Shown: positions 1 through 64,000 of the stretch, piece after piece
How positions within the stretch are numbered: position 1 is the stretch's first letter
How the letters are laid out: the number at the start of each line of letters is the position of its first letter
Assembly (NCBI RefSeq): GCF_003390325.1
Contig: NZ_QUOK01000003.1
Span: forward strand, 372,001-436,000
Source of the DNA: Rhodohalobacter sp. SW132
GTDB taxonomy: Bacteria > Bacteroidota > Rhodothermia > Balneolales > Balneolaceae
Direction: 5' to 3'
DNA length: 64,000 bases
The notes under the pieces: model-generated
Seen by the model: only the letters and a program-made list of their open reading frames with translations
The model's database searches: none
What the model was told of the DNA's origin: nothing
Made by a program: the position numbers and the translations under genes

Positions 1-12
1 ACGATCAAAGCC

Positions 13-270
13 ATGAAAACAAAAATAATACGTATTGGGAATTCTCAGGGGGTTCGAATTCCAAAACCACTGATTGAAGAAAGCGGATTAACCGAAGAAA
101 TTGAGATGATTCTCAGAGACGACGAAATTATTATTCGCTCTGCTGAAACAACAAGAAAGGATTGGGAAGCATCTTTCAAAAAAATGGAAGAACAAGGTGA
201 TGATTCTTTATTTGATAAGGAAGAGGTTGAACAGCCATCCGATTGGGATAAAACTGAGTGGACATGGTAG
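13..270 (+). CDS. MazE/AbrB-type antitoxin
   Basis: An 85-residue protein whose first 45 residues look like a SpoVT/AbrB swapped-hairpin DNA-binding domain: KTKIIRIGNSQGVRIPKPLI followed by an IEMILRDDEIIIR strand pair. The acidic, tryptophan-rich C-terminal tail (residues 50-85) is what MazE-type antitoxins use to wrap the toxin. The next gene, a PemK/MazF-like toxin, overlaps or abuts its end, so the two form a type II toxin-antitoxin operon. Family knowledge says such antitoxins repress their own promoter, but that promoter lies outside the window. Confidence 0.88.
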   Translation: MKTKIIRIGNSQGVRIPKPLIEESGLTEEIEMILRDDEIIIRSAETTRKDWEASFKKMEEQGDDSLFDKEEVEQPSDWDKTEWTW

Positions 271-599
271 ATAAACATCAGGTACGAAGGTTTGAGGTTC
301 ATCTGATTTCGCTTGATCCGGCAAAGGGATCTGAAATCAGAAAAACCCGTCCCTGCATAATCATTTCACCCGATGAAATGAATAAGCATATCAGAACCGT
401 AATCATCGCACCGATGACTTCTGCAATCAAAAATTACCCTACACGGGTCACTACTACATTTCAGGGCAAAAAGGGGCAGATAGTTTTAGATCAAATTCGT
501 ACAGTAGATAAAAGCCGTTTGATCAAAAATCTTGGCACTATTAGTTCAACAGCTGAAGAGAAAGTATTGAAAACCTTGCAGGAGATGTTTGCCCCGTAG
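264..599 (+). CDS. PemK/MazF family endoribonuclease toxin
   Basis: An 111-residue protein of the usual MazF length. It has an SH3-like barrel start (FEVHLISLDPAKGSEIRKTRPCIII) containing the conserved R-K-T-R-P stretch, then the APMTS segment and the QIVLDQIRTVDKSRL stretch typical of PemK/MazF ribonucleases. The ATG at 264 was chosen because it sits just before the conserved strand. An in-frame GTG at 258 would add two residues. The gene overlaps the 3' end of the antitoxin gene by a few bases, which fits translational coupling. Predicted to cleave mRNA at short sequence motifs when freed from the antitoxin. Confidence 0.88.
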   Translation: MVDKHQVRRFEVHLISLDPAKGSEIRKTRPCIIISPDEMNKHIRTVIIAPMTSAIKNYPTRVTTTFQGKKGQIVLDQIRTVDKSRLIKNLGTISSTAEEKVLKTLQEMFAP

Positions 600-958
600 A
601 TTCGCCAACTTCACCAGGGGTTCGGGCATTGGTATTCTCGCTCCGTTGAACAATGTTGGATAGAAATTAAGAATCTTAAAATATATGATTTTTTTACCAG
701 GAGTCCGCTGGCTGGCGGATCGAAGTACCACGGAGTGTATAAATATCAAATTACTAATCTTCGTGAAACCTTTGCGTTTTCGTGACTTTCCCCGGAGGGA
801 TCTCCTTGAGAGTGGACGAAACGCCGGATGGTTTATCATCCTCAAAATTTATCATTTACTTAGAAATTTTTTCACCAAGATTGTAATGCTATGATTTTCG
901 TTTACCCACAAGAATTACTGTAGAACCTTATTATATTTTATTCTTACACTGATTTCCC
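600..958. other. Intergenic region without a recognisable gene
   Basis: This 359-base stretch follows the toxin gene. It contains a short imperfect hairpin near 703-722 (GTCCGCTGGCTGGCGGATC) and otherwise nothing I recognise. Open frames across it on both strands have no family resemblance. Confidence 0.5.
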
Positions 959-1912
959 ATGAACCGAATCGACCGTCTTACCGGAATAATCATCTACCTC
1001 CAGGGACGCAAAGGAGTTGCTGTGGAGGAGCTTGCTGAGAGATACGGAATCAGCAGCCGCACGGTATATCGCGACCTGAAAGCGCTGGGTGAAGCCGGAG
1101 TTCCGCTAACAAACGATCCCAAAAAAGGGTGGCAAATCATTCACGGTTTTCACCTTCCCCCTGTGATGTTCAGCCGGGATGAAGCCTCCGCCCTGATCGC
1201 CGGTGAGCGCTTAATGCAAAAATGGTCGGAGACACGTCTGGGAAAATCGTACGTTTCAGCTCTCGACAAAATCCGTTCAACTCTCCCATCTGAATCAAAA
1301 GAGTATGTTGAAGTGCTGGATCATCATACACGGATTATTCCCCACTCTAACGGCCGGCAGCATCCGCCAGACAATGATATTTTCTCATTTCTGCAGAAAG
1401 CAATTTACGCCAAAGAGTTAATAGAAATCACCTATCACTCTCCCTATTCTGACAAGAAAACCACACGCGAAGTGGAGCCGCTCGGAATCCTTCTCATGAC
1501 AAACCACTGGTATCTTGCCGGTTGGTGCAGGCTGAGAAAAGATTACCGGATGTTTCGCACCGACCGTTTTGAAAAGTGGAAAGGCACATCTAAAAAGCTT
1601 ATCGACCCGCCTTCGCACACCCTGCAGGAGTATTACGACCGTGAACTTAAAAATGAGGATAACTTTATTGAGATTGTAATCCATTTCGATTCTGCAGTCA
1701 CCCGCTACATTGGTGATCAAAAGTACTGGCACGGCTGGATTTCAGAGAAAAAAACGGATACCGGTATTGAAATGACCTTTCTCACTTCCGGGTGTGATTA
1801 TTTTTGCCGATGGCTGCTGATCTGGGGTGATGGAGCTACCATTATCCGGCCGGCATCGATCAGGAACAGGGTGAAGGGTTTGGTTGAAGAGCTTGTCATG
1901 CACTATAAATAA
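959..1912 (+). CDS. YafY-type transcriptional regulator (HTH + WYL)
   Basis: A 317-residue regulator. Residues 1-60 form an HTH_11 winged helix (RIDRLTGIIIYLQGRKGVAV, then SSRTVYRDLKALGEAGVPL). A central region follows, and from about residue 145 a WYL domain (ELIEITYHSPYSDKK, PLGILLMTNHWYLAGWC) leads into a WCX-like C-terminus. WYL domains sense small ligands or nucleic acids, and family members regulate DNA-damage, defence or metabolic genes. Its target is not visible. The neighbouring DinB-fold gene is transcribed in the same direction, but about 340 bases of repeat DNA separate them, so co-regulation is only a guess. Confidence 0.9.
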   Translation: MNRIDRLTGIIIYLQGRKGVAVEELAERYGISSRTVYRDLKALGEAGVPLTNDPKKGWQIIHGFHLPPVMFSRDEASALIAGERLMQKWSETRLGKSYVSALDKIRSTLPSESKEYVEVLDHHTRIIPHSNGRQHPPDNDIFSFLQKAIYAKELIEITYHSPYSDKKTTREVEPLGILLMTNHWYLAGWCRLRKDYRMFRTDRFEKWKGTSKKLIDPPSHTLQEYYDRELKNEDNFIEIVIHFDSAVTRYIGDQKYWHGWISEKKTDTGIEMTFLTSGCDYFCRWLLIWGDGATIIRPASIRNRVKGLVEELVMHYK

Positions 1913-2087
1913 ACTACCTCGGGGCAGAGCCCGCTAGGTATCAAATTGGGTCCCATACCTTTTTGGTCGATATGGAGTTTATTCTGGAGTGCCCCCTTTT
2001 GCCGCGGGCATCCCTTCGGGGGAAGGGGGACTTCGTCTTTTCCGACCCAGAGGGTCGGGGAGTTAAACCACTTATGATTAAACGCCC
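1913..2087 (+). repeat. Mosaic intergenic repeat, copy 1
   Basis: The repeat begins at ACTACCTCGGGGCAG, directly after the TAA stop of the WYL regulator, and ends at AAACCACTTATGATTAAA. The same two ends, in the same orientation to the preceding gene, occur at 28803-29292 on the minus strand, directly after the stop of the gamma-glutamyltranspeptidase gene. Shared blocks include GGTATCAAATT, ATATGGAGTTTATTCTG, GGGGGACTT and TTCCGACCC...GGGTCGG (a hairpin at about 2039-2056). Internal sequence between blocks differs in length. Confidence 0.75.
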
Positions 2088-2171
2088 GTTTATTCTGTAG
2101 TTTCAAAATTAAGCCATTTATCTCAGGCGCTCTTCCAGAAACCCAGACGGAATAGCATACCAAAAAAAATT

Positions 2172-2183
2172 CAATACGTATTG
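2172..2183. promoter_or_regulatory. Perfect 12-bp palindrome CAATACGTATTG
   Basis: A perfect palindrome about 70 bases before the DinB-fold gene. A near-identical core, TAATACGTATTG, appears at 27175-27186 in the gap upstream of the amidohydrolase gene. It may be a dimeric regulator site, but two occurrences in 64 kb are weak support. Confidence 0.25.
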
Positions 2184-2251
2184 ACACAGGGTTGTCAAAA
2201 TCGGCTGCTACATTCCCGTAAGTGATTCAACCATAACCAAATAAAACCAAA

Positions 2252-2749
2252 ATGACCATCCTTGAAATGTTTACCAAAGAACTGAAAAGTGAAGCTGAAA
2301 TTACCCGAAAATTTCTCCAGTCAGTTCCCGAAGATAAAATGGAGTGGCAGCCTCATTCCAAAAGTATGACCCTGAAACGCCTGATCAATCACGTTGCCGA
2401 ACTGCCAGAGTGGATTGAGGGAGTTATTCAAACCAGAGAGTTAGACTTCGAAAAAGAGCCCTACACGCCAAATGACCGATCAAGCAGAGATGAACTGATT
2501 GCGTTTTTTGAAGATTGCCTGAAACGCGGGTTAGCTGCCCTTGGTGCTTCCGATGAAAGTATGTTGTCGGAAATGTGGACGCTTCGTGCCGGTGAGGTCA
2601 TTTTTTCAGAGACGGAAAAGTGGGAGATGATCCGCCACACACTGAACCAGATCACTCACCACCGCGCCCAGCTTGGCGTCTATTACCGGCTCCTGGACAT
2701 TCCCGTTCCCAGCAGCTACGGCGGCAGTGCCGATGATGATTCGTTTTAA
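2252..2749 (+). CDS. DinB-fold (DinB_2) family protein
   Basis: A 165-residue protein with the four-helix DinB/YfiT arrangement. Metal-binding histidines appear in the expected places: NHVAEL near residue 50, and HTLNQITHHRAQLGVYYRLL near residues 129-148. This HxxxH-type C-terminal helix is the hallmark of the superfamily, which includes metal-dependent thiol S-transferases (bacillithiol, mycothiol) and many uncharacterised enzymes. No substrate can be assigned. It stands alone between a repeat element and a DUF5995 gene on the same strand. Confidence 0.88.
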   Translation: MTILEMFTKELKSEAEITRKFLQSVPEDKMEWQPHSKSMTLKRLINHVAELPEWIEGVIQTRELDFEKEPYTPNDRSSRDELIAFFEDCLKRGLAALGASDESMLSEMWTLRAGEVIFSETEKWEMIRHTLNQITHHRAQLGVYYRLLDIPVPSSYGGSADDDSF

Positions 2750-2871
2750 AAATCCTATACTCGGTTCTTCATTCGTGCGATAATCAATATATTCCTCTGA
2801 AAATTCTGCCCACCTGTGTGTGGGCAGAATTTCAAAATCCGGAATCATTCCACACAACCAGAGGAAATCGT

Positions 2872-3624
2872 ATGGACTCAATTGAGCAGGTAATTTTACG
2901 AATGGACGACATTGTGGATCAGTGCAAACGTGATCACCTCCGGGCTGGGTATTTCGCCGTGCTCTATCGGTTTGTGACGATTCGAATTAAGCAGTGCATT
3001 GAAAATGGCGATTTTGACGATTCTGCAAGAATGGAGCGGCTGGACGCTATTTTTGCTCAGCGTTTTTTTGATGCGTTTGACGGGCATTACAACAACAGAG
3101 GCGAACCGGTAACTGAGAGCTGGAAACACGCCTTCAACTCGGCTGAATCAGGAGATTATGTGATTATGCAGCACCTGTTTCTGGGCATAAACGCTCACAT
3201 CAACCTGGACCTTGGCATTGCGGCTGCAGAAACCATGCAGGGGCAAAACATGGATGAGATCTGGAATGACTACGATAAAGTAAACGGCATTTTATCTTCC
3301 CTGGTTGAACAGGTGAAATCAAATATCGGACGGGTCTCCTTACTCTTTGGACCGATGATCCGCCTGGCAAACGGCCGGGATGAAATGCTCATCGATTTCA
3401 GTATCCTAACCGCTCGCGACGGAGCCTGGCTTTTTGCCTGCCGATACGCGAAAGCTTCCGATAAAAACCTGGAAATTCAAAACCGGGATCGGGTGATTGC
3501 TGCTCTGGCCCGAAAACTCACAAATACCGGCAAAACACTCACTTTTCTCATTGGAATCATCCGCTGGGGTGAATTCAGAACCCTTCCATCCGAACTCGAC
3601 AGACTGGCGGGTATTCTTGATTGA
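2872..3624 (+). CDS. DUF5995 family protein
   Basis: A 250-residue cytoplasmic protein. Conserved DUF5995 features are visible: the N-terminal IEQVILRMDDIVD, then GYFAVLYRFVT, FDDSARMERLDAIFAQRFFDAF, and HLFLGINAHINLDLGIA around residues 100-120. The family is probably all-helical and of unknown function. An in-frame upstream ATG at 2818 exists, but the start at 2872 is preferred because it has an AGAGGA sequence eight bases upstream and matches the usual N-terminus. A palindromic CCCGGTTCG-C-CGAACCGGG lies ten bases after the stop. Confidence 0.85.
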   Translation: MDSIEQVILRMDDIVDQCKRDHLRAGYFAVLYRFVTIRIKQCIENGDFDDSARMERLDAIFAQRFFDAFDGHYNNRGEPVTESWKHAFNSAESGDYVIMQHLFLGINAHINLDLGIAAAETMQGQNMDEIWNDYDKVNGILSSLVEQVKSNIGRVSLLFGPMIRLANGRDEMLIDFSILTARDGAWLFACRYAKASDKNLEIQNRDRVIAALARKLTNTGKTLTFLIGIIRWGEFRTLPSELDRLAGILD

Positions 3625-3633
3625 TTAATGTAA

Positions 3634-3652
3634 CCCGGTTCGCCGAACCGGG
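3634..3652. repeat. Short palindromic hairpin repeat (GGTTCGNCGAACC type)
   Basis: CCCGGTTCG and CGAACCGGG are separated by one base, just after the DUF5995 stop. The same GGTTCGGCGAACC core makes up the 37-bp tandem array at 36348-36458. It is probably a dispersed REP-like element and may also stop transcription here. Confidence 0.6.
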
Positions 3653-3705
3653 AAGCCCGGTAACTATTAGAAATTTGGTAGTTACAAATCGTACACATTC
3701 TTCCT

Positions 3706-3745
3706 TCTCACACGTCATCGCGGAACACGATCCGCGATCTCCCAT
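3706..3745. repeat. REP-like hairpin (TCGCGGA...TCCGCGA)
   Basis: CGTCATCGCGGAACACGATC followed by CGCGATCTCCCA forms a 7-bp stem. Related copies are at 49726-49760 and, more degenerate, 52488-52520. The rest of the 3653-3972 gap is AT-rich and holds no gene I can support. Confidence 0.6.
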
Positions 3746-3972
3746 TCTCGCATAAAACAACAGTTTGCCAATAGCGGATCTTTCAAGTTTGTACAAGTAT
3801 GAGAGATTATTTCAAGTTCAAGATTTAACAATCAAACTCAGATCTCAACAAAAACTAAAAAATATTCATCCAGACCACACCACTCGATTCGGGATGTATT
3901 AAACCCAATAGATTCATTACATTAATCTTCTTCTGCAGCATGGGGTAATTAAAAACAAAAAATTCTTTACGT

Positions 3973-5049
3973 ATGAAGATTGCAATCAATACAGGCGGCG
4001 GGGATGCTCCCGGACTTAATGCAGCCATTCGCGCTGCTACACTCGCGGCATTGTCTCACGGATGGGAAGTTGTGGGCATCAAAAATGGGTATGGGTCACT
4101 TTACACCGAAGAGCCGTTTATTCCGCTGAACCAGGATACTGTTCGCGGTATTACATTCCAGGGCGGCACAATTCTCGGCACAGCAAATCGCGGAAACCCG
4201 TTTGAGATGCCGTATCAGAAAGATGACGGGAGCTGGGCGCTTGAGGATCGATCCGATGAAGCGATAGATGTCTTCAAAAAGCATGGAATCGATGCACTGA
4301 TTGCGATTGGCGGCGACGGATCAATGATCATTGCCGATAAACTGACCAAAAAAGGTATCCCGATCATCGGCATCCCAAAAACGATCGATAATGATATCTG
4401 GGCAACGGATATCACACTCGGGTTTGATACTGCTGTATCTACAGCCACGGAAGCGATTGATAAACTCACCACGACGGCAGCATCACATCAGCGCATCATG
4501 GTGGTTGAGGTGATGGGGCGTTATGCCGGCTGGATTGCACTGCACTCCGGGCTCTCTGCATCGGCCGATATCATCCTGATACCCGAAGTGGAGTACACGT
4601 TTGATTCCATTTTGAAAAAGATTGAAGAGCGTGAGAAACGCGGACGCCACCACACCATCGTGGTTGTGGCAGAAGGTGCAGTGGAAAAAGGCGAAACGCA
4701 TTTTGTGAAAGGAAAAGTGATCGGCCAGTCGGAACAGCTTGGCGGCGCCGATCAGTATATTGCGGATAAACTCTCAGAATTGACGGGCAAGGAGTCGCGC
4801 TCGATTGTCCTGGGCCATCTTCAGCGCGGCGGAACTCCCAGCTCCTACGACCGGCTCATCTCACTCCGCTTTGGAGCAGCCGCAGTCCGTGCCATCGACG
4901 AAGGCGATACCAACAAATTGATCGTAATGCAGCAGAATCAAATCAAGCGGATTCCCATTGCCGAGGTTGCTAACAAAATGAAACTGGTTCCTCTCGACGG
5001 CGATACCATCAGGACCGCCCGCGAAATCGGAACCTGTTTGGGTGATTAG
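3973..5049 (+). CDS. pfkA: 6-phosphofructokinase, mixed-substrate (group III) type
   Basis: A 358-residue enzyme that phosphorylates fructose 6-phosphate in glycolysis. The N-terminal GGGDAPGLNAAIRA, GGDGS (113-117), PKTIDND (135-141, catalytic Asp), MGRYAGWIAL and LGHLQRGG motifs are all present. The residue after GGD is Gly, the ATP-type state (E. coli Gly104). The residue before TIDND is Lys, the state usual in PPi-type and group III enzymes (E. coli has Gly124). This Gly/Lys combination is known from actinobacterial ATP-dependent PFKs, so ATP is the likelier donor, though PPi use cannot be excluded. The next gene, yjbQ, starts about 55 bases downstream. Confidence 0.94.
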   Translation: MKIAINTGGGDAPGLNAAIRAATLAALSHGWEVVGIKNGYGSLYTEEPFIPLNQDTVRGITFQGGTILGTANRGNPFEMPYQKDDGSWALEDRSDEAIDVFKKHGIDALIAIGGDGSMIIADKLTKKGIPIIGIPKTIDNDIWATDITLGFDTAVSTATEAIDKLTTTAASHQRIMVVEVMGRYAGWIALHSGLSASADIILIPEVEYTFDSILKKIEEREKRGRHHTIVVVAEGAVEKGETHFVKGKVIGQSEQLGGADQYIADKLSELTGKESRSIVLGHLQRGGTPSSYDRLISLRFGAAAVRAIDEGDTNKLIVMQQNQIKRIPIAEVANKMKLVPLDGDTIRTAREIGTCLGD

Positions 5050-5104
5050 TTCAGGCTACTTATTCATCACACCAAATCAAACCGCTCCGAACGACAACAT
5101 ATTT

Positions 5105-5527
5105 ATGGAAACGATTCAAAAAACCATCACACTTTCACCAAAACCGAGGGGATTTCACCTGGTTACGGATGAGATCCTTGGCAAATTTCCGGAATTGAAA
5201 CAGATCAAGGCCGGCGTAGCGCACGTTTTCATTCAGCATACCAGTGCCGGCTTGTCGATCAATGAAAATGCGGATCCATCCGTGCGTCGCGATTTTGAGT
5301 CGCACTTCAACCGCATGGTCCCCGAAGACACCTCTCTCTTTGAGCACACGCTTGAGGGGCCGGATGACATGACTTCACACATCAAAAGTTCAATTCTCGG
5401 ACATTCTGTCTCCATCCCGGTCACCAACGGACGTTTTAACCTGGGAACCTGGCAGGGAATTTACCTGTGCGAGCATCGAAATCGCGGCGGATCACGCAGG
5501 TTAGTGGTTACGGTTACGGGAAGCTGA
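5105..5527 (+). CDS. yjbQ: YjbQ/UPF0047 family protein
   Basis: A 140-residue protein matching the usual UPF0047 length. It has FIQHTSAGLSINENADPSVRRD, the family signature, and the C-terminal LGTWQGIYLCEHRNRGGSRRLVVTVTG. Members rescue thiamine-phosphate synthase mutants weakly and are probably metal-binding, but their true role is unsettled. A longer frame opens at 5042 and overlaps the phosphofructokinase end, but residues before the Met at 5105 show no family match, so that start was chosen. The gene converges with serA. Confidence 0.88.
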   Translation: METIQKTITLSPKPRGFHLVTDEILGKFPELKQIKAGVAHVFIQHTSAGLSINENADPSVRRDFESHFNRMVPEDTSLFEHTLEGPDDMTSHIKSSILGHSVSIPVTNGRFNLGTWQGIYLCEHRNRGGSRRLVVTVTGS

Positions 5528-5592
5528 CCCGGCCTGAAGCAAATCAGCCCGGTTTATCCTTTCATGAAACTGCCCCTGTCGCAGGGCATCGT

Positions 5593-6834
5593 TCAATATA
5601 GAATTCGCGCTTTGATGGTATGCTTTACTTCATTCAGAACATTCAGCAGTCCGTCGTCGTGATGTTTGTCAACATCCAGAACCACGTAACCGATTTTCTC
5701 ATTTGTTTTGAGATACTGCCCGAGAATATTGATATCCATATCAGACAGGCAGCGGTTGATCTCCGACAGAACACCCGGCTTGTTTTCGTGAATATGAAGT
5801 ATTCTGTGCGCATTTTTTTGCACTGGCAGGTTGAGTGACGGGAGTGAGTGCGATCCCACCGTGGTACCGTTGTCAATAAGGTTGATCAGTTTTGTGGAGA
5901 CATCTACCCCAATATTGTACTGGGCTTCAATAGTAGAGCCGCCGATATGCGGCGTAAGAATAACATTCGGCAAATTCTGCAATTCAGATTGAAACGGCTC
6001 TCCCTTCGACTCAGGCTCCTGCGGATAGACATCAATCCCCGCGCCGGAAATATGGCCCGATTTAATGGCTTCACTGAGAGCTTTTATATCCACAACGGAA
6101 CCGCGGGAAAGATTCAGCAAAATACTTCCCTTTTTCATTTGAGAAAGTTTGTCGGCGTCCATCATCATCTCGGTACCTGAAGTTGCCGGCACGTGCAGAG
6201 TAACAATATCCGATCGCTTTAAAAGGTCGTTCATCGACTCTACCCGTGTAGCGTTGCCCATCGGTAGTTTTGGTTCAATATCGTAGTAGAGCACATTCAG
6301 ACCCATATTTTCCGCAAGTACTGATACCTGGGAACCGATATGTCCGTACCCGATGATGCCAATATTTTTGCCGCGGATTTCGTAACTCTCTTTAGCATCT
6401 TTCAACCAGACTCCTTCGTGCGCTTTTTTATCGCGCAATGGAATGCGCCTCATCAGCATAATTGATTCCGAAATCACCAGTTCAGCAACAGACCGGGTAT
6501 TGGAGTAGGGTGAATTAAAAACCGTAACGCCCGCCAGGGTTGCCGCATCCAGATCCACCTGGTTGGTGCCGATACAAAAACAACCGATTGCCTTCAATTT
6601 CTTTGCGTGTTTGAGAACCTTCTCTGTAATTTGCGTTTTCGAGCGAACGCCAATGATTTGCACATCCTCAATATTGTTCAGAAGCTCCTCTTCGCTCCAG
6701 GCAACATCATGAGTTTCAACATTTGTAAAGTGATGTTTTTTAAAATTTTCAGCCGCTTTGGGATGAATTCCCTCCAGCAGCAGGATTTTAATATTTTCTT
6801 TGGGATAAGAAAGATTCTCTTTGGCTTCTTTCAT
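5593..6834 (-). CDS. serA: D-3-phosphoglycerate dehydrogenase
   Basis: A 413-residue enzyme oxidising 3-phosphoglycerate to 3-phosphohydroxypyruvate, the first step of serine biosynthesis. It is strikingly like the E. coli enzyme throughout: CFCIGTNQVDLDAA, the NAD-binding GIIGYGHIGSQ, the catalytic Arg in NLSRGSVVD, and the catalytic His in LTPHIGGST. The C-terminal ACT domain (about 338-413) retains HENKPGVLSEIN and DINILGQYL, the regions that bind serine in E. coli. Feedback inhibition by serine is therefore likely. It appears monocistronic, transcribed away from a 225-base gap that separates it from serS. Confidence 0.96.
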   Translation of the reverse strand: MKEAKENLSYPKENIKILLLEGIHPKAAENFKKHHFTNVETHDVAWSEEELLNNIEDVQIIGVRSKTQITEKVLKHAKKLKAIGCFCIGTNQVDLDAATLAGVTVFNSPYSNTRSVAELVISESIMLMRRIPLRDKKAHEGVWLKDAKESYEIRGKNIGIIGYGHIGSQVSVLAENMGLNVLYYDIEPKLPMGNATRVESMNDLLKRSDIVTLHVPATSGTEMMMDADKLSQMKKGSILLNLSRGSVVDIKALSEAIKSGHISGAGIDVYPQEPESKGEPFQSELQNLPNVILTPHIGGSTIEAQYNIGVDVSTKLINLIDNGTTVGSHSLPSLNLPVQKNAHRILHIHENKPGVLSEINRCLSDMDINILGQYLKTNEKIGYVVLDVDKHHDDGLLNVLNEVKHTIKARILY

Positions 6835-7059
6835 TCAATTGGTTGGTATAGATTTGTGGTTTTTACTGATATAATGAATTGCAGACATCGGATGAGTTCT
6901 CATACCTGCAAAAGGTAAAAAAAGTATTTCGTTTAGTTAAGTTTGATTCCAAATATTTAATTCAACATTTCGACGTACATCACCCGAAATATCAACAGCT
7001 TAAATCTTATAAGATTGAAAACGGTCTGATATAGGAGAAGGATAGATTTACATTTAAAA

Positions 7060-8328
7060 TCAAATAACCTCACTTCCGATAAACGGCTGAAGAACATCCG
7101 GTACCTTCACATCACCGTTTTCGGTTTGATAGGTCTCCAGGATAGCCGCTACAATTCGTGGCAGTGCCAGTGCTGATCCATTCAGCGTGTGAACCATCTC
7201 AATCTTCCCTTTTTCATCGCGATACCTGAGCTGCATCCGTCGTGCCTGGAAAGATCCGAAATTGGAACAGGAGCTTACCTCAAGCCAGCGCTGCTGTCCC
7301 GGGCTCCACACTTCAAGGTCATATTTTTTAGTCTGGGTAAAGCCCATATCACCGGTACACATCAACAGGGTCCGGTAAGGGAGTTCCAGTTTTTCGAGCA
7401 GCTGTTCTGCGTGAACACGCAGGCTTTCCAGTTCGGTCTCCGATTCATCAGGATGCACGATTTTTACCAGCTCCACCTTATCGAACTGGTGGAGGCGGTT
7501 CAGCCCGCGCACATCTTTTCCGTAACTTCCCGCCTCACGGCGCCAGCACGGCGTGTGCGCAACATATTTCAGCGGCAGAAGATCCTTACCCACGATTTCG
7601 TCGCGGTGGTAGTTAGTAATAGGAACTTCACCCGTTGGAATCACAAAAAACTGATCGCGCTGAATTTCATACATCATATCTTCCTTATCGGGAATTTGTC
7701 CAGTCCCGCGCGCCGAATCTTCATTCACAAAAAAGGGTGCCTGCATCTCTGTGTATCCGGCGCTCGCCGCTTCTGAGATGAAAAAGTTGATCAGCGCCCG
7801 CTGGAGTGCAGCCATTTTGCCGATGTAAAACGGAAAACCGGCTCCCGTTACTTTCGACCCGCGGTCAAAATCGAGCCACTTTTTTTGCTCAGCAATATCC
7901 CAATGCGGTTTTTTGCCGGTATCACCTGCAGGCTTGCCCCAGGTTTTGAAGGTCTGGTTGTCGTCTTCGGTGCTGCCGACCGGAACAGACGGATCGGGCA
8001 CATTTGGGATTTTATAAAGGAGTTCATCAAGCTCGTCACGCAAACGTGTGATCGATTTTTCCAACTCTTTAATTTTCTCCTTGCTCTCCCCGGTCTCTTT
8101 GATAATTTTCTGAGCTTCCTCTTTTTTTCCCTGCCCCATCAGCTTGCCGATCTCCTTCGACCGGGCGTTGCTCTCCGCTCTCAGACGATCGGCATCGGTC
8201 ACCGCCTTGCGCCACTCATCATCTTTTGCAATCGCTTTATCAACAACTTCTACGTTTTTTTCACCTTTATGGACCATCCCCTGTTTTACGAGTTCTACAT
8301 TTTCGCGGATGAACGTAATATCAAGCAT
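7060..8328 (-). CDS. serS: Seryl-tRNA synthetase
   Basis: A 422-residue class II synthetase that charges tRNA-Ser. The N-terminal 110 residues form the long antiparallel coiled-coil arm that reads the tRNA (rich in K and E, ending KSITRLRDELDELLYKIPN). The catalytic core has TGQIPDKEDMMY, motif 2 (CWRREAGSYGKDVRGLNRLH) and motif 3 (NGSALALPRIVAAILE). Length is normal for the family. It lies divergent from the Lrp-family gene across a 206-base gap. Confidence 0.97.
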   Translation of the reverse strand: MLDITFIRENVELVKQGMVHKGEKNVEVVDKAIAKDDEWRKAVTDADRLRAESNARSKEIGKLMGQGKKEEAQKIIKETGESKEKIKELEKSITRLRDELDELLYKIPNVPDPSVPVGSTEDDNQTFKTWGKPAGDTGKKPHWDIAEQKKWLDFDRGSKVTGAGFPFYIGKMAALQRALINFFISEAASAGYTEMQAPFFVNEDSARGTGQIPDKEDMMYEIQRDQFFVIPTGEVPITNYHRDEIVGKDLLPLKYVAHTPCWRREAGSYGKDVRGLNRLHQFDKVELVKIVHPDESETELESLRVHAEQLLEKLELPYRTLLMCTGDMGFTQTKKYDLEVWSPGQQRWLEVSSCSNFGSFQARRMQLRYRDEKGKIEMVHTLNGSALALPRIVAAILETYQTENGDVKVPDVLQPFIGSEVI

Positions 8329-8458
8329 AATCTGTATTCTACAAGTTTTTCTTAATTTTCAGAGACGTTCAAAGATAGGATTGATCTGCTCCCCGATGAA
8401 ATTTTTTTGCTCCCTCCGCACTTTAAAAGCCGCTTTGAAATAACAATTCTTATCAAGC

Positions 8459-8520
8459 AAAGTATTCGAATTTTTCCTAATTTATTTAAGATAAATACTT
8501 TACTAATTAGAAATATTAGG
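8459..8520. promoter_or_regulatory. AT-rich inverted repeats upstream of the Lrp-family gene
   Basis: Two interleaved inverted repeats lie within 76 bases before the Lrp-type start: AAAGTATT (8459-8466) with AATACTTT (8494-8501), and CCTAAT (8476-8481) with ATTAGG (8515-8520). AT-rich dyads like this are typical of autoregulatory Lrp/AsnC sites. This is an inference from position and symmetry only. Confidence 0.35.
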
Positions 8521-8534
8521 TAGAAAATATAATT

Positions 8535-9011
8535 ATGGCACATCAACTGGATGAAACAGACGTTAAAATTTTAAATCATCTTCAAAAGGATGGCAGAGCA
8601 CAGCGAAATACGATCGCAGATATCGTGCATCTTTCCGTCCCTTCCGTATCTGAACGCATGCGAAAACTCGAACAACGCGGCCTCATTTCGGAGTATAACG
8701 CCATTCTGGACGCTAAAAAGTTCAATTTTGACATCACGGCATTTATCTTTGTAGAGGTTGACGGCTCTGAAAAATACATCAACTTTGTTGAGCTGGTCTC
8801 TGATCATCCTGAGGTCCTGGAGTGCCACTCCATTACGGGCGACGGCTCTCACATTCTGAAAGTTCGAACCAAAAACACCGCATCTTTCGAAAAATTTCTC
8901 TCGCTCATTCAATCATGGGATGGCGTAACCCGAACCCGTTCAAACATCGTCCTCAGCAGTTTTAAAGAGACCCGGATGCTCCCCATTGAGCAAACCGCAA
9001 ATATCAAATAA
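8535..9011 (+). CDS. Lrp/AsnC family transcriptional regulator
   Basis: A 158-residue regulator. Residues 5-65 carry the N-terminal HTH (DETDVKILNHLQKDGRAQRN, SVPSVSERMRKLEQRGLI). Residues 70-150 are the RAM ligand-binding and oligomerisation domain (FIFVEVDGSEKY, VLECHSITGDGSHILKVRTK). Such proteins sense amino acids. Only 15 bases separate it from the membrane-protein gene that follows, so the two are probably co-transcribed. Its regulon cannot be read from the window. Confidence 0.93.
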   Translation: MAHQLDETDVKILNHLQKDGRAQRNTIADIVHLSVPSVSERMRKLEQRGLISEYNAILDAKKFNFDITAFIFVEVDGSEKYINFVELVSDHPEVLECHSITGDGSHILKVRTKNTASFEKFLSLIQSWDGVTRTRSNIVLSSFKETRMLPIEQTANIK

Positions 9012-9026
9012 CAGAGAACACGCTTC

Positions 9027-10508
9027 GTGCAGCTGATTTTATCGTTTCTCTTTGCAATGATTGCATTTACCAGTTCAGAATCTGATCTGCCGCAGTCCGA
9101 TCATCGTATAGTGCTTTCAATTCCTTCGGAAGGGTTCACTTTTTCAGAACAAAACTTTCGTATTGCCAGAGAACTGGATATCGCAATTTTCGAGATTTCG
9201 AATCCTGAACAAATCCGGCAATTCCCGAATGAATCGTTCTACTTTTTTGCGGATGCCGGTCCAAAATACCAGGTACCCGGCGTGTTATCGCAGCAAATTG
9301 GAGCGCAGGCAGAGGAGGTCATCCGTATCTACAGAGATTTCGATCGTGAAGCTCCCGGAAGGATCACTGCATTAAATATCCTTAGTCATCCGTTCGAATC
9401 TTATTCGAACTTTTCACGGTCTGCTTCTCTTCTTACCGATTCAATCCGCACAGAAATCGATGTCCCTCTCTATATCCGCTCTGCAGGTATTCAAACCGGT
9501 GATTCACCAGACGGATTACGGTTTACATCTCTGCGGGTGGTTCCGGGCATGGATAATACTCCAATTGCTTCAGTGATCCACTTTTTACCTTCCGGTGATG
9601 CTCATTCAACATACAGGCACCTCAATCGTGTGATGAACAATTTGCACGAACTGAATGAATCGATCCTTATTCTGCCTGCACCCTGGTTTTTCTCGGAAAT
9701 TGAATCGCGAGGTGAGCTTAGATTTCTTTATCGTGATTATGTAAATGGAGAACAGGTCACACTTCCGCTCCCGGGGGAGCCTCAGTCTCGTCCGTATATT
9801 AACTGGAGCGTAATTCTGCTCTTCCTGATCTGGGGAAGCTTTGCTCTACACTACCGGTTTCAGCCGATCTATGGACAATCGGTACTTCGCTATTTTTCGA
9901 ACCACAGCTTTTTTGTAGCTGATGTGATGGAGCACCGGCTCAGAAATGTACTTCCCGGCCTGTTTCTGCTGATTCAGCACGCACTTCTGACCGGACTGTT
10001 TGTGTTTGCATGTGTTGAAGTGGTGGTTTCTCAGCTCGGTCTCGATATACTCAGTTACCATTTTTCCGGTGTGATGTGGTTTGGCGATCCGCTCTTCTCT
10101 CTTTTTATGGTTGGTATTATTGGAGCGGTGGTTCTGCAAATGATATCTGTCCTCTGGATCTATGTTGCCAACCGGCAGCTCACAGCTTTCAGTCAGATTT
10201 TAAATCTCTACAGCTGGCCGCTGCATCTGAATCTTTTTGTGGTAACATTTTTAATCGTTTTTAACCAGGTTCGGGTTGCCCCCGGACTCATACTCATTTT
10301 GGGTGCACTGTTTATCCTGATCTGGTTCTTCAGCTTTAATATTGCGGCGATCGACAGCTCTAAATTCCTTGATACAGGTCTCCAAAAGTCTGTTTTTCTG
10401 TTGCTAACGGTGGGTGTCCACATTTTACTTATACTCGGAATTCTAATCTACGCACTCAACTCACCATCGCTGATAGAACCGATCCTTTTTGCTTTAGAGG
10501 CGCCGTAG
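9027..10508 (+). CDS. Polytopic membrane protein of unknown function
   Basis: I do not recognise this 493-residue protein. A short hydrophobic start (QLILSFLFAMIAF) looks like a signal peptide. A region of about 220 residues without membrane segments follows (to about residue 250), presumably outside the cytoplasmic membrane. Then come about six or seven hydrophobic segments (NWSVILLFLIWGSFAL, LPGLFLLIQHALLTGLFVF, LFMVGIIGAVVLQMISVLWI, LFVVTFLIVF, LILILGALFILIWFFSF, VFLLLTVGVHILLILGILIY). The start used is GTG at 9027. An in-frame ATG at 9057 would shorten the signal peptide. It directly follows the Lrp-type gene and converges on rpoN. Confidence 0.72.
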   Translation: MQLILSFLFAMIAFTSSESDLPQSDHRIVLSIPSEGFTFSEQNFRIARELDIAIFEISNPEQIRQFPNESFYFFADAGPKYQVPGVLSQQIGAQAEEVIRIYRDFDREAPGRITALNILSHPFESYSNFSRSASLLTDSIRTEIDVPLYIRSAGIQTGDSPDGLRFTSLRVVPGMDNTPIASVIHFLPSGDAHSTYRHLNRVMNNLHELNESILILPAPWFFSEIESRGELRFLYRDYVNGEQVTLPLPGEPQSRPYINWSVILLFLIWGSFALHYRFQPIYGQSVLRYFSNHSFFVADVMEHRLRNVLPGLFLLIQHALLTGLFVFACVEVVVSQLGLDILSYHFSGVMWFGDPLFSLFMVGIIGAVVLQMISVLWIYVANRQLTAFSQILNLYSWPLHLNLFVVTFLIVFNQVRVAPGLILILGALFILIWFFSFNIAAIDSSKFLDTGLQKSVFLLLTVGVHILLILGILIYALNSPSLIEPILFALEAP

Positions 10509-10541
10509 ATAAAAATAGTCAGCGGGAATTCTGGCTTCGCA

Positions 10542-12047
10542 TCACATAATCTGTTTTCGCAGCCGGGCAACGGGAATATTCAGCTGTTCGCGATATTTAC
10601 TCACCGTTCTGCGCGCCACTTTATATCCTTTCTCTTTTAACATATCGGTCAGGGCCTGGTCGCTCAGCGGTTTATTCTTATCCTCATCTTCGATGATCTG
10701 CTCCAGGTAGTTTTTCACTTCACGATTGGAAACATCTTCCCCATCTTCGGTCTCAAGTCCTTCACTGAAAAAGTATTTCAATTCGTACACTCCAAAATTG
10801 GTCTGCACATATTTCCCATTAACAACCCGGGAAACCGTTGAAATATCCATCTTAATTCTCTCGGCTATATCTTTCAGGATCATCGGTTTCAAGCCTTCGC
10901 CATACTTGAAAAAATCCTCCTGCAGAGATACAATTGTCCTCATCGTATTCATCAGCGTATTCTGCCGCTGAATGATAGAATCGATAAACCACTGTGCCGA
11001 CTCCACTTTATCTTTGATAAACCGTTTGGCGTGTTTGTCGTTTGATTCGCTTTTCGAATTCTTCTTCAGGTTGTCCCACATCTGTCTATACTCCGGTGAG
11101 ATTCGCAGCGGAGGAACATTTCTTCGGTTTAGCCGGATCACAAATTCACCATCCTCCCCCTCCTTCTCCGACGGCTCATAATAGACCTCGAAATCGGGCT
11201 CGATATAATGCTGGGTATCCTCATCGGGATGTACGACTGCGCCGGGTTTGGGATCGAGCGAACGGATCAGTTCAAACGCTTCTTTTAATTGATCATCATC
11301 AATTTTGAGGCGTTTTTTCAGTTTTGAAAAATGTTTCTTTTCGAACGCCTCCCAGTGAGAATCCACAATCGCCAGCGCGTGATCCCGTGTTTCACTTTCC
11401 TGGGGTATGTTACTGATCTGACAGCTCAGGCAATCTCGTAAATCCCGTGAGGCAATTCCAATCGGATCAAGCTGCTGGATCTGTTTTCGCACCTTTTCAA
11501 TATCATCGGCATTTACCAGCACGCCCTGGTTAAAGGCGATATTATCCACCACGGCCTCCGTGTCCCGGCGAAAATAGCCATCTTCATCAAGCGAACCGAG
11601 AATCTGGTCGGCAATCAGCTGCTCATCCTCACTCAGATCGAGCAGTGAAACCTGTTTTTCAAGCTCTTCAAGAAGCGTATCGTGATAGGGATCGGGCAGA
11701 TCCTTCCACTCTTCATTCCCCCCGCCCATACCGCTGTAGTTATTTCCCTCATACTCGGTGTTGTGCATAAAGGAATCCCAGTCTACTTCATCATGCTGAT
11801 CCACCGGTTCCAGCTCATCAGTTTTCTCCTCCTTTTCATCCCAATCCGTCTCATTTTCCTGTACCGTCTCCTCAAGCTGCTCTGGATCAGCTTCCTCCAG
11901 AACAGGATTCATTTCTATCTCCTCTTTAATCCGGTGCTCCATACCAATGGTTGGAAGCTGCAGAAGTTTGATGAACTGAATCTGCTGCGGCGAAAGTTTC
12001 TGCTGCAGGCTCTGCGTCTGTTTGAGATTTTGACCGGTTTTAATCAT
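10542..12047 (-). CDS. rpoN: RNA polymerase sigma-54 factor
   Basis: A 501-residue alternative sigma factor directing transcription from -24/-12 promoters with enhancer-binding ATPases. The glutamine-rich region I is clear (KQTQSLQQKLSPQQIQFIKL), followed by an acidic region II (about 50-110), the core-binding domain, a helix-turn-helix (DISTVSRVVNGKYVQTNFGV), and near the C-terminus the RpoN box (ARRTVSKYREQLNIP). Its start overlaps the DUF3109 stop by four bases, so it is translationally coupled to that gene. No enhancer-binding protein gene lies in the window. Confidence 0.97.
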   Translation of the reverse strand: MIKTGQNLKQTQSLQQKLSPQQIQFIKLLQLPTIGMEHRIKEEIEMNPVLEEADPEQLEETVQENETDWDEKEEKTDELEPVDQHDEVDWDSFMHNTEYEGNNYSGMGGGNEEWKDLPDPYHDTLLEELEKQVSLLDLSEDEQLIADQILGSLDEDGYFRRDTEAVVDNIAFNQGVLVNADDIEKVRKQIQQLDPIGIASRDLRDCLSCQISNIPQESETRDHALAIVDSHWEAFEKKHFSKLKKRLKIDDDQLKEAFELIRSLDPKPGAVVHPDEDTQHYIEPDFEVYYEPSEKEGEDGEFVIRLNRRNVPPLRISPEYRQMWDNLKKNSKSESNDKHAKRFIKDKVESAQWFIDSIIQRQNTLMNTMRTIVSLQEDFFKYGEGLKPMILKDIAERIKMDISTVSRVVNGKYVQTNFGVYELKYFFSEGLETEDGEDVSNREVKNYLEQIIEDEDKNKPLSDQALTDMLKEKGYKVARRTVSKYREQLNIPVARLRKQIM

Positions 12048-12631
12048 GCCGTTACTCCGCTGCTTCTCACTTCATTACAAGCCGTGATAAAATCATCGTA
12101 CCAGTCGGTTCCATACCGTCGTTTCAACGCTTTTTCAAGGAATTCAGAAAGATACGTTCCGCTTTGCCGGCCATTATTGCAGCCGGCTGAACAGAGATCA
12201 GGAATATACTCAAAATTTGCAAAATCCATTCCTGAGATCTTTTTTAACCGAATTGGGTAGAGGTGACAGCTAAGCGGTTTTTCCCAGTTGATTTCACCGC
12301 GATAATAGGCATTTTGAATGGCGCACGTTGCCACGCCATCTTCATCTTTCTCCACAAAAATACAGTCTCCTTCCTCCACACACGTAATTGCATACTGCCC
12401 TTCATTTTCCTTCTGCACTACACCGTGTTCGTCCGCAGCCGCCAACGCTTCCGGGGTGAGCCGGTCTTTCAGTAAACCAAACGCCTTTCGTAAAATTGGA
12501 ATTTCACCCTTTTCTACCGGGGCGCCGGCATCCCCAACTACACAACACGCACCTTTACACCGGGTTATATCGCAGGCAAACCGGCTTGTGGCGATGTCTT
12601 CTGATAATATGACGTCTTGGACTCTAAACAT
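12044..12631 (-). CDS. DUF3109 family protein
   Basis: A 195-residue cysteine-rich protein of the DUF3109 family, common in Bacteroidota. Cysteines cluster as CDITRCKGACCV near the N-terminus, with CVEEGDC, ATCAIQNAYYRGEI, LSCHLYP and LCSAGCNNG further on, suggesting bound metal or an Fe-S cluster. The biochemical role is unknown. It overlaps rpoN by four bases and sits 42 bases after dprA in one co-directional run. Confidence 0.87.
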   Translation of the reverse strand: MFRVQDVILSEDIATSRFACDITRCKGACCVVGDAGAPVEKGEIPILRKAFGLLKDRLTPEALAAADEHGVVQKENEGQYAITCVEEGDCIFVEKDEDGVATCAIQNAYYRGEINWEKPLSCHLYPIRLKKISGMDFANFEYIPDLCSAGCNNGRQSGTYLSEFLEKALKRRYGTDWYDDFITACNEVRSSGVTA

Positions 12632-12673
12632 ATCTGAACTAAAGAATTAATACGGAAACGGCAAAATAGAATA

Positions 12674-13804
12674 CTATCTCAATTCAAAATATTTACCTGC
12701 TTTCTGGCAGATCAGTCCCATCATTTCCAGTTCAAGCAGTATATTGGCGAGTTTAAACGGCTCGGTTTCAAGCGATTCGGCAATCTGGTCTACATGCAGT
12801 GAATCGTGGCCGATGGTTTCGCATATCTGCTGTTGTTCACCGGAAAGATCCGCGCTTTCCCATTTTTTGGATGACTGATGTGTGCCGTTTGGCCCGGTAT
12901 CAGGTCCGTTTAGCGCGATCGAAAGCTCATCGGTGATATCATCCATCGACTGAACCAGCTTCCCCTGCCCGGTTTTGATCAGGTAATTGCACCCTTCCCC
13001 TTTCATGTAGTTCAGCGGGTGTGGAAGTACAAAAACTTCACGGTTTTGATCCAGCGCAAGCCGGGCCGTGATCATACTTCCGCCTTTAATTCCGCTCTCC
13101 ACAACAAGCACGCCGTGACTCATTCCGCTCACAATACGATTTCTTTCGGGAAAATGCCCGGCATCCGGTTTTGATCCCGGCGGATACTCGGTCATCACCA
13201 CCCCGCCGTTTTTCACGATCCGGTCCGCCAGCGAGCGGTTCCGGTTGGGATAAATCCAGTCGATTCCCGATCCCATCACCGCAATCGTACCGCCACCGTT
13301 CTCCACTGCCGCCATATGTGCTTTCGAATCAATTCCGTAGGCAAGACCGCTGTTGACGTTCAGTCCGGCTTGTGCAATTTTTGCGGACCACTTCTCCGCC
13401 TGGTCCAGCCCGTAACGTCCGGGATTTCGCGTGCCCACCACTGCAATGCCCGGACGATTCAGCGCTTCCGCATCTCCTTTAACCCATAAAATCACAGGCG
13501 GATCGTAAATCTGTTTCAGCAGTTCGGGATAGTGGGGATCGGCCTGGCTGATCAGGAAAGCCCCAAGTTTTTGAGCTTTCTCAATCTGACGATCAACAGC
13601 ATCCCAATCACTGAATGAGGAGAGATTTTTTGCCCGTTCCTGCCCGATACCCTCTGTTTTCTGAATCTCTTTCGGCGAGAGCCTGAACAGATCTTCTGCA
13701 TGCTTAACGCCGGAGGTTTTCAAAAGCAGCCGTACATTTTTCAGGCCAAACCCGGGCACCTGCATCAGTGCTACAAGGGCTCTATGATGGTTCGTGATCT
13801 CCAA
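12674..13804 (-). CDS. dprA: DNA processing protein DprA
   Basis: A 376-residue protein that loads RecA onto incoming single-stranded DNA during natural transformation. An N-terminal helix-hairpin-helix region (about 10-60) precedes the Rossmann-like DprA/Smf domain with GTRNPGRYG, SGLAYGIDSKAH, VMGSGIDWIYPNRNRSL and FPERNRIVSGMS. The C-terminal 65 residues form the DprA winged helix (LSGEQQQICETI, LLELEMMGLICQKAGKYFEL). The start overlaps obg by 23 bases. No other competence gene is present in the window. Confidence 0.95.
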   Translation of the reverse strand: MEITNHHRALVALMQVPGFGLKNVRLLLKTSGVKHAEDLFRLSPKEIQKTEGIGQERAKNLSSFSDWDAVDRQIEKAQKLGAFLISQADPHYPELLKQIYDPPVILWVKGDAEALNRPGIAVVGTRNPGRYGLDQAEKWSAKIAQAGLNVNSGLAYGIDSKAHMAAVENGGGTIAVMGSGIDWIYPNRNRSLADRIVKNGGVVMTEYPPGSKPDAGHFPERNRIVSGMSHGVLVVESGIKGGSMITARLALDQNREVFVLPHPLNYMKGEGCNYLIKTGQGKLVQSMDDITDELSIALNGPDTGPNGTHQSSKKWESADLSGEQQQICETIGHDSLHVDQIAESLETEPFKLANILLELEMMGLICQKAGKYFELR

Positions 13805-14783
13805 TAGTTTGTAATTTTTCCCAGATCTTCTCTTTTAGTTCGTCAATATTGTGGCCCGTAGCTGAGGAGATTTCAATGATTTCAACCTCGTCATCATCAA
13901 GCTGAACCGGTTCTTCAAGTTCAAACCCTTCAACCAGGTCAAGTTTTGTAATCGCCAGAATCCGCGGTTTATCCAGCAAATCACCCCGGTATTCGCGCAG
14001 TTCGTGCAGCAGGGCGTTGTATTGCTCGTTAATATCTTCATCACACCCTACCATAAAAAGCAGCAGGTTATTCCGTTCGATATGGCGCAGAAACTGGATA
14101 CCGAGCCCTTTCCCTTCGTGAGCATCCTCAATAATTCCCGGAATATCGGCCATCACAAAACTGCGGTAATCCGAAAAGGTAACCACCCCCAAATTCGGTT
14201 CAAGTGTGGTAAAGGGATAATCCGCCACTTTTGGACGCGCTTCAGAAAGTGCCGAAAGCAGCGTGCTTTTTCCCGCATTGGGAAATCCGACCAGGCCCAC
14301 ATCGGCAATCAGTTTCAGCTCAAGTTCAATGGCTCGCTCTTCACCCGGTTTCCCCTCCTGAGCGTGCGTAGGGGACTGGTTGGTGGAGCTTTTAAAATGC
14401 CAGTTTCCGAGACCGCCCTGGCCGCCTTCGGCTACAACAAGTTTCTGTTCATCTTCGGTAATTTCGCCAAGTCTCTCTTTGGTATCTGCATCATACACTA
14501 CCGTTCCGAGCGGCACTTCAAGAATTTCATTCTTACCATCTTTACCCGTTTTGCGGGATGTGTGGCCATCCTTCCCGTGATCCGCCTTCACATATTTTCG
14601 ATAGCGAAGATCGAGCAGAGTATTTAGCTGTACATTCCCGATGAGAATAACGCTGCCGCCACGTCCGCCATCGCCGCCATCGGGCCCTCCTTTGGGAACA
14701 TATTTTTCCCGGCGAAAGTGTGACATCCCGCTGCCGCCGTTTCCGGCCGTAACATAAATTTTTGCGTAATCGGCAAATCTCAT
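13782..14783 (-). CDS. obg: GTPase Obg/CgtA
   Basis: A 333-residue ribosome-associated GTPase involved in large-subunit assembly. Residues 1-158 form the glycine-rich Obg fold (GNGGSGMSHFRREKYVPKGG, GDGGRGGSVI). The G domain follows with G1 GFPNAGKSTLL, G2 YPFTTLEPNLG, G3 DIPGIIEDAHEGKGLG and G4 TKLD. The variable C-terminal OCT domain is absent, as in many bacteria. The gene lies 77 bases after accD and overlaps dprA. Confidence 0.97.
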   Translation of the reverse strand: MRFADYAKIYVTAGNGGSGMSHFRREKYVPKGGPDGGDGGRGGSVILIGNVQLNTLLDLRYRKYVKADHGKDGHTSRKTGKDGKNEILEVPLGTVVYDADTKERLGEITEDEQKLVVAEGGQGGLGNWHFKSSTNQSPTHAQEGKPGEERAIELELKLIADVGLVGFPNAGKSTLLSALSEARPKVADYPFTTLEPNLGVVTFSDYRSFVMADIPGIIEDAHEGKGLGIQFLRHIERNNLLLFMVGCDEDINEQYNALLHELREYRGDLLDKPRILAITKLDLVEGFELEEPVQLDDDEVEIIEISSATGHNIDELKEKIWEKLQTIGDHEPS

Positions 14784-14860
14784 CTTAACTCACGTTTAAT
14801 TGGACAATTAATCTGTCCGGAATACCACCCGGTTTCAGGAAGAAGGTCGGCTGGTTGATT

Positions 14861-15712
14861 CTATTTTTTAGGCTTTTTCACCACCATCCGGAGAAGGCGG
14901 CCTACACGTGTTTTCATTTTCTGTCGCGGTACGATAAAATCAAGGAATCCGTGTTCAAGCAGGTATTCGGCCGTTTGAAATCCATCCGGAAGATCCTGCC
15001 CGATCGTCTGGCGAATCACACGCGGACCTGCAAAACCGATCAAAGCACCCGGTTCGGATATATTAAAATCACCCAGCATGGCGTAACTTGCCGTCACACC
15101 GCCGGTCGTGGGATTGGTCATAATTGAAATGTAGGGAACGCCCGCTTTATCAAGCCGTGCTAACTTGGCTGATGTCTTCGCCATCTGCATCAGGCTGAGC
15201 ACGCTTTCCATCATCCGTGCCCCGCCCGATTGGGAGATAATCAGCAACGGATGCTTTTTTTCGAGTGCCGTATCGATCGCCAGTGCGAGCCGCTCACCTA
15301 CAACTGAACCCATACTTCCCCCGATAAAAGAGAAATCCATACAGGCGATGACAACATCCAGCTTATCCATTTTACCCGTACCCACCCGGCAGGCGTCACT
15401 CAGGCCCGATTTCTTCTGGGTGGCTTTCAGGCGATCTTTATACTTTTTCCGGTCTTCAAAATTCAGCGGATCAGACGGAAGAATATCATCCCCGATCTCA
15501 TTATAGGCACCGTCATCAAACAGAAATGAAAAATACTCTTTGCTGCCGATTCTGAAATGATATCCGCTCAGCGGATCCACCCAGAGATTATCCTCAAGCT
15601 CGCGCCGGTGAATCGTCTCCCCTGTTGTGGGAACCTTCACCCAAACGCCTTCAGGCATATCTTTCTTTTTGTCGGTCTGTATGTTGGAATCTTTTCGTTT
15701 AAACCAGGCCAT
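14861..15712 (-). CDS. accD: Acetyl-CoA carboxylase carboxyltransferase subunit beta, zinc ribbon lost
   Basis: A 283-residue subunit of the carboxyltransferase that makes malonyl-CoA for fatty-acid synthesis with AccA. The crotonase-fold core is intact (VIACMDFSFIGGSMGSVVGE, LLIISQSGGARMMES, ISIMTNPTTGGVTASYAMLGD, GFAGPRVIRQTI). The N-terminus aligns with the E. coli zinc ribbon (GVWVKVPTTG, RELEDNLWVDPLSGYH), but all four zinc-ligand cysteines are replaced, at Val27, Thr30, Asp46 and Ser49. The ribbon therefore cannot bind zinc in the usual way. The gene heads the accD-obg-dprA-DUF3109-rpoN run. Confidence 0.93.
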   Translation of the reverse strand: MAWFKRKDSNIQTDKKKDMPEGVWVKVPTTGETIHRRELEDNLWVDPLSGYHFRIGSKEYFSFLFDDGAYNEIGDDILPSDPLNFEDRKKYKDRLKATQKKSGLSDACRVGTGKMDKLDVVIACMDFSFIGGSMGSVVGERLALAIDTALEKKHPLLIISQSGGARMMESVLSLMQMAKTSAKLARLDKAGVPYISIMTNPTTGGVTASYAMLGDFNISEPGALIGFAGPRVIRQTIGQDLPDGFQTAEYLLEHGFLDFIVPRQKMKTRVGRLLRMVVKKPKK

Positions 15713-16095
15713 TTTATTTCTTTTTGTTGATGATAATTCGATAAAATAACGAATCTGCGATCAAGCTAAAATCTTTCGCAAGATATTTTGAGAATTAGAA
15801 GTTTGAAGGGGATAAACCAGGTTTACGTTTGCGGGATGAAGAGATTTTCAGGAAGGCGGTAAATGAGCACTTTTCTATTGAAGAATAGATCTGTTTATAG
15901 CAGAATCGGTGAAATAGCCAGTTCATGTAACTAATATTTCTAATTATTAGAATACACCAGGTAACCAATAAACCAATTAGGGCACAGAAAATACTTCCTC
16001 TTGCTCATTCGGCTGATCCGGCCCACTCCGACATAGTATTTTTACTCTAAATAAAGTATTTTATTAGTACGAATAAATACTAAACACGTACTTAT
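15713..16095. other. Intergenic region between accD and the toxin-antitoxin pair
   Basis: This 383-base gap lies upstream of both neighbours, which are divergent. Apart from the dyads just before the antitoxin start and a small AT-rich palindrome near 15934-15951 (TATTTCTAATTATTAGAAT), nothing gene-like is visible. Confidence 0.5.
16064..16092. promoter_or_regulatory. Candidate autoregulatory operator of the toxin-antitoxin pair
   Basis: Two overlapping inverted repeats end four bases before the antitoxin ATG: TTAGTA (16064-16069) with TACTAA (16078-16083), and AGTACG (16066-16071) with CGTACT (16087-16092). Phd/YefM antitoxins bind such dyads to repress their own operon. The assignment rests on position and symmetry. 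Confidence 0.4.
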
Positions 16096-16380
16096 ATGAA
16101 TATTTCCATTTCAAAAGACATTGAACCTCTCTCCGAGTTTCGTAAGAAATCAGCAGAGTTTATAAAGCGTTTAAAAAAGGAGAAACAGCCAATAATTCTT
16201 ACTCAACATGGTAAAAGTGCTGCTGTGCTGATGGATGTTTCAGAATTTGAACGTTTTACCAAGAAAATGGAAATGCTTGAAGATTTACTCGAAGCGAAAC
16301 AACAAGTTGAACAAGGGAAAACTTATTCCATGAAACAAGCCGAGGAGAGAATCGAAAAGCATCTTTCTAAATGGACGTAA
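16096..16380 (+). CDS. Phd/YefM family antitoxin
   Basis: A 94-residue protein whose N-terminal part matches the Phd/YefM fold: ISKDIEPLSEFRKKSAEFIK, followed by PIILTQHGKSAAVLMDVSEFE. A helical, charged C-terminal half (ERFTKKMEMLEDLLEAKQQV) would bind the toxin. It overlaps the ParE/RelE-type toxin gene by ten bases. Predicted to neutralise the toxin and, with it, repress the operon. Confidence 0.92.
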   Translation: MNISISKDIEPLSEFRKKSAEFIKRLKKEKQPIILTQHGKSAAVLMDVSEFERFTKKMEMLEDLLEAKQQVEQGKTYSMKQAEERIEKHLSKWT

Positions 16381-16670
16381 TATTTACCGATCAATTTCTT
16401 AGTCGTGTTGAAGAGTACACGGACTATATCGCCCTTGATCATGTTCCTGCCGCAATCAAATGGGCACGTGGTGTTTTTGAGCAGTGTCAGAAATTAAGCA
16501 ATCAACCGGAAAGTGGCAGAATCGTACCGGAATTCAGAAGAGCTGAAATCAGGGAGATTATTCACGGAAATTATCGGCTGATTTATGAATTGAAACCCAA
16601 ACAAATCGATATGCTTACAATCTGGCATACAAGGCAGATGTTACCAGATGATCCGTACAAGGGTGAATAA
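16371..16670 (+). CDS. ParE/RelE family toxin
   Basis: A 99-residue protein of the RelE/ParE superfamily. It has two N-terminal helices (DQFLSRVEEYTDYIALDHVP, AIKWARGVFEQCQKL), NQPESGRIVPEFRRAEIREI, and the conserved HGNYRLIYEL strand followed by the C-terminal IDMLTIWHTRQML. This order is the usual ParE-like arrangement. Whether it targets gyrase or ribosome-bound mRNA cannot be decided from sequence. It overlaps the antitoxin gene, so the two are translationally coupled. Confidence 0.92.
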   Translation: MDVIFTDQFLSRVEEYTDYIALDHVPAAIKWARGVFEQCQKLSNQPESGRIVPEFRRAEIREIIHGNYRLIYELKPKQIDMLTIWHTRQMLPDDPYKGE

Positions 16671-16721
16671 TGAGCTTATCATACGGTCGGGTCTACATTT
16701 ATTTGGACAATGCTATTCACC

Positions 16722-17396
16722 TCACTTCACCCCACTATTATTCACCTGCGCCAGCTCAAGATAATCGGGTTCGTAGGTTTCGATTATTTCCTTTTTGAAG
16801 CTGCTTCGTAAATCGTCATGCTCCCAAGCTGTGATCAGATTTTTTGCCGATATGGCTTCAGTCCCAAAAGTTTGAATCTCATCGAATGGATCAAAATTCA
16901 ACCGGTTCCAGCCGGTCCCGACGAGAATGGTGTTTGGTGTCAGTTTTTTTTCAATGTCAGAAATCGCCTCAACAGCCGAATCCGTTTCGGGCGTCAGGTT
17001 CTCACCATCCCATTGCAGAACCTGCACGTAGAGGTGTGTTCGGCGGGCATCGATAACAGATAAAATCTGTTTCGGAGATTCATCAAGCGGAAGCCCGGCT
17101 GCAAAGGAGATCAGCGTCGGGCAGGTGTAAAACGGGACATCCCTCCCGTAGAGAAATCCTTTAATTGCAGAAGCGCCAATCCGGAGGCCGGTGTACGAAC
17201 CGGGCCCTCCGCTGAATAGGATGGCATCCAGCTCGCTGATCTCAACAGAAGCCCTGTCGAGCAGCTCTTTTGTGAACGTAAAGAGTCGTTCCGAATGGAC
17301 GCCGCGCCCTTCAATCCGTTTCTCCCAGGTACGTCCGGCTCCCGTCTGAAGCGCCACAGAACAGACCGGTGTTGATGTTTCAATCGCTATTATCAT
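16722..17396 (-). CDS. tsaB: tRNA threonylcarbamoyladenosine biosynthesis protein TsaB
   Basis: A 224-residue partner of TsaD and TsaE in making the t6A modification at position 37 of ANN-decoding tRNAs. The ASKHA-fold start (MIIAIETSTPVCSVAL) and the family signature around LFSGGPGSYTGLRIGASAIKG are present, then a degenerate C-terminal lobe, normal for TsaB. It begins one base after the end of the DUF3857 gene and closes the pyrC-DUF3857-tsaB run. Confidence 0.93.
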   Translation of the reverse strand: MIIAIETSTPVCSVALQTGAGRTWEKRIEGRGVHSERLFTFTKELLDRASVEISELDAILFSGGPGSYTGLRIGASAIKGFLYGRDVPFYTCPTLISFAAGLPLDESPKQILSVIDARRTHLYVQVLQWDGENLTPETDSAVEAISDIEKKLTPNTILVGTGWNRLNFDPFDEIQTFGTEAISAKNLITAWEHDDLRSSFKKEIIETYEPDYLELAQVNNSGVK

Positions 17397-17397
17397 A

Positions 17398-19395
17398 TTA
17401 TAGTTTTTGTAGGTACCAGGTGCTGTTGCTCAGATCCACCCAGCGTTCATAAATTCTGCGTAACTGCCCGTACATATCGGCGGGGAACTCTTTTCTTGTG
17501 ATGTCAATCTCAAACGAATACCGCAATACGTTTCCGGTGATTGCGTACCGCTCATTCAGCTCGGCACCCGGCAGCCGGGTCTGACGCGTTTCTGCTGTAC
17601 CGTCGGTTCTGTATCCATCGGGCATCGTTAACTGATAGTTGATCATCAGATTTTCCGGGGCATCGAGCGTAATCGGTACCCGGCGCCGGGTTGATTCAAA
17701 CGGGTTACGAAACAGGTAACCCACCACCATCGGCCGAAACTCCAGGCCGTCACTAAAACTGGTTGCGTAACGGTTGATGGTAAAATCGATCTCAACCGCA
17801 GCCTCCCGGCTCAATCCTTCACTCATTCGAATTTCAGCCCGCTCCGTTTCCATTTCGGGATACATATCCAGGAACATCGATGTGGCAACCTGGCGCTGAC
17901 TCTCCCCCGCTTCCAGCCGCGATAAAATCTGCTGTGCCGGATATCCGCGGGTGTTGGACCGAAGTGTTCCGCTGAGATGCCCCTCTTCCGAAAGTTCCAG
18001 GTCCAGGAAAATGGTGAGGTCAAACACGCTTTTATCCGGACGGATTTCAATCCATTCGTGGCTGTTTTCACGAAGTAAAAATCCCTGCTCGTTGAACGAT
18101 TCCACCGGTATCAGATCCGGTTCACTGAACCGGAAGGATGCGTCCATCACATGTTCTTTTTCCCCGATCCGGCTGTGAACCAGCATCCGGTTAAACTGGT
18201 AGAGGGATGGAAACGACCTGTTGATCTGGCCAAAATCACGGCCGGAAATATAGAGCGGGTAGGCTTCAATCCCAGCTCCCCGGAGCAGTGTCAAAAGTGT
18301 CATATTGATCTCCGCCTGGTTAGCCGGTTCGGGACTCAGCACGTGGTCCAGTCCGTCATCCGCAAAAACCGCATTCATTCCGTTAAACTGAACTGTTTCG
18401 TTTACAAGCCGGAAGATGGAATCCTGCGCCATTTCAGGTTCATCAAAATAGCCGGCAATTTCACGGCCCCGTTCCATCAATTCCGTATAGGCTGAAACGA
18501 CGTTCTCCGGTGATGAATTTTTCCGGATCTGGGCGGCAACCAGCTCCCAGCTATTTTCCAGCGGCTGGCGCGGAACCCCGAATTCACTGATCATAAACAT
18601 CACCTTTCCGCGGATATCGTCTACCGATGAAACGTATGTTGTATGATCCACTGGAGGCACATTTTCAGCCCGCCACTCTTCCAGCAAAATCGGTTCGGGA
18701 CGCGAATAGCTGAATACGAGCGGAACCGAACTGGTATCGACCTCCTCTCGGATGTATTCAATATCAAAATCTACGTGTTGGGTAACGGCATCATACCGCA
18801 AATAACGCTCGTTTTGCAACGTAACTGATGCTTCGCGAACGGGTACCTGGTGTGCAAAGTAAAAATCGGGGAGCTCTTCAATATAACGGCGGTGCACCGA
18901 ATATTTGTACTCCAGAACCGCTCCGGCTACCGCCCCCGGCATCTCAAACTCCAGGATGTTGTAGCGCGTATTCAGCTCCGAACGGCTGATATCATCCTCA
19001 TCCAGACGTAACGTCCGGCCGTCGGGCAGATAGGTCACCCCTTCCAGGTTTCTCACCTGCTCCATGTTGTCTGCTTCATAAACCGGGATGCCTGTCAGCG
19101 CTGCATCTGCAATTTCAAGTGGGTCATCGGAGTAGATTTTAATCCGCACCAGGTGATCGATTACCGCATCCACACCGCCCGATTGCTCCACAAAACGAAT
19201 AGACGTCTTTTTGGAGAGGTATTCATGCGGATAATTGTGATCCGGCTCTCTGTCGAGATATTCCGCGGGCAGATTTCCGAAATCTGCGAAGAGATCACGA
19301 ATATCAACCTGTCCCCTGTTTTGTTGCGCAGCGAGCTCAACAGCAGAAGCAAACAGAAAACTGAGAGAAAAGATAAGGATCAGGTGCCGGTTCAT
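17398..19395 (-). CDS. DUF3857/transglutaminase-like exported protein
   Basis: A 665-residue protein with a clear signal peptide (LILIFSLSFLFASAVELAAQ, probable cleavage near residue 23). Residues about 55-230 match the DUF3857 beta-rich domain (LEFEMPGAVAGAVLEYKYSV). A transglutaminase-like region around residues 300-420 has lost the usual catalytic Cys context (LLTLLRGAGIEAYPLYISGRDFG). A DUF3858-like beta domain ends the protein. Such proteins are common and uncharacterised in Bacteroidota, probably periplasmic. It lies between pyrC (20 bases) and tsaB (1 base), with no evident functional link to either. Confidence 0.84.
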   Translation of the reverse strand: MNRHLILIFSLSFLFASAVELAAQQNRGQVDIRDLFADFGNLPAEYLDREPDHNYPHEYLSKKTSIRFVEQSGGVDAVIDHLVRIKIYSDDPLEIADAALTGIPVYEADNMEQVRNLEGVTYLPDGRTLRLDEDDISRSELNTRYNILEFEMPGAVAGAVLEYKYSVHRRYIEELPDFYFAHQVPVREASVTLQNERYLRYDAVTQHVDFDIEYIREEVDTSSVPLVFSYSRPEPILLEEWRAENVPPVDHTTYVSSVDDIRGKVMFMISEFGVPRQPLENSWELVAAQIRKNSSPENVVSAYTELMERGREIAGYFDEPEMAQDSIFRLVNETVQFNGMNAVFADDGLDHVLSPEPANQAEINMTLLTLLRGAGIEAYPLYISGRDFGQINRSFPSLYQFNRMLVHSRIGEKEHVMDASFRFSEPDLIPVESFNEQGFLLRENSHEWIEIRPDKSVFDLTIFLDLELSEEGHLSGTLRSNTRGYPAQQILSRLEAGESQRQVATSMFLDMYPEMETERAEIRMSEGLSREAAVEIDFTINRYATSFSDGLEFRPMVVGYLFRNPFESTRRRVPITLDAPENLMINYQLTMPDGYRTDGTAETRQTRLPGAELNERYAITGNVLRYSFEIDITRKEFPADMYGQLRRIYERWVDLSNSTWYLQKL

Positions 19396-19415
19396 AGATA
19401 GAAGTAACTGTTGAA

Positions 19416-20711
19416 TCAGCCGCCTATTGTGTTCTCCACGAGTCGGTTATTGTTAAAAATCGCAACGGCACGGCCGGTCATCTGTTGATTAAGGTACGGT
19501 GAATTTCGTGATTTTGACCGGACTTCCGACGGACTGAATGTCCACTTTTCATCGGTGTTGAAGATCGTCAAATTCGCCTTTTTCCCTTCGGCAATTTCGG
19601 GAATTTCCAGGTTCAGTATCTCCCGGGGTTTGATAACCAGCTTATCCAGCACCTGGTTAATTGTAAGAACTCCCGGTTCAACCAGCCGCTTTACGGTGAT
19701 ACTCCAGGCGGTTTCCAGCCCGATGATTCCGTTCGGGGCATAAATAAACTCTGCTTCCTTCTCTTCAATCGCGTGAGGCGCGTGGTCGGTGCAGATCACA
19801 TCGATCGTGCCGTCGGCCAGGCCTTCAATCATGGCATCTACATCATCCTGAGTCCGCAGCGGCGGATGCATTTTCACGTTCGTATCGAAGCCTCGTTTTT
19901 CAATTTCAATGTCGGTCAGGTCAAAATGATGCGCGCACACTTCGGTCGTCACATTGATCCCCTCTTTTTTCGCCTGCCGCACCAGGTCCACCGCCTTTCG
20001 CGTGCTGATATGAGCTACGTGAATGTGTCCTCCTGTAAATCCGGCGAGCAGAATATCACGGGCGATCATCGTCTCCTCAGCAATTCCGGGCGTACCGTCG
20101 AGCCCCAGGCGTGTGGAGACTTCTCCCTCATTCATGTGACCGGGACGCGAAAGGTCAAGATCTTCTTCATGGTTGATGATCGGCATTCCGAGCATAGAGG
20201 AATATTCCAATGCCACCCGCATGACGTGAGAATTGAAAACCGGGTCACCATCATCACTGAATGCCACGGCGCCACCTTTTTTCATATCGGCCATTTCGGC
20301 GATCGATTTTCCTGCGCGATCTTTGGTCACACAGCCGATCGGGTGCACGCTCACCGCCTCACCTTCCGCTTTTTTGCGGATATACTCCACAACATCTCGG
20401 GTGTGCGTCGCCGGTTTTGTATTCGGCATGCAGGCGACTTCGGTAAATCCGCCAAACGCTGCTGCCCGGCATCCGGTCTCGATCGTCTCTTTGTGTTCAA
20501 ACCCCGGCTCCCGGAAATGGACGTGCATGTCCATCCAGCCGCCGCTTATATATGCCCCGGCAGCGTCAAAAAGTTCTTCATCACCATTTTGATCCAGATT
20601 TTCGCCAATTTCTGTGATCGTGCCGTTTTGGATTCGAATATCCAGTTCAGAATTTCCATCGTAGCCGTTTCCGACCGGCCTGCCGTTTTTTATCAGAAGA
20701 TTTTGACTCAA
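19416..20711 (-). CDS. pyrC: Dihydroorotase (class I)
   Basis: A 431-residue zinc amidohydrolase that closes carbamoyl aspartate to dihydroorotate in pyrimidine synthesis. The metal-binding DMHVHFREPGFEHKETIETG motif, CMPNTKPATH, NHEED, HVAHISTRKAV and ICTDHAPH (catalytic Asp) are all present, as in class I enzymes of about 430 residues. It is transcribed from a 70-base leader directly adjoining the first 127-bp repeat array. Confidence 0.93.
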   Translation of the reverse strand: MSQNLLIKNGRPVGNGYDGNSELDIRIQNGTITEIGENLDQNGDEELFDAAGAYISGGWMDMHVHFREPGFEHKETIETGCRAAAFGGFTEVACMPNTKPATHTRDVVEYIRKKAEGEAVSVHPIGCVTKDRAGKSIAEMADMKKGGAVAFSDDGDPVFNSHVMRVALEYSSMLGMPIINHEEDLDLSRPGHMNEGEVSTRLGLDGTPGIAEETMIARDILLAGFTGGHIHVAHISTRKAVDLVRQAKKEGINVTTEVCAHHFDLTDIEIEKRGFDTNVKMHPPLRTQDDVDAMIEGLADGTIDVICTDHAPHAIEEKEAEFIYAPNGIIGLETAWSITVKRLVEPGVLTINQVLDKLVIKPREILNLEIPEIAEGKKANLTIFNTDEKWTFSPSEVRSKSRNSPYLNQQMTGRAVAIFNNNRLVENTIGG

Positions 20712-20783
20712 GGTACCTTTGATTTGATTGAATTTGACATCAAATATAGGCTGAAATCTGTTGAATTACGATTCGGAATTGAA

Positions 20784-21171
20784 TCTTCATCGGATGAATT
20801 CGCTTCATCCGATGAATCGTTCGAACAAGGCGCCTGGTTTATCGAGACCTGCAGTAGAGATCCGGACCTTAACCCACTCATCCGATGACGGGAAGTCGTC
20901 GGATGAGGAATCTTCATCGGACGATTTCGCTTCATCCGATGAATCGTTGGGGCAAATTGCCTGGTTTACCAAGACCTGCAGTTTAGATCCGGACCTTAAC
21001 CTACTCATCCGATGACGGGGAGTCGTCGGATGAGGAATCTTCATCGGACGAATTCACTTCATCCGATGAATCGTTGGGGCAAGTTGCCTGGTTTACCAAG
21101 ACCTGCAGTTTAGATCCGGACCTTAACCCACTCATCCGATGACGGGAAGTCAGCGGATGAGGGGTGGGATC
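20784..21171. repeat. Tandem array of 127-bp units, array 1
   Basis: Three consecutive units start at about 20784, 20911 and 21038. The landmark TTCATCGG recurs at 20786, 20913 and 21040, exactly 127 bases apart. Each unit holds two hairpins: TTCATCGGATGAA with TTCATCCGATGAA around a 5-base loop (one mismatch in units 2 and 3), and CTCATCCGATGAC with GTCGTCGGATGAG around about five bases. A conserved spacer of some 55 bases contains CCTGG, GACCTGCAGT and AGATCCGGACCTTAAC. The last hairpin has the variant arm CAGCGGATGAG. The array lies between the stop of the head-GIN gene and the leader of pyrC. Since 127 is not a multiple of three, it is not a protein repeat. Confidence 0.93.
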
Positions 21172-21841
21172 AATTTTCAACGGTTCGCAATCGGCTAGAA
21201 CCGCTGGATTGGTTAGAGATCTCTGAGGGATTGCCGTGTACAATAATCTCAGAAGATCCTGAGGAACGGGATTCCAGTTTTCCAGAAGCGTTTATTTCTG
21301 CCTTTGATGATCCACTGGTTCGAATTGATGCCGATTCTGAAACCAAATCCGGGGCAATAATTCTGGAACTGCCGGACATTCGGATCTCCAGAATATCAGT
21401 ATATCCACCTGCAAATATTTCCGTACTGCCGCTGCCTCTAATGGTGAACGTCTGATGGTGGATGTTTTTTAGTTCAAGGCGGTTCGAACCTGAGACGCTT
21501 GTCGCATTCAAACTCGTGGAAGGAATCTCAATTTCAACTCGTTTTGTGGGATTCAGGAATGCATTCTCCCTGGCGGTAATCACCAGGCGGCTCCCTTGAA
21601 CGGTTGAATCAATATTTTCAAGGATATTTGAATCACCTGTAATGCGAATCGGCCCATCCTCATCCCCATAAACGACTGTGCTGTTTGATCCGGTGATTCT
21701 GAGCTCAGAAAAGTGTCCGACATCCCGGTTTTCGGTGACTATATCGCCATTTCCCTTGATAGTATCCTGAGCAAATGAACCGACATTAAGGCAACCGGCA
21801 AGCAAAATTAATCCTGCAATCAGTAACGTAAATCGACGCAT
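21170..21841 (-). CDS. Head-GIN domain (DUF2807) putative lipoprotein
   Basis: A 223-residue exported protein. The start at 21841 gives MRRFTLLIAGLILLAGC, a signal peptide with an LAGC lipobox; a frame extension of 21 residues upstream has no such sense. The mature part is a DUF2807 beta-solenoid with recurring GSGS/SGSS turns (VSGSNRLEL, RGSGSTEIFAGG, MSGSSRIIAPD, SGSSEIIVHG). These proteins are frequent in Bacteroidota and their role is unknown, perhaps envelope-associated. Its stop codon adjoins the end of repeat array 1. Confidence 0.86.
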   Translation of the reverse strand: MRRFTLLIAGLILLAGCLNVGSFAQDTIKGNGDIVTENRDVGHFSELRITGSNSTVVYGDEDGPIRITGDSNILENIDSTVQGSRLVITARENAFLNPTKRVEIEIPSTSLNATSVSGSNRLELKNIHHQTFTIRGSGSTEIFAGGYTDILEIRMSGSSRIIAPDLVSESASIRTSGSSKAEINASGKLESRSSGSSEIIVHGNPSEISNQSSGSSRLRTVEN

Positions 21842-22021
21842 AGAGCTGTGTAATTTGATTAAAGTTGAATTCAGGTTACGTACATCAAAAACAGTTAGTT
21901 TCACTACATTTTAAACATAAAATTGCAGATACTTTATCTCTGACTTGATTTAATATAGTGTAGTAAAATCATAGGTTGAGTTTTCTCAAAATCGAGGCAA
22001 TACGAATCAAGAAATACTACC

Positions 22022-22633
22022 ATGCAAAGTTCATTATCCATCAAAACCGTCACCGGCAGTAGACTGATGCCATATACTGATAGCCTGGCCAGCCTGCGAA
22101 TCGAGGTTTTCCGGGAATTTCCCTATCTGTATGACGGATCGCAGGAGTATGAGCTGTCGTACCTCAAAACGTATCTGAATTCGGAAAACAGCATCGCCGT
22201 ACTTGTGATGGATGGAGATCAGGTTGTGGGGGCTTCCACCGGCCTGCCGATGACAGATGAGGAAGAGGATTTCAGACGGCCATTTCAGAAACATGGGTTA
22301 AATCCCGAAAACTATTTTTACTGCGGAGAATCGATTTTAAAGAGAGAGTACCGGGGACGCGGAATCTACCGCCGTTTATTTGAGGAGAGGGAATCCCATG
22401 CAAAAAAAATATCAGGCATCCATTTCACATGTTTTTGTGCTGTTCAGCGCCCGGATGACCACCCGCTTCGGCCTGATGATTACCAGCCGCTGGATCCCAT
22501 CTGGCAAAAATATGGTTACAAAAAAAAACCGGAGCTGCGCACCACCTATCGCTGGAAAGATATCGATGAAGAGTCAGAATCGGACAAAATAATGGTGTTT
22601 TGGGTGAAAGAAATTACAAGCTTCAGCGGATGA
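22022..22633 (+). CDS. GNAT family N-acetyltransferase
   Basis: A 203-residue cytoplasmic acetyltransferase. The GNAT acetyl-CoA site is visible as ESILKREYRGRGIYRRLFEERE (R-x-x-G-x-G/A type) around residues 101-122, preceded by VLVMDGDQVVGASTGLPM. Substrate unknown. The final codons (FSG-stop) run into the beginning of repeat array 2: the TGA lies inside a CAGCGGATGAGGG sequence that is also the terminal hairpin arm of both arrays. The original C-terminus may have been altered by the repeat. Confidence 0.85.
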   Translation: MQSSLSIKTVTGSRLMPYTDSLASLRIEVFREFPYLYDGSQEYELSYLKTYLNSENSIAVLVMDGDQVVGASTGLPMTDEEEDFRRPFQKHGLNPENYFYCGESILKREYRGRGIYRRLFEERESHAKKISGIHFTCFCAVQRPDDHPLRPDDYQPLDPIWQKYGYKKKPELRTTYRWKDIDEESESDKIMVFWVKEITSFSG

Positions 22634-23039
22634 GGGATCTTCATCGGATGAATTCGCTTCATCCGATGAATCGTTGGGGCAAGGCGCCTGGCAGATCGAG
22701 ACCTGCAGTAGAGATCCGGACCTTAACCCACTCATCCGATGACGGAAAGTCGTCCGATGAGGGATTTTCATCGGACGAATTCGCTTCATCCGATGAATCG
22801 TTAGGGCAAGTTGCCTGGCAGATCGAGACCTGACGTAGAAATCCGGGCCTTACCCGACTCATCCGATGACGGGGAGTCGTCGGATGAGTGACTTTCATCG
22901 GACGAATTCGCTTCATCCGATGAATCGTTAGGGCATGTCGCCTGGCATGCCGAAACCTACCGTAGAGATCCGGACCTTAACACACTCATCCGATGACAGG
23001 AAGTCAGCGGATGAGGGACTTTCATCGGATGAGTGGGGA
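22622..23039. repeat. Tandem array of 127-bp units, array 2
   Basis: TTCATCGG recurs at 22640, 22767, 22894 and 23021, again exactly 127 bases apart, giving three full units plus the start of a fourth. Hairpins and spacer match array 1 and the orientation is the same. The first unit here resembles the first of array 1 (GGCGCCTGG, CTGCAGTAGAGATCC), and the last hairpin again has the CAGCGGATGAG arm, followed by GTGGGGAT. The array fills the gap between the convergent GNAT and GshB-like genes and touches both stop codons. Confidence 0.93.
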
Positions 23040-24086
23040 TTAAATTGTTGCAAGGAGCTTATTACTAATTAAATCCGTGTAATTTTTTCTGTATTGAACT
23101 TTGTTTTCGATCGCCTGGATTACAGGGATTGAAAAATCCACACCTTGGAGTTCGCTTGCTCCCTGCAGTCCTCCGGGACTAAATACGTTAATCTCCATCA
23201 GTTTATCACCCACAATATCGAGCCCAACCATAAACATGCCGTCAAGCACAAGTTTCGGCCGAATGGTATCGACAATTTCGAGCATCGTATCATCAACTTT
23301 TACCTTCTCGGCACTTCCTCCGGCAGACATGTTGCTTCGAATATCCTCGCTTTCATTTACACGACGGATCGCCGCGTATTTCCCTTTCCATTTTAGCGCA
23401 TCACCATTTACCACGAATAACCGCACATCACCCTCAGTGGCTTTAGGTAAATATTCCTGGGCAATAACATATCCGTCGCGGCTAATCGCCTCGATCATCT
23501 GGTTCAGGTTTACTGCATCGTCCTCTTTTACCAGAAAAACACCTGCACCACCGGAGCCCTGGAGTGGCTTCATGATAATGTTGCCCCCCTGTTCTTTATG
23601 AAATTCCTGGATCTCTTTCGGGTCACGTGTAATGAGGGTATGCGGCCTCACGGATTCAGGAAAATGCTGGAAATACATCTTGTTAACGGCTTCTGACAGG
23701 CTATTGGGATCGTTCAGGACAATCACACCGTGCCTGAGGGCAAGCTGACCGAAAATCACAGATGCGTTTTTAGCCCATCCCCTGCCGACAGGTTCCGAGG
23801 CAGGATCATTGCGCAACAGAAGCACATCCAGGTTGTCAGCCGTTATCTTTTCTTCTATTGCACTATCATCCTTGATAGCCTTTATATAGGTCTTGGTGGT
23901 CTTATATTTATTGCCCGAAGCCCTTCTTGCTGTCGCCCCCATATGGCCGTCCGGATAGTACACCAGATCGGCAACACCGGTAAAATAAACTTCGTGGCCC
24001 AGGTTATGCATTTTCAGACCCAGGTAAACGGATGTATACTCCGCTATTTCGGTTTCAATATCATTTATGATCAGTGCGATTCTCAT
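23040..24086 (-). CDS. GshB-like ATP-grasp ligase
   Basis: A 348-residue ATP-grasp enzyme of the glutathione synthetase (GshB) type. Visible motifs are the N-terminal pre-ATP-grasp MRIALIINDIETE, the ATP-loop MKPLQGSGGAGVFLV (172-186), NMSAGGSA (252-259), and the Mg-binding GLDIVGDKLMEINVFSPGG (288-306; Glu298, Asn300). No glutamate-cysteine ligase gene is nearby, so glutathione is not an obvious product. It is the last gene of a minus-strand run, 47 bases after the QEGLA protein. Inference: it joins an amino acid or small peptide to a carboxylate, working with the neighbouring peptidase-like proteins. Confidence 0.88.
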   Translation of the reverse strand: MRIALIINDIETEIAEYTSVYLGLKMHNLGHEVYFTGVADLVYYPDGHMGATARRASGNKYKTTKTYIKAIKDDSAIEEKITADNLDVLLLRNDPASEPVGRGWAKNASVIFGQLALRHGVIVLNDPNSLSEAVNKMYFQHFPESVRPHTLITRDPKEIQEFHKEQGGNIIMKPLQGSGGAGVFLVKEDDAVNLNQMIEAISRDGYVIAQEYLPKATEGDVRLFVVNGDALKWKGKYAAIRRVNESEDIRSNMSAGGSAEKVKVDDTMLEIVDTIRPKLVLDGMFMVGLDIVGDKLMEINVFSPGGLQGASELQGVDFSIPVIQAIENKVQYRKNYTDLISNKLLATI

Positions 24087-24133
24087 TTAATTCTCTTTTA
24101 ATTTTATGATTGTGGATACATTCTTGAAATTAC

Positions 24134-26065
24134 TTATTCCTGCAAGAGGTCTAAGACGGATGATCCCTTTTTTAGCTGCTCAAGTTTCTCTCTGGCTCCG
24201 GGAAATTCCAGGTAGCGCGGACTCAGAGGTGCCGGACGCAAAATTCGACGATGCAGCAGCTCATTTATCAGCGGAAGATAGTCTTCACGAATTTTTCCGA
24301 TCAGGAGAGGCTGAAGCTCGTTGCCATTTTCCAGCCATTTAAGAACACGCATCAGTCCTTTCAGGTATATTGCGTCTTTGGTAAGTCCTCCCCCGCGGTA
24401 CACGCGCATTGTGATGGTGAATGCCTCCCGGGCATCGAACTCGTGATCTTCATGCAGAATATGAAACGATTCGACAAAATCAGCCCCGCGCATGATGGCC
24501 TGAACGGTAATTACCCTTGCTGCCAGAAGCCGAAGACGGCTCGGCAGCAGCCCCCCGACCAGGTATTCACTGAGCACCGCGAGGCCTTCCTGCAGCTCTT
24601 CATATCGGGGCAGCCCGCAATAGAGCAGTTTGAGCGGCTGGGCTTTCCCATTGTAATAGGTGAGGATGTGAGTACCCACTTCATGCTGTATCAATGCCTC
24701 TGCCCGCGCAGTTGAGATGCGGGCATCCGTCCCTATATGCAAATTTCCATTCGAAACGAGTAGCCCGGCGATATCATCCTGAACACACACCCTGGCATCA
24801 ATGGGTTCATACTGAGTATGATAGAAATCGATCTCTTTTCGGGCCATTTCGGCAAAATCATCCGGCGATATCATGTTTTGCTCGCTGCTGTCTGAATTCG
24901 GGGAAATGGCCGACAGCAAATCCGCAGCAAGGTTGGTCACCGATTCTTCAAGCGGACCGTAATATTGCATGCTTCCCGGCATGAACTCAGGCTTTCCGCG
25001 TTCTGTGAGCAGAGTCAGCATTTTATCGAGTTCGCTCCGTTTTTCCCGAAACATAAACTCCAGAGTTGGGTCTTCAACGCGTTCAATAGATAAATTATAC
25101 AGCTCGCGTTTGAGGATCTCCGGGTCTTCCGACATCAGCCTGTAATGAAACAGAGGTGTTTTTTTGAAATGATTGCTCTTGAAATACGACCAGGCTTCAT
25201 GAATATTTATGGGTGTAACCAATTGCAGAAAACTGAAACTGTCATCAATTCGGGCCAGATCAATATCTATTTCACGGGCCGGGCGAGTCATTAGTTGTCG
25301 TCCCAGCATTTGAAAATGAGAAACATCCAGATTCGTTTGGATTCTGACAAATTCAAAAAATGTACGGTTTAATGCCTTTGAGAGCTCTCGTGCCATTTTT
25401 CTGAGCAAAAGAGGATATGCTCTTCCGCTTTCGGAATTGATGTAAAACGGACGAATTTCCAACCCGATCAGCAGGGCCCCCATCTCTTTTAGATCATCCG
25501 CTTCCAGTAACTGCATCAGTCCGGGGGGATGGCGGTCATCCAGAGATATTTCTGCAGTTGCATTCTGATGTCCAATCAGGATTTTCTCCAGGTCTTTTTT
25601 CAGGTAGCTTACACTTGAATAGGCCACCTCGCGTGGTGCCCGGATATGAAAGTCTGCAGCAGGATCGGATTTTGTTGAAGGACGACCTGATTCTGCATCA
25701 TCCTCTTGAACCGTATCTCCGGATTTGAATGTGGGCTGTTCCGGCCAAATTTCAACAATCAGAAATGCTCCACTTTTTTTGGAAATTGTTTTTGCGATCG
25801 CACGCACGAGCGCCTTCAGATCTTCAAGCTTGCCATCGGCTGGTGCAATCAGAAAGGATGTCTGGGATCGCACCAACAGCCTGACCGCCCTGTTATCCCC
25901 ATCCTGCGGTTTCCGAAATACTACCAGAAAGGGTAAGGGGCGATCGAAGTGAAGCATTCCGCCGTCAGGCAGTTCCATTCGGACCTGCTCTCCTTCTTTA
26001 AGCTTTTGAGTCACATCCGCGATCACCTCTTCAAATGGTTCACTTACGACCTGGCTTTTTTTCAT
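24134..26065 (-). CDS. QEGLA-motif (DUF1704, MATCAP-like) putative metallopeptidase
   Basis: A 643-residue protein of the bacterial family often labelled flavohemoglobin expression-modulating QEGLA protein. The zinc-peptidase signature HEVGTH is at 461-466, and QEGLAVLSE (492-500) supplies the third ligand region. In eukaryotes the same DUF1704 fold forms the MATCAP enzymes, which remove the C-terminal tyrosine of tubulin. The N-terminal half (1-390) is an extra domain of unknown role. No signal peptide is seen, so it is cytoplasmic. Its ATG overlaps the stop of the amidohydrolase-like gene by one base, indicating tight coupling. The QEGLA function in bacteria is not established. Confidence 0.88.
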   Translation of the reverse strand: MKKSQVVSEPFEEVIADVTQKLKEGEQVRMELPDGGMLHFDRPLPFLVVFRKPQDGDNRAVRLLVRSQTSFLIAPADGKLEDLKALVRAIAKTISKKSGAFLIVEIWPEQPTFKSGDTVQEDDAESGRPSTKSDPAADFHIRAPREVAYSSVSYLKKDLEKILIGHQNATAEISLDDRHPPGLMQLLEADDLKEMGALLIGLEIRPFYINSESGRAYPLLLRKMARELSKALNRTFFEFVRIQTNLDVSHFQMLGRQLMTRPAREIDIDLARIDDSFSFLQLVTPINIHEAWSYFKSNHFKKTPLFHYRLMSEDPEILKRELYNLSIERVEDPTLEFMFREKRSELDKMLTLLTERGKPEFMPGSMQYYGPLEESVTNLAADLLSAISPNSDSSEQNMISPDDFAEMARKEIDFYHTQYEPIDARVCVQDDIAGLLVSNGNLHIGTDARISTARAEALIQHEVGTHILTYYNGKAQPLKLLYCGLPRYEELQEGLAVLSEYLVGGLLPSRLRLLAARVITVQAIMRGADFVESFHILHEDHEFDAREAFTITMRVYRGGGLTKDAIYLKGLMRVLKWLENGNELQPLLIGKIREDYLPLINELLHRRILRPAPLSPRYLEFPGAREKLEQLKKGSSVLDLLQE

Positions 26066-26871
26066 TACAGACCACCCGCGTGCACTTCTGTAATTTGTTT
26101 ACTATGAGTCAGCAATCCCGGAAGTGTAGATTTAAGAGCATTGTAAAGCGCGTTGAATTTCACCGGGTCGAGTTCATGAGTCCATTCATTCATAAAGATT
26201 TTTTTAAACTCAATAGCAATGGCGCAGCTCTGGTCGCCAAATTCCTGTTGTATCCAGCGTGAGAAATGGCCACCCTTAAAACGGATATTCTCACCCACCG
26301 TGAGGGGGCCACCCGGGTAATTGAACGTGCGAAGATCATTGGCAAGCCCGTCCACGACCGCCCCCCAGACATGCCTGTTCAGATTTTCCGTACCCAAATT
26401 TACATCGGGATTGCCGGCCGGATCAGCCGGTTCTGCATGCGGGCCCTCTCGCATATGATTGTAGCAGTGTATGTCGTAAACGATAACGTAACCATATTTC
26501 TGGATGATGCGGCCCAGAAATACTCTCGAATCTGCATAAAACCTGTCATACATGGCCAAAGATTTTTCTACCAATTCTTCCTCAGGATACTCTTTCCATA
26601 CATTGAGGCCCCACGCATCCTCTGGTTTACGGTACACAGCTAAACTGCGTTCACGGTTCAGGTCTACTTCGAACCGGGATTTCCTGACAATAATACGTGA
26701 CGGAACAATCGTGGTAAGTAAGTCTGTATGTGGATCTTCCTCGCGCAACCGCTCTGAATCAGTGAGGTTGTAGAGGGGTTTGAGCACGTTTCGCACATCA
26801 TGCCCGCTATGGAGTGCTACAGCCACAACAGGACCTTCTCCGGAATAAAATCTATATGATTCTCTGGACAT
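26065..26871 (-). CDS. N-formylglutamate amidohydrolase-like protein
   Basis: A 268-residue protein of the FGase/HutG-like family (zinc amidohydrolases related to carboxypeptidase-fold enzymes). Visible features are VALHSGHDV near residue 20, EEDPHTDLL (about 40-48), FEVDLNRER (about 66-74), IVYDIHCYNHM and IRFKGGHFSRWIQQEFG. No histidine-degradation genes are near, so hydrolysis of N-formylglutamate is doubtful; a glutamyl or aminoacyl amide in a peptide is equally possible. It is coupled to the QEGLA gene by a one-base overlap, a pairing I recall as recurrent in other bacteria (COG3930/COG3931). Confidence 0.87.
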   Translation of the reverse strand: MSRESYRFYSGEGPVVAVALHSGHDVRNVLKPLYNLTDSERLREEDPHTDLLTTIVPSRIIVRKSRFEVDLNRERSLAVYRKPEDAWGLNVWKEYPEEELVEKSLAMYDRFYADSRVFLGRIIQKYGYVIVYDIHCYNHMREGPHAEPADPAGNPDVNLGTENLNRHVWGAVVDGLANDLRTFNYPGGPLTVGENIRFKGGHFSRWIQQEFGDQSCAIAIEFKKIFMNEWTHELDPVKFNALYNALKSTLPGLLTHSKQITEVHAGGL

Positions 26872-27312
26872 TTTTTAACTCCTGAAAGGAATCTTCTCTT
26901 AAAATCTTAATTTTAAAACTACCTTTTAGTCTTTACCTACAGACCTGTCTCTTAAAACTTCTCTCACTTCTATCTCTTATTGTAATTGCAAAAACTCAAT
27001 CAGGTTCCATGAATCTCAATTCATGTACACAGGCAACCTATACCTGGATATAATTCTCTAATATTCTTTAGTTGGTGGTTTGATACTTATTGGCTCAGCT
27101 GACTCCCACAGCTGGCAATATTGAATACGAAAGGAGACCTAATGACTCTTATTTATAAGAACGTCTTCATATGGTAATACGTATTGAGTACTATAGTAAA
27201 ATCCTGTTTCAGTAAATTCTGGAGAATCCCAATTTTACGTGGCTTATTTAGAGCGGTAACTTTTTCGAATGGCATCGAACGATGTCAGCATGCAGTGGCC
27301 GGCAAACCACCA
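26872..27312. other. 441-base gap, probable promoter region for the amidohydrolase-QEGLA-GshB run
   Basis: No gene is seen. The gap contains TAATACGTATTG at 27175-27186, matching the palindrome before the DinB-fold gene. Its size suggests that the three downstream genes have their own promoter, separate from the ATP-grasp/SET gene. Confidence 0.4.
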
Positions 27313-28791
27313 TCATGACATACTCCCGCTATCCTCTCTTTCCGTCTTTTTCTTAACGTAGACTGAAACGTGCTCCCCATATTTTTCCCTCACAAAATCC
27401 GACCTGTAATCGGTTCCTTTTATCAGTCCGCGACAGTCATTTGCCCCGCACTTGCAGGAAAAAGGCTCCATGATCTCATTGCAGAACGTGGCATAGTCAA
27501 GAGTGATCTCCTCTCCGGCCCGGATTGATCTGCGGGCGGTCACATTCAATCCCGTCAGCCAGACATTGGGATCGCAGGAGTGATTTATTGGAGTCCACTC
27601 ATCGGGGTCCGGACTCCACATCACATAGATCTCGTCGCTAATCGGCCATGCATACTGCCTGAACCACCTCTTTTTTTCTTCACTCCAGTTGTTCATCACG
27701 TGTGAACGACTGACCAGGTGGTGTTTCTGTTCCTCATGTTCAAAAATGAGCTCATCCTTCAAAATATCCTTTGTGGCTACAATTCGATAACCATATTCGG
27801 GGTGAAATGTCCGCTCCCATGGTTTTTGGAAGACGCGATTCATGGCTGATTCAAGAATGAGTTCCACAAAATGTTCGTGGCCGCGTTCGTCATTCAAAAG
27901 AATGAGATCGGCGCTCCCTTCAGCTCCGGGAGGATAGAAGATTCCGCAGTTTGGGTTGATCTCAAGCATATAGGCCTCGTTATTTTCATTCACGCGCAAA
28001 TCGCACCGCCCGTAACCGGTTCCGTTTAATCCTTTAAACAGGCTTCGGGATGCATGCATCAATTGATCTGCAAGCGCTCTCTCTTCAACCGCCCTGGTTT
28101 TCATACCACTGTAGTTGATCCATTTCAGATCAAAATGCTTGAACCGTTCTCCCGGCGGAAACAGAAACTCAAGGGGTTCATAGGCTGCCGGATGATCCGG
28201 ATTATCGGGATTTTCAGCAACAAGAACCGTGAATTCGCGTCCTTCGATAAACTCTTCCACCATAGCTTGCCCAAACCGGTCGATCATGATCCGGGCCTGC
28301 TTGAGCAACTGTTCACGGTTTTCGACACGTGAGGATGACGTAAGGCCGATACTGCTGTAGCTGTTCGGATGTTTTACGATGAGCGGATATTGAAGATTGC
28401 GTGTTTCGGTTTTGAGATCATCCGGGTTAGTGATGATCACATGACCGGGAACCCTGACCCCGTAATACCGGCACACCATTTTCATCAGGTCGCGGGTTGG
28501 GTCGTAGAATGAGCTGCCGGCCCCGGTAAAGGGCACGTTAAACCGCTCCAGGGCCTGCACCACTTCAATCCCGGCCCGGTCCTCATCCCAGCTGCCGTCG
28601 CAAAGGTTTACGAAAACATCAAAACCCTGCGAGACCAGTTCCGTCACGCGGCGGATAGCCGTTTTTTTATGCAGAAAATGGTGCTCGATTTCATGTCCCT
28701 TAAAATATGACTCGGGTGAAGATGCCATGTCGTGGGATTTCATGGGTGAATCCGATGATTCATAGGCGCTTTCGAGAATGCATATTTTCAT
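27313..28791 (-). CDS. ATP-grasp ligase fused to a SET-domain methyltransferase
   Basis: A 492-residue two-domain protein. Residues 1-320 are a D-Ala-D-Ala-ligase-like ATP-grasp domain: IVKHPNSYSSIG (Lys140 for ATP), MVEEFIEGREF (177-187), and GRCDLRVNENNEAYMLEINP (261-280; Glu277 and Asn279 for Mg). Residues about 330-465 are a SET domain: YGYRIVATKDILKDELIFEH, NHSCDPNVW (403-411, the S-adenosylmethionine-pocket knot), AGEEITLDYATF (425-436, with the catalytic Tyr), and a post-SET-like CKCGANDCRG (446-455) with Cys437. The fusion implies that ligation and lysine or amine methylation act on the same substrate. The reading frame is continuous, so it is not an artefact of adjacent genes. Confidence 0.88.
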   Translation of the reverse strand: MKICILESAYESSDSPMKSHDMASSPESYFKGHEIEHHFLHKKTAIRRVTELVSQGFDVFVNLCDGSWDEDRAGIEVVQALERFNVPFTGAGSSFYDPTRDLMKMVCRYYGVRVPGHVIITNPDDLKTETRNLQYPLIVKHPNSYSSIGLTSSSRVENREQLLKQARIMIDRFGQAMVEEFIEGREFTVLVAENPDNPDHPAAYEPLEFLFPPGERFKHFDLKWINYSGMKTRAVEERALADQLMHASRSLFKGLNGTGYGRCDLRVNENNEAYMLEINPNCGIFYPPGAEGSADLILLNDERGHEHFVELILESAMNRVFQKPWERTFHPEYGYRIVATKDILKDELIFEHEEQKHHLVSRSHVMNNWSEEKKRWFRQYAWPISDEIYVMWSPDPDEWTPINHSCDPNVWLTGLNVTARRSIRAGEEITLDYATFCNEIMEPFSCKCGANDCRGLIKGTDYRSDFVREKYGEHVSVYVKKKTEREDSGSMS

Positions 28792-28802
28792 GACGGAAGG
28801 TA

Positions 28803-29292
28803 GTCTTTAATCATAAGTGGTTTAATTCCCCGACCCATTGATTCGGAAAACATAAAAGTCCCCCTTTGAAGGTAATCTCACAAATATTAGCCAACAATAT
28901 ATTTTTCCCTTGGTACTTTTGAGCGTTCAAAAGTACCCAAAAACCGCCGGGCGAATGATTCCTTCAGGCGGGCTTTGCGGTCCGTTTTGCGATGTAAAAA
29001 CAATGGTCCATCTCACTTTGTTACTTTAATCTAAGATTTGGCCGGTATGTTTTTACAAACATCGCATACACTCCCCGAAAAGCACCCACCGCCTTCAGAA
29101 ATCAGAGGCCGGTGAATCTTGGGTAAACAATAAGATCATGAATTACAAAAAAAATCCAGCAAAATTTAAATTCTAAAGTTAGTAACATTGCTTTTGAGGA
29201 GGACGCGAACGGAGTGAGCAGAATAAACTCCATATTGACCAAATAATTATGGCTTCTAATTTGATACCTCGTGGGCTCTGCCCCGAGGTAGT
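28803..29292 (-). repeat. Mosaic intergenic repeat, copy 2
   Basis: On the minus strand it begins at ACTACCTCGGGGCAG, directly after the TGA of the gamma-glutamyltranspeptidase gene, and ends with GGGTCGGGGAATTAAACCAC and TTATGATTAAA, twelve bases before the ATP-grasp/SET start. Both ends match copy 1 at 1913-2087. The internal 300 bases (about 28880-29190) are unlike copy 1 and include GCGGGCTTTGCGGTCCG. No gene is credible here. Confidence 0.75.
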
Positions 29293-31017
29293 TCATTCAC
29301 CGCGTGCAATTCCCCGAATTCTCGGATCCGCCCCTCCTCTCCACTGGTTGAGCGCCTGCACCCATTCAATTCCATGGACACCGCTTTCCATTTCAGTAAT
29401 GTTCACCCGGTGGCCCATTTGCTTCAGCTCGGGCCCGGCCAATTCGGCGTCGGTTCCGTATTCAAGTTCGAGTCCGTCGCCGCGATGCACTACATTGGGC
29501 AGATTGATAGCATCCTGCACTGAGAGCTCCCAGTCAATCACGCCTACCATCGTCTTGACCACGTACCCGATGATGCGGCTTCCGCCCCTGGAGCCTATCA
29601 CCAGCCTGGGATCGCCATCGGGGCTCATCACAAAAAAAGGAGACATCGAACTTCGCGGACGCTTACCGCCCTCAACACGGTTGGGAAGCGGTCGTCCGTC
29701 GATCTCAGAAGTAAATGTGAAGTCAGTCAGCTGGTTGTTTAAAATAAACCCGTTAGTCATAATCCGGCTTCCGAACGGTACCTCGATGGAGGTCGTCATG
29801 GAAACCCAGTTGTCGTCTCCATCTGCAATCGAAAAGTGACTCGTTCCGGTTGTCTCCTGCTCGTCGGGCAGCGTGACATCATCCAGCTCAGGTTCCATCA
29901 GCTCTGGCGATCCGGGCTTTGGGTCCTCCATTGCGAGTTCACGATCGATCAGCGCGGCCCGCTCCCGCAGGTAGTCCGGACAAATGAGTGCGTCCACCGG
30001 CACATCAGTGAAGTCGGGATCACCAATGTAGATTGCGCGGTCGGCGAAGGCAAGCCGGCTCGCTTCGGCAATCAGGTGGGCAACTTCGGCCGAGTTCGGC
30101 TCCATCGATGCAATATCAAACTGCTCGAGAATGCCCAGAATCTGAAGTACGGTAATTCCACCTGAGGATGGCGGAGCCGGTCCGCAGAGTTCGTGACCCC
30201 GATAAGCGCCGCAAACCACTTCCCGCTGTTTCGGTTCGTAGCCGGCGAGATCATCCAGGGTAATATCGCTGCGGCGGGGCCGGCGCGAACGGGCGGCGTC
30301 TACAATATCATCCGCAATTTCACCCTCCAGAAGTGCTGATGGTCCTTCATTAGCGATACGGCTTAGCGTTTCGGAAAGCTCCGGGTTGCGGAGCACCGGC
30401 TCATCTCCCCCCGACTGCTGGACAAGATACCGGCGCAGGTCACCAAAAAAACGAAGCGAAAAATCCCGCTCAACCTGTCGTTTCAGCTGATCCGGATACG
30501 GAACGCCCCCGGCTGCAGCAGTGATGGCTGGTTGAAACAACTCTGCCCATTCCAAACTCCCGTGCTGCTGATGGGCTTCGTATAGCATAGCCACAGTGCC
30601 CGGCACACCAACAGAGGAGCCGGTCGGAATCGCAAGGTATAGCGGCATGGGACGGCCAAACAGCCACGTGAACCGATCTACCGTGGCGGCTGCGGGAGCC
30701 GTTTCTCGTCCGTCGAACATTACCATTTCGCCGGTTTCCCCGTTGCGGAACATCATGAAGGCTCCGCCTCCAATACCGCTTTCGGCGGGTTCGACAAAAG
30801 TGAGCATCATCTGCACAGCCACGGCTGCGTCCACTGCATTTCCGCCGCTTCGAAGCATGTCCAGGCCAGCCTCAACCGCCAGGTCATTCGCAGCCGCAAT
30901 CATGAATCGATCCGCCAACTGCTCTTCAGGCTGCTGGACGGGTGTTAGATTAGGAGACCGTTGACCTTCACACGCCTGCAGCACAACTACCAGCAGCATT
31001 ACAGGCAACATCCTCAT
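29293..31017 (-). CDS. ggt: Gamma-glutamyltranspeptidase
   Basis: A 574-residue Ntn-hydrolase that cleaves or transfers gamma-glutamyl groups outside the cytoplasmic membrane. The start at 31017 yields MRMLPVMLLVVVLQAC, a lipoprotein signal; the frame opens 27 residues earlier at 31098. The large-subunit signature AANDLAVEAGLDMLRSGGNA and the self-cleavage site TTGTSHFSIADG are present; in the long frame the predicted nucleophile is Thr419, the new N-terminus of the small subunit. GSRGGSRIIGYVV near the C-terminus completes the family pattern. It is the first gene of the minus-strand ligase and peptidase neighbourhood, although a 500-base repeat separates it from the next gene. Confidence 0.92.
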   Translation of the reverse strand: MRMLPVMLLVVVLQACEGQRSPNLTPVQQPEEQLADRFMIAAANDLAVEAGLDMLRSGGNAVDAAVAVQMMLTFVEPAESGIGGGAFMMFRNGETGEMVMFDGRETAPAAATVDRFTWLFGRPMPLYLAIPTGSSVGVPGTVAMLYEAHQQHGSLEWAELFQPAITAAAGGVPYPDQLKRQVERDFSLRFFGDLRRYLVQQSGGDEPVLRNPELSETLSRIANEGPSALLEGEIADDIVDAARSRRPRRSDITLDDLAGYEPKQREVVCGAYRGHELCGPAPPSSGGITVLQILGILEQFDIASMEPNSAEVAHLIAEASRLAFADRAIYIGDPDFTDVPVDALICPDYLRERAALIDRELAMEDPKPGSPELMEPELDDVTLPDEQETTGTSHFSIADGDDNWVSMTTSIEVPFGSRIMTNGFILNNQLTDFTFTSEIDGRPLPNRVEGGKRPRSSMSPFFVMSPDGDPRLVIGSRGGSRIIGYVVKTMVGVIDWELSVQDAINLPNVVHRGDGLELEYGTDAELAGPELKQMGHRVNITEMESGVHGIEWVQALNQWRGGADPRIRGIARGE

Positions 31018-31160
31018 CACAAAAAAAGAAGACCGCCGTAAAAGCAGTCCCAAAACAGATAAACTTGAAGAAAAATGGATCATGACACAAATATACAAAA
31101 ATGAGTCATCTCAACACCTGAAATCCGGTTACTGTTTGATCGGTTGCAGCCAAACTTACA

Positions 31161-31242
31161 TTATCGGAATTTCGGGTTGGCTGTCTCATCTTTTAGATCG
31201 CTATAGAACTCGGCAAGCTTGGTTCCATGCCTCAACTTTCAT
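31161..31242 (-). pseudogene. Possible frameshifted remnant after the orphan antitoxin
   Basis: An ATG overlaps the antitoxin TGA (ATGA). It encodes MKVEAWNQAC and then runs to a stop after 13 residues. A shift of one base continues as EFYSDLKDETANPKFR before another stop. This may be the 5' end of a decayed partner gene, or chance. Confidence 0.25.
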
Positions 31243-31427
31243 TCAGCCAGCTGGTATTTCTTTTTGATCTGCTTATTTGATACGGTTCTACCCGCTTTAG
31301 AATCTATGAGGCCTTGCTCAATGGATTGCCGTACATATATCTTATACATCAAATCGTCCCAATTTGCGTCTTCGGGAAGATCATTAAGCATATTTTCAAC
31401 TTCCTTTTTTAAAACTGTTTTTTCCAT
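31239..31427 (-). CDS. Small orphan antitoxin-like protein
   Basis: A 62-residue, mostly helical, charged protein (KKEVENMLNDLPEDANWDDL, MYKIYVRQSIEQGLIDSKAG). It resembles the small antitoxins that precede ParE/RelE-like toxins in Bacteroidota and cyanobacteria, especially the W-D-D-L-M-Y-x-I-Y-V-R-Q core and the S-K-A-G-R-T-V-S end. No intact toxin follows. Its isolation suggests a decayed toxin-antitoxin locus or an antidote for a toxin elsewhere. The rest of the 31099-31598 gap is AT-rich and otherwise featureless. Confidence 0.65.
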   Translation of the reverse strand: MEKTVLKKEVENMLNDLPEDANWDDLMYKIYVRQSIEQGLIDSKAGRTVSNKQIKKKYQLAE

Positions 31428-31598
31428 AACTCTGTACTATTAAGTTAATCTCTATCTATAGTATCGCTACCATGGGACAGAAATAGAACGATTTAAAAAA
31501 AAGATAGTTTTAAGCTCAGCTTTCAGGCTTCACTTAAAACTCATCACTCAAAATTAAAAACTTCCATATACTGAAGTCTGAGATCCTAAAAATAAAAT

Positions 31599-32870
31599 TC
31601 ACACCTCCTTAAACCGCTCATAGGCCGCTTTTTCAAGCTCCTCGCGATGTTTGGGATGGGCGATTTCAATCAGGGAGCGGGCGCGGCGGCGCAGGCTTTG
31701 TCCGTAGAGATTGGCTGCGCCGTACTCCGTTACAATGTAGTGAACGTGCGCGCGGGTGGTGACCACACCGGCCCCCTGCTTCAGGAACGGCACAAGTTTA
31801 GACTCCCCTTTTCCAGTGGTTGACGGCAGCGCAATAATAGGTTTTCCGCCTTCTGAAAGTGACGCTCCGCGGATAAAATCCATCTGCCCGCCCACGCCGG
31901 AGTATTGATAGGTCCCAATCGAATCAGCGCAAACCTGGCCGGTCAGGTCAACTTCAATCGCACTGTTGATGGCAGTCACTTTTGGGTTTCGGCGAATGAC
32001 AGCGGTATCGTTTACGTAGGAACAGTCGAGCATCTGCACCAGCGGGTTATCGTCCATAAAATCGTACAGCTTGCGGGTACCCATCGCGAACGAGGCGACT
32101 ATCTTGCCCGGGTGAATTCGTTTTTCCGTGTTATTCACCACGCCCGATTCGATGAGCGGCATCAATCCGTCAGAAAACATTTCGGTGTGAACGCCAAGAT
32201 TTTTGTGATCTTCGAGGGAAGTCAGAACCGCATCGGGTATACTTCCAATTCCCATCTGCAGCGTCGCCCCGTCTTCCACCAGGTTTGCACAATGCCGGCC
32301 GATCTTCAGCTCCACTTCCGACAGCTCCGCAGGATGATGTTCCGGTATCTCATCATTCGACTCAATGGCGTAGTCGATTTCGCTGATGTGAATGAGTCCG
32401 TCACCATGCGTACGCGGCATGTTGGGATTGATCTGTGCAATCACGGTTTCCGCGTTGATGATCGCGGCGCGGGATGCATCCACCGAAATTCCAAGCGAAC
32501 AGTAGCCATGTTTATCAGGCGGACTCACCTGCACCAGTGCGGCATCCAGCTTTACAATTCCGCGGTTGAACAGGTTCGGAATTTCGCTCAAAAATATCGG
32601 GATATAATCTGCCTCGCCCGTTTTCATCGCCGCGCGGACATTTTTAGCCGTAAAAAAGACATGCGTTTTAAAACTGTTCCGATATTCGGAATTCGTGTAA
32701 GGAGCCTCCCCTTCCGTGTGAAGGTGAAAAATCTGCACGTTCCGGAGTTCTGCGTGACGCTCGGTCAGCGCCCGGATCAGCTGCTGAGGTGCCGCCGCCG
32801 CTGTATGAACAAAAATATGCTGTCTTGACTGGATGTAACTTACGGCCTTATCGGGTGATACAATATTCAT
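31599..32870 (-). CDS. Acetyl-CoA hydrolase/CoA-transferase family protein
   Basis: A CoA-transferase of the acetyl-CoA hydrolase/4-hydroxybutyrate CoA-transferase family, 423 residues from the Met at 32870 (the frame opens 13 residues earlier at 32909, with a tail lacking similarity). Features are IGSIPDAVL, LGVHTEMFSDGLMPLIESG with the Glu that forms the CoA thioester, and GVGGQMDFIRGA and GAGVVTTRAHVHYIVTEYG at the C-terminal half. It moves CoA between carboxylates such as acetate, butyrate or succinate; the natural pair cannot be told from sequence. It stands alone, with gaps of over 300 bases on both sides. Confidence 0.9.
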   Translation of the reverse strand: MNIVSPDKAVSYIQSRQHIFVHTAAAAPQQLIRALTERHAELRNVQIFHLHTEGEAPYTNSEYRNSFKTHVFFTAKNVRAAMKTGEADYIPIFLSEIPNLFNRGIVKLDAALVQVSPPDKHGYCSLGISVDASRAAIINAETVIAQINPNMPRTHGDGLIHISEIDYAIESNDEIPEHHPAELSEVELKIGRHCANLVEDGATLQMGIGSIPDAVLTSLEDHKNLGVHTEMFSDGLMPLIESGVVNNTEKRIHPGKIVASFAMGTRKLYDFMDDNPLVQMLDCSYVNDTAVIRRNPKVTAINSAIEVDLTGQVCADSIGTYQYSGVGGQMDFIRGASLSEGGKPIIALPSTTGKGESKLVPFLKQGAGVVTTRAHVHYIVTEYGAANLYGQSLRRRARSLIEIAHPKHREELEKAAYERFKEV

Positions 32871-32909
32871 GGTAGTGTTATTTTTGAATGGATTCGGTCT
32901 CTGCTCCAA

Positions 32910-33243
32910 CTGATTCTTCTTGTCTGATACTACAGGAAAACTTATGAATACATTTTTTGAACATCATCCCGAATCCCGATCCGGCATCTCCCATACTTTT
33001 GTGTGATAAACTCTTTGCACTGAATGGAGTTTCCACCGCATGGTGTGGGATAATTTTTATTATGTACACAGTGGTACAAACATCAACAGGATTACCACAT
33101 TGAATTCCCGTAGTACTCTTTTATATACAACTTTAGTGTGTAGATCAGATTAATTCCCGCACCGCCGGAATCCCAGGAGGAAGAATTAAGTTGATTTTTT
33201 ATACATTGAGCCGATAGCCGAACTCTTGAAATAATCTTTCTTT
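32910..33243. other. Intergenic region with a REP-like fragment
   Basis: A divergent gap between the CoA-transferase and the channel gene. At 32968-32991 CCCGAATCCCGATCCGGCAT and CTCC resemble the REP-like hairpin family seen at 3706 and 37018. The small minus-strand open frame across it is an artefact of that repeat. Confidence 0.45.
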
Positions 33244-34326
33244 ATGATCCTTCACCGACACGTCCTTCTGATGATAATCATTTTGGCCGCTGCACCTCTC
33301 CTCACGGTCAGCGCTTCTGAACTTCCCGACCAGGCTGATGAAGCGGTCATCGGAATACGGGTGGCTCCGCCTTTTGTTATTGAAGAAGAGGACGGAACAT
33401 ACAGCGGTCTAACAATTGCTTTATGGGAACATATCGCGGATCAGATGGGAACAGATTTCCGCTATACTAAGCATGACATCCAGGGCTTGCTGGACGGTGC
33501 GGCTGACGGTTCGCTTTATGCATCGGCATCTGCACTAACGATCACTTCGGAACGGGAAGAGAGCGTGGATTTTACCCATCCGTTTTTCGTGACCGGTCTC
33601 GGCATTGCAGTTTCCTATCAGCCGACCGGGGCCTGGCAGTCGTTTCTGGCTATATTTTCTTTTGATTTTCTCTGGGTTCTGCTTCTCCTGTTTCTGCTGC
33701 TCCTCTTTTGGGGATTTCTGGTCTGGATTTTTGAACGCAAAGAGAATACGGAAGAATTCGGCGGATCTGCGGCGGAAGGTGTAGGAAGCGGATTCTGGTG
33801 GGCCGCGGTAACCATGACCACCGTAGGATATGGGGACAAATCGCCACGCACCCTGGGCGGGCGTATTATTGGATTCATCTGGATGTTCACAGGCATTGTT
33901 GTGATCTCTTTTTTCACGGCTTCGATCGCATCCAGTCTCACCGTCACCCAGCTCGACACCCGGGTGAGCGGGTCGGATGACCTTCCATTTGTGCGTGTGG
34001 GCGCCCTGCAGCAGTCGGCAACCATGGATTATCTGGATACAGAACGAATCCGCGCCAATTCATACGAGACCGTTGAAGCCGGGCTCAGAGCTGTGGAAGA
34101 AAACGAAATCGACGCTTTCGTTCACGATGCGCCGATCATTCAATACTTCACGCAGCTCGATTTCAGGAACAGTGTTCGTGTTCTTCCCAATACATTTAAC
34201 GATCAGTATTACGGAATCGCAATGCCGCTCGGGGCCGAGTATCGAAACGACATGAACCGGATTATTCTCGATTATATTGCCAGCGAGGAGTGGGAAGAAC
34301 TGAGAAATCGGTATCTGGGGGATTGA
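33244..34326 (+). CDS. GluR0-like ligand-gated potassium channel
   Basis: A 360-residue protein with the order of a prokaryotic ionotropic glutamate receptor. A signal peptide (1-25) is followed by lobe 1 of a periplasmic amino-acid-binding domain (30-128, VIGIRVAPPFVIEEEDGTYS), transmembrane segment 1 (about 141-163), a re-entrant pore helix and potassium selectivity filter TTVGYGD (192-198), transmembrane segment 2 (207-231), and then lobe 2 (about 244-355). The ligand-binding domain is thus split by the pore, as in GluR0. The TVGYGD filter predicts potassium selectivity. Ligand unknown. It has no coupled neighbour. Confidence 0.92.
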   Translation: MILHRHVLLMIIILAAAPLLTVSASELPDQADEAVIGIRVAPPFVIEEEDGTYSGLTIALWEHIADQMGTDFRYTKHDIQGLLDGAADGSLYASASALTITSEREESVDFTHPFFVTGLGIAVSYQPTGAWQSFLAIFSFDFLWVLLLLFLLLLFWGFLVWIFERKENTEEFGGSAAEGVGSGFWWAAVTMTTVGYGDKSPRTLGGRIIGFIWMFTGIVVISFFTASIASSLTVTQLDTRVSGSDDLPFVRVGALQQSATMDYLDTERIRANSYETVEAGLRAVEENEIDAFVHDAPIIQYFTQLDFRNSVRVLPNTFNDQYYGIAMPLGAEYRNDMNRIILDYIASEEWEELRNRYLGD

Positions 34327-34414
34327 TTTGAAAAATGAACTAAATTAGAGGCACTGCCATCGAATTATCAACGTAAAAACCATAACTTTTTTGAACAGCT
34401 ATGAGTTTTTCAAG

Positions 34415-34656
34415 GAGTGTCCCCCTTCAAGAGGCTGTGAGAATTTACACTCTCATTCGTTGGCATTCATTATTTTTTTAAGGTATTAAAGCTTGTATTG
34501 AAGCTCCCCTCCCTATCAAGTCCCGTTAGGGCGCGATAGGGAGGGGACGGGGGTGGGTCAGAAAGTCTGGGAGCTATGAGAATGGCAGAAACCTTACTTT
34601 ATTTAAGTGCATTTTCTTTGAAAACCAATTTCCTCACAGCCTCTCAAGAGGGGGAC
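34415..34656 (+). mobile_element. MITE-like element, copy 1
   Basis: About 240 bases bounded by imperfect terminal inverted repeats: GTCCCCCTTCAAGAGGCTGT with GAG at the left (34419-34441), and the complement of GTCCCCCTCTTGAGAGGCTG with TGAG at the right (34633-34656). The interior has a palindrome around TCCCTATC...GATAGGGA (34508-34544) followed by GGGACGGGGGTGGGTCAGAA. A diverged copy lies inverted at 56279-56527. No protein-coding capacity. Confidence 0.8.
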
Positions 34657-34710
34657 TCTTCCATTCCGACTCGAAAAGTCGGCTAACTAAACCATAAATC
34701 TATTAAAACC
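34657..34710 (+). repeat. Hairpin tail of the mosaic repeat upstream of the amidohydrolase
   Basis: TTCCGACTCGAAAAGTCGG (about 34674-34682 closing) then CTAACTAAACCATAAATC and ATTAAA match the end block found at 2035-2087 and 28803-28860 (CCGAC hairpin, then TTAAACCA and ATTAAA). As in copy 2 it lies immediately before a start codon. Confidence 0.55.
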
Positions 34711-36123
34711 ATGAGTACAAAATTTTCACGAAGAGATTTTATTCGAAACAGTGGTGCCGCCACAGCTGGTTTTTTAGCATCTGCGGCTTTTCGTAACCGT
34801 GAACAACCCGCCCGTCCGCCTGATGGAGATCGTATCCTCATCACCGGGGCGATTGTTGTTACAATGGATAATGAACTTGGAAATTATGAATCTGCCGATA
34901 TTCTAATTGAAGAGGGGCATATATCAGAAATCAGTGAACAGATCGAACAGCAGGCGGGAATGGATGTGGTGGACGCATCCGGTCAGATCATCATGCCGGG
35001 ATTTGTGGATACTCACCGGCACATGTGGCAGGGTGCGCTCAGAAACATTTTACCAAACGGCAGACTGAGCGATTATATGCGGGTGGTTACAGGCGAGGGT
35101 CGCGCCGTTTTTCGTCCGCAAGATGCAAGAATCGGGAATTTGATTACTGCCCTGAGTGCGATCGACTCGGGTATCACAACCGTACTTGACTGGTCGCATA
35201 TCGGGAACAGTCCCGCTCATACCGATGCGGCAATTCGCGGCCTCAGGGAGTCCGGAATACGAGGAGTTTATGCATACGGCACCGGATCAGATACTCCCGA
35301 AAACCGATTCCCCAACGATCTCGGCCGAATACAGGATGAATTTTTTTCTGATGACGATTCACTTATCACACTCGCTCTCGGGGCAGGTATCAACCGCGGG
35401 CAGTGGGAGCTGGCACGGGAGCATGATGTGCGAATTTCTGTGCATGTAAACGGTACGGGAGATCTGCTTCCGTTGTCTGATGTAATAGGGCCCGATCTAA
35501 CCTGCATCCACTGCTGCAATTTACTGGATGAGGAGTGGCAGCTTTTGGCTGATCGCGGTGCCGGGGTGTCGATTTCATCGCCGGTGGAGATGATTATGGG
35601 GCACGGAATCCCTCCTATTCAGCAGACGCTTGATTATGGAATTGCGCCCAGCCTGAGTGTAGACGTGGAGACAACCGTCCCATCCAATATGTTCACTCAA
35701 ATGAGATCTGTCTACACACTTCAAAGAATGCAGGTGCTGGCCCGGGAGAGGAACGGCGAAGACAATCTTCCTGATCTACTTACTGCAGATGAAATGCTCA
35801 CTTTTGCCACGATCAACGGTGCCCGCCACAACGGACTGGACGACATCACCGGATCGCTAACACCCGGTAAAAAAGCCGACCTGATTATGCTCTCTGCCGA
35901 TTCGATTAACATCGCTCCGCTAAATAATGTATTTGGAGCAATTGTGATGGGAATGGATCGCGCCAACGTAGAGATGGTGATGATCGACGGTTCGATCAAA
36001 AAATGGCAGGGAAAGCTGATGCATGATGGGATCGAGGAAGTTTTTAAAGAAGCTGAAGAATCCAGGGAGTTCATCTATTCAGAAGCTGACTGGAACCGAA
36101 GTGAGATGTTGTTTAAATCGTAA
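34711..36123 (+). CDS. Tat-exported amidohydrolase (TRZ/ATZ-like)
   Basis: A 470-residue metal-dependent hydrolase. The N-terminus SRRDFIRNSGAATAGFLASA is a twin-arginine signal, so the enzyme is folded before export. The amidohydrolase fold shows DTHRHMWQG (HxH metal site), RISVHVNG (third His), CIHCCN and SLSVDVETT (metal Asp), and the C-terminal beta-sandwich LTPGKKADLIMLSADS. Members deaminate or dechlorinate heterocycles or cleave related amidines; a substrate cannot be assigned. Export of such an enzyme is less usual. The gene is isolated. Confidence 0.87.
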   Translation: MSTKFSRRDFIRNSGAATAGFLASAAFRNREQPARPPDGDRILITGAIVVTMDNELGNYESADILIEEGHISEISEQIEQQAGMDVVDASGQIIMPGFVDTHRHMWQGALRNILPNGRLSDYMRVVTGEGRAVFRPQDARIGNLITALSAIDSGITTVLDWSHIGNSPAHTDAAIRGLRESGIRGVYAYGTGSDTPENRFPNDLGRIQDEFFSDDDSLITLALGAGINRGQWELAREHDVRISVHVNGTGDLLPLSDVIGPDLTCIHCCNLLDEEWQLLADRGAGVSISSPVEMIMGHGIPPIQQTLDYGIAPSLSVDVETTVPSNMFTQMRSVYTLQRMQVLARERNGEDNLPDLLTADEMLTFATINGARHNGLDDITGSLTPGKKADLIMLSADSINIAPLNNVFGAIVMGMDRANVEMVMIDGSIKKWQGKLMHDGIEEVFKEAEESREFIYSEADWNRSEMLFKS

Positions 36124-36347
36124 TTTAATAGACTCAAAGGGATAGATCGTTGAAACATTACTTCCGAATCGGATCCGTTGGCTATGTGAACAGTACATCG
36201 TCCCGGATGAGACGCTTAATTCTTTATGGGAATTCGGTTTTGTTGATTAACGAATCGTACTGATTCTCAGTCACGTGTTTTTCGCTCCGAATAGCGGAAA
36301 TTGAGAGATACCAGTTCCGGTCGGTGTTGGTCGTTGGTTGGTTTATG
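36124..36347. other. Intergenic stretch before the 37-bp array
   Basis: No gene or clear signal is visible. The region leads into the tandem GGTTCGGCGAACC array, and the genes on either side converge. Confidence 0.4.
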
Positions 36348-36458
36348 AGCCTTCTCGGTTCGGCGAACCGAGTTACATAGTTCAAGCCTTCCCGGTTCGG
36401 CGACCCGAGTTGCATAGTTCAGGCCTTCCCGGTTCGGCGAACCGAGTTACATAGTCTT
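36348..36458. repeat. Tandem array of three 37-bp units
   Basis: CGGTTCGG recurs at 36356, 36393 and 36430. Each unit has a hairpin CTCGGTTC-GGC-GAACCGAG (or CCCGGTTC with partial pairing) followed by TTACATAGTTCAAGCCTT or a near copy. Units are directly contiguous with no unique spacer, which rules out a CRISPR array. It is related to the single palindrome at 3634-3652. Confidence 0.88.
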
Positions 36459-36498
36459 GGACTAACGAATCATTCAGATTTATGATTAACCCATTGTC

Positions 36499-36882
36499 TC
36501 ACGTAGCGTCTTCGATCTCTTTACGCAGATCGTTTATATCACTGGCTATATCTTCACGCATATCTTCCCAATCTTCCTGATCACTCTGTTCAAGTTCGGA
36601 GAGCCGATCGCGGATATTGTCAATTTTATTTTTCAGGTCTGAAGCTTTTTCACTGTCTTCTATCTCATCAACACGCTCTTCCCACTCATCGAGCAGACTT
36701 TCGGCGAGGTCGATAAATTCCTCTCGCTGTTCCATCCAGTAATGTTGCATTCCCTGGGTAATTCCTTCACTCACTTCTTCTTCGCTCTCCGTATCACCAT
36801 CACCATCTCCATTATCCTGTGCGCAGGCAAAAAAGGATGTTGCGACAAATGCAATCAGCAAAAATTTTAGTAGATTTTTCAT
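36499..36882 (-). CDS. Small acidic coiled-coil lipoprotein
   Basis: A 127-residue protein of unknown function. The signal LLKFLLIAFVATSFFAC ends in a lipobox (FFAC). After it come a short D/G/E-rich linker and a long charged helix (about 45-127, such as KIDNIRDRLSELEQSDQEDW) with heptad-like spacing, suggesting a coiled coil. I know no named family. The gene stands alone between repeat regions and converges with the amidohydrolase gene. Confidence 0.75.
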   Translation of the reverse strand: MKNLLKFLLIAFVATSFFACAQDNGDGDGDTESEEEVSEGITQGMQHYWMEQREEFIDLAESLLDEWEERVDEIEDSEKASDLKNKIDNIRDRLSELEQSDQEDWEDMREDIASDINDLRKEIEDAT

Positions 36883-37152
36883 GGTACACGTCCATTTTTG
36901 TTACAAGTTGTACCATTAAAACAAGTTGCAGACTTTGTTGTTCCATAAAACCCGAATATGCTGGTTGTGCTCTTAACCGCAGTTCTATGATCTATACGAT
37001 CTGACAAAAAAAATGGGCCGGGGATGCCGGATCGGAGTCCGGCATGACGAAATTGAGGACGAATGTTCTTCTTTCCAGCCCTTATTAGACAGCCTCGCTA
37101 TTCACGTTTCACCAGCATTCGTGGATTGGTTGAGGCAATGAACTACAAACAT
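36883..37152. other. Intergenic region with a REP-like hairpin
   Basis: The hairpin at 37020-37046 reads GATGCCGGATCGGAGTCCGG then CATGACG (GCCGGA paired with TCCGGC). A related hairpin, ATGCCGCATCTAGTGCGGCA, is at 49817-49838. No gene is supported. Confidence 0.55.
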
Positions 37153-37187
37153 AAAAAAACCCCTGATGACTTTCATCACCCGGGTTT
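37153..37187 (-). terminator. Rho-independent terminator of atpDC
   Basis: On the minus strand, AAACCCGGGTGATGA, a short loop AAG and TCATCAGGGGTTT form a strong stem followed by a run of seven T. It lies about 30 bases after the atpC stop. Confidence 0.88.
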
Positions 37188-37217
37188 GAAATTGATTCAG
37201 CTGTAAAAATCAGTAAC

Positions 37218-37625
37218 CTACAAACTGGTCGCTGTCTTGATAAGATTTTCCGCAATGCGTTTTTCGCGTTCAATATCATCAAACACAACAGAGAAATCAT
37301 GCATTTTCTCTTTGATACCAGCCAGTTCCAAGCGGGCTTTTTCAACATCAATAAGCTCAGGTTCAATGGCCCGCTCGGCGAGAAGCGTAACTTTGTTGTC
37401 GTTCATCTCAACAAATCCGCCGCTGACAGCATACACCAGCTTGGTTCCATCCGGTTTCTCAATCTGAACGGTTCCTACATCCAGTGCTGATACGATTGGG
37501 GCGTGATTGTAGAGCATCTGAAACGATCCCAATGCTCCCGGCACCGTTATGCTGATAATGTCCCCTTCAAACTTCGCCCCTTCCGGTGTCAGAATTTGTG
37601 CATGTATTGTTTTTTCAGCTGTCAT
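37218..37625 (-). CDS. atpC: ATP synthase F1 subunit epsilon
   Basis: A 135-residue subunit of the F1 central stalk. The N-terminal beta-sandwich is clear (HAQILTPEGAKFEGDIISIT, GSFQMLYNHAPIVSALDVG, YAVSGGFVEMNDNKVTLLAE), and a C-terminal helical pair (DVEKARLELAGI) can act as an inhibitory element in some species. It follows atpD by four bases and is followed by a good terminator. The other ATP synthase genes are elsewhere, an arrangement known in Bacteroidota and Chlorobiota. Confidence 0.95.
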   Translation of the reverse strand: MTAEKTIHAQILTPEGAKFEGDIISITVPGALGSFQMLYNHAPIVSALDVGTVQIEKPDGTKLVYAVSGGFVEMNDNKVTLLAERAIEPELIDVEKARLELAGIKEKMHDFSVVFDDIEREKRIAENLIKTATSL

Positions 37626-37629
37626 CTGC

Positions 37630-39138
<1,509 letters not shown>

Positions 39139-39290
39139 TTATTCGTTTAGAGTAAAGGATGACCTTTAATAATCTCTATTCTTGAAAGCTTCAAAAGTTA
39201 GGCACTTCATTCTCAAAAATCAACGAACATATCGGAGTTTTACCACTTATCACCGGAAATCAGCACATACCGGTTAATATTCTCACCCAC

Positions 39291-40913
39291 TCATGCTGCG
39301 ATGGCGATATCTTCATGTTTAAGGATCGATCGCATGGCAAAAATCAGCATTCTGCAGGTTTGTGTAATTTCACGGTTTATCATCAACAGCTGCGTGATTT
39401 GAAGCTTCCGGATCTCGGCATGACCCACCGCACTGCTGCACGCCTGGATAAACTCCTTATCCATGCGTTCAATTTTCAAATAGAGATCCTCAACCTCTTC
39501 ACGTACTTCTCTCCTGGCGTTTTCATCTTCCGTACCTGTAAGCTTTTGGCCGGTTTTCACCATCCTCTTTAATCGTTGTTGAATGGATGCAAACGCCTCT
39601 TTGTGAACAAGGTCTGTCTCATTGGTGAGCGCGAGCAAATTACCCTGCGATTCCTGGATATTCTTTGCCGCGTTCATCAGGTTTCGGCTGGCGCGAAGCA
39701 GCTCATCCACAGCTTTTGATTCCTCCTCATCCAGGGCGTGCGCGTGAATGCGGGTATAATATTCAAATATGTCGGCGTGATATTTTTCAAGGTCGGTATA
39801 AATCACCCGTCCCGGTTGTTTACCTGATGAAACAGACTGCCGGGCAAATTTCAGGGTTTCGTCAAGCTGACACATAATCTCTTTCCGAAACGCTTCAATA
39901 GCGGCATCTGATACTTCGGGGTCGGTTTTATGGATAAATTGCGTCATCTGAACAACTCGCTCCGGTATCCACTCTTCCGCTTTTTCGGCCAGTTTCGGAA
40001 TAAACGGATAGTAGATCATCACACCTAAAACATTAAACAGAGTGTGAAACATGGCCAGCCCAAGCACGATGTTTGTGCTGAAACCAAGAATCACCATCAC
40101 AAACCAGGTGAAAAGCGGAAGAATCAGCAGGGTGACCACAGCGGTTCCAACGGTAAAGATAAGCTGACTGAGCGCCGCCTGCTTTTTGGTGTGGATACCT
40201 CCGATCGCACCAAGCACCACGGTAACTGTCGTTCCCACGTTTGCACCTACCACCATCGCTGCGCCCGCCTGGAAATCGATCACACCCGTAAACAGCATGG
40301 TAAGCACAATGGCAATCGTTGCGGAACTGCTCTGCATGATGGCTGTCATCACCATCCCTACAAGCGCGAAAACAACTACACCATAGCCGGCAAACATTTC
40401 GGGATCGATAATTTCGGAAATTTGATCCACGCTCGATTTCATAAAATCGAGTCCCATAAACAGAAAGCCAAATGCAACAAGGAAGCGGCTGATATTTACG
40501 TATTTCGGGGATTTGGCAAGAAGAATGATCCCCAGCCCGCCAATACCGATCAGTGGAAGTGAAAACGAGTCGATATTAAATTCAAAACCAAACACGGCCA
40601 CAATCCATGCAGTAGCGGTAGTTCCGATTTTCGCACCCATCATCACCGAAATGGCCTGGATCAGGTTCATAATTCCCGCTCCTGTGAACGCCAGTACCAT
40701 CAGCGATACCGCCGAGCTGCTTTGAAGAATTGCAGTGCTCACCATTCCGCTCAGGATCGACTTAAACCGTGTCGCCGTGTATTTTCGGATCAGCTGCTTA
40801 AAAGCCGCACCGCTCAATATCCGGATCGACTCCTCCATCATATGCATCCCAAAAAGAAAAATTCCCAGCCCGGCCAGGAACAACCATAGATCAAATTCTG
40901 AAAGTATCGCCAT
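39291..40913 (-). CDS. Na+/phosphate cotransporter with PhoU-like domain
   Basis: A 540-residue membrane protein. The N-terminal 310 residues contain two Na_Pi_cotrans repeats, each with the QSSSA signature (TAILQSSSAVSLMVLAFTGA and TAIMQSSSATIAIVLTMLFT), and eight or so membrane segments. Residues about 340-540 form a helical PhoU-like cytoplasmic domain. The family includes NptA-type phosphate importers and YjbB-type exporters, so direction is uncertain. No pst or pho genes are nearby. It is transcribed away from rsmB. Confidence 0.93.
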   Translation of the reverse strand: MAILSEFDLWLFLAGLGIFLFGMHMMEESIRILSGAAFKQLIRKYTATRFKSILSGMVSTAILQSSSAVSLMVLAFTGAGIMNLIQAISVMMGAKIGTTATAWIVAVFGFEFNIDSFSLPLIGIGGLGIILLAKSPKYVNISRFLVAFGFLFMGLDFMKSSVDQISEIIDPEMFAGYGVVVFALVGMVMTAIMQSSSATIAIVLTMLFTGVIDFQAGAAMVVGANVGTTVTVVLGAIGGIHTKKQAALSQLIFTVGTAVVTLLILPLFTWFVMVILGFSTNIVLGLAMFHTLFNVLGVMIYYPFIPKLAEKAEEWIPERVVQMTQFIHKTDPEVSDAAIEAFRKEIMCQLDETLKFARQSVSSGKQPGRVIYTDLEKYHADIFEYYTRIHAHALDEEESKAVDELLRASRNLMNAAKNIQESQGNLLALTNETDLVHKEAFASIQQRLKRMVKTGQKLTGTEDENARREVREEVEDLYLKIERMDKEFIQACSSAVGHAEIRKLQITQLLMINREITQTCRMLIFAMRSILKHEDIAIAA

Positions 40914-41177
40914 CTGCAGCTTCGTTTTTTATCTGTGTGGACCAATATAAGTTATGAATAAATCGGTTCGGTTTTTACTGCTTCTCAACTGTTCATGCTA
41001 TTTGTATTCGGATCACCGAGCGCGGGGCATTTTCTGAATGGAATTCTTTAAACACCGCCTATCCGGTTAGCATAAGGCATACCAAAACATTATCTTTAGA
41101 GCTGTTTAATATTTGACTTGCTGGGAGTTTTAACCTCTGTCACAAACTGAACGTTTAACCACAAACCGAGTACACTT

Positions 41178-42497
41178 TTGGAAACCGAACTTACTGCACG
41201 ATCCGTCAGCGTTGATATTTTAGTTGAATTTGATGAAAGCCAGACCATCACATACACCGGTGCCAACGAACTGGAACCAAGAGAACGGGCTCAGGTACGC
41301 GAATATGTTCAGAATATTCTCCGAAAGAGGAGCTATTTAGACTTTGTCCTGGGCGAATACTCCAGTATTCAGATGGACGAGATGAAACCGGTTCTTAAAA
41401 ATATCCTCCGGCTCGGCCTGTACGATATGCTTTTTATGGACAGCACTCCCGATTATGCCGCTATCAATGAATCGGTGGAGATTGCCAAGTTACGGCTCGG
41501 ATCGAAGTCAGGCGATCTGGTCAACGCCATCATGCGAAACATTCAGCGTGATATGCCCGACCTGCCTAAACCGGCATTTGAAGACCGTACCAAACTCATT
41601 GCTACCACATTTTCCCATCCCGAATGGATGGTTAAGCGCTGGGTGCAGCGAATGGGTGAACGAGAAGCTTTTCAGCTTATGCAGTCGAATAATCAGCGCC
41701 CTTCGTACTATGTTCGGGTAAACAACCTTCGCACAAAAACCTCAAATTTCAAGCTCCGTATGGAGAAAGCGGGCATAGAATTTGAGGAGAGCGACTGGCT
41801 GCCGGGTTACTTTAAAGTGGATTCTGTTCAGCCTTTCCTGGCTAAAGAGTGGCTTCTGAGAGGAATTTGCCACGTTCAGGATATCGCCGCCGGTTTTGCC
41901 CCCACGATCCTGGAACCGATGCCCGGTGAAGAAATTTTCGACCTGTGCGCCGCACCAGGCACCAAAAGCATCGTAATGGCCGATATGATGAATGCCGAAG
42001 GCTCTATCGTTTCTGTTGATATAAATTCACAGCGGCTCGAACTTCTTGCACAGAACGCCATGAATTTCCGTGCCGAGAATATCAAAATCAGGCGTGCCGA
42101 TGTGCGTGATCTCGATCTTAAACTCGCCGATGGTGTTCTGCTTGATGCCCCCTGCACCGGTACGGGCGTGCTGAGTAAACGAGCCGACCTTCGCTGGAAA
42201 CGGACCGAAGAGGAGCTCGAAAATTCTGTGAAACTGCAGGAAGAACTTCTGGATGAAGCCGCAAATCACGTAAAACGGGGCGGACGCCTGGTCTACAGCA
42301 CCTGCTCCATTGAGCCGGAAGAGAACTGGGAACAGATCCAGAAATTCCTCGATCGCTACGACAACTTTGAACTGGAAAATCTCGAAGAATTTCTGCCTGA
42401 GGAAGTCCTTGCCGAAGACGGTTTTGCATATCAAACCCTGCCGCATGTTCACAACTGCGACGGCCATTTCGGAGTCCGGCTGAACCGCGTGAAGTAA
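41178..42497 (+). CDS. rsmB: 16S rRNA (cytosine-967-C5)-methyltransferase
   Basis: A 439-residue S-adenosylmethionine-dependent enzyme. Residues 1-130 are a NusB-like RNA-binding domain (LTARSVSVDILVEF, TPDYAAINESVEIAKL). The Rossmann methyltransferase domain has FDLCAAPGTKSIVMADMM, the catalytic motif DAPCTGTGVL and the second cysteine in YSTCSIEPEEN. The start is TTG: the first in-frame ATG is about 70 residues in and would cut the NusB domain, and no other upstream start codon keeps the frame. valS follows in the same direction after 111 bases. Confidence 0.93.
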   Translation: METELTARSVSVDILVEFDESQTITYTGANELEPRERAQVREYVQNILRKRSYLDFVLGEYSSIQMDEMKPVLKNILRLGLYDMLFMDSTPDYAAINESVEIAKLRLGSKSGDLVNAIMRNIQRDMPDLPKPAFEDRTKLIATTFSHPEWMVKRWVQRMGEREAFQLMQSNNQRPSYYVRVNNLRTKTSNFKLRMEKAGIEFEESDWLPGYFKVDSVQPFLAKEWLLRGICHVQDIAAGFAPTILEPMPGEEIFDLCAAPGTKSIVMADMMNAEGSIVSVDINSQRLELLAQNAMNFRAENIKIRRADVRDLDLKLADGVLLDAPCTGTGVLSKRADLRWKRTEEELENSVKLQEELLDEAANHVKRGGRLVYSTCSIEPEENWEQIQKFLDRYDNFELENLEEFLPEEVLAEDGFAYQTLPHVHNCDGHFGVRLNRVK

Positions 42498-42608
42498 TCG
42501 ATTATTTTACTGACGATTTATCAATATATATGGGTTGAAGCAGAGGCGTGGTAAGCTTCTGTGCAGACCCGTTTTTTATTTCACCATCCCTGTATCAAAT
42601 CTTTTTAA

Positions 42609-45299
42609 ATGAGTACTGAAGAGCTTACGAACGAAGAAATTCCAAAGCATTACGACCCCGCCGCCACCGAACAAAAATGGAGTAATTTCTGGGAAGAGAA
42701 TCAATTTTTCCACTCAGAACCCGATGACCGGGAACCGTTTACCGTTGTGATTCCTCCGCCAAATGTTACCGGTGTGCTGCACATGGGGCACATGCTCAAC
42801 AACACCATACAGGACGTGCTGGTCCGGCGGGCGCGTATGCAGGGCAAAAACACCTGCTGGGTTCCGGGAACCGATCATGCATCGATCGCCACCGAAGCGA
42901 AAGTGGTGCAGAAACTTCGTAAAAAAGGGATCAAAAAAAGCGACCTCTCCCGCGATAAATTTATGGAACACGCCTGGGAGTGGACCGATCAGCACGGCGG
43001 CATCATCCTGCAGCAGCTGAAAACCATCGGGGCATCCTGCGACTGGAAACGCACACGCTTTACGCTCGAAGAGGAACTGTACGAAGCGGTGATCAGCTGT
43101 TTTATTCAGCTTTATGAGGATGGATACATCTACCGCGGCAAGAGGATGATCAACTGGGATCCAGCTGCACAAACGGCACTCAGTGATGAAGAGGTCATCC
43201 ATAAAGAAGTTCAGTCAAAACTCTACCACGTCAGGTATAAAATTAAAGACAGCGATCAATATGTAACGATCGCCACCACCCGGCCGGAAACCATTCTCGC
43301 GGATACGGCCGTTTGTGTGAATCCCGATGATGAGCGCTACAAAGGACTGATCGGAAAAACCGCCATCATCCCGATGGTAAACCGTGAAGTTGAGATTATC
43401 GCCGATGAATATGTTGATCCTGAATTTGGTACCGGCTGCCTGAAAATCACACCTGCCCACGATCCGAACGATTACGATCTGGGGATAAAGCACGGACTGG
43501 AAATTATTGATATGCTCAATGCAGACGGCACACTTTCTGACGCCGCTGAGCATTACGTGGGCAAAGACCGTTTTGAAGCTCGAAAGCTGATCATAAAAGA
43601 TCTGGAGAAACAGGAGCTGCTCGTTAAAACTGAAGATATGCCGAATAAGGTGGGTTATTCCGAGCGGACTGATGTGGTCATTGAACCGCGTCTTTCCCTG
43701 CAGTGGTTCTGCAAAATGGAAGAGCTGAGCAAACCCGCCCTCGACAACGTATTGAACGATGAGGTTCAATTCCACCCGGCAAAGTTCAAGAACAGTTACC
43801 AGCACTGGATGGAAAACATCCGCGACTGGTGCATTTCGCGTCAGCTCTGGTGGGGGCACCGGATCCCCGCCTGGTATTTTGGGGATGGTGAGAATGAATA
43901 CGTCATCGCCCGCACTGAGGATGAAGCACTGGAAAAAGCGCAAGAAAAATCAGGGAAAACACTGACCGCCGATCAGCTCAGCCAGGATGAAGATGTACTC
44001 GATACTTGGTTCTCCTCATGGCTCTGGCCCATCTCTGTGTTTGACGGAATCAATAAGCCGGATAACCGTGAAGTAAACTACTATTACCCGACACAAGATC
44101 TGGTGACAGCGCCAGAAATCATGTTCTTCTGGGTGGCACGAATGATTATGGCCGGGTACTACTTCCGTGATGAAAAGCCGTTCAGCAATGTCTATTTCCA
44201 TGGAATAGTTCGAGATGAAAAACGGCAGAAAATGTCGAAAAGCCTGGGCAACTCGCCCGATCCGCTCAAGCTGATAGAAAAGTACGGAGCCGACGGAACC
44301 CGCGTGGGAATGCTGTTTGCATCACCGGCCGGAAACGACCTTCTTTTTGATGAAGCACTTTGCGAACAGGGCCGAAATTTCTCGAACAAAATCTGGAACG
44401 CATTCCGGTTTCTCTCGATGAATAAAGAGGCGGGCACGGAATATACGCCAACACTCGAACTCGATTCCGACAACCTGGCCGACCGCTGGATGAAGTCGAG
44501 AATTCTCTCCACAATGAAAGAAGTGGAGAACGATTTCGAAGCCTATCGTCTCAATGAAGCACTGAAAAAACTCTATTCACTGGTCTGGGATGATTTTTGT
44601 GACTGGTATATCGAAGTATCCAAATCGGATGTGCCGGGCGAAAATATGCCAAAGGAGAATCTTGAACGTGCACTTGGTTTGTTTGAGCTGCTGATGAAGC
44701 TCCTGCACCCGTTTATGCCGTTCATAACCGAAGAGATCTGGCAGCGGATTCAAAACCGGTCGACTTACGAGGCACTCACCATCAGCGAATGGCCGGATAT
44801 CGAAGGGGAAGCTGATTCTGAAGCGATCGAACTATTCAGACAAATCCAGGAGCAGATTTCGGCCATCCGAAACATCCAGGCCGAAATGGGGCTCTCGCCG
44901 AAAGCTGAACTGGAGATAAAGATCAAACCCGCCGGAAGTGAGCTGGCTCAGCAGCTGGAAACCGAAAGCTGGATCTACCATAAATTTCTCACGATTTCAG
45001 ATATTCAGTTTGATACATCCATCGACAAACCGAAAGCGTCAGCCTCTGCCCTCGTTCGCGGAACCGAGCTGTTCATTCCGCTTGAAGGATTGATCGACCT
45101 CGACAAAGAAAAAGAGCGTATCCGAAAAGAGATCGCAAAAATGGAAGGATTTCTGAAAAGTGTGAACGGCAAACTGTCGAATGAAAAGTTCGTAGAAAAC
45201 GCACCTGACGCTGTTGTGGAAAAAGAGCGACAGAAAAAAGCTGATGCTGAATCAGATATAAAAATTCTAAATGAATCACTTGAAAACCTTGAGGCTTAA
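42609..45299 (+). CDS. valS: Valyl-tRNA synthetase
   Basis: An 896-residue class I synthetase that charges tRNA-Val. The HIGH motif appears as PPNVTGVLHMGHML (residues about 50-63) and the KMSKS motif as RQKMSKSLGNSPDPL. The editing domain (TTRPETILADTAVCVNP, GTGCLKITPAHDPNDYDLG) and the C-terminal coiled coil (EKERIRKEIAKMEGFL, LSNEKFVENAPDAVVEKE) are complete. Length is normal for the bacterial enzyme. No leader structure is evident. Confidence 0.97.
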   Translation: MSTEELTNEEIPKHYDPAATEQKWSNFWEENQFFHSEPDDREPFTVVIPPPNVTGVLHMGHMLNNTIQDVLVRRARMQGKNTCWVPGTDHASIATEAKVVQKLRKKGIKKSDLSRDKFMEHAWEWTDQHGGIILQQLKTIGASCDWKRTRFTLEEELYEAVISCFIQLYEDGYIYRGKRMINWDPAAQTALSDEEVIHKEVQSKLYHVRYKIKDSDQYVTIATTRPETILADTAVCVNPDDERYKGLIGKTAIIPMVNREVEIIADEYVDPEFGTGCLKITPAHDPNDYDLGIKHGLEIIDMLNADGTLSDAAEHYVGKDRFEARKLIIKDLEKQELLVKTEDMPNKVGYSERTDVVIEPRLSLQWFCKMEELSKPALDNVLNDEVQFHPAKFKNSYQHWMENIRDWCISRQLWWGHRIPAWYFGDGENEYVIARTEDEALEKAQEKSGKTLTADQLSQDEDVLDTWFSSWLWPISVFDGINKPDNREVNYYYPTQDLVTAPEIMFFWVARMIMAGYYFRDEKPFSNVYFHGIVRDEKRQKMSKSLGNSPDPLKLIEKYGADGTRVGMLFASPAGNDLLFDEALCEQGRNFSNKIWNAFRFLSMNKEAGTEYTPTLELDSDNLADRWMKSRILSTMKEVENDFEAYRLNEALKKLYSLVWDDFCDWYIEVSKSDVPGENMPKENLERALGLFELLMKLLHPFMPFITEEIWQRIQNRSTYEALTISEWPDIEGEADSEAIELFRQIQEQISAIRNIQAEMGLSPKAELEIKIKPAGSELAQQLETESWIYHKFLTISDIQFDTSIDKPKASASALVRGTELFIPLEGLIDLDKEKERIRKEIAKMEGFLKSVNGKLSNEKFVENAPDAVVEKERQKKADAESDIKILNESLENLEA

Positions 45300-45387
45300 C
45301 TAATTTAACCCGTCTATATATATTTTTTCTAATTGCTGTTTAATTCTGAATGAATATAGATCGTATGATTCTAAACCGGCTTTACAT

Positions 45388-46287
45388 ATGAAACATCCTG
45401 CTATACTTTCTGCTTTCCTCATTTTAATTCTTCTGGTTTCCGGCTGTGTGGCCGAGAGTGATCAGGTTGAACGGGAGTATGATGGTCCGGTTACCTGGGC
45501 CGCCGTGCAGGATGAAGGGCATGGCGTTCTGAGAGTACTTTATGTGCCGGCTGATGGATTTGCTTATACAAACGAAGAGGGTGAGCTAACGGGATTAACC
45601 GTTGAGCTTATCATCGATTTTACCCGGTTTCTCGCAGAAGAGCACGATGTACTGCTGGAACTCGATTTTGTGGAGGTCGAAAACTGGACCGATTTCTATA
45701 ACGACATTGTGGAGGGCGAAGATGGGATGATCGGGATGGGCAATGTGACGATCACAGAAGAACGTCGTGAAGAACTATCGTTCAGCCCTCCCTACATGAC
45801 AAACATTGCATCGCTGATTTCCCACATCAACACAAATGAACTCACCGGGTTTGAAGAGATGAGCAGCGTTTTTGAGGGTCGGGATGCACTCGCCTTTGAG
45901 GGAACACTGCATGAAGATCGCCTGAGAAATCTCACCGAACAGTATCACCCCGATGCAGAAATTGCACTTGCAACTTCTAACGATGAAATCATCGAACGCG
46001 TTGGGGCATCAGACTCCTATTTCGCCTACATCGATATTTATAACTACTGGAGGGCAGTCGATCGCGGAGCAGATATTCAGCGCCATGAAGCCGGCGATGA
46101 AGCCGCTGAACAGTTTGGCTACATCATGCCGCTGAACTCCACCTGGGAGCCCGTTCTGAATGAATATTTTGAAAAGAACGGCGGACTTCTGCTAACAACC
46201 CGTTACCGTGAAATCATGGCAGAACATCTGGGCGAACGGCTCACAGAACTTCTCATCGAAGCACACCGGCAAGAGATTTCGGAGTAG
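45388..46287 (+). CDS. Extracellular solute-binding lipoprotein (SBP family 3)
   Basis: A 299-residue protein. AILSAFLILILLVSGC is a lipoprotein signal (VSGC). The mature part is a bilobed amino-acid-type binding domain (VLRVLYVPADGFAYTNEEGE, LTGLTVELIIDFTRFLAEE, TITEERREELSFSPPYMTN). No permease or ATPase gene is adjacent, so it is either a sensor-like binding protein or serves a transporter encoded elsewhere. Its binding fold is the same as that split by the pore in the channel at 33244. Confidence 0.85.
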   Translation: MKHPAILSAFLILILLVSGCVAESDQVEREYDGPVTWAAVQDEGHGVLRVLYVPADGFAYTNEEGELTGLTVELIIDFTRFLAEEHDVLLELDFVEVENWTDFYNDIVEGEDGMIGMGNVTITEERREELSFSPPYMTNIASLISHINTNELTGFEEMSSVFEGRDALAFEGTLHEDRLRNLTEQYHPDAEIALATSNDEIIERVGASDSYFAYIDIYNYWRAVDRGADIQRHEAGDEAAEQFGYIMPLNSTWEPVLNEYFEKNGGLLLTTRYREIMAEHLGERLTELLIEAHRQEISE

Positions 46288-46329
46288 CCGCACACTCTTG
46301 GAATAATTTCCCGATCGATTATAAGCCGG

Positions 46330-47112
46330 CTAAATCACACTCAATTCTGCCCTGAAGTAAGTGTAAAAGAGACTGGTCTGCCCTTCAAAACCCGACCGGG
46401 TTCCGAACATCAGCCAGGCATTTCCCTCTCCATCTGTGGTAACCGTATCATGCCCGGAGTCGCTGCTCACTTCTTTCATCTCATAGATATAATCTTCATC
46501 GCAATCCCGGGTATTCCCGATATGACCGATTATACTATTCTGGTACCACTCCTGCGGATCCCCACTCTCGTATTGCAAATTTAACAGATAATAGTCGTCT
46601 TCTACGATTTGCTGAGGCATCTCGGCGCTGGCTGACGTAATTACCCGCACTGCGTTGCCGATTGGTCCGCCAATTCCCGGACACCCTTCAGGAGCATTTG
46701 TTGCAAATCGAACCGTGGTTTGAACATCATATGTGGTATTCGGCTGCAATCCTTCAATTTGTTTTCTGAAGAGCATTTTTACATCATCACTGTGATTAAT
46801 CCCACTGATAAAGAGACTCTGCTGCTCCGTATCAAGAGGTTCGGGAAGTGGCCTGTAATCAGATATTAATTCCATTTTGTCACTCCAGCCCACATTATAT
46901 CCCGTAAAAAAAGGTTCCCAATCGAAATCCGATTCTTCAAAGCTGTATTCATAGATTTCAGTCTCCTCAACCGGAAGAGTATCATCAGTAATATCGCAGC
47001 TAATGATAAAAACGGTTACGAGTCCAACCAGCACAAAGGCGCTAACTTTATAGAATTGGTCTGAACATCTTTTTAATTTTGATAGAATAAAATTTCTGAG
47101 TTGAAAAAACAT
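46330..47112 (-). CDS. Hypothetical lipoprotein
   Basis: A 260-residue protein I do not recognise. An N-terminal basic stretch of about 22 residues precedes the hydrophobic segment VSAFVLVGLVTVFIISC, giving a lipobox-like IISC. The mature protein is acidic with many aromatic residues and a beta-rich look (EEVSSDSGHDTVTTDGEGNA, WLMFGTRSGFEGQTSLFYTY). The pattern of EYSFEESDFDWEPFFTGYN and PNTTYDVQTTVRFAT recalls carbohydrate-binding jelly rolls, but this is only an impression. It converges with the solute-binding protein gene. Confidence 0.68.
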   Translation of the reverse strand: MFFQLRNFILSKLKRCSDQFYKVSAFVLVGLVTVFIISCDITDDTLPVEETEIYEYSFEESDFDWEPFFTGYNVGWSDKMELISDYRPLPEPLDTEQQSLFISGINHSDDVKMLFRKQIEGLQPNTTYDVQTTVRFATNAPEGCPGIGGPIGNAVRVITSASAEMPQQIVEDDYYLLNLQYESGDPQEWYQNSIIGHIGNTRDCDEDYIYEMKEVSSDSGHDTVTTDGEGNAWLMFGTRSGFEGQTSLFYTYFRAELSVI

Positions 47113-47381
47113 AATAATGTTGTGATTTATTTAAATCATCCGATTATTAAACATGAACTTTTTTAAATGAATTTCATTCATGTTATCATCTCTATTTTCA
47201 CACGAAAAACATTCCTGATTGTTTCATTATGAGCTTCAAAGAACTGGAGATTAAAATCCATAACTCTTTATCGGAGGGCTCTGCATAACGAGATCTGCCT
47301 CATTTCCCTATTCCGGCACACAACTTTTTGCTATCTTCTGCGTGTTGATATCAACTATTATTTTTTAAAATCTATTGCCTT

Positions 47382-48710
47382 ATGCCTCATATTGCCAAAA
47401 AATTAGATGATTTTGTAAGCCTGATCGATCCTGCAGAAAACCAGATTTTTAATATGTCTGCCGAAGAAGCTGAACGTGTGATTGCTTCAGGCGACCCTGA
47501 AAAAATCCGGGAAATTGAAGGCTCTTTTGCCATTGTTCAGAAAGTGGGTCAGCAGGTGTTTTTGTCCCGCTCCATCGGCCGGCCGATGCGATACTTTATG
47601 GCAAAACAGGTCTCGGGTCCGCTTCTGATCGTTGCCGAACGAATCGATGAAATTTATAACTATTTGAAAGAGCTTGGATTTGCAGATCAGTTCCGCCCCG
47701 ACTATACACGCATGGTTCCTGCTCACTATCTTGTACGGCTTGATGTGATCGGATGCCCGGATCCCAATCCGCAGTTCAACCGATATTTCACTCCCGAACG
47801 AAACACGATGAATGCGGATCTTGATCAGATTGGAAAGACCTACATCGAAGCACTCCGGAATGAGTGCCGAAAATGGCTGGAAACCGTTCCCGAAGATGAA
47901 CCGATCGGCGTGCTCTTTTCCGGTGGGATTGACAGCGGCTCGGTATTCCTCACGCTCTATCACCAGATGCTGGAGATGGGCCTCTCCCCTTCGCGATTGA
48001 AGGCGTTTACGCTCTCCGTGGGCCAGGCCGCTGATGCCGACCAGGCGTTCGATTTCCTGAACCAGCTCGGTGTGTCGATGTTCCTGGAAGTGATTGAGGC
48101 AGATAAGTCGGAGCTGGATTACAAAGAAACCATCCGGGTGATTGAGGATTACAAATTACGTGATGTGGAGGCGGCTACAATGACGCTGACACTCTGCAAA
48201 AAAATCCGCGAAAAATATCCGAACTGGACCTGGCTGGCCGATGGTGATGGTGGGGATGAAAATATGAAATCGTACCCGATCGAAGATAATCCGGAGCTGA
48301 CCATCCGAAGTGTTCTCAACAATCCGCTGCTCTACCACGAAGGCTGGGGTGTGGATAAAATCAAGCACTCCCTCACCTATTCAGGCGGACAGAGCCGCGG
48401 GCATATCCGCACATATGCGCCGGCTAAAAAACATGGCTTTAAAGGATTCAGCCCGTACTCACTGCCGAACGTAATCGAAGTGTCGGAAGGAATTCCCTTC
48501 ATTCAGCTCACCGACTGGAGTCATGAAGAGCTATATGCGCTGAAGGGTGATATCGTCCAGCGTGGAGTAAAAGCCGTTACCGGCCACGATATGCCGGCGT
48601 TTCCAAAGCGCCGTTTTCAGCATGGCGCGATCGATGAACAGGGATACAGCGAGTTGTTTCCCGAAAACGAGATGGAGTACAGAAACTACTTCCGGTCACT
48701 TTATGCCTGA
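47382..48710 (+). CDS. Asparagine-synthetase-like protein lacking the glutaminase Cys
   Basis: A 442-residue protein with a C-terminal asparagine-synthetase ATP-pyrophosphatase domain: the PP-loop FSGGIDSGS (179-187) and LADGDGGDENMKSYP around residue 285. The N-terminal 145 residues resemble a shrunken class II glutaminase domain (GSFAIVQKVGQQVFLSRSIG, RPMRY), but there is no Cys at position 2, so it cannot hydrolyse glutamine in the usual way. It probably adenylates a carboxylate for amide or beta-lactam-type bond formation using another nitrogen donor. Its last eight bases overlap the radical SAM gene, which implies coupled expression. Confidence 0.82.
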   Translation: MPHIAKKLDDFVSLIDPAENQIFNMSAEEAERVIASGDPEKIREIEGSFAIVQKVGQQVFLSRSIGRPMRYFMAKQVSGPLLIVAERIDEIYNYLKELGFADQFRPDYTRMVPAHYLVRLDVIGCPDPNPQFNRYFTPERNTMNADLDQIGKTYIEALRNECRKWLETVPEDEPIGVLFSGGIDSGSVFLTLYHQMLEMGLSPSRLKAFTLSVGQAADADQAFDFLNQLGVSMFLEVIEADKSELDYKETIRVIEDYKLRDVEAATMTLTLCKKIREKYPNWTWLADGDGGDENMKSYPIEDNPELTIRSVLNNPLLYHEGWGVDKIKHSLTYSGGQSRGHIRTYAPAKKHGFKGFSPYSLPNVIEVSEGIPFIQLTDWSHEELYALKGDIVQRGVKAVTGHDMPAFPKRRFQHGAIDEQGYSELFPENEMEYRNYFRSLYA

Positions 48711-49650
48711 TTCACAGCTCATCACCAAACTGCGTCCACCCAAAAAAAGCGTGGATCCGTTCAGGCCTTATGGCTGGCTGCATGAACAGGAACCCGGCCC
48801 GGATGGACGCCTGGTGGATGTGAATACGCTTTTCCTTACTAATAAGGAGTGCTCGTTCAAATGTGTGATGTGTGATCTCTGGAAAGATACGCTTGATGAG
48901 CCCACGCCTGATGGTGCCATTCCGGAACAGGTCCGGTTCGGGCTTGATCAGCTTCCGGATGCAGAGATGATCAAGCTCTATAACAACGGAAATTTCTTTG
49001 ATAAGAAAGCCATTCCGCCGGGTGGTCACGAAAAAATAGCCCGGCTGCTGGATGGATATAGCACCGTACTGGTTGAAAATCATCCGAAGCTTTGCAACCA
49101 ATCGGTCACCGATTTTCAGAAGCAGATTTGCGGTCAGCTTGAGGTGGCGATGGGACTCGAGTCGATCCATCCGGATGTGCTGCCCAGGCTCAATAAACAG
49201 ATCACAAAAACCGATTTCCGGAAAGCATCTGAATTTTTGATTTCAAACGGAATTCAGACGCGGGCATTTATCTTGCTGAACCCGCCATTTCTGACAGATC
49301 CGCGGAAGAACATCGAATGGTGTCTAAAAGCCGTTGAGTTTGCGTTTGATTGCGGGATTGGCACCTGTTCCATCATTCCAACACGTCCGGGCAACGGAAT
49401 CATGGACCAACTGCTCGAAGACGAAGATTTTGTTCCACCCACGCTTGGCGCCCTTGAAGAAGTATTTGACCGAGCGCTTCAAATTGGCCAGGGACGCGTC
49501 TTCGCCGACACATGGGATCTCGAAAAATTTTCAGATTGTCCCTACTGCATCGAAGCCCGAAAAAATCGTCTGCACAACATGAATCTGCAGCAGATGGTGC
49601 TGCAACCGGTAAAATGTTCGTGTAAGAGATCTCCCCTTGAGGGGAGATGA
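48703..49650 (+). CDS. Radical SAM protein, RaSEA/TIGR01210-like
   Basis: A 315-residue radical SAM enzyme. The cluster-binding CX3CX2C is ECSFKCVMCDLW (Cys50, 54, 57). The following IKLYNNGNFFDKKAIPP resembles the archaeosine-type RaSEA family, as does the C-terminal cysteine group (DCPYC, CSCK). The start at 48703 overlaps the previous gene; a longer frame from 48622 would lie wholly inside that gene and lacks similarity. The last residues (RSPLEGR-stop) are encoded by a CTCCCCTTGAGGGGAG hairpin repeat, so the original C-terminus may have been replaced. The reaction is unknown. Confidence 0.8.
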   Translation: MPDSQLITKLRPPKKSVDPFRPYGWLHEQEPGPDGRLVDVNTLFLTNKECSFKCVMCDLWKDTLDEPTPDGAIPEQVRFGLDQLPDAEMIKLYNNGNFFDKKAIPPGGHEKIARLLDGYSTVLVENHPKLCNQSVTDFQKQICGQLEVAMGLESIHPDVLPRLNKQITKTDFRKASEFLISNGIQTRAFILLNPPFLTDPRKNIEWCLKAVEFAFDCGIGTCSIIPTRPGNGIMDQLLEDEDFVPPTLGALEEVFDRALQIGQGRVFADTWDLEKFSDCPYCIEARKNRLHNMNLQQMVLQPVKCSCKRSPLEGR

Positions 49651-49845
49651 TGAAAGCGTTCAGCATTTCATCTGAGGGGTGTTTTCTCGTAGATGCTGAT
49701 ATAACAGTTGACGTCACCACGAATCGTCATCGCGGACCCCGATCTGCGATCTCCAATCCTCGCATAGCAATACGCGTTACCCATAACTCAATACTGACCA
49801 ACGAACCCAAATGGGTGATGCCGCATCTAGTGCGGCATGACTTGT
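49630..49845. repeat. Cluster of hairpin repeats after the radical SAM gene
   Basis: Three different hairpins in about 215 bases: ATCTCCCCTTGAGGGGAGAT (49630-49649), the REP-like TCGCGGACCCCGATCTGCGA (49729-49748), and ATGCCGCATCTAGTGCGGCA (49819-49838). The first supplies the stop of the radical SAM gene. They separate it from the flavoprotein gene, which keeps the same direction. Confidence 0.65.
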
Positions 49846-49917
49846 TTCATTGCTATACGATTTACCCATCACACCATCTTCAAACATCTTTCATCAATAA
49901 TCTGTAATCTATCCCCT

Positions 49918-51420
49918 ATGACGTACGACTTCCTCAGTATTGGCAGCGGATTTGCCGGATCGCTTACGGCACTCTGTCTAAAACAATCGGGCTATAGGGT
50001 TGGAATTATTGAAAAAAATTCCCACCCGCGGTTTGCGATCGGTGAATCATCCACTCCGATTGCCGACATGATATTGCGGGATATCGCCAGTCGGTACGAT
50101 CTCCCCTGGCTTAATAAACTTTCGCGCTATGGAAGCTGGCAGGAGCACTACCCCGAACTCACCTGCGGCATCAAACGGGGATTCAGTTATTATAATCATG
50201 AAGCGGGAAAAGAATTTTCATCCGATTACCATCACTCCAATGAACTGCTGGTTGCAGCAAGTGTGGATGATGAAAATTCAGACACTCAATGGCTGCGATC
50301 CGATCTGGATCACTTTCTCGTCAAACAGGCAAAAGAGTACGGTATTGAATACTATGACCAAACTGAGATTCAACACGTTCAGCGTAATCCATCCGGAAAC
50401 TGGTTGATCTCGGCTCATCGGCCGGATGGCACTCTTCAGGCCGAAACAAAATTCATCATCGACGCAACCGGATCTTCAGCATTTTCTGAAAAATTCTTCA
50501 ATACAGCTTCAACTTCTGAGCCATTTGAAACGAACAGCCGCGCGATCTACTCCCACTTTAAACAGGTTCCCCTCTGGCTGAATCATCTTGAATCGAACGG
50601 GTTCAAAACCGATGATTATCCCTACAATCCCGATCACTCTGCTCTTCACCATATCCTGGAGGAAGGGTGGCTCTGGATGCTCCGGTTTAACGATGATCGC
50701 CTGAGTGCCGGACTGGTTCTGGATCAAAACCATTCATCTGATTTCGAATCAGTATCCGGGGCAGAATCCTGGAACCACATCATTAAGAAGTATCCGACAC
50801 TTTATGATCTCTTTGGTGACTCGAAACGTTGCGAAGATCCGGGAAAAATCATCAAAACAGGACGGCTTCAGCGGCGGCTGGATCGCATGTTTGGGGATGG
50901 ATGGGCGGCGCTTCATCACACCGCAGGTTTTGTGGATCCCCTGCACAGCACAGGAATTGCGCACACACTGTCAGGAGTTGAAAAGCTGCTGGATATCATC
51001 AAAACAAACGAATTTCATCAAAAATCAATCCAGAGAGAACTGAATCGATATCAGAAAGAGTTTTTTAGCGAGCTGGAGCTGATCGATCTTTTGGTCACGG
51101 GATGCTACATAAGCCGCCACAATTTTGAACTGTTCACGGCGTGGACGATGCTCTATTTCACCTGCACCATTCAGTATGAGCAGCAGAGATTGTCGGGTGA
51201 CCGGACGGGACGATTTCTGAGCGCAGGCCATCCCGAACTTTCATCCATTGTCCGTAATCAATATCGGAGCCTTGTAAATCTCACCGAAAACGGATCGACC
51301 CGAAATGAGAATGAAGCGTTCATCAAACAGATCAGAGAGAACATCAAGCCATTCAATATTGCCGGTTTGATGATGCCGGAAAAGCGAAATATGTATAATC
51401 ATACTGCAGTTAAGCTTTAG
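49918..51420 (+). CDS. Flavin-dependent halogenase-like monooxygenase
   Basis: A 500-residue FAD protein of the tryptophan-halogenase superfamily. The N-terminal dinucleotide fold has FLSIGSGFAGSLTALCLKQS, and GESSTP (42-47) matches the GESxxP of halogenases. The halogenase WxWxIP signature appears degenerate as GWLWMLRF near residue 240, with the Ile-Pro lost. HTAGFVDPLHSTGIAHTLSG is the C-terminal FAD/chloride region. The altered signature makes halogenation uncertain; hydroxylation or desaturation is possible. The start at 49918 was chosen because the fold begins there; the frame opens 27 residues earlier. Confidence 0.82.
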   Translation: MTYDFLSIGSGFAGSLTALCLKQSGYRVGIIEKNSHPRFAIGESSTPIADMILRDIASRYDLPWLNKLSRYGSWQEHYPELTCGIKRGFSYYNHEAGKEFSSDYHHSNELLVAASVDDENSDTQWLRSDLDHFLVKQAKEYGIEYYDQTEIQHVQRNPSGNWLISAHRPDGTLQAETKFIIDATGSSAFSEKFFNTASTSEPFETNSRAIYSHFKQVPLWLNHLESNGFKTDDYPYNPDHSALHHILEEGWLWMLRFNDDRLSAGLVLDQNHSSDFESVSGAESWNHIIKKYPTLYDLFGDSKRCEDPGKIIKTGRLQRRLDRMFGDGWAALHHTAGFVDPLHSTGIAHTLSGVEKLLDIIKTNEFHQKSIQRELNRYQKEFFSELELIDLLVTGCYISRHNFELFTAWTMLYFTCTIQYEQQRLSGDRTGRFLSAGHPELSSIVRNQYRSLVNLTENGSTRNENEAFIKQIRENIKPFNIAGLMMPEKRNMYNHTAVKL

Positions 51421-51445
51421 ACAAAATCAACCAGTGACCACGATC

Positions 51446-51464
51446 TGTCATAATATTTATGACA
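51446..51464. promoter_or_regulatory. Perfect dyad TGTCATAA-TAT-TTATGACA
   Basis: Eight-base arms (51446-51453 and 51457-51464) separated by three bases, about 100 bases before the outer-membrane barrel gene. The TGTCA...TGACA form is typical of a dimeric regulator of the CRP/FNR type, but the protein is unknown. Confidence 0.4.
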
Positions 51465-51566
51465 ATAGAATGGCAAGTAATTTGACCCTCCTGGCCCGGA
51501 ACATCTTTGGATTAATTCGATATAGTATCATCGTAACCCTAAATAAGTCAAAAAGATAGAACAATT

Positions 51567-52163
51567 ATGATACATCGAATATTGGTTATTTTATCATTGA
51601 TGCTGGGAACCGCTGTCTTTACAGCAAGTGCACAGTCAGCTGCAGAACGTGCGTCCATTTCCGACACCTTTGGATTTGGCCCGCGCCTGGGATATTACAA
51701 AGCACAGGATGCTGATGAAGGTAATTTTTACGGAGGAGCGCAAATGCGTATCCGTCCGGGAGCTATTATTGGGATTGAAGCGGCGGTGGAATATCGTGCC
51801 GGACAAGAGTATGGAATTAATGGTAACTCTGTGAAAACAAGTTTTGTGCCGGTAACGGCATCCTTACTTGCATTTGCACCGGTTAGCGAAAACTTTTCTC
51901 CCTATGGAGTTGCCGGTCTTGGAGCGTATTATACGCGTTATACTACATCCGGAGTTCTTGAAGATCTGGGATTTGATGACGACAGCGATTTCAACCTGGG
52001 GTATCACCTTGGGTTCGGAGCTGAAATACCATTTAATGAAAATGTGGCCTTAAATATCGATTATCGCTACCTCTTTTTAAATCCAAGTGACAATCAGGAG
52101 TCGCTCGATGGCGCCAGTTTTAGCGGCAATACGATCTCCGCAGGACTGATGTTCTATTTCTGA
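51567..52163 (+). CDS. Small outer-membrane beta-barrel protein
   Basis: A 198-residue protein with a cleavable signal peptide (LVILSLMLGTAVFTASA, then QSA). The mature part alternates strands and turns in the manner of OmpX/OprF-like eight-strand barrels (FGFGPRLGYYKAQDAD, SPYGVAGLGAYYTRYTTSGV, LGYHLGFGAEIPFNENVALN, IDYRYLFLNP) and ends in GLMFYF, with the terminal aromatic needed for BAM assembly. Function unknown. Monocistronic, with a dyad before it and a terminator after it. Confidence 0.88.
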   Translation: MIHRILVILSLMLGTAVFTASAQSAAERASISDTFGFGPRLGYYKAQDADEGNFYGGAQMRIRPGAIIGIEAAVEYRAGQEYGINGNSVKTSFVPVTASLLAFAPVSENFSPYGVAGLGAYYTRYTTSGVLEDLGFDDDSDFNLGYHLGFGAEIPFNENVALNIDYRYLFLNPSDNQESLDGASFSGNTISAGLMFYF

Positions 52164-52251
52164 TTCTGAAAATGAATCGTTTTCGATAAGATATCAAGAC
52201 GGGATGATGCATCAACTCGGGCGTTTATGCCTTGAAGAGTTGACATCAACA

Positions 52252-52317
52252 AAATGCCGGGAATTGAGATGACTGTCCGTTTTGGGACTGTTTGATCAGT
52301 TCGCGGCATTTTTTTGG
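52252..52317 (+). terminator. Probable long-stem terminator
   Basis: AAATGCCG at 52252-52259 pairs with CGGCATTT around 52303-52310, followed by T-rich DNA. A smaller hairpin (GTCC...GGAC) lies inside. It lies about 90 bases after the barrel-protein stop. Confidence 0.6.
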
Positions 52318-52824
52318 GTTGATTTAAAGGTGTATGGATTTTGAATTAGCTCAATGCCTGTTCAAAGAAACATAATGTTCCTACGGAACATCCCAGGTTC
52401 GGGACCGCTCTTATTTCTGCAAATGTACCGTCTCTCCGAGACGGATTTGTAATAGACATCATGCTGGATCTCCACGTCATCAAGAACCCGATCCGCGATC
52501 TCCAACCCGCGATTTCATGAAGGCCTTCATGCTCCACCGGAACAGTATGTTTGCAGAAATAACTTCGAAAAAGGAGTCGGATACACGATTTGATAAAGTA
52601 TCGATATGTGTAATATTCATTCTTGGTTATCAATAACGGTTTATTCATTTTATCCTCATTCCATTATCTGAATTATAATAGGATTAAGGTGCATGTATTG
52701 TGTATAAACAAAGGGAATTACAAATAGGGAGTTTTTATATATTGTACTCAGGGGGATCTCGAAAATCCATCATCTATTGATTCAACTCGTTCGCCACCGA
52801 TATTTTCTATCATATTCTTAGCAG
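52318..52824. repeat. Intergenic region with several REP-like hairpins
   Basis: Hairpins include ATGTTCCTACGGAACAT (52376-52392), CCGTCTCTCCGAGACGG (52428-52444) and a degenerate GATCCGCGATCTCC at 52490-52503. The minus-strand open frame across them is made of these repeats and is not a gene. The last 150 bases before the FG-GAP gene show nothing definite. Confidence 0.55.
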
Positions 52825-55800
52825 ATGGCAATCCATACCAGGTTAATATTTATATTCATTATTTTCGCTCTGTGCCTATCGGGCTGTACACCTGGTGATC
52901 AAGCTGATCCTTTATTCCGGGAACTTTCTTCGGATCATACATCCATCACATTCAATAACGCCATTGTTTCCAATGATACGCTAAACGCTCAAACAGATCA
53001 CTTTCTCTATAACGGGGCCGGTGTTGCTGCGGGTGACATCAATAATAATGGTTTAACGGATCTGTTTTTTTCAGGCAACTTTGTTCAGAGCCGCCTCTAT
53101 TTAAATCAGGGCAATATGGAGTTCCAGGATATTACCGAGCATTCCGGAATTCAAACAGACCGAAGGGTCACCGGCGTTTCTATGGTCGATTTGAATGGTA
53201 ATGGCTACCTGGATATCTATTTGTCAGTATCCGGTGCTCCCTGGTCGTCACCTGAAAACAGAAGAAACCTTTTATACCTTAACAATGGTGATAATACATT
53301 TACAGAAGCTGCTTCCGACTACTCCATCGATGATCCTGGTTTTACCACACATGCCATCTTTCTGGATTATAACAAAAGCGGATACCTGGACCTGTTTCTT
53401 CTTGGCAACTCTCCGGAAGAGTTCGGGCGGGGTGATACAGGTGGCAGCTTCAGCGGTGCGAGAGCGCCCAATCCGTACGGATTAGACAGGCTTTACAGGA
53501 ATAACGGGGATGGAACTTTTACTGATGTTTCGGAAGATGCAGGGATATTGAACAGACTAGGATATGGATTGGGCGTTGTGGCTACGGACCTGAACAACAA
53601 TGGCTGGCCAGACATTTACGTATCCAACGATATCACCCCGAACGATGTGCTCTATATGAATAACGGTGACGGAACATTTACCGACAAAGCCGCCGAATAT
53701 TTGAAACATACAAGTTTTGCAGGAATGGGAATCGATATTGCCGATTTTTCCAATAACGGATGGGCTGATATCATGCAAACAGATATGATGCCTGTAGAGC
53801 TGGAGGACCAGAAACGAATGAGCGGCTCTACATCATACAGTGCCTTCCAGCAGTTGAGAAATCAAGGTTATTTTCCACATTACAATACCAATACACTGCA
53901 GTTCAATCGCGGAACAACGCCGGAGGGCGACATCATTTTTAGTGAAATTGGAAGAATGGCAGGTGTGGCCTACACCGACTGGAGCTGGGCAGCGCTATTT
54001 GCGGATTTTGATAACGATGGCTTAAAAGATCTCTTCGTCAGTAACGGATATCCAAAAGCAGTAAATGATTTCGATTACCTTTCAGACATGCACAGGGTTC
54101 GGCAAACTGCTGACAGCCCGGATCAGATTAAACAGAGAGAACTCGAGATTCTTGAGAACCTGCATAGTTACGAAATCCCGAACCATATTTTTAAAAATAA
54201 TGGTGATTTAACTTTTACAGATAAAACCAGCCAATGGGGAATAGATCACCCCCGGTTTTCATATGGTGCGGCGTACGCTGATTTAAACAATAATGGAAGG
54301 CTTGACCTCATAATCAGCAATATCAACAGTACAGCGCAAATTTATGAGAACACTGGCGCAGGTTCTGATGAAAACGGTTATTTGCAGATTGTTCTGGATG
54401 GTGATTCTTCAAACAGGCAAGGGCTTGGTTCCAGGATTATTCTTACACACAATGGAGTGAAGCAAACCATCTACCACACGCCCTACAGGGGATATATGTC
54501 TACAGTAGATCACCGAATCCATTTTGGCCTGGGCGATAGCGCCGGGGACACGGTTGATTCTCTTGAAATCTACTGGCCGGATGACAGATATCAGTTATTG
54601 ACTGACGTAGAAAAAAACCAGGTTCTTACACTGTCCCAGGCTGATGCAGATTCCAAGCCGGATACAAACCCTGATCAAAAACCAAAAATTCAACCCCTAT
54701 TGGAGCCGGTACAACCTATTAATGGGTTTGATATAACTCATGGTGGCAGCCGAATAAATGATTTCAATATCCAGACCACGCTCCCTTATAAAGTAACAAG
54801 CCAGAATATTACTATTGCAGCTGGAGATATCACCGGCAACGGCCTTGATGATATTTATATCGGTGGTTCTGCCGATACCGCCGGTAAGCTATATCTGCAG
54901 CAGGAAGATGGAGAATTTATTGAATTTAATGACTTCCAGCCATGGGAGAGAGATAAACGATATGATGACTGGGACGCACATTTCTTTGATGCAAACGGAA
55001 ACGGACTTTTAGATTTATATGTCAGCAGCGGCAGTTTCAGGCTCTCGAATGTTTCGGAATTGCTTCAGGATCGGCTTTACATCAACCAGGGAGGCGGCAG
55101 GTTTATACGGGATGAAGATGCGCTGCCAAATATAAATACAGCAACAGCTGCAATTACACCCGGTGATTTTAACGGCAACGGCAGGATGGATCTGTTTATC
55201 GGTGGACGTTTGTCGCAAAGGAATTACCCTCACCCGGTACGCAGTTATATTTTGCGGAATGATGGCGGACGTTTTACTGATGTAACAGAGTCAATTGCCC
55301 CGGAACTTATCCATACGGGCGGCATGGTAACAGATGCGGTATGGATTGATTTTACAGGAAATAATACTCCTGACCTTGTGACTGTTGGAGAGTGGATGCC
55401 GATCCGGTTTTATGAAAATAATGGTGCACAATTTAACGATGTAACTGAATCAATGAATCTTCCTCCCTCCCGCGGCTGGTGGTATAGCCTTACTTCAGGG
55501 GATATCAACAACAATGGACATACGGACCTGATTGCCGGTAATCTTGGATTGAATTTTACTTATAAAACATCTCCTGAAAGCAGATTCGGCGTATATGCCG
55601 GTGATTTCAATGAAAACTGGAGAACGGAACTGATATTTGTTCAGGAGATAGATGGTATTGAATACCCCTTTCATGGTTTAGCCAAACTCGGCAATTCAAT
55701 TAATCAACTGGGCTACAGTTACGATCGTTTTGAAGATTTTTCAAATGAACCCATTCATCGACTTTTTAACCGGGAAAAACTTGACCAGGCGCTTCATTAC

Positions 55801-56196
55801 CAGGTGGACACATTTGCCAGTACGGTATTGATAAATAATGGGGATGGCACGTTTGCAAATGCAGAACTCCCCACAAAAGCCCAGATTTCACCCATCAATG
55901 ATTCAATACTTCACGATATTGACTGCAGCGGCACCCCTGATCTGATTATAGCGGGTAATATTTTTGAAACCGAGCCCAATATTCCAAGAGCTGATGCCGG
56001 TAAAGGCCTGATTTTGAGGGGTGATGGCAGTGGCAGTTTTTCTCCGGTTCCACTTGTTGAAAGTGGCTTTCATGCCCCCGAAGATGCTAAGAAACTTCTT
56101 AAAATCAACACTCCGGAGGGGCCTGTACTTCTTGTGGCAAACCATAATTCGACTCCAAATCTGTTTCTTCCGGTGAACTCCTGCAGAGGACAGTAG
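52825..56196 (+). CDS. FG-GAP/VCBS repeat lipoprotein with ASPIC/UnbV domain
   Basis: An 1123-residue surface or periplasmic lipoprotein (FIIFALCLSGC lipobox). It contains many FG-GAP/VCBS blades of a beta-propeller with calcium-binding D-x-N-x-N-G-x-x-D loops (GDINNNGLTDLFF, DLNGNGYLDIYLS, DLNNNGWPDIYVS, DFDNDGLKDLFVS). An ASPIC/UnbV domain around residues 530-605 (GLGSRIILTHNG, HFGLGDSAGD, EIYWPDD) is followed by a second set of blades (GDITGNGLDDIYIG, DFNGNGRMDLFIG). Such proteins commonly accompany SusC/SusD pairs and may bind polysaccharide or protein ligands. A homologue lies on the far side of the SusCD genes. Confidence 0.9.
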   Translation: MAIHTRLIFIFIIFALCLSGCTPGDQADPLFRELSSDHTSITFNNAIVSNDTLNAQTDHFLYNGAGVAAGDINNNGLTDLFFSGNFVQSRLYLNQGNMEFQDITEHSGIQTDRRVTGVSMVDLNGNGYLDIYLSVSGAPWSSPENRRNLLYLNNGDNTFTEAASDYSIDDPGFTTHAIFLDYNKSGYLDLFLLGNSPEEFGRGDTGGSFSGARAPNPYGLDRLYRNNGDGTFTDVSEDAGILNRLGYGLGVVATDLNNNGWPDIYVSNDITPNDVLYMNNGDGTFTDKAAEYLKHTSFAGMGIDIADFSNNGWADIMQTDMMPVELEDQKRMSGSTSYSAFQQLRNQGYFPHYNTNTLQFNRGTTPEGDIIFSEIGRMAGVAYTDWSWAALFADFDNDGLKDLFVSNGYPKAVNDFDYLSDMHRVRQTADSPDQIKQRELEILENLHSYEIPNHIFKNNGDLTFTDKTSQWGIDHPRFSYGAAYADLNNNGRLDLIISNINSTAQIYENTGAGSDENGYLQIVLDGDSSNRQGLGSRIILTHNGVKQTIYHTPYRGYMSTVDHRIHFGLGDSAGDTVDSLEIYWPDDRYQLLTDVEKNQVLTLSQADADSKPDTNPDQKPKIQPLLEPVQPINGFDITHGGSRINDFNIQTTLPYKVTSQNITIAAGDITGNGLDDIYIGGSADTAGKLYLQQEDGEFIEFNDFQPWERDKRYDDWDAHFFDANGNGLLDLYVSSGSFRLSNVSELLQDRLYINQGGGRFIRDEDALPNINTATAAITPGDFNGNGRMDLFIGGRLSQRNYPHPVRSYILRNDGGRFTDVTESIAPELIHTGGMVTDAVWIDFTGNNTPDLVTVGEWMPIRFYENNGAQFNDVTESMNLPPSRGWWYSLTSGDINNNGHTDLIAGNLGLNFTYKTSPESRFGVYAGDFNENWRTELIFVQEIDGIEYPFHGLAKLGNSINQLGYSYDRFEDFSNEPIHRLFNREKLDQALHYQVDTFASTVLINNGDGTFANAELPTKAQISPINDSILHDIDCSGTPDLIIAGNIFETEPNIPRADAGKGLILRGDGSGSFSPVPLVESGFHAPEDAKKLLKINTPEGPVLLVANHNSTPNLFLPVNSCRGQ

Positions 56197-56278
56197 ATAG
56201 CAGATCTGCTTCTTGATTTGTAACCTCAGTTCGATTAATAATCAATTCCATTTATTCAGTACCAAGCCACTAAGGAAC

Positions 56279-56527
56279 ATCCCCCTTATTCTCTTTTTCT
56301 ATAGACTGTGAGAAAACTATCTCCCAAAGAAATCGCACCTAAATAAGTTAAGATTTCTGTCTTTTCCATCGCCACCAGTCCTTCTGACTCACCCCCGTCC
56401 CCTCTCTACCGCGCCCTGGCGGGACTTGCCAGAGAGGGGAGCTTCGAAATGAGTTTTTCAACTTTAAAATATCAGGAGTGCTAAACAATTTACGGGAATA
56501 TTTGCATAGCCTCTCAAAAAGGGACTT
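56279..56527 (-). mobile_element. MITE-like element, copy 2
   Basis: About 249 bases, inverted relative to the copy at 34415-34656. On the minus strand it starts AAGTCCCTTTTTGAGAGGCT and ends in TCTCACAGTCTATAG...AAGGGGGAT. The interior shares CGAAGCTCCCCTCTCTGGCA, AGTCCCGCCAGGGCGCGGTA and GGGGACGGGGGTGAGTCAGA with copy 1. The ends are less well conserved than in copy 1. Confidence 0.75.
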
Positions 56528-56693
56528 TTGAGATCATAATTTACAAATCGAATAGAACTCAGGTATATATTGAATGTAATTGTTACTGGAGATGCTGATA
56601 TACGGTAGTTCGAGATAAGTATTAGGTTGAAATCAACAGTAAGGATGTAATTGGAATGAAGCGGCTGAAACATTATCAATAAAACACTAAGGC

Positions 56694-56735
56694 AAAAAAA
56701 ATCCCGTGTACCACAACGGTCCACGGGATTTTTTA
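56694..56735 (-). terminator. Symmetric rho-independent terminator
   Basis: AATCCCGTG and CACGGGATT form the stem, flanked by A7 on one side and T6 on the other, so it can act in both directions. It lies 32 bases after the SusD stop and serves the susCD-type operon. Confidence 0.9.
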
Positions 56736-56766
56736 AATTATTTTTTAATTGCTTATAACCGGTGTT

Positions 56767-58527
56767 TTACCAGCCAGAATTTTGAATAAGCCTGTTTTCG
56801 CCATCAACCCTGCTTACGTCAATCTGGAAAGAAGGAATTGGAAAACGCTGGTGTCTGTCTTCAAAATTGGAAGCAGCTGACAAATAAGACCGCCTGCTGT
56901 TTTCACTATTTGTGTAATCATTTAATACATCTTCTACTACACCCCATCTCTTCAAATCAAAGAAACGGTGTCCTTCCATGGCCAGTTCAAGTCTTCTCTC
57001 ATGCCGGACTGCTCTTCGCGCGAAATCCTGATCAGGAAATGAGTCATAAAGTCCTATGCTATAATCAGCCCAGGTGATTGAACCATGATCTATTGGAACT
57101 GCAATATTATCAGGACTATCTCCCGGCCCCTGCGCTGCTACGCCGGCTCGGGCACGGATTTCATTCACGATTTCCAAAGCATTATCAAGACTACCGGCTT
57201 CAACTTCGGCTTCTGCAAGCAACAAAAGTAAATCTGCGTAACGATATAGATGCCAGTTTACCGAGTTAAGGTGCGTTGCGTTCCAGCCAACATTACTTTC
57301 AGCTCCACTGGAAGCTTCATGAACATGTTTCTTAGGGCTGTAGGGCCCTCCATAACCCCGGTCACGAATCCAGCCTGATTCATGATTTCCCCAATCTTTA
57401 AAGGGAACGCCATCACGTCCGACGGTCCAGTCTAATCTGGGGTCAACCGGTACTCCGGCACCGGCAGCAAGTGCATCATTTCTGTTATCCCATGCAGGAT
57501 CCGTCATCGCTAACGGTAATCCGTCATCATCTACAACAAAAAAGTTTACCAGGTTTTGTGAAGGTTGAAAAAATCCGCAGCAACCAAACGGGCTACCACT
57601 GTGCGGGTAGGCCAGGCGGATGTGGTAATTTGAGTTATCTCCCTCAGAATTACCATCATTGGCTGAAGCCTGGTAGGCGATAATTGTCTCCGGTCCGTTT
57701 GCATATTCACTGAACCCTGTCCAAACCTGCTGGAAGTTTTCCTCGAGATCATATACACCACTGGTACGAACTGCACGTAATGTGGTTAATGCATCTCCGT
57801 AGTTTCTTGCATCCGCCTGAACTCTTCCAAGCAAGGCCTGTGCAGTCCACGAAGTTGCCCTGCCCACCTGACCGTTGCGTGGAGATTCCGGCAGAAATGA
57901 GATCGCTTGTTGTAGATCATTGGTAATATTCCCAATAACATCAACATTTTCGTTCGATTTTCGGAAATCATCATCCTCCTCGAAATAGTATGGAATATTT
58001 TCCCACATTCTCCACGCATCATAATGATAGTACGCTCTTAAAAAAAGCGCCTCCCCCCGAATACTGTTTGCATCCGCTTCAGGTATAGCATTGGGATCAT
58101 CCTCAAGCAGGCGATTCATCAGGCGTAATGTTGAATTTGCTCTGTTTACACCTTCATAGAGGGATGCCCACTTATCGTTCAGATACTCATCCGTACCACC
58201 GGTACTCCAGTTGTACAATTCTACGTCAGTAATCGGGCCCTGGTCACCCGGCTCCGAACCTTTATAAGCATCATCGGACGTTACACTTCCAAAGATCCAG
58301 TTACTTGACCCGGTACCCCATCCTCCAAAGCCGGCCCAGCCGCCCAGCATTCTGTAGGTGCCTATCAGGTTACCTTCTACTCCATTCTGGTTAGCAAGTG
58401 TTTGTTCATCCAGACTTCCCTGTGCTTCACCTACAAGAAAATCATCCTTACAGCCGTAAAAAAAACCTGCAATCAGCAGAAGTAAAGCCGTTCCATATAA
58501 TATCTTCAAGTTTTGCAATGCTTTCAT
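56767..58527 (-). CDS. SusD/RagB family nutrient-binding lipoprotein
   Basis: A 586-residue surface lipoprotein (LLLIAGFFYGC lipobox) that acts as the lid of a SusCD glycan or peptide importer. The TPR-like helices (GEALFLRAYYHYDAWRMWEN, ATSWTAQALLGRVQADARNY) and the C-terminal SusD domain (LLLLAEAEVEAGSLDNALEI, VNEIRARAG, RRAVRHERRLELAMEGHRFF, DLKRWG) are canonical. It follows SusC by 35 bases and ends at a strong terminator. Substrate cannot be inferred, because no glycoside hydrolase gene is in the window. Confidence 0.95.
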   Translation of the reverse strand: MKALQNLKILYGTALLLLIAGFFYGCKDDFLVGEAQGSLDEQTLANQNGVEGNLIGTYRMLGGWAGFGGWGTGSSNWIFGSVTSDDAYKGSEPGDQGPITDVELYNWSTGGTDEYLNDKWASLYEGVNRANSTLRLMNRLLEDDPNAIPEADANSIRGEALFLRAYYHYDAWRMWENIPYYFEEDDDFRKSNENVDVIGNITNDLQQAISFLPESPRNGQVGRATSWTAQALLGRVQADARNYGDALTTLRAVRTSGVYDLEENFQQVWTGFSEYANGPETIIAYQASANDGNSEGDNSNYHIRLAYPHSGSPFGCCGFFQPSQNLVNFFVVDDDGLPLAMTDPAWDNRNDALAAGAGVPVDPRLDWTVGRDGVPFKDWGNHESGWIRDRGYGGPYSPKKHVHEASSGAESNVGWNATHLNSVNWHLYRYADLLLLLAEAEVEAGSLDNALEIVNEIRARAGVAAQGPGDSPDNIAVPIDHGSITWADYSIGLYDSFPDQDFARRAVRHERRLELAMEGHRFFDLKRWGVVEDVLNDYTNSENSRRSYLSAASNFEDRHQRFPIPSFQIDVSRVDGENRLIQNSGW

Positions 58528-58562
58528 TGTCTTCGATTTTTTGGAATTAAAAAAGTTATGGA

Positions 58563-61500
58563 TTAAAACGTAGCACTTACTCCAATGCTGATCGTCCTGT
58601 TACTTGGGTATGTACCGCGATCAACACCAATGGTTTGGTCCCGGACATTTCCGGCAGGACCTCCCACATTCGAGGTTGGAAGGGACGGATCGATGCTGCT
58701 GTACCCGGTTAGGGTAAACAGGTTTTCACCCTGCACATATACTCTCATGTTCCTTACGCCGGGTAACACACCTGGAGGGATGCTGTATCCAATTTGAAGA
58801 CTTCTCATTCGTACATACGATCCGTCTTCGACATAAAAGCTACTGAATTCATTACTAAACGTATCATTTTGATCCAGACGTGGATAATCTGCACCAGGGT
58901 TGATCACTTCCGCATTCGCAACACGCTGGCCATCAACAACAGCAGGACCATCGATATTCAGCTCAGCAGAATTAGTGAGTACATCGCGCCGAACGTTTGT
59001 ATTAAAGAGCCGGAATACATAAAACTCCTTCTGCACGTCAAAAATGTCGTTGCCAAATGAGCCAATGAAATTTGTATTAAAATCCCAGTTTCTCCACCTG
59101 ACACCAATATCCAGTCCCCCAAGGAAATCGGGATGTGGATTTCCGATTACAGTACGGTCTGCTGCCGTAATTTGTCCATCGCCATCGGTATCCACAAAAC
59201 GAATACGGCCGGGACGAGCGCCATCCTGGCTGGCATGGGCATCAACTTCATCCCAGTTCTGGAATATCCCGTCTGCTTTCATCCCAAAAAAGGCCCCAAT
59301 CGGCTGACCAACAAAATTCCTGGAGATTGTAGCCCCTCGCCCACTGATAGGTCCGCTAAAAAAGTCTTGCTCACCATCTATTCTTAAGATCTCATTCTTA
59401 TAATGAGTTCCATTCAGGTTCACACTCCAGACCAGATCATTTCCGATTGCACCCCGATAACCTACACTGAAATCAAAACCGGTATTTCTCATCATTCCAA
59501 CATTTTGAATTGGAGGTGCCGCCCGGCCTGCTGATGCCGGCAGTGGCGGATCAAAGAGCAGATTATCCACTTCTCTCTGAAAGACGTCAAATACCAGGTT
59601 AAAACGACCATTGTAAAGTTCAAGGTCTATACCGAGGTTGTAGGATTCGTTCTCCTCCCACTTCAGGTCGTTATTTCCAATAGCGGTATTGCGAAAACCG
59701 GGAACAATATTCCCTCCTGATCCTGATATATCATAAAAAGTAGTTCCTGTAGACCCGCCAAACTGGTCAAAGAGCCGCCCTGTGGGTATCGATTGATTTC
59801 CGGTAATACCCCATCCGGCGCGAATCATGAGGTTGGAAATGAAGTCGGCATTATCCATGAAAGATTCACTGCTTACTCTCCATCCACCACTCACGGCGGG
59901 AAATGTACCCCAACGGTTATCAGGGCCCAGTCTTGATGAACCATCTCTCCGAACCGTGAGGCTCACATGGTATCGGTCATCAAAATTGTAATCTGCTTTA
60001 CCAAACCACGATAACAGAGTACTATTGCTTCCGCTTGTACTCGTATTTTTCGTATCCGGATCAGCAAGAGCGTCCTGAATGTATCTTGAACTCAGGGAAG
60101 TATTAATATAATCGCTCATTGAGCTGGAGATAAAGCGGCTTTCCGTCTGGGTTACCTCCTGTCCGGCAAGAAGCGTAACATTATGACTCTGACCAAAAGT
60201 GTTCAGGTAGTTTACTGTGTTACTCCATGTCCATTCCTGGGATTCATTTCGGCCTTCAGTAAATCCATTGACAAAATTGGGTTCTGAATTTTCCGGAAAG
60301 ATCGGTGCAAATGACGTAAAAGAATTATTTCCGAGATTAAAACCGAATCTTGTATTTACGAGAAGCTGATTTTCGATCAGTTCAGCTCTTGCAAATGCAT
60401 TCCCGAATACCCGGTTATTTGAACTGATATCGTCCTTGTTGGAGTGGGCAACTTTTACAGGATTGGAGTTGTTTCCAAGTCCAACGGCTTTACCTGATGC
60501 GAAATTACCGCCAACGTCCATTACAGGTACTACAGGCTGGGTTAATATATTCTTACCAATTATGGTGTCTTCTGCTCCACCGCCCAAATCAATTCCTCCA
60601 TAACTTTCATCACGAGCCAAGGTAATGTTCTCCCCGATCGTGATACGGCCGATATCAAATTCCGTGTTCACCCGTATCGTTCCGCGTTGAAAACGGTTAT
60701 ACTGGGCTGTTCCCTCCTGATCAAAATAATTAAAAGAGACATTATATCGGTTGTTATCACCACCGCCCGAAACAGCAATATTCATGTCGGATGTGATCCC
60801 TGTTCCAAAAACTTCATCCCACCAATTGGTTCCGGCACTTGCAGGCATAAACTGCTGGTTAATGTTGCCGGCATCACCATACAGATAATCATTTTCAGAG
60901 AATCCAAACTGTCCCAAATCATTTGTTTGATTTGTTCCATCATTTGGCCAGATATAGTTCGGAACGGATGGATTGTTAGGGTCACCGTAGATGTTAGTAG
61001 GAACACTTTCACCGGCATTTAAATTACTCCTTCTCACAACCTCATGATACTCCAGGGCATCCAGAATAAGAAAATCATCGTATCCCTTCACCGGTGTGGA
61101 GACACCAGTTCTCAGATTTACCGAAACTTCCGGCGCCCCTCTTTGCCCTTTTTTGGTTTCAATAATGATCACACCATTGTTTGCCCGGGACCCATAAATA
61201 GAAGCTGCTGAAGCATCTTTCAGTACCTGTATGGATTCAATATCATTTGGGTTCAGCCAGTTTGCAAAATCGTCCTGCACGGGTGTACCGTCAATAATGT
61301 AAAGGGGATCGTTGTTTTGAAAAGAACTGATACCGCGAATTCGAACGGTACTTCTTGCTCCCGGCGAACCACTTGATTGCACGGTAACTCCTGCAACTGA
61401 GCCCTCCAGCCGCTGCAGAACACTTGATGAGGTTTGGCTTGCAACATTATCCATATTGGCTGTTGAAATAGACCCGGTTATATCAGCACGTCTTTGCACA

Positions 61501-61886
61501 GAATATCCGGTAACAATCATTTCATCCAGTTCAGCAACTCTCTCAGTTAACTGTACATCTATTTCCGTTCTTCCGTCAATTGCTACTTCCTGACCTATAT
61601 ATCCAATAAACGAAAATGTCAGAACACCATCTGGCGGAGCCATAATAGTGTATTCACCATAAATGTTGGTTGTGGTACCTCTGTCTGTCCCTTGTACCAG
61701 GATCGTAACACCGGGTAGTGTTTCACCTGCTTCTGAAGTAACATTTCCTGTGACTTCAATGTCCTGAGCAAGAGCTGAGCCACAAATCAACAACAAAGAG
61801 AATAAACCTGCCACCGTATTCTTAAGAATCGAATAGCCGTTATTCAATCTGTCAGGTTTGTGCAAGCGTGATAACCTATTTACCAT
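58563..61886 (-). CDS. SusC/RagA family TonB-linked outer membrane protein
   Basis: An 1107-residue TonB-dependent transporter. A signal region ends near ALAQDIEV. A carboxypeptidase-D-like regulatory domain follows (about 42-115: VTGNVTSEAGETLPGVTILV, GTTTNIYGEYTIMAP), then the plug (VQRRADITGSISTANMDNVA, IRGISSFQNNDPLYIIDGTP, VLKDASAASIYGSRANNGVI) and a 22-strand-type barrel ending in ISIGVSATF. Together with the SusD-type gene it forms an energy-dependent importer across the outer membrane. No sigma/anti-sigma or hybrid two-component gene adjoins it. Confidence 0.96.
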   Translation of the reverse strand: MVNRLSRLHKPDRLNNGYSILKNTVAGLFSLLLICGSALAQDIEVTGNVTSEAGETLPGVTILVQGTDRGTTTNIYGEYTIMAPPDGVLTFSFIGYIGQEVAIDGRTEIDVQLTERVAELDEMIVTGYSVQRRADITGSISTANMDNVASQTSSSVLQRLEGSVAGVTVQSSGSPGARSTVRIRGISSFQNNDPLYIIDGTPVQDDFANWLNPNDIESIQVLKDASAASIYGSRANNGVIIIETKKGQRGAPEVSVNLRTGVSTPVKGYDDFLILDALEYHEVVRRSNLNAGESVPTNIYGDPNNPSVPNYIWPNDGTNQTNDLGQFGFSENDYLYGDAGNINQQFMPASAGTNWWDEVFGTGITSDMNIAVSGGGDNNRYNVSFNYFDQEGTAQYNRFQRGTIRVNTEFDIGRITIGENITLARDESYGGIDLGGGAEDTIIGKNILTQPVVPVMDVGGNFASGKAVGLGNNSNPVKVAHSNKDDISSNNRVFGNAFARAELIENQLLVNTRFGFNLGNNSFTSFAPIFPENSEPNFVNGFTEGRNESQEWTWSNTVNYLNTFGQSHNVTLLAGQEVTQTESRFISSSMSDYINTSLSSRYIQDALADPDTKNTSTSGSNSTLLSWFGKADYNFDDRYHVSLTVRRDGSSRLGPDNRWGTFPAVSGGWRVSSESFMDNADFISNLMIRAGWGITGNQSIPTGRLFDQFGGSTGTTFYDISGSGGNIVPGFRNTAIGNNDLKWEENESYNLGIDLELYNGRFNLVFDVFQREVDNLLFDPPLPASAGRAAPPIQNVGMMRNTGFDFSVGYRGAIGNDLVWSVNLNGTHYKNEILRIDGEQDFFSGPISGRGATISRNFVGQPIGAFFGMKADGIFQNWDEVDAHASQDGARPGRIRFVDTDGDGQITAADRTVIGNPHPDFLGGLDIGVRWRNWDFNTNFIGSFGNDIFDVQKEFYVFRLFNTNVRRDVLTNSAELNIDGPAVVDGQRVANAEVINPGADYPRLDQNDTFSNEFSSFYVEDGSYVRMRSLQIGYSIPPGVLPGVRNMRVYVQGENLFTLTGYSSIDPSLPTSNVGGPAGNVRDQTIGVDRGTYPSNRTISIGVSATF

Positions 61887-62648
61887 ATTTGACCTTTGTT
61901 TAGAGTTTGTCTTTTTATTTAAAATAACCGTTCAAACATCACAGTCTTTTAAAAGCGCTTCCAAAATTTGTATACACTCTTATTCTTATTCAATCCGTAT
62001 TCAGCCGATTCTTTTCATACTGATTCAATAAGAAAAGAACTCAATGACCATCACCGGTAATTACCACATTAAACAAGATTTTCTTTGCAGAGAATGACCG
62101 GCAACTGTCACCTATTTCGCACACAAATTATTGTTTAGCGAATTGTTAAAAGACTTTAAAAACTTCATAGACTAAGTAAAATCATTTTACTGAATAAAGC
62201 AAATAAAAGAAACTACAGGTAAAATAATCCCGAAAAATTAGTGATGAAAAAAACTTAAAATATTGTTATTCATGTATTTATAATGTTGTGCAAAATGAAC
62301 AACATTAAATAATTCTTGCTCAATTCTATTTCAGAAGGGATATTAAAAAGTCTCAGTTCAGAATAAATATCCATACATTTTCTAATACCAGTGTATTCAA
62401 ATTTTTACCTCATTTCATAAATGCGGACAGGAAATGAATTTTGGGGCAGTTGAGGGTTAACAGTAAGATCACTAACATATATCATCCTGAAACGGAGAGA
62501 TACCTGAGCGAAATATGTTGAGAAAAATCTCTTGTTTCTATTATGATTGGGACAATTATCTAAACACTTTACTACCAACGTAGAGTGAATTAATGAAATA
62601 CCACCCTTTTCAAGCAATTTTATTAAATCCATAACGAGTGATATCATC
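61887..62648. other. Divergent promoter region between susC and the second FG-GAP gene
   Basis: A 762-base AT-rich gap with no credible gene. It must hold the promoters of both divergent genes. The only clear symmetric signal is the dyad at 62281-62307. Confidence 0.55.
62281..62307. promoter_or_regulatory. Perfect 9-bp inverted repeat TAATGTTGT...ACAACATTA
   Basis: Arms at 62281-62289 and 62299-62307 with a 9-base spacer (GCAAAATGA). It lies in the divergent gap, about 340 bases before the FG-GAP gene and 395 before susC. It could be an operator for a dimeric regulator or an RNA hairpin. Confidence 0.4.
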
Positions 62649-64000
62649 TTGAAATTCAGAGCCATTCTACTTATTACTTTCATTCATCTTGCACTTCTTA
62701 ATTGCACTCCGGAAAAAATTGAACTCAACTGGGTTGACGAGGATGGATACAGCTGGGCCGAACTGAAAACCGATAAAAACACCTCTCCCGGTTTTGCGCA
62801 GGTATCATCGTCTATTACCGGTATCAATATCAATAATACACTTACTGATTCCCAGATCGATGAAAACCGGGTTTTGTTAAACGGATCAGGTGTGGCAGCC
62901 GGTGATATAAATGGTAATGGGCTTCCAGATCTCTATTTTGCAAATTTATACGGGGAAAACAGGCTCTACAAAAACCTTGGGGGATTTCAGTTCGAAGATA
63001 TTACCGACCAGTCGGGTGTGGCTCACGAAGGGCATTTATCAACCGGTACTCTTTTTGTGGATGTAAACGGGAATGGGCATCTCGACCTTCTCGTAACATC
63101 CATCGATAAAAATAATTCACTCTATATCAATGACGGAAATGGAAATTTTACCCTGCAGCCCAATAGTGGTTTAGGACCTGCAAATGGAAGTATGAGCATG
63201 GCTGTTTCAGATATCAACGGGAGCGGATATCCGGATCTATATGTTGTGAACTACAAAAAGAAATCGGCCCGCGACATCTATTCGTTCAGAGATCTTGCCA
63301 GGGAAAATATGATTTTTCTCGATTCGCTCATCACTCCCTACAATGAGCATTTTACGGTAATTAACAGGGATGGTATGCCTCCGGATCCACGCGAGCTGGC
63401 AGAGAAGGATGAACTTTATATTAACAATGGTGATGGTACTTTTTCCCGGGTGGACGACACAGCAGAATACTTCAAAAAAAGTGACGGTTCTCCCTACGGA
63501 CTTAAAAGAGACTGGGGCCTCACTGCCCGCTTCCAGGACCTGAATGGAAATGGCCTTCCTGATCTCTATGTAGCGAACGATTTCTGGACACCCGACCGGA
63601 TCTGGATCAACCAGGGAGACGGCACTTTTAACGCCCTGGATACCCTGGCTATTCGCAATTCCAGCTTTTCATCTATGGCCGTTGATTTCTCAGATATCAA
63701 TCGAAACGGATATACGGATATGTTCGTCGTTGAAATGTTGAGTACACAGCATCAGAAACGACAGGTGCAGATGGACACCGAGTACCCCTATCCGCTTCGT
63801 ATGGGTGATTACCGCAACCGGCCGCAATATAACCGAAATTCTCTATTTTTAAACCGCGGGGATCAGACATTCGCTGAAATCTCCTATTTCAGCGGATTGC
63901 AGGCGAGTGAATGGTCATGGGCCACCCGTTTTATGGATGTAACACTGAACGGGTATGAAGATGTGCTCGTAAATACCGGTTTCAAACTGGATCTTCAGGA
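62649..64000 (+). CDS. FG-GAP/VCBS repeat lipoprotein, cut by the window end
   Basis: A partial gene with at least 450 codons. It starts with TTG at 62649 (FRAILLITFIHLALLNC, LLNC lipobox); no in-frame ATG exists between the preceding stop at 62586 and the signal peptide. It carries FG-GAP blades with D-x-N-x-N-G-x-x-D loops (GDINGNGLPDLYFA, DVNGNGHLDLLVT, DLNGNGLPDLYVA, DINRNGYTDMFVV), closely parallel to the protein at 52825. An ASPIC/UnbV domain probably lies beyond the window. It diverges from susC and may belong to the same uptake locus. Confidence 0.88.
   Translation, partial: MKFRAILLITFIHLALLNCTPEKIELNWVDEDGYSWAELKTDKNTSPGFAQVSSSITGININNTLTDSQIDENRVLLNGSGVAAGDINGNGLPDLYFANLYGENRLYKNLGGFQFEDITDQSGVAHEGHLSTGTLFVDVNGNGHLDLLVTSIDKNNSLYINDGNGNFTLQPNSGLGPANGSMSMAVSDINGSGYPDLYVVNYKKKSARDIYSFRDLARENMIFLDSLITPYNEHFTVINRDGMPPDPRELAEKDELYINNGDGTFSRVDDTAEYFKKSDGSPYGLKRDWGLTARFQDLNGNGLPDLYVANDFWTPDRIWINQGDGTFNALDTLAIRNSSFSSMAVDFSDINRNGYTDMFVVEMLSTQHQKRQVQMDTEYPYPLRMGDYRNRPQYNRNSLFLNRGDQTFAEISYFSGLQASEWSWATRFMDVTLNGYEDVLVNTGFKLDLQ

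Follow-up and report, generated by a model that had tools for sequence, protein, structure and literature searches.

Several described repeat families of bacteria each resemble, in part, the locus analyzed here. In Porphyromonas gingivalis, BrickBuilt and PgRS/464 consist of tandem repeats inside a MITE; as here, the tandem core lies in an intergenic MITE with short TIRs present in tens of copies, many of which lack one or both TIRs, and no internal transposase is described (PMC4596501). IS630-derived MITEs are represented by Correia and RUP, both named in PMC2817692. With the elements described below, such MITEs share their short non-coding form and TIRs located next to TA. The REPINs of Pseudomonas fluorescens SBW25 likewise unite two hairpins in one dispersed unit and occasionally form ordered tandem clusters (PMC3116915), and the enterobacterial BIME-2, similar in this respect to our arrays, is a tandem unit of two palindromes with spacers (PMC2817692). 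The GTAG-15 REP dimers of Anabaena variabilis also place a hairpin pair within a longer inverted repeat, with spacers of similar length and dissimilar sequence, and occur in unidirectional and convergent intervals (PMC3733652).

The window, that is, the entire 64,000-nucleotide stretch of the Rhodohalobacter sp. SW132 genome analyzed here (contig NZ_QUOK01000003.1, positions 372,001 to 436,000), contains two arrays of 127-bp units that belong to a previously unnamed repeat family in Balneolaceae, one that represents an already known kind of system. No such family is described in the titles and abstract openings, mostly from outside the subscription journals, that were retrieved for repeats of Balneolaceae or Balneola and for MITE or REP in Bacteroidetes and Salinibacter.

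Architecture and genomic site of the arrays

The two same-direction arrays of three 127-bp units each, noticed earlier in the sequence, were recovered both by TRF and from the unit coordinates (Table 1). TRF delimits array 1 at 20781-21162 (period 127, 3.0 copies, 91% matches) and array 2 at 22627-23029 (period 127, 3.2 copies, 87% matches). All six units follow the same plan, namely, a 31-nt hairpin 1, a 60-nt spacer and a 31-nt hairpin 2, with the two hairpins starting 91 bp apart and 5 nt separating hairpin 2 from hairpin 1 of the next unit; the orientation is the same in both arrays. The 13-bp arms claimed in the earlier note were found in all 12 hairpins: each arm spans 13 positions, of which 11-13 form Watson-Crick pairs, around a loop of 5 nt. 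The non-hairpin spacer it described is present in every unit, at 60 nt rather than about 55. Partial hairpin arms flank array 2 on both outer sides. Folded as ssDNA, a single unit yields z = -4.4, and array 2 folded as RNA yields z = -7.6. The window also contains, at 36348-36455, 2.9 tandem copies of a separate 37-bp repeat.

Table 1. Features of the array region, in window coordinates
Feature	Positions	Strand	Basis or remark
Array 1, three tandem 127-bp units	20781..21161 (20781-20907, 20908-21034, 21035-21161)	+	TRF, unit coordinates, covariance model R1 matches
Hairpin 1, array 1	20786-20816 (unit 1a), 20913-20943, 21040-21070	+	
Hairpin 2, array 1	20877-20907 (unit 1a), 21004-21034, 21131-21161	+	
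60-nt spacer, unit 1a	20817..20876	+	
Array 2, three tandem 127-bp units	22635..23015	+	TRF, unit coordinates
Hairpin 1, array 2 (starts)	22640, 22767, 22894	+	
Hairpin 2, array 2 (starts)	22731, 22858, 22985	+	
Partial hairpin-2 right arm, left of array 2	22623..22634	+	contains the GNAT stop
Partial hairpin-1 left arm, right of array 2	23021..23033	+	few nt from the gshB stop
pyrC-like dihydroorotase	19416..20711	-	Pfam; conserved 5' stretch, with array 1 immediately upstream
DUF2807 (head GIN domain) protein, in the interval separating arrays 1 and 2	21170..21904	-	Pfam
GNAT acetyltransferase, last residues repeat-derived	22022..22633	+	Pfam, comparison with G002
Glutathione-synthetase-like ATP-grasp protein (gshB), convergent with GNAT across array 2	23040..24086	-	Pfam

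Arrays 1 and 2 have retained a common order of units: unit 1a is closest to unit 2a (93.4%), above its likeness to 1b or 1c, and the last units of both arrays carry a common CAGC variant, which is frequent in the other subfamily of the SW132 genome. Because of these two similarities, arrays 1 and 2 probably descend from one multi-unit array.

Stop codons adjoin the arrays on three of the four sides, as first observed: the TGA of the DUF2807 gene (21170-21172) lies 8 bases past the last hairpin of array 1, that of the GNAT gene (22631-22633) falls within the partial hairpin arm, and the TAA of gshB occupies 23040-23042. For comparison with relatives, pyrC served as the synteny anchor, gshB being unusable because only distant paralogues are present there. 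The stretch upstream of pyrC is conserved in two congeners up to about position 20775, and array 1 starts within some 10 bases. In one congener (G002), 211 bp separate pyrC from the divergently oriented GNAT, its immediate neighbour; both DUF2807 and the arrays are missing from that interval, so GNAT is an old neighbour of pyrC. Hence, of the "two-gene island" originally proposed, the DUF2807 gene is indeed missing from this interval in G002, whereas GNAT is a long-standing resident. The C-terminus of GNAT reads ..MVFWMKKLDSEK in G002 and ..MVFWVKEITSFSG in the window protein. In the Great Salt Lake congener (G003), the stretch upstream of pyrC contains no array. Given the absence of arrays at the matching sites of G002 (both arrays) and G003 (upstream of pyrC), either this lineage acquired the two arrays or the relatives lost them, acquisition being the simpler reading.

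Dispersed copies and TIR-bounded elements

The 5.08-Mb SW132 genome (45 contigs; G000) yielded 63 matches with array 1 as the query. A wider search used covariance model R1, whose 34 source units comprise 6 from the window, 16 dispersed in the SW132 genome and 12 from G003. Among 58 genomes of the family, R1 matched seven, with 53 matches in SW132, 37 in G003, 21 in G029 and 1-5 in each of four others; some places appear on both strands, so there are fewer distinct places than the 53 and 37 matches suggest. Scores of at least 100 bits, counted by eye, were reached by 28 matches in SW132, including 6 from the window, and by 14 in G003. Two congeners with incomplete genomes, G001 and G002, gave no R1 match. 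The exact hairpin-2 pattern was found in ten stretches of three MAGs in the GTDB collection (one genome per species, 84,980 species, possibly not including the SW132 genome itself): GSL.Bin13, which matches G003; Balneolaceae GEM2.Bin42; and Balneolaceae CSSed165cm_265, which matches G029. The carriers are a few salt-lake bacteria, around whose chromosomes the repeat is scattered. The possibility that the repeats occur only at this locus, which would have spoken against the earlier note, is contradicted by this dispersal in the SW132 genome and in relatives, and the genome-wide search that the note proposed revealed a dispersed, mobile-element-like family. Among the R1 matches, tandem arrays in SW132 are limited to the two in the window. 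Solo hairpins are also present among the dispersed copies, and one of these, at L212, is absent from the matching place in L161. Beside solo hairpins 1 on contig C15 of SW132 (L015, L018, L178), we also observed a dispersed motif, AGACATGGTATTTCTCAGG.

The hairpins are 86-92% alike between the window units, the main subfamily of SW132 and the G003 units, and the spacers only 34-62% alike between the same three groups; for the window spacers, the average likeness is 62% to those of the congener and 34% to those of the main dispersed SW132 subfamily. The spacer length is 58-62 nt in all 34 aligned units, and the GEM2.Bin42 spacer, read by eye, is of about the same length (~58-62 nt) and by appearance of a third type. 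Across the 34 sequences, the columns of the left arm of hairpin 2 are nearly invariant. The covariation for which a check had been suggested was found only in part: 3 of 26 pairs show base changes on both sides (9 cells, compared with a shuffled mean of 2.4), and further standard pair types are not above shuffles, 265 of 500 of which reach the observed value. Conservation of the hairpins is thus chiefly one of sequence, and pairing is modestly supported.

In SW132 and G003, the module usually is a single unit within a 205-212-bp element, the ends of which are TIRs (TAGTGTC..GACACTA) terminating in TA; the G003 element reads TAGTGTTGTGTCATCGAT.., followed by hairpin 1, 59 nt, hairpin 2 and .. 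GACACTA. At a threshold of at most 9 edits, at least one TIR is kept in 22 of 36 scored SW132 loci, with both TIRs in 11, only the left in 6, only the right in 5 and neither in 14; two of the 38 places, having no orientable hairpin, were not scored. At this threshold, 1000 random stretches each produced one left and no right TIR, the right TIR being sought in one stretch for the null and in two for the elements. A looser threshold gave 12 loci with both TIRs, 6 with the left, 6 with the right, 10 with none and 4 unscored. No TIRs are detectable at the window arrays, where the best candidates differ by 13-16 edits, equal to random.

In G003, locus L037 contains three tandem units within a single TIR pair, over 457 bp. 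This is a probable intermediate towards TIR-less arrays, and the window arrays can be derived from such an arrangement by loss of the ends. Because the window arrays have no TIRs, we infer their descent from a TIR-bounded form from the shared core and from L037.

One 426-bp element copy and a like copy at C1:1067702-1068056 have another repeat inserted in the spacer. Two copies of the element (L176 and L177) carry within the spacer a second repeat, whose ends are AACCTGAGTTC.. and ..GAACTCA. In L180 and L175, the element occupies the same interval between orthologous genes of two genomes with different spacer types, so simple vertical descent is not an explanation. The pair L180:1-5402 and L175:512-4464 is at most a possible orthologous insertion, the intervals differing by extra ORFs.

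Similar TIRs bound other elements in G062, which belongs to another genus of the family; these are about 140 bp long, contain other inner hairpins and give 58 pattern matches. Dozens of them, for example L099:7689-7828, measure 138-140 bp, have the ends TAGTGTTATGTCAAAGAT and TAGTGTCGTGTCAACTGT and enclose a TCATCTGACGAG hairpin. Two neighbouring MITEs of G062 with similar ends have a single TA in common, which suggests TA insertion. A different two-hairpin tandem array, with a unit of about 148 bp and hairpins CCACCCGACGGGTTATCCGTCGG.. and CCATCGGATGGATTGCCCATCCGG.., was observed at ~1430-1830 of L130 (G071:C1:684289).

Origin of the arrays and competing explanations

The reading that we favour, and consider reasonably probable, is that the arrays, which are without TIRs, arose when the core of a small non-autonomous, MITE/REPIN-like mobile element of some Balneolaceae was amplified in tandem. 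It is based on the dispersal of the core, the ~210-bp TIR elements, L037 and the absence of the arrays at the matching sites of relatives. The core would be hairpin 1, a spacer of about 60 nt and hairpin 2, and the elements would have spread by means of a transposase supplied in trans and no longer recognisable here. Near-identical hairpins may then have allowed the units to multiply by slippage or unequal exchange, and this would explain the breakpoints inside hairpins. The TIRs would have been lost from the arrays. At the 3' ends of genes, the arrays presumably survive because they do no harm there, with the hairpins serving at most as mRNA 3' structures.

As to the mobilising enzyme, many element ends carry TA, which is the target of IS630-type elements, and these ends would resemble those of an IS630-type MITE. 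The SW132 genome has no match to DDE_3, which we take to be the IS630-type domain, and the TIR does not surround any of the 14 DDE_Tnp_1 loci found in SW132, G003 and G062. An autonomous transposon with the same TIR was also considered and rejected, paired TIRs bounding only 105-494-bp elements in the loci examined. IS630-type mobilisation is a guess from the element ends.

The principal competitor, which we regard as unlikely, is a REPIN- or BIME-2-like system: a RAYT (Y1 tyrosine transposase) would mobilise the two hairpins as a REP doublet, and the arrays would be REPIN clusters of the ordinary sort. Such a system would fit the fixed-distance hairpin doublet, the variable spacer of constant length, the tandem clusters, the extragenic 3' placement and the six Y1_Tnp matches of the SW132 genome. 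A search for Y1_Tnp in G000, G003, G024, G029 and G072 gave 11 further matches in three relatives, but the linked RAYT-type transposase gene raised in the earlier note did not emerge, the module being absent within about 1.5 kb of any of the 6 SW132 or 11 relatives' loci (one match with E 0.74 is noise). The RAYT loci inspected closely carry other palindromes, such as AGCGCCGTAGGTGCGGC, and G029, a genome 76% complete, contains the hairpins without a Y1_Tnp match. Moreover, the hairpin feet, which read AATC/GATC/GATT/GACT, TCGT, CCCA-like and GAAT-like, include no GTAG or CGTC tag of the REP/REPIN type, and hairpins 1 and 2 resemble inverted copies of each other at most weakly, with a likeness of 21-23 of 31 positions when inverted against 18-20 of 31 in direct orientation. 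In a 5.6-kb contig of G003 (C17), a module is located about 1.9 kb from a RAYT gene; it was discarded as a linked pair, that RAYT being flanked by another palindrome. The Y1_Tnp genes at L032 (CAGGGCGGTGCCCTG) and L034 (CCCGAATGGGGTTG) are each surrounded by a separate palindrome family, which suggests that several REP/RAYT systems coexist in the SW132 genome. At L031 (G000:C10:1233-4577), a RAYT gene is contained in a roughly 1.07-kb block, part of which is repeated in tandem; the block has palindromes of the GCGCCGTAGGTGC type, and its ends are TAATGTCGTGTCAACGAT.

Less likely still is a RAYT-independent counterpart of REPINs, in which an enzyme or a host protein would recognise the hairpins about 90 bp apart (start to start) as a self-standing replicating module. 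If this were the case, the module would exist in TIR elements, in TIR-less arrays and as solo hairpins, with the spacer swapped freely at 58-62 nt, and the three spacer lineages (window/GSL.Bin13, main SW132 subfamily and GEM2.Bin42) would be independent fillings of one recognition frame. The combination of constant spacer length and variable sequence makes such a recognition distance testable.

Selection for a structured regulatory RNA or a two-way 3'-end element, which would end or protect transcripts from both sides, appears improbable. Of the 38 places in SW132 considered outside the window, 15 are convergent, 20 co-directional and 2 divergent, and one is inside a 114-aa ORF, that is, 37 fall between called ORFs. 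Convergent intervals account for 15 of these 37 places, compared with 13 of 128 other neighbour pairs (p = 6.6e-5), and divergent intervals for 2 of 37, compared with 23 of 128 (p = 0.07). These statistics cover 38 of 41 places (three neighbouring ones on C15 were omitted) and are rough, the ORFs having been called with a simple greedy script. The same kind of placement is known for REPs (PMC3733652). It fits either promoter avoidance or a 3'-end role, and the enrichment between convergent genes makes such a role, as a barrier or RNA stabiliser, possible. Array 2 is bracketed exactly by two convergent stop codons, its RNA fold is strong, and 7 of the 34 sequences show a two-sided change at pair 10-32 of hairpin 1. 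Against this, no intrinsic terminator was predicted at any hairpin (2 sites were predicted elsewhere in the region, compared with a mean of 2.7 in shuffles), Rfam 15 gave no match above the gathering score in window positions 15000-30000, further standard pair types are no more numerous than in shuffles, and the arrays are absent at the relatives' matching site. Of the functions suggested in the earlier note, a structured RNA is accordingly disfavoured, the covariation being weak and the spacer not conserved, and a two-way transcription barrier gains from the convergent enrichment and loses from the terminator predictions.

A protein-binding array with selected spacing (sites for gyrase, a nucleoid protein or a partition-like system) would account for hairpins conserved beyond pairing and for a distance held at 58-62 nt despite spacers 34-62% alike, but is very improbable, with no such protein known or found and the array form confined, in the SW132 genome, to the two window arrays.

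Relation to described repeat families

The family differs from each of its closest described counterparts. The core unit is 23 nt in BrickBuilt and 41 nt in 464/PgRS, compared with 127 bp and two hairpins here; the TIRs of BrickBuilt (GAGACC..) are IS5-like, those of the present family have a different sequence, and most copies here are single-unit (PMC4596501). Correia and RUP are set apart by the internal hairpin pair and the tandem amplification found here, and by the lack of a DDE_3 transposase in the SW132 genome. The hairpins of SW132 are 91 bp apart, whereas the spacing in SBW25 REPINs is 71 or 110 bp; REPINs reach hundreds of copies rather than tens, and here outer TIRs are present and no hairpin-flanked RAYT was found (PMC3116915). 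The REP dimers of A. variabilis differ from the hairpins described here, which have no GTAG or CGTC tag, 13-position arms and other sequences (PMC3733652), and BIME-2 differs in that neither a RAYT link nor GTAG was found here (PMC2817692). The family combines REP-like hairpin pairs with MITEs, each a known theme in itself, and L037 provides what is probably a visible intermediate, illustrating how tandem hairpin arrays can arise within a TIR-bounded element.

Follow-up and report, generated by a model that had tools for sequence, protein, structure and literature searches.

Five neighbouring genes on the minus strand of Rhodohalobacter sp. SW132 encode two ATP-grasp proteins, a metallopeptidase, an amidohydrolase and a gamma-glutamyltranspeptidase (GGT), and raise the question of whether they form one system, and of what such a system would act on. 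They lie within the window, the whole 64,000-nucleotide stretch of DNA that was analysed. The open reading frame list and family profiles return the same five genes, families and strand that a sequence-only reading of this DNA had given:

29293-31017 or 29293-31098, minus strand: GGT (PF01019, 1.2e-138)
27313-28791, minus strand: fusion of a D-Ala-ligase-like ATP-grasp domain (residues 126-283; PF07478, 5.4e-19) and a SET domain (residues 334-433; PF00856, 2.1e-11), a neighbour of the triad
26065-26871, minus strand: FGase-like amidohydrolase (FGase), the triad's first gene, 268 aa (PF05013, 3.1e-17)
24134-26065, minus strand: long MATCAP/QEGLA metallopeptidase, triad (PF08014, 2.8e-88)
23040-24086, minus strand: GshB-like ATP-grasp ligase, the triad's last gene, 348 aa (PF02955, 1.4e-52)
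23040-26871, minus strand: the triad of FGase, MATCAP/QEGLA peptidase and GshB-like ligase

The 1-base overlap between the FGase and QEGLA genes and the 47-base gap between the QEGLA and GshB-like genes were also correctly described. The grouping of all five genes into one set does not hold: FGase and the SET fusion lie 441 bp apart, the fusion and GGT 501 bp apart, and what recurs elsewhere is a three-gene block. Promoter and terminator scans of the locus gave no signal above shuffles, and analysis of its sequence composition gave nothing decisive.

A three-gene unit conserved across bacterial phyla

FGase, the MATCAP/QEGLA peptidase and the GshB-like ligase form a conserved and widespread bacterial gene unit. 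Neighbourhoods were compared at 80 MATCAP loci spread over about a dozen phyla, the best 80 of 573 confirmed, a sample which therefore favours the long peptidase form found in the window (two of these loci, L083 and L106, were judged to repeat the genomes of L036 and L033). Across these best 80 of 573, the ligase lies within 3 kb of MATCAP in 79 and FGase in 67; five have an aspartoacylase-type (AspA) enzyme in place of FGase, none has both, and eight, some of them at contig ends, have neither in reach. Linkage survives rearranged gene order (L052, L084, L089, L107 and L116), and FGase-peptidase fusions were found among relatives; the FGase step is replaceable by an aspartoacylase-type enzyme, or can be fused to the peptidase. 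In a phylum sample of 198 genomes, MATCAP occurs in 18 (as a lone MATCAP in one of them, G210), and the ligase accompanies it at 16 of the 17 loci besides the window's. Among Pseudomonadota (a MATCAP match in 47/398 genomes, with 34 of the listed places taken as loci), the ligase is present at 12/34 sampled loci and absent at 22/34, from which it follows that MATCAP alone has other uses. MATCAP matches are also carried by 127 of 72,556 plasmid records, mostly rhizobial replicons, and by one phage record.

The gene-neighbourhood check that the sequence-only reading had proposed thus bore out these three genes as a system across phyla and refuted membership of the SET fusion and GGT. Because the fusion is absent from triad neighbourhoods, the methylation step that had been assigned to the system drops out with it. 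No linked substrate gene or small conserved partner emerged from clustering of ORFs of at least 90 aa near triads, and no linked substrate gene from a Pfam search of 148 near-triad ORFs chosen from 234. The triad is apparently uncharacterised so far, Iyer et al. 2009 (Mol Biosyst 5:1636) lying outside that comparison.

Predicted catalytic features of the amidohydrolase and the peptidase

Judged by its conserved residues, the catalytic site of the window's FGase is intact. The protein belongs to its family by PF05013 score (63.9 bits, cut-off 28.9), and its AF2 model (pLDDT 95.3) has the N-formylglutamate amidohydrolase 2q7s as its best PDB match (Z 24.6, 238 residues, rmsd 2.9), followed by another N-formylglutamate amidohydrolase (Z 22.2) and, at Z of about 12, by carboxypeptidases and phage poly-gamma-glutamate hydrolases; a sequence search with the FGase profile against the PDB gave no match at E 0.01 despite this clear fold match. 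H21, E44, E45 and H135 are invariant in 77/77 relatives and are predicted, from the M14-like fold, to be metal ligands. Against the HutG N-formylglutamate deformylase model (TIGR02017) the protein scores 29.2 bits, below the cut-off of 278.75.

26809-26811, minus strand: FGase H21, predicted metal site
26737-26742, minus strand: FGase E44/E45, predicted metal site
26467-26469, minus strand: FGase H135, predicted metal site
25280-26065, minus strand: peptidase residues 1-262, degenerate FGase domain
24137-25279, minus strand: peptidase residues 263-643, MATCAP-type metallopeptidase domain (PF08014, fold)
24668-24685, minus strand: peptidase HEVGTH 461-466, HExxxH zinc motif
24587-24592, minus strand: peptidase Q492-E493 of the QEGLA motif, predicted third ligand

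The window's peptidase is predicted to be a MATCAP-type zinc carboxypeptidase. It scores 296.8 bits against PF08014 (cut-off 27), and its AF2 model (pLDDT 91.6) matches the MATCAP structures 7z5g and 7z6s at Z 24.5-24.6, the human MATCAP 7z6s over 291 residues (Z 24.6, rmsd 3.0, 20% identity). H461, E462, H466, Q492 and E493, which provide the HExxxH motif and distal Glu, are invariant in 70/70 relatives, and QEGLA aligns with EEGLA of human MATCAP. A new finding concerns the N-terminal half of the long peptidase, which is a degenerate copy of the FGase domain and lacks its metal site. Profile comparison with FGase (hhalign) gives this domain a probability of 94-96 (E 9e-8 and 7e-9), against less than 1 for all five controls; the model of residues 33-243 matches 2q7s (Z 13.7, 179 residues, rmsd 4.0), and the metal site is replaced by R51 (91/95), E105 (92/95) and W107 (75/95). 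At 330.3 bits the protein falls below the TIGR02421 QEGLA equivalog cut-off of 338.65. Lone TIGR02421 proteins ("flavohemoglobin expression-modulating QEGLA motif protein") share the peptidase domain but are mostly of about 390-480 aa and have neither FGase domain nor ligase; they fall mostly in separate clades of a quick tree that came with a long-branch warning and omitted near-duplicates.

A proposed make, trim and deacylate cycle

We tentatively favour a cycle of making, trimming and deacylation whose substrate would be an acidic peptide or protein tail with an N-acyl group and which would be tied to osmotic downshift. The cycle would be reversible and cytosolic: the ATP-grasp enzyme would spend ATP to extend an acidic, N-blocked substrate by an amino acid at its C-terminal carboxylate, the zinc carboxypeptidase of MATCAP type would remove that residue, and the FGase/AspA-type enzyme would then hydrolyse the N-acyl (or gamma-type) amide of the remaining acidic amino acid. 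The degenerate FGase domain would probably hold this same acidic group in place during cleavage by the peptidase. Of the two candidate substrates, a small N-acyl acidic peptide is somewhat favoured over a protein tail. It counts against the proposal that the top 25 families among the 148 ORFs near triads include no N-acyltransferase. The earlier suggestion of a glutamyl-type peptide or protein tag that is ligated and trimmed was a fair guess at a putative substrate for the triad, and fails in its five-gene scope.

The enzyme set is the one known from the mammalian N-acetylaspartylglutamate cycle, which consists of the RIMKL ligase, glutamate carboxypeptidase II (GCPII) and aspartoacylase, and the proposal also agrees in its logic with the RimK/protease/AspA trio of the window's own genome. 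The mammalian cycle, too, has a ligase, a metallocarboxypeptidase and a hydrolase of N-acyl acidic amino acids, and AspA replaces FGase in some triads; the triad's carboxypeptidase and ligase are nevertheless of other families, and the likeness is one of analogy. Within the same genome, a second cluster (C5:281500-284200; GCS2-like ligase, RimK-like ATP-grasp and FGase) also places FGase by ATP-grasp/carboxylate-amine ligases, but it has no MATCAP peptidase and its FGase is of a different branch.

The cycle would serve adjustment to falling osmolarity. In one species, and there for the GshB and QEGLA genes rather than the whole triad, expression at low salinity (1% NaCl) was raised 38.4-fold for GshB (RS17020) and 27.5-fold for the adjacent QEGLA gene (RS17025; PMC10308900). 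Counted post hoc, MscS channel genes are also more frequent near triads than chance would give, with 12 of them in 8/30 triad loci against 0.94 expected; these loci were hand-picked, mainly for long flanks, among the best 80 of 573, and are the very ones in which the link was first noticed. Outside them, MscS is found at 3/12 Pseudomonadota triads and 1/17 phylum loci. The 148 near-triad ORFs include six MscS, four dicarboxylate symporter and two CorA matches by Pfam. A fuller version of the proposal is doubtful as a whole: the triad would act on acidic peptide ends as a switch of ligase, carboxypeptidase and deacylase that osmotic downshift induces, the degenerate domain would be the substrate-holding half of the peptidase, and the peptidase branch would be the bacterial part of a family that supplied animals and alveolates with MATCAP for tubulin tails.

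Alternative explanations

Reversible modification of protein tails, in which the ligase would add to a C-terminus (or Glu side chain), the peptidase remove the addition and FGase/AspA clear or edit the tag, is conceivable but on the unlikely side. RimK adds residues to S6 in this way, and TTL, itself an ATP-grasp member, to tubulin. The RimK/RimB/AspA cluster has the same three roles in the window's own genome (L213), one of the 6/10 RimK loci at which RimK, a PF05618 protease and AspA occur together; like the triad, it joins a peptidase to an ATP-grasp ligase of the GshB/RimK branch and to an amidohydrolase of AstE/AspA or FGase type. It differs in that the triad's ligase is GshB-like, its MATCAP fold is unrelated to RimB (the retropepsin-like PF05618 protease), FGase rather than AspA is present in most loci, and the peptidase carries the degenerate FGase domain. 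The TTL/MATCAP (TMCP) tubulin cycle shares a zinc carboxypeptidase of MATCAP fold, with HExxxH and distal Glu, and an opposing ATP-grasp ligase; unlike it, the triad has no tubulin, an extra degenerate FGase domain and a third enzyme. Human relatives of the peptidase, whose fold the window's protein matches, trim tubulin tails and remove polyglutamate, as passages of PMC10499314 describe. Against this reading, ORF clustering and Pfam linked no target gene to triads, and a simple tail cycle leaves the need for an N-acyl-type amidohydrolase unexplained.

Cytosolic recycling of cell-wall peptides, in which the ligase would rebuild muropeptide stems, the hydrolases would trim them and wall load at low osmolarity would induce both, is improbable. 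Csd4 and similar cell-wall carboxypeptidases do have a fold like that of FGase, and mechanosensitive channels lie near triads, but the top 25 families found beside triads include none of the mur, amp, ldc or transglycosylase kind.

In a pathway for glutathione or a gamma-glutamyl tripeptide, the ligase would be a true glutathione synthetase and the hydrolases would recycle its product. The ligase scores high enough for the PRK12458 "glutathione synthetase" subfamily model (NF009110; 438.6 bits, cut-off 408) and matches E. coli GshB (1gsa) at 6.9e-34, but reaches only 203 of the 299.05 bits required by the glutathione synthetase model TIGR01380; RimK-family models are also missed (TIGR00768, 86.4 against 143.4; PRK10446, 47.2 against 331). 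GshB-type residues are kept, so the substrate cannot be read off the ligase. Searches for TIGR01380, PF04262 and BshC covered 30 genomes, namely the phylum sample's 18 genomes with MATCAP and 12 from the 80 loci. All 18 of the former have the bacillithiol gene BshC, and none, the window's genome (G000) included, has the glutamate-cysteine ligase PF04262, nor any of the 18 a canonical GshB by TIGR01380; canonical GshB stands besides the triad ligase in three genomes (G417, G418 and G420). In the PF04107 search, which covered 18 genomes, the window genome's one match is a YbdK-like protein beside the FGase of another cluster, at 18-41 bits against YbdK/GshA cut-offs of 176-409 bits. With BshC in all 18 genomes and canonical GshA/GshB in none, the triad ligase is unlikely to make glutathione; glutathione synthesis was rejected as the main role, and the pathway as a whole is highly improbable.

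The SET fusion belongs to another cluster. Its full-length form occurs in 8/198 phylum-sample genomes, the seven other than the window's all lack MATCAP, and in 6/7, those with the far side covered, its neighbours are stand-alone SET genes and those of an ABC transporter. Two ATP-grasp pairs that resemble it (L060 and L067) were discarded, as they have no SET domain, and one carries a GNAT domain. GGT looks exported from its hydrophobic, lipobox-like N-terminus, and the triad proteins have no export-type N-terminus. Separately, at L191, a lone QEGLA without ligase has a GGT-like gene about 8 kb away. A single system of all five genes, with SET methylation and GGT turnover, has shared strand and adjacency in the window in its favour, but neither the full-length fusion nor GGT was found in 20 loci or near the 80 MATCAP loci (best 80 of 573), and both are missing beside the triad of the nearest relative (G195), so that a conserved five-gene system is refuted and the reading can be set aside as exceedingly improbable, though a local regulatory link could exist.

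Significance

In the database records examined, bacterial MATCAP/DUF1704 proteins are annotated solely as "flavohemoglobin expression-modulating" and the triad ligase solely as "glutathione synthase". The ligase should not be read as evidence of glutathione synthesis, as one transcriptome paper did. With the ligase and peptidase placed in one unit alongside an amidohydrolase, a peptidase family of about a dozen phyla gains a pathway that can be tested, and the family whose animal members trim tubulin tails gains a bacterial context.

Gene content of the region

Open reading frames and profile matches agree on the positions and families of the five minus-strand genes that the sequence-only reading had proposed as a single peptide ligation, trimming and methylation system:

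23040-24086, minus strand, GshB-like ATP-grasp ligase
24134-26065, minus strand, MATCAP/QEGLA peptidase
26065-26871, minus strand, FGase-like amidohydrolase (FGase)
27313-28791, minus strand, ATP-grasp/SET fusion
29293-31017 or 31098, minus strand, gamma-glutamyltranspeptidase (GGT)

The spacing claimed for the first three (hereafter the triad) was also borne out, with FGase and peptidase overlapping by 1 base and 47 bases separating peptidase from ligase. FGase and the fusion are separated by 441 bases containing no ORF of at least 100 aa, and the fusion and GGT by 501. The N-terminus of GGT is a hydrophobic stretch with a lipobox-like LQAC at its end, a feature that the triad proteins lack. 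A GNAT-type acetyltransferase gene (22022-22633) is convergent with the triad at a distance of about 400 bases, and GNAT is not within the 25 commonest families around other triads.

Conservation of the triad across phyla

Among the 17 other MATCAP loci found in 198 genomes of the window's phylum, the ligase adjoins the peptidase in 16 and FGase does so in 13; all three loci with ligase but without FGase carry an aspartoacylase-type (AspA) gene, and the sole exception, L022, has MATCAP alone. In a second, multi-phylum sample (the best 80 of 573 confirmed MATCAP loci, neighbours counted up to 3 kb from the peptidase), ligase is present in 79/80, FGase in 67 and AspA in 5, with FGase and AspA together in none and neither in 8. 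These 80 loci cover Bacteroidota, Planctomycetota, Poribacteria, Acidobacteriota, Calditrichota, Gemmatimonadota, Kiritimatiellota, Verrucomicrobiota, Actinomycetota, Campylobacterota, Thermodesulfobacteriota, Myxococcota and Pseudomonadota. Over all scanned loci having both genes, the distance to the peptidase is at most 300 bases for ligase in 102 of 113 and for FGase in 92 of 97, and the triad genes stay close together where order and strand vary (L052, L084, L089, L107, L116).

In the nearest relative, G195, whose peptidase is 81% identical, the triad occurs without the SET fusion or GGT; neither gene was found in 20 MATCAP loci including those of the phylum sample, nor were full-length relatives of either near the best 80 of 573. 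Two weak ATP-grasp matches near these 80 loci were rejected as SET-fusion relatives because they have no SET domain. The co-occurrence proposed for five genes thus holds for ligase, peptidase and FGase, which recur across phyla, but not for the SET fusion and GGT.

Full-length relatives of the fusion occur in 8 of the 198 phylum genomes, the window's included. The seven other loci (L136-L142) form a distinct conserved cluster, in which stand-alone SET-like genes flank the fusion on one or both sides. An ABC transporter adjoins it in the six loci where that side is covered (L139 reaches the contig end), and three have a second, D-Ala-ligase-like ATP-grasp gene; these neighbours were identified visually or through similarity to the fusion, with Pfam run on four of them. 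A search found no MATCAP in these seven phylum-sample genomes. The window's fusion (27313-28791) is an orphan whose SET and post-SET cysteines look canonical.

MATCAP occurs in 47 of 398 Pseudomonadota genomes; the ligase accompanies it at 12 of the 34 places examined there and is missing from the other 22. Most lone MATCAP proteins are short, and they group largely in a clade of their own; from these ligase-less loci and the mostly separate clade it follows that the MATCAP-ligase link is not universal, and that lone and triad forms both exist.

Several loci depart from the simple arrangement. Planctomycetota L062, L071 and L076 carry a tandem pair of peptidase-ligase sets; the triad ligase is divided between two frames, through either decay or sequencing error, in L053 (11300-12363), L091 (11822-12864) and L062 (2046-3097); and in flavobacterial L028 (13184-14224), L029 (6978-8033) and L105 (6909-7946) one peptidase is flanked by two different triad-type ligases. 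An unannotated Pseudomonas phage Y1 record (OQ572403.1, 63533-64708) has a MATCAP/QEGLA-like match (E 2e-6, 25% identity).

A degenerate FGase domain in the peptidase

The window's peptidase is a long form, with its MATCAP domain starting at about residue 263. Its first half matches the FGase profile with hhalign probabilities of 94.4 and 95.8 (E 8.6e-8 and 7.1e-9), against less than 1 for five control pairs; an earlier, smaller test gave 73% (E 3e-5). Two parts of the AlphaFold2 model (pLDDT 91.6) match known structures: residues 280-642 fit human MATCAP (7z6s; Z 24.6, rmsd 3.0 over 291 residues), and residues 33-243 fit the N-formylglutamate amidohydrolases 2q7s (Z 13.7, rmsd 4.0 over 179 residues) and 2odf (Z 11.6). 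H21, E44, E45 and H135 are retained in 77/77 stand-alone FGases; at the aligned places of 95 long peptidases, R51 is found in 91, E105 in 92 and W107 in 75, and the E44/E45 loop is absent from the alignment.

FGase domains fused to the peptidase occur in Photobacterium, Vibrio, other Pseudomonadota and L027. Photobacterium sp. GJ3 (L148) has the ligase and a fused FGase-peptidase whose FGase domain matches Pfam and keeps its site; in L195 the site is partly lost. FGase and peptidase are therefore tied in three ways, as gene neighbours, as a predicted active fusion, and as a degenerate fused copy alongside a free, probably active one. In a peptidase tree built by a quick method that carries a long-branch warning, the long form is one supported clade (89 rows, a single one being lone), and another clade combines three lone rows with the fused and short-triad forms.

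Related modules and genomic context

A RimK-like locus was surveyed in each of 10 of the MATCAP genomes (Pfam on ten proteins, with phmmer matches or visual inspection for the rest). RimK is contiguous with a PF05618 protease and an AspA-type enzyme in 6/10, including the window's genome:

G000:C2:377500-387500 (L213), PF05618 protease/RimK/AspA-type trio

The other four have AspA and RimK, protease and RimK, an apparent protease-RimK fusion, and RimK alone. The RimK system attaches glutamate residues to ribosomal protein S6 (PMC11957791). Trio and triad share a common logic, but the triad's ligase, peptidase and amidohydrolase differ.

A Photobacterium damselae study (PMC10308900; growth tests at 1% and 3% NaCl) reports increases at 1% NaCl, relative to higher salt, of 38.42-fold for 'glutathione synthase GshB' A0J47_RS17020 and 27.51-fold for QEGLA A0J47_RS17025. 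As the locus tags neighbour each other, we infer one operon. A Vibrio vulnificus comparison (PMC3091676) places VV2_1203 (COG3930) and VV2_1204 (glutathione synthetase) in a clade-2-specific gene list.

Of 30 chosen loci, 8 have MscS-type channels close to the triad (12 genes, where whole-genome counts predict 0.94), and CorA genes number 3 against 0.15, an excess counted in the loci where it was first noticed, with non-independent tandem copies. Outside those 30, MscS occurs in 3/12 Pseudomonadota triads, CorA adjoining in two, and in 1/17 phylum loci. Adjoining MscS-type and CorA-type genes are seen near triads of distant bacteria (L061 15113-18577, L203 1-3043, L207 3647-7782). In a Pfam survey of 148 of the 234 ORFs lying up to 2.5 kb from 62 triads, MscS (6) is the commonest non-regulator family, followed by AspA (5) and sodium:dicarboxylate symporters (4); LysR regulators number 7. 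Retropepsin-like proteases have reportedly been tied to hypo-osmotic survival in Pseudomonas.

Proposed mechanism and substrate

The triad ligase passes the PRK12458 ('glutathione synthetase') subfamily cut-off and scores 203 against TIGR01380, below its cut-off of 299; the authors of PMC10308900 treat A0J47_RS17020 as glutathione synthetase. We surveyed thiol genes in 30 genomes (18 phylum-sample MATCAP genomes, 17 with adjoining ligase, and 12 others). Canonical GshB is present in 3/30, there additional to the triad ligase, PF04262-type GshA in 2/30, and PF04107 in 6 of the 18. BshC, a bacillithiol enzyme, is present in 22/30. Glutathione synthesis was rejected as the main role on the sub-cut-off TIGR01380 score, the absence of PF04262-type GshA and canonical GshB from all 18 phylum-sample genomes and the presence of BshC in 18/18, the window's included. 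The window genome's PF04107 match sits in a second FGase cluster of that genome (L135, G000:C5:281500-284200), which comprises FGase, a GCS2-like (YbdK-like) ligase and a RimK-like ATP-grasp.

We found no publication describing the triad in the accessible MATCAP/QEGLA, FGase, RimK and low-salinity literature; Iyer et al. 2009, on amidoligases, may mention it. Among the matches listed, papers naming TIGR02421/COG3930/PF08014 concern Plasmodium, save one on bacteria that mentions COG3930.

By family, the ATP-grasp ligase would join an amino acid to a carboxylate, and fold and motif suggest that the MATCAP-type zinc site would then take off a C-terminal residue. Human relatives of the peptidase strip tyrosine and glutamates off tubulin tails (PMC10499314). 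The exchange of FGase for AspA suggests a third step, in which the N-acyl or gamma-type amide bond of an acidic amino acid would be hydrolysed; since both enzymes act on N-acylated acidic amino acids, their interchange gives the strongest indication of the substrate. The mammalian N-acetylaspartylglutamate cycle uses the same enzyme set as the proposed steps and, by this analogy, we favour a small N-acyl acidic peptide as the substrate of the triad, a protein tail being the main rival.

Follow-up and report, generated by a model that had tools for sequence, protein, structure and literature searches.

SET domains are mainly regarded as protein lysine methyltransferases, and D-Ala-D-Ala ligase (Ddl) is an enzyme of cell-wall synthesis. 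Two other kinds of ligase, RimK and the tubulin-tyrosine ligases (TTL), add amino acids to the side chain or the end of a protein. The SET protein BurB of Burkholderia thailandensis (9l4t/9l4v) demonstrates that SET domains can act on free amino acids. According to the accessible part of its published description, BurB is a free-standing, 172-aa protein of the DMSP/malleicyprol pathway, which converts free methionine to S-methylmethionine, contacts SAM through an Arg of its gating loop, and loses its activity upon the Y124A substitution; no ATP-grasp partner is named in that part. The eukaryotic protein TTLL12, in which a SET-like domain is followed by a TTL (ATP-grasp-type) domain, has lost an important SET Asn as well as two ATP/Mg motifs, and no histone methylase activity was detected for it (PMC3520985). 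A survey of peptide pathways built on ATP-grasp enzymes, graspetides among them, describes such ligases together with transporters and methyltransferases that tailor the product, and mentions no SET domain (PMC8939145). In a literature search that had most subscription papers outside its reach, no bacterial fusion or cluster of ATP-grasp and SET was found, and TTLL12 was the sole precedent.

The window, which is the whole stretch of 64,000 nucleotides of Rhodohalobacter sp. SW132 DNA analysed here, contains a gene that joins two such domains (Table 1). An earlier note on this DNA had claimed a single uninterrupted frame at 27313-28791, which was borne out on the minus strand, while the plus-strand reading was dropped because its translation contains many stops throughout. 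Profile searches with Pfam placed two separate domains above curated cut-offs in the 492-aa protein, which were Dala_Dala_lig_C at residues 126-283 (E 5e-19) and SET (PF00856) at residues 334-433 (E 2e-11, 44.6 bits versus a gathering score of 22.4). The same fusion, with 37-56% identity over its full length, recurs at about 40 loci from a contig scan and at additional loci from whole-genome searches, and hence a chance or misassembled join is ruled out. These data confirm that the window gene encodes one protein joining a D-Ala-D-Ala-ligase-related enzyme to a SET methyltransferase. ATP-grasp ligases and SET methylases are each of known kinds, and the papers within reach of the search gave no description of the bacterial fusion, as the earlier note had supposed for this architecture in general; the supposition has to be narrowed for TTLL12, which anticipates the combination remotely and with the domain order reversed (PMC3520985). 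The ligase domain of TTLL12 is also of the TTL type, while that of the window protein is of the Ddl type.

Table 1. Position of the ATP-grasp-SET fusion gene, its domains and motifs, and the adjacent gene triad in the window
Feature	Coordinates	Strand	Basis
ATP-grasp-SET fusion gene	27313..28791	minus	one open frame, 492 aa, ATG start, stop codon 27313-27315
ATP-grasp domain, D-Ala-D-Ala-ligase fold, residues 1-324	27820..28791	minus	Pfam, AlphaFold2 model, structure match
Omega-loop motif FKHFDLKW, residues 217-224	28120..28143	minus	near-invariant in 38 sequences
E277-I-N279, metal-binding ATP-grasp motif	27955..27963	minus	aligned with DdlB E270/N272
SET + post-SET domain, residues 334-460	27412..27792	minus	Pfam, SET-only model, structure matches
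Arg336 replacing second Gly of SAM-binding GxG	27784..27786	minus	Gly in 35/38 aligned sequences
NHSCDPN, residues 403-409, SAM-binding and zinc-ligand motif	27565..27585	minus	H404, C406, P408 invariant
Tyr433, conserved SET active-site tyrosine	27493..27495	minus	invariant; aligned with Tyr of BurB TMDY
Post-SET knuckle C446-x-C448-x4-C453	27433..27456	minus	all three Cys invariant
Triad FGase - MATCAP/QEGLA - GshB-like (PRK12458)	23040-26871	minus	adjacent to fusion gene

The whole protein was modelled with AlphaFold2 using 38 homologues as input (mean pLDDT 87.9), and conservation was counted in an alignment of 38 family sequences. The ligase half (residues 1-324) was superimposed with VIA-align on DdlA (8evv) with a Z of 30.3 and an rmsd of 2.3 over 295 residues. 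It shares with Ddl (8evv, 4zqi) the ATP-grasp fold, the ATP and Mg motifs, and the catalytic Lys and Arg; the residues K140, E186, K223, R262, D264, E277, and N279 were kept in 36-38 of the 38 sequences, and of these K140, K223, R262, D264, E277, and N279 serve to bind ATP and handle phosphate. In the mapping onto DdlB, in which the correspondences to K144/S151/K215/Y216/R255/E270/N272 agree with an alignment to Yersinia Ddl, the ATP/Mg residues K144, E187, D257, E270, and N272 were matched by K140, E186, D264, E277, and N279. The earlier note had placed Lys140 and E277-I-N279 correctly, their counterparts in E. coli DdlB being K144, E270, and N272. The ATP site of the ligase half is complete. 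The picture is different for the residues of DdlB that recognize D-Ala, namely E15, S150, Y216, and S281. The position of E15, in a loosely aligned column, is mostly Ser across the family, that of S150 (window residue 146) varies freely, and those of Y216 and S281 are occupied by the invariant W224 and D295. Together with the invariant K223, which corresponds to DdlB K215, W224 lies in the omega loop, the residues 220-223 of which had low pLDDT in the model. Unlike Ddl, the family has its own set of sequences, FKHFDLKW, NPNC, and GSAD, at the D-Ala recognition positions. The family-wide replacement of these residues argues that the window fusion and its relatives are not D-Ala-D-Ala ligases.

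The structure search with the whole model listed only Ddl, and therefore the SET half was folded and searched alone (residues 318-492, pLDDT 88.3). The earlier note had considered that the C-terminal part might fail to match the SET fold, while in this search it matched SET structures. By Z score BurB (Z 11.4) and ASH1L (Z 11.2) were tied, while Foldseek placed ASH1L first (E 3e-8 versus 3e-7 for BurB). The single-sequence search of solved structures gave BurB as the best match (E 2e-9, versus 8e-7 for ASH1L), and a profile search with this domain, SET1, put BurB and MLL1 level. The SET tree was built on too few alignment columns to tell whether SET1 is nearer to BurB or to the histone methylases. 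The SET core, the NHSCDPN motif, the catalytic Tyr, and the post-SET CxCx4C are shared with MLL1/KMT2A and ASH1L, while the window SET differs from them by a shorter loop after NHSCDPN, the fusion to a ligase, and its bacterial host. The counterpart of Tyr433, which ends the GEEITLDY motif (residues 426-433), is Y124 in the numbering of the BurB paper. The description of the SET core as complete-looking in the earlier note is correct for NHSCDPN, GEEITLDY, and the post-SET Cys, but not for the GxG motif, which reads G334-Y-R336 in the window protein. The same position is also altered in two other relatives, to Thr in L024 and to Phe in L033. Arg336 could weaken SAM binding in the window copy.

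To describe the spread of the family, the loci found in the contig scan (45, of which 40 have both domains and five only the ATP-grasp) were combined with those added by whole-genome searches. In total, about 49 different loci with the fusion were counted, belonging to no fewer than nine phyla of bacteria, with carriers in Chlorobiota, Acidobacteriota, Chloroflexota, Myxococcota, Planctomycetota, Gemmatimonadota, Methylomirabilota, Pseudomonadota, and Bacteroidota/Rhodothermota. The locus L029 comes from a record titled Klebsiella pneumoniae MAG and groups with the unclassified proteobacterium L036; this record is probably mislabelled. Among 59 close relatives of the window genome the fusion was present only in the window genome itself, while family carriers made up 16/345 genomes in its phylum, 9/98 in the class of Chlorobium ferrooxidans, 11/195 in the phylum of Hyalangium (nine being ATP-grasp only), and 8/347 in the phylum to which the Bryobacterales genome belongs (six being ATP-grasp only). 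Hence, the fusion is a conserved family, but it is accessory and patchy inside each phylum. In a quick ATP-grasp tree, which has some long branches, the phyla were interleaved, the fused architecture was the common state, and the SET-less members were scattered among the fused ones (6 changes versus a shuffle mean of 22). The interleaving of phyla and the scatter of SET-less members suggest that the fusion is old, that it was spread horizontally, and that SET was lost repeatedly. Clades with ATP-grasp only were found in large Myxococcota and Acidobacteriota genomes (L095-L103, L148-L153) with no SET gene detected nearby, so that the ligase apparently can function without SET.

At more than half of the fused loci a further SET is encoded. 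A second domain with a Y-P-S/A-T-E-W motif (SET2) is fused C-terminally at 12 of the about 49 loci, in proteins of 640-680 aa, and a further SET adjoins the fusion at 15 more, three of which (L015, L034, L094) have SETs that diverge more strongly or lie in a different orientation. At about 22 fused loci the inspected stretch contained no second SET, and thus the module is not obligatory. The best match of SET2 among solved structures was by far BurB (E 5e-14), followed by histone methylases (4e-6), and the SET2 of L141 is 44% identical to BurB over 82 columns. In Chlorobium the gene order is SET2, fusion, ABC exporter, and small SET; three of the four SET matches of this genome lie in the fusion cluster, and the chance of two of three other SETs falling within 2 kb is about 8e-6. 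A free-standing SET gene is also located directly upstream of the ATP-grasp-only relative L098. In L027:6750-9920 and L030:6750-9920 a copy of the fusion of about 430 aa lies directly upstream of a 640-aa one as a tandem duplicate, and a small SET gene is located further upstream. The genes in high-GC loci were called by a codon-usage caller, under which a 696-aa antisense frame at L034 was replaced as a shadow frame.

A second Ddl-like ATP-grasp gene (ATP-grasp2) adjoins the fusion at L141, L142, L144, and L145, and L042 has two copies of it. In the phylum, ATP-grasp2 was found in 5 of about 340 genomes, and these coincide exactly with the genomes whose fusion belongs to the Bacteroidota clade; the containment of all five within the 16 fusion carriers has a p near 1e-7 when kinship is ignored, four of the five genomes belonging to one family. 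In one of the five, the genome G549, ATP-grasp2 and the fusion are on different contigs, and ATP-grasp2 is there paired with a SET2 (L154:8695-10097). Full-length ABC exporters adjoin family loci in Chlorobium, Schlesneria (L020), and Bryobacterales (L038), while the one at L039 is split or partial. In two Bacteroidota loci a free-standing exporter membrane domain (PF13748) is encoded (L141:7384-8196 and L144:9973-10800), with no ATP-binding domain seen beside it. At L039:5611-9530, where an ABC transporter is upstream, the fusion is frameshifted in the assembly and lies between cupin/JmjC-like and LicD-family genes, which possibly provide extra tailoring steps.

In the window genome a second SET gene was not found, and the only match to ATP-grasp2 was the fusion itself, so that the fused core was all that could be detected in this organism. 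Beside the window gene only unconvincing short ORFs were seen, none of which was recognized as a candidate RiPP precursor-peptide gene. The Ddl type of the ligase sets the locus apart from graspetides. A role in anti-phage defence was rejected because PADLOC gave no defence-model match for the fusion or its neighbours.

These data lead us to favor, at slightly better than an even chance, a bifunctional ligase-methyltransferase which uses a Ddl-type ATP-grasp and a SET domain to make a small methylated peptide-like metabolite. The N-terminal ATP-grasp would activate a carboxylate as an acyl phosphate at the expense of ATP and couple it to an amine, giving a peptide-type bond between two small molecules other than D-Ala and D-Ala. 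The C-terminal SET would use SAM to methylate an amine or a thioether, either on the same building block or on the product. Within the family, the fusion would thereby catalyze the central step of a short pathway, independent of NRPS, that leads to a small methylated metabolite resembling a di- or tripeptide. In many lineages this pathway would also use a second BurB-like SET, in some cases another ATP-grasp of the Ddl-like kind, and an ABC exporter, through which the product would leave where one is present. The action of both domains in one pathway is supported by their fusion and by the repeated gene clustering, and the relationship of the SETs to BurB favors a small molecule as the SET substrate, with greater confidence for SET2 than for SET1. 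The data establish both folds, the conservation of the catalytic sites and of the fusion across phyla, and the repeated clustering; from there we infer a small-molecule substrate, the action of both domains on one compound, its export, the identity of the bonds, and the methyl positions. The proposal in the earlier note is partly supported: that the protein ligates and methylates is a fair inference, given the real domains, their conserved catalytic residues, the fusion, and the clustering, while a single target of both activities is a possibility. The lysine-methylase role that it implied is disfavored, since the nearest characterized SETs include BurB and the genes of the clusters resemble those for making and exporting small molecules. 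What counts against the small-metabolite reading is that SET1, unlike SET2, is about equally close to BurB and MLL1/ASH1L, that the window genome has neither SET2 nor ATP-grasp2, that the second SET is missing at about 22 fused loci in the stretch covered, that Arg336 could impair SAM binding in this copy, and that the neighbouring exporters differ between lineages.

The equal similarity of SET1 to MLL1/ASH1L and to BurB, the classical role of SET domains on protein lysines, and the union of a SET-like domain with a TTL ligase-type domain in TTLL12 could also mean that the ATP-grasp adds an amino acid to the side chain or end of a protein, and SET methylates a lysine of the same protein. This is unlikely, if with an appreciable chance of being right, because the ligase is of the Ddl type, which is a small-molecule family, rather than of the RimK/TTL type, the neighbouring SET2 is BurB-like, and no conserved protein-partner gene was seen among the neighbours read at fusion loci. 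Hence, a histone-type methylase role of the fusion is not the best reading. It is also conceivable, at a rather low probability, that the ligase is active while the SET of the window copy has lost or reduced methyl transfer and is kept for binding or structure, the genome holding a remnant of the pathway. This would explain Arg336 at a position where most relatives have Gly, the missing SET2 and ATP-grasp2, and the outright loss of SET in several lineages, but the other conserved SET residues, including the active-site Tyr and the zinc ligands, are intact, L024 and L033 vary at the same position, and BurB contacts SAM with an Arg of its gating loop.

That the protein is a D-Ala-D-Ala (or D-Ala-D-Lac) ligase of the cell wall carrying an extra domain is very hard to reconcile with the data and has at most a slight chance: the family models and the fold do point to Ddl, but the equivalents of DdlB E15, Y216, and S281 are not conserved and the S150 position is free, the best score against the curated NCBIfam Ddl models was 85 bits versus a cut-off of 243, and the gene is accessory and patchily distributed. 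A housekeeping Ddl was rejected for the same loss of the recognition residues. The neighbouring triad offers yet another explanation, in which the fusion joins the FGase, MATCAP-QEGLA, and GshB genes in a glutathione-like peptide or peptide-tag pathway. The triad is adjacent to the fusion, on the same strand, and all these genes belong to amide-bond chemistry; its MATCAP gene, found in 14/296 genomes of the phylum, is like the fusion absent from nearly all close relatives. However, the triad is separated from the fusion by a gap of 441 bp, five other genomes (L170-L174) have it in the same order with no fusion beside it, one of which, of the same family as the window (78-88% identity), has no fusion anywhere, and the triad is missing from all the other fusion loci. 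The joint pathway is therefore quite improbable, a functional unit of fusion and triad was rejected, and the triad genes are neighbours of the fusion. As a ligase and a carboxypeptidase, the triad is reminiscent of the eukaryotic TTL/MATCAP pair.

The fusion, the SETs, the second ligase, and the exporter suggest a so far undescribed way of making small methylated peptides. A broader proposal, which we hold only tentatively and consider possible rather than probable, is that the fusion family forms the core of a new and widespread kind of minimal biosynthetic system of freshwater, soil, and subsurface bacteria, in which Ddl-type ligases, dedicated BurB-like SETs acting on small molecules, and export would yield methylated di- and tripeptides, perhaps of a sulfonium or betaine type, that are secreted. 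If this is true, bacterial SET domains would recur as enzymes that tailor small molecules, and the fusion family would point to unknown methylated peptides across many phyla.
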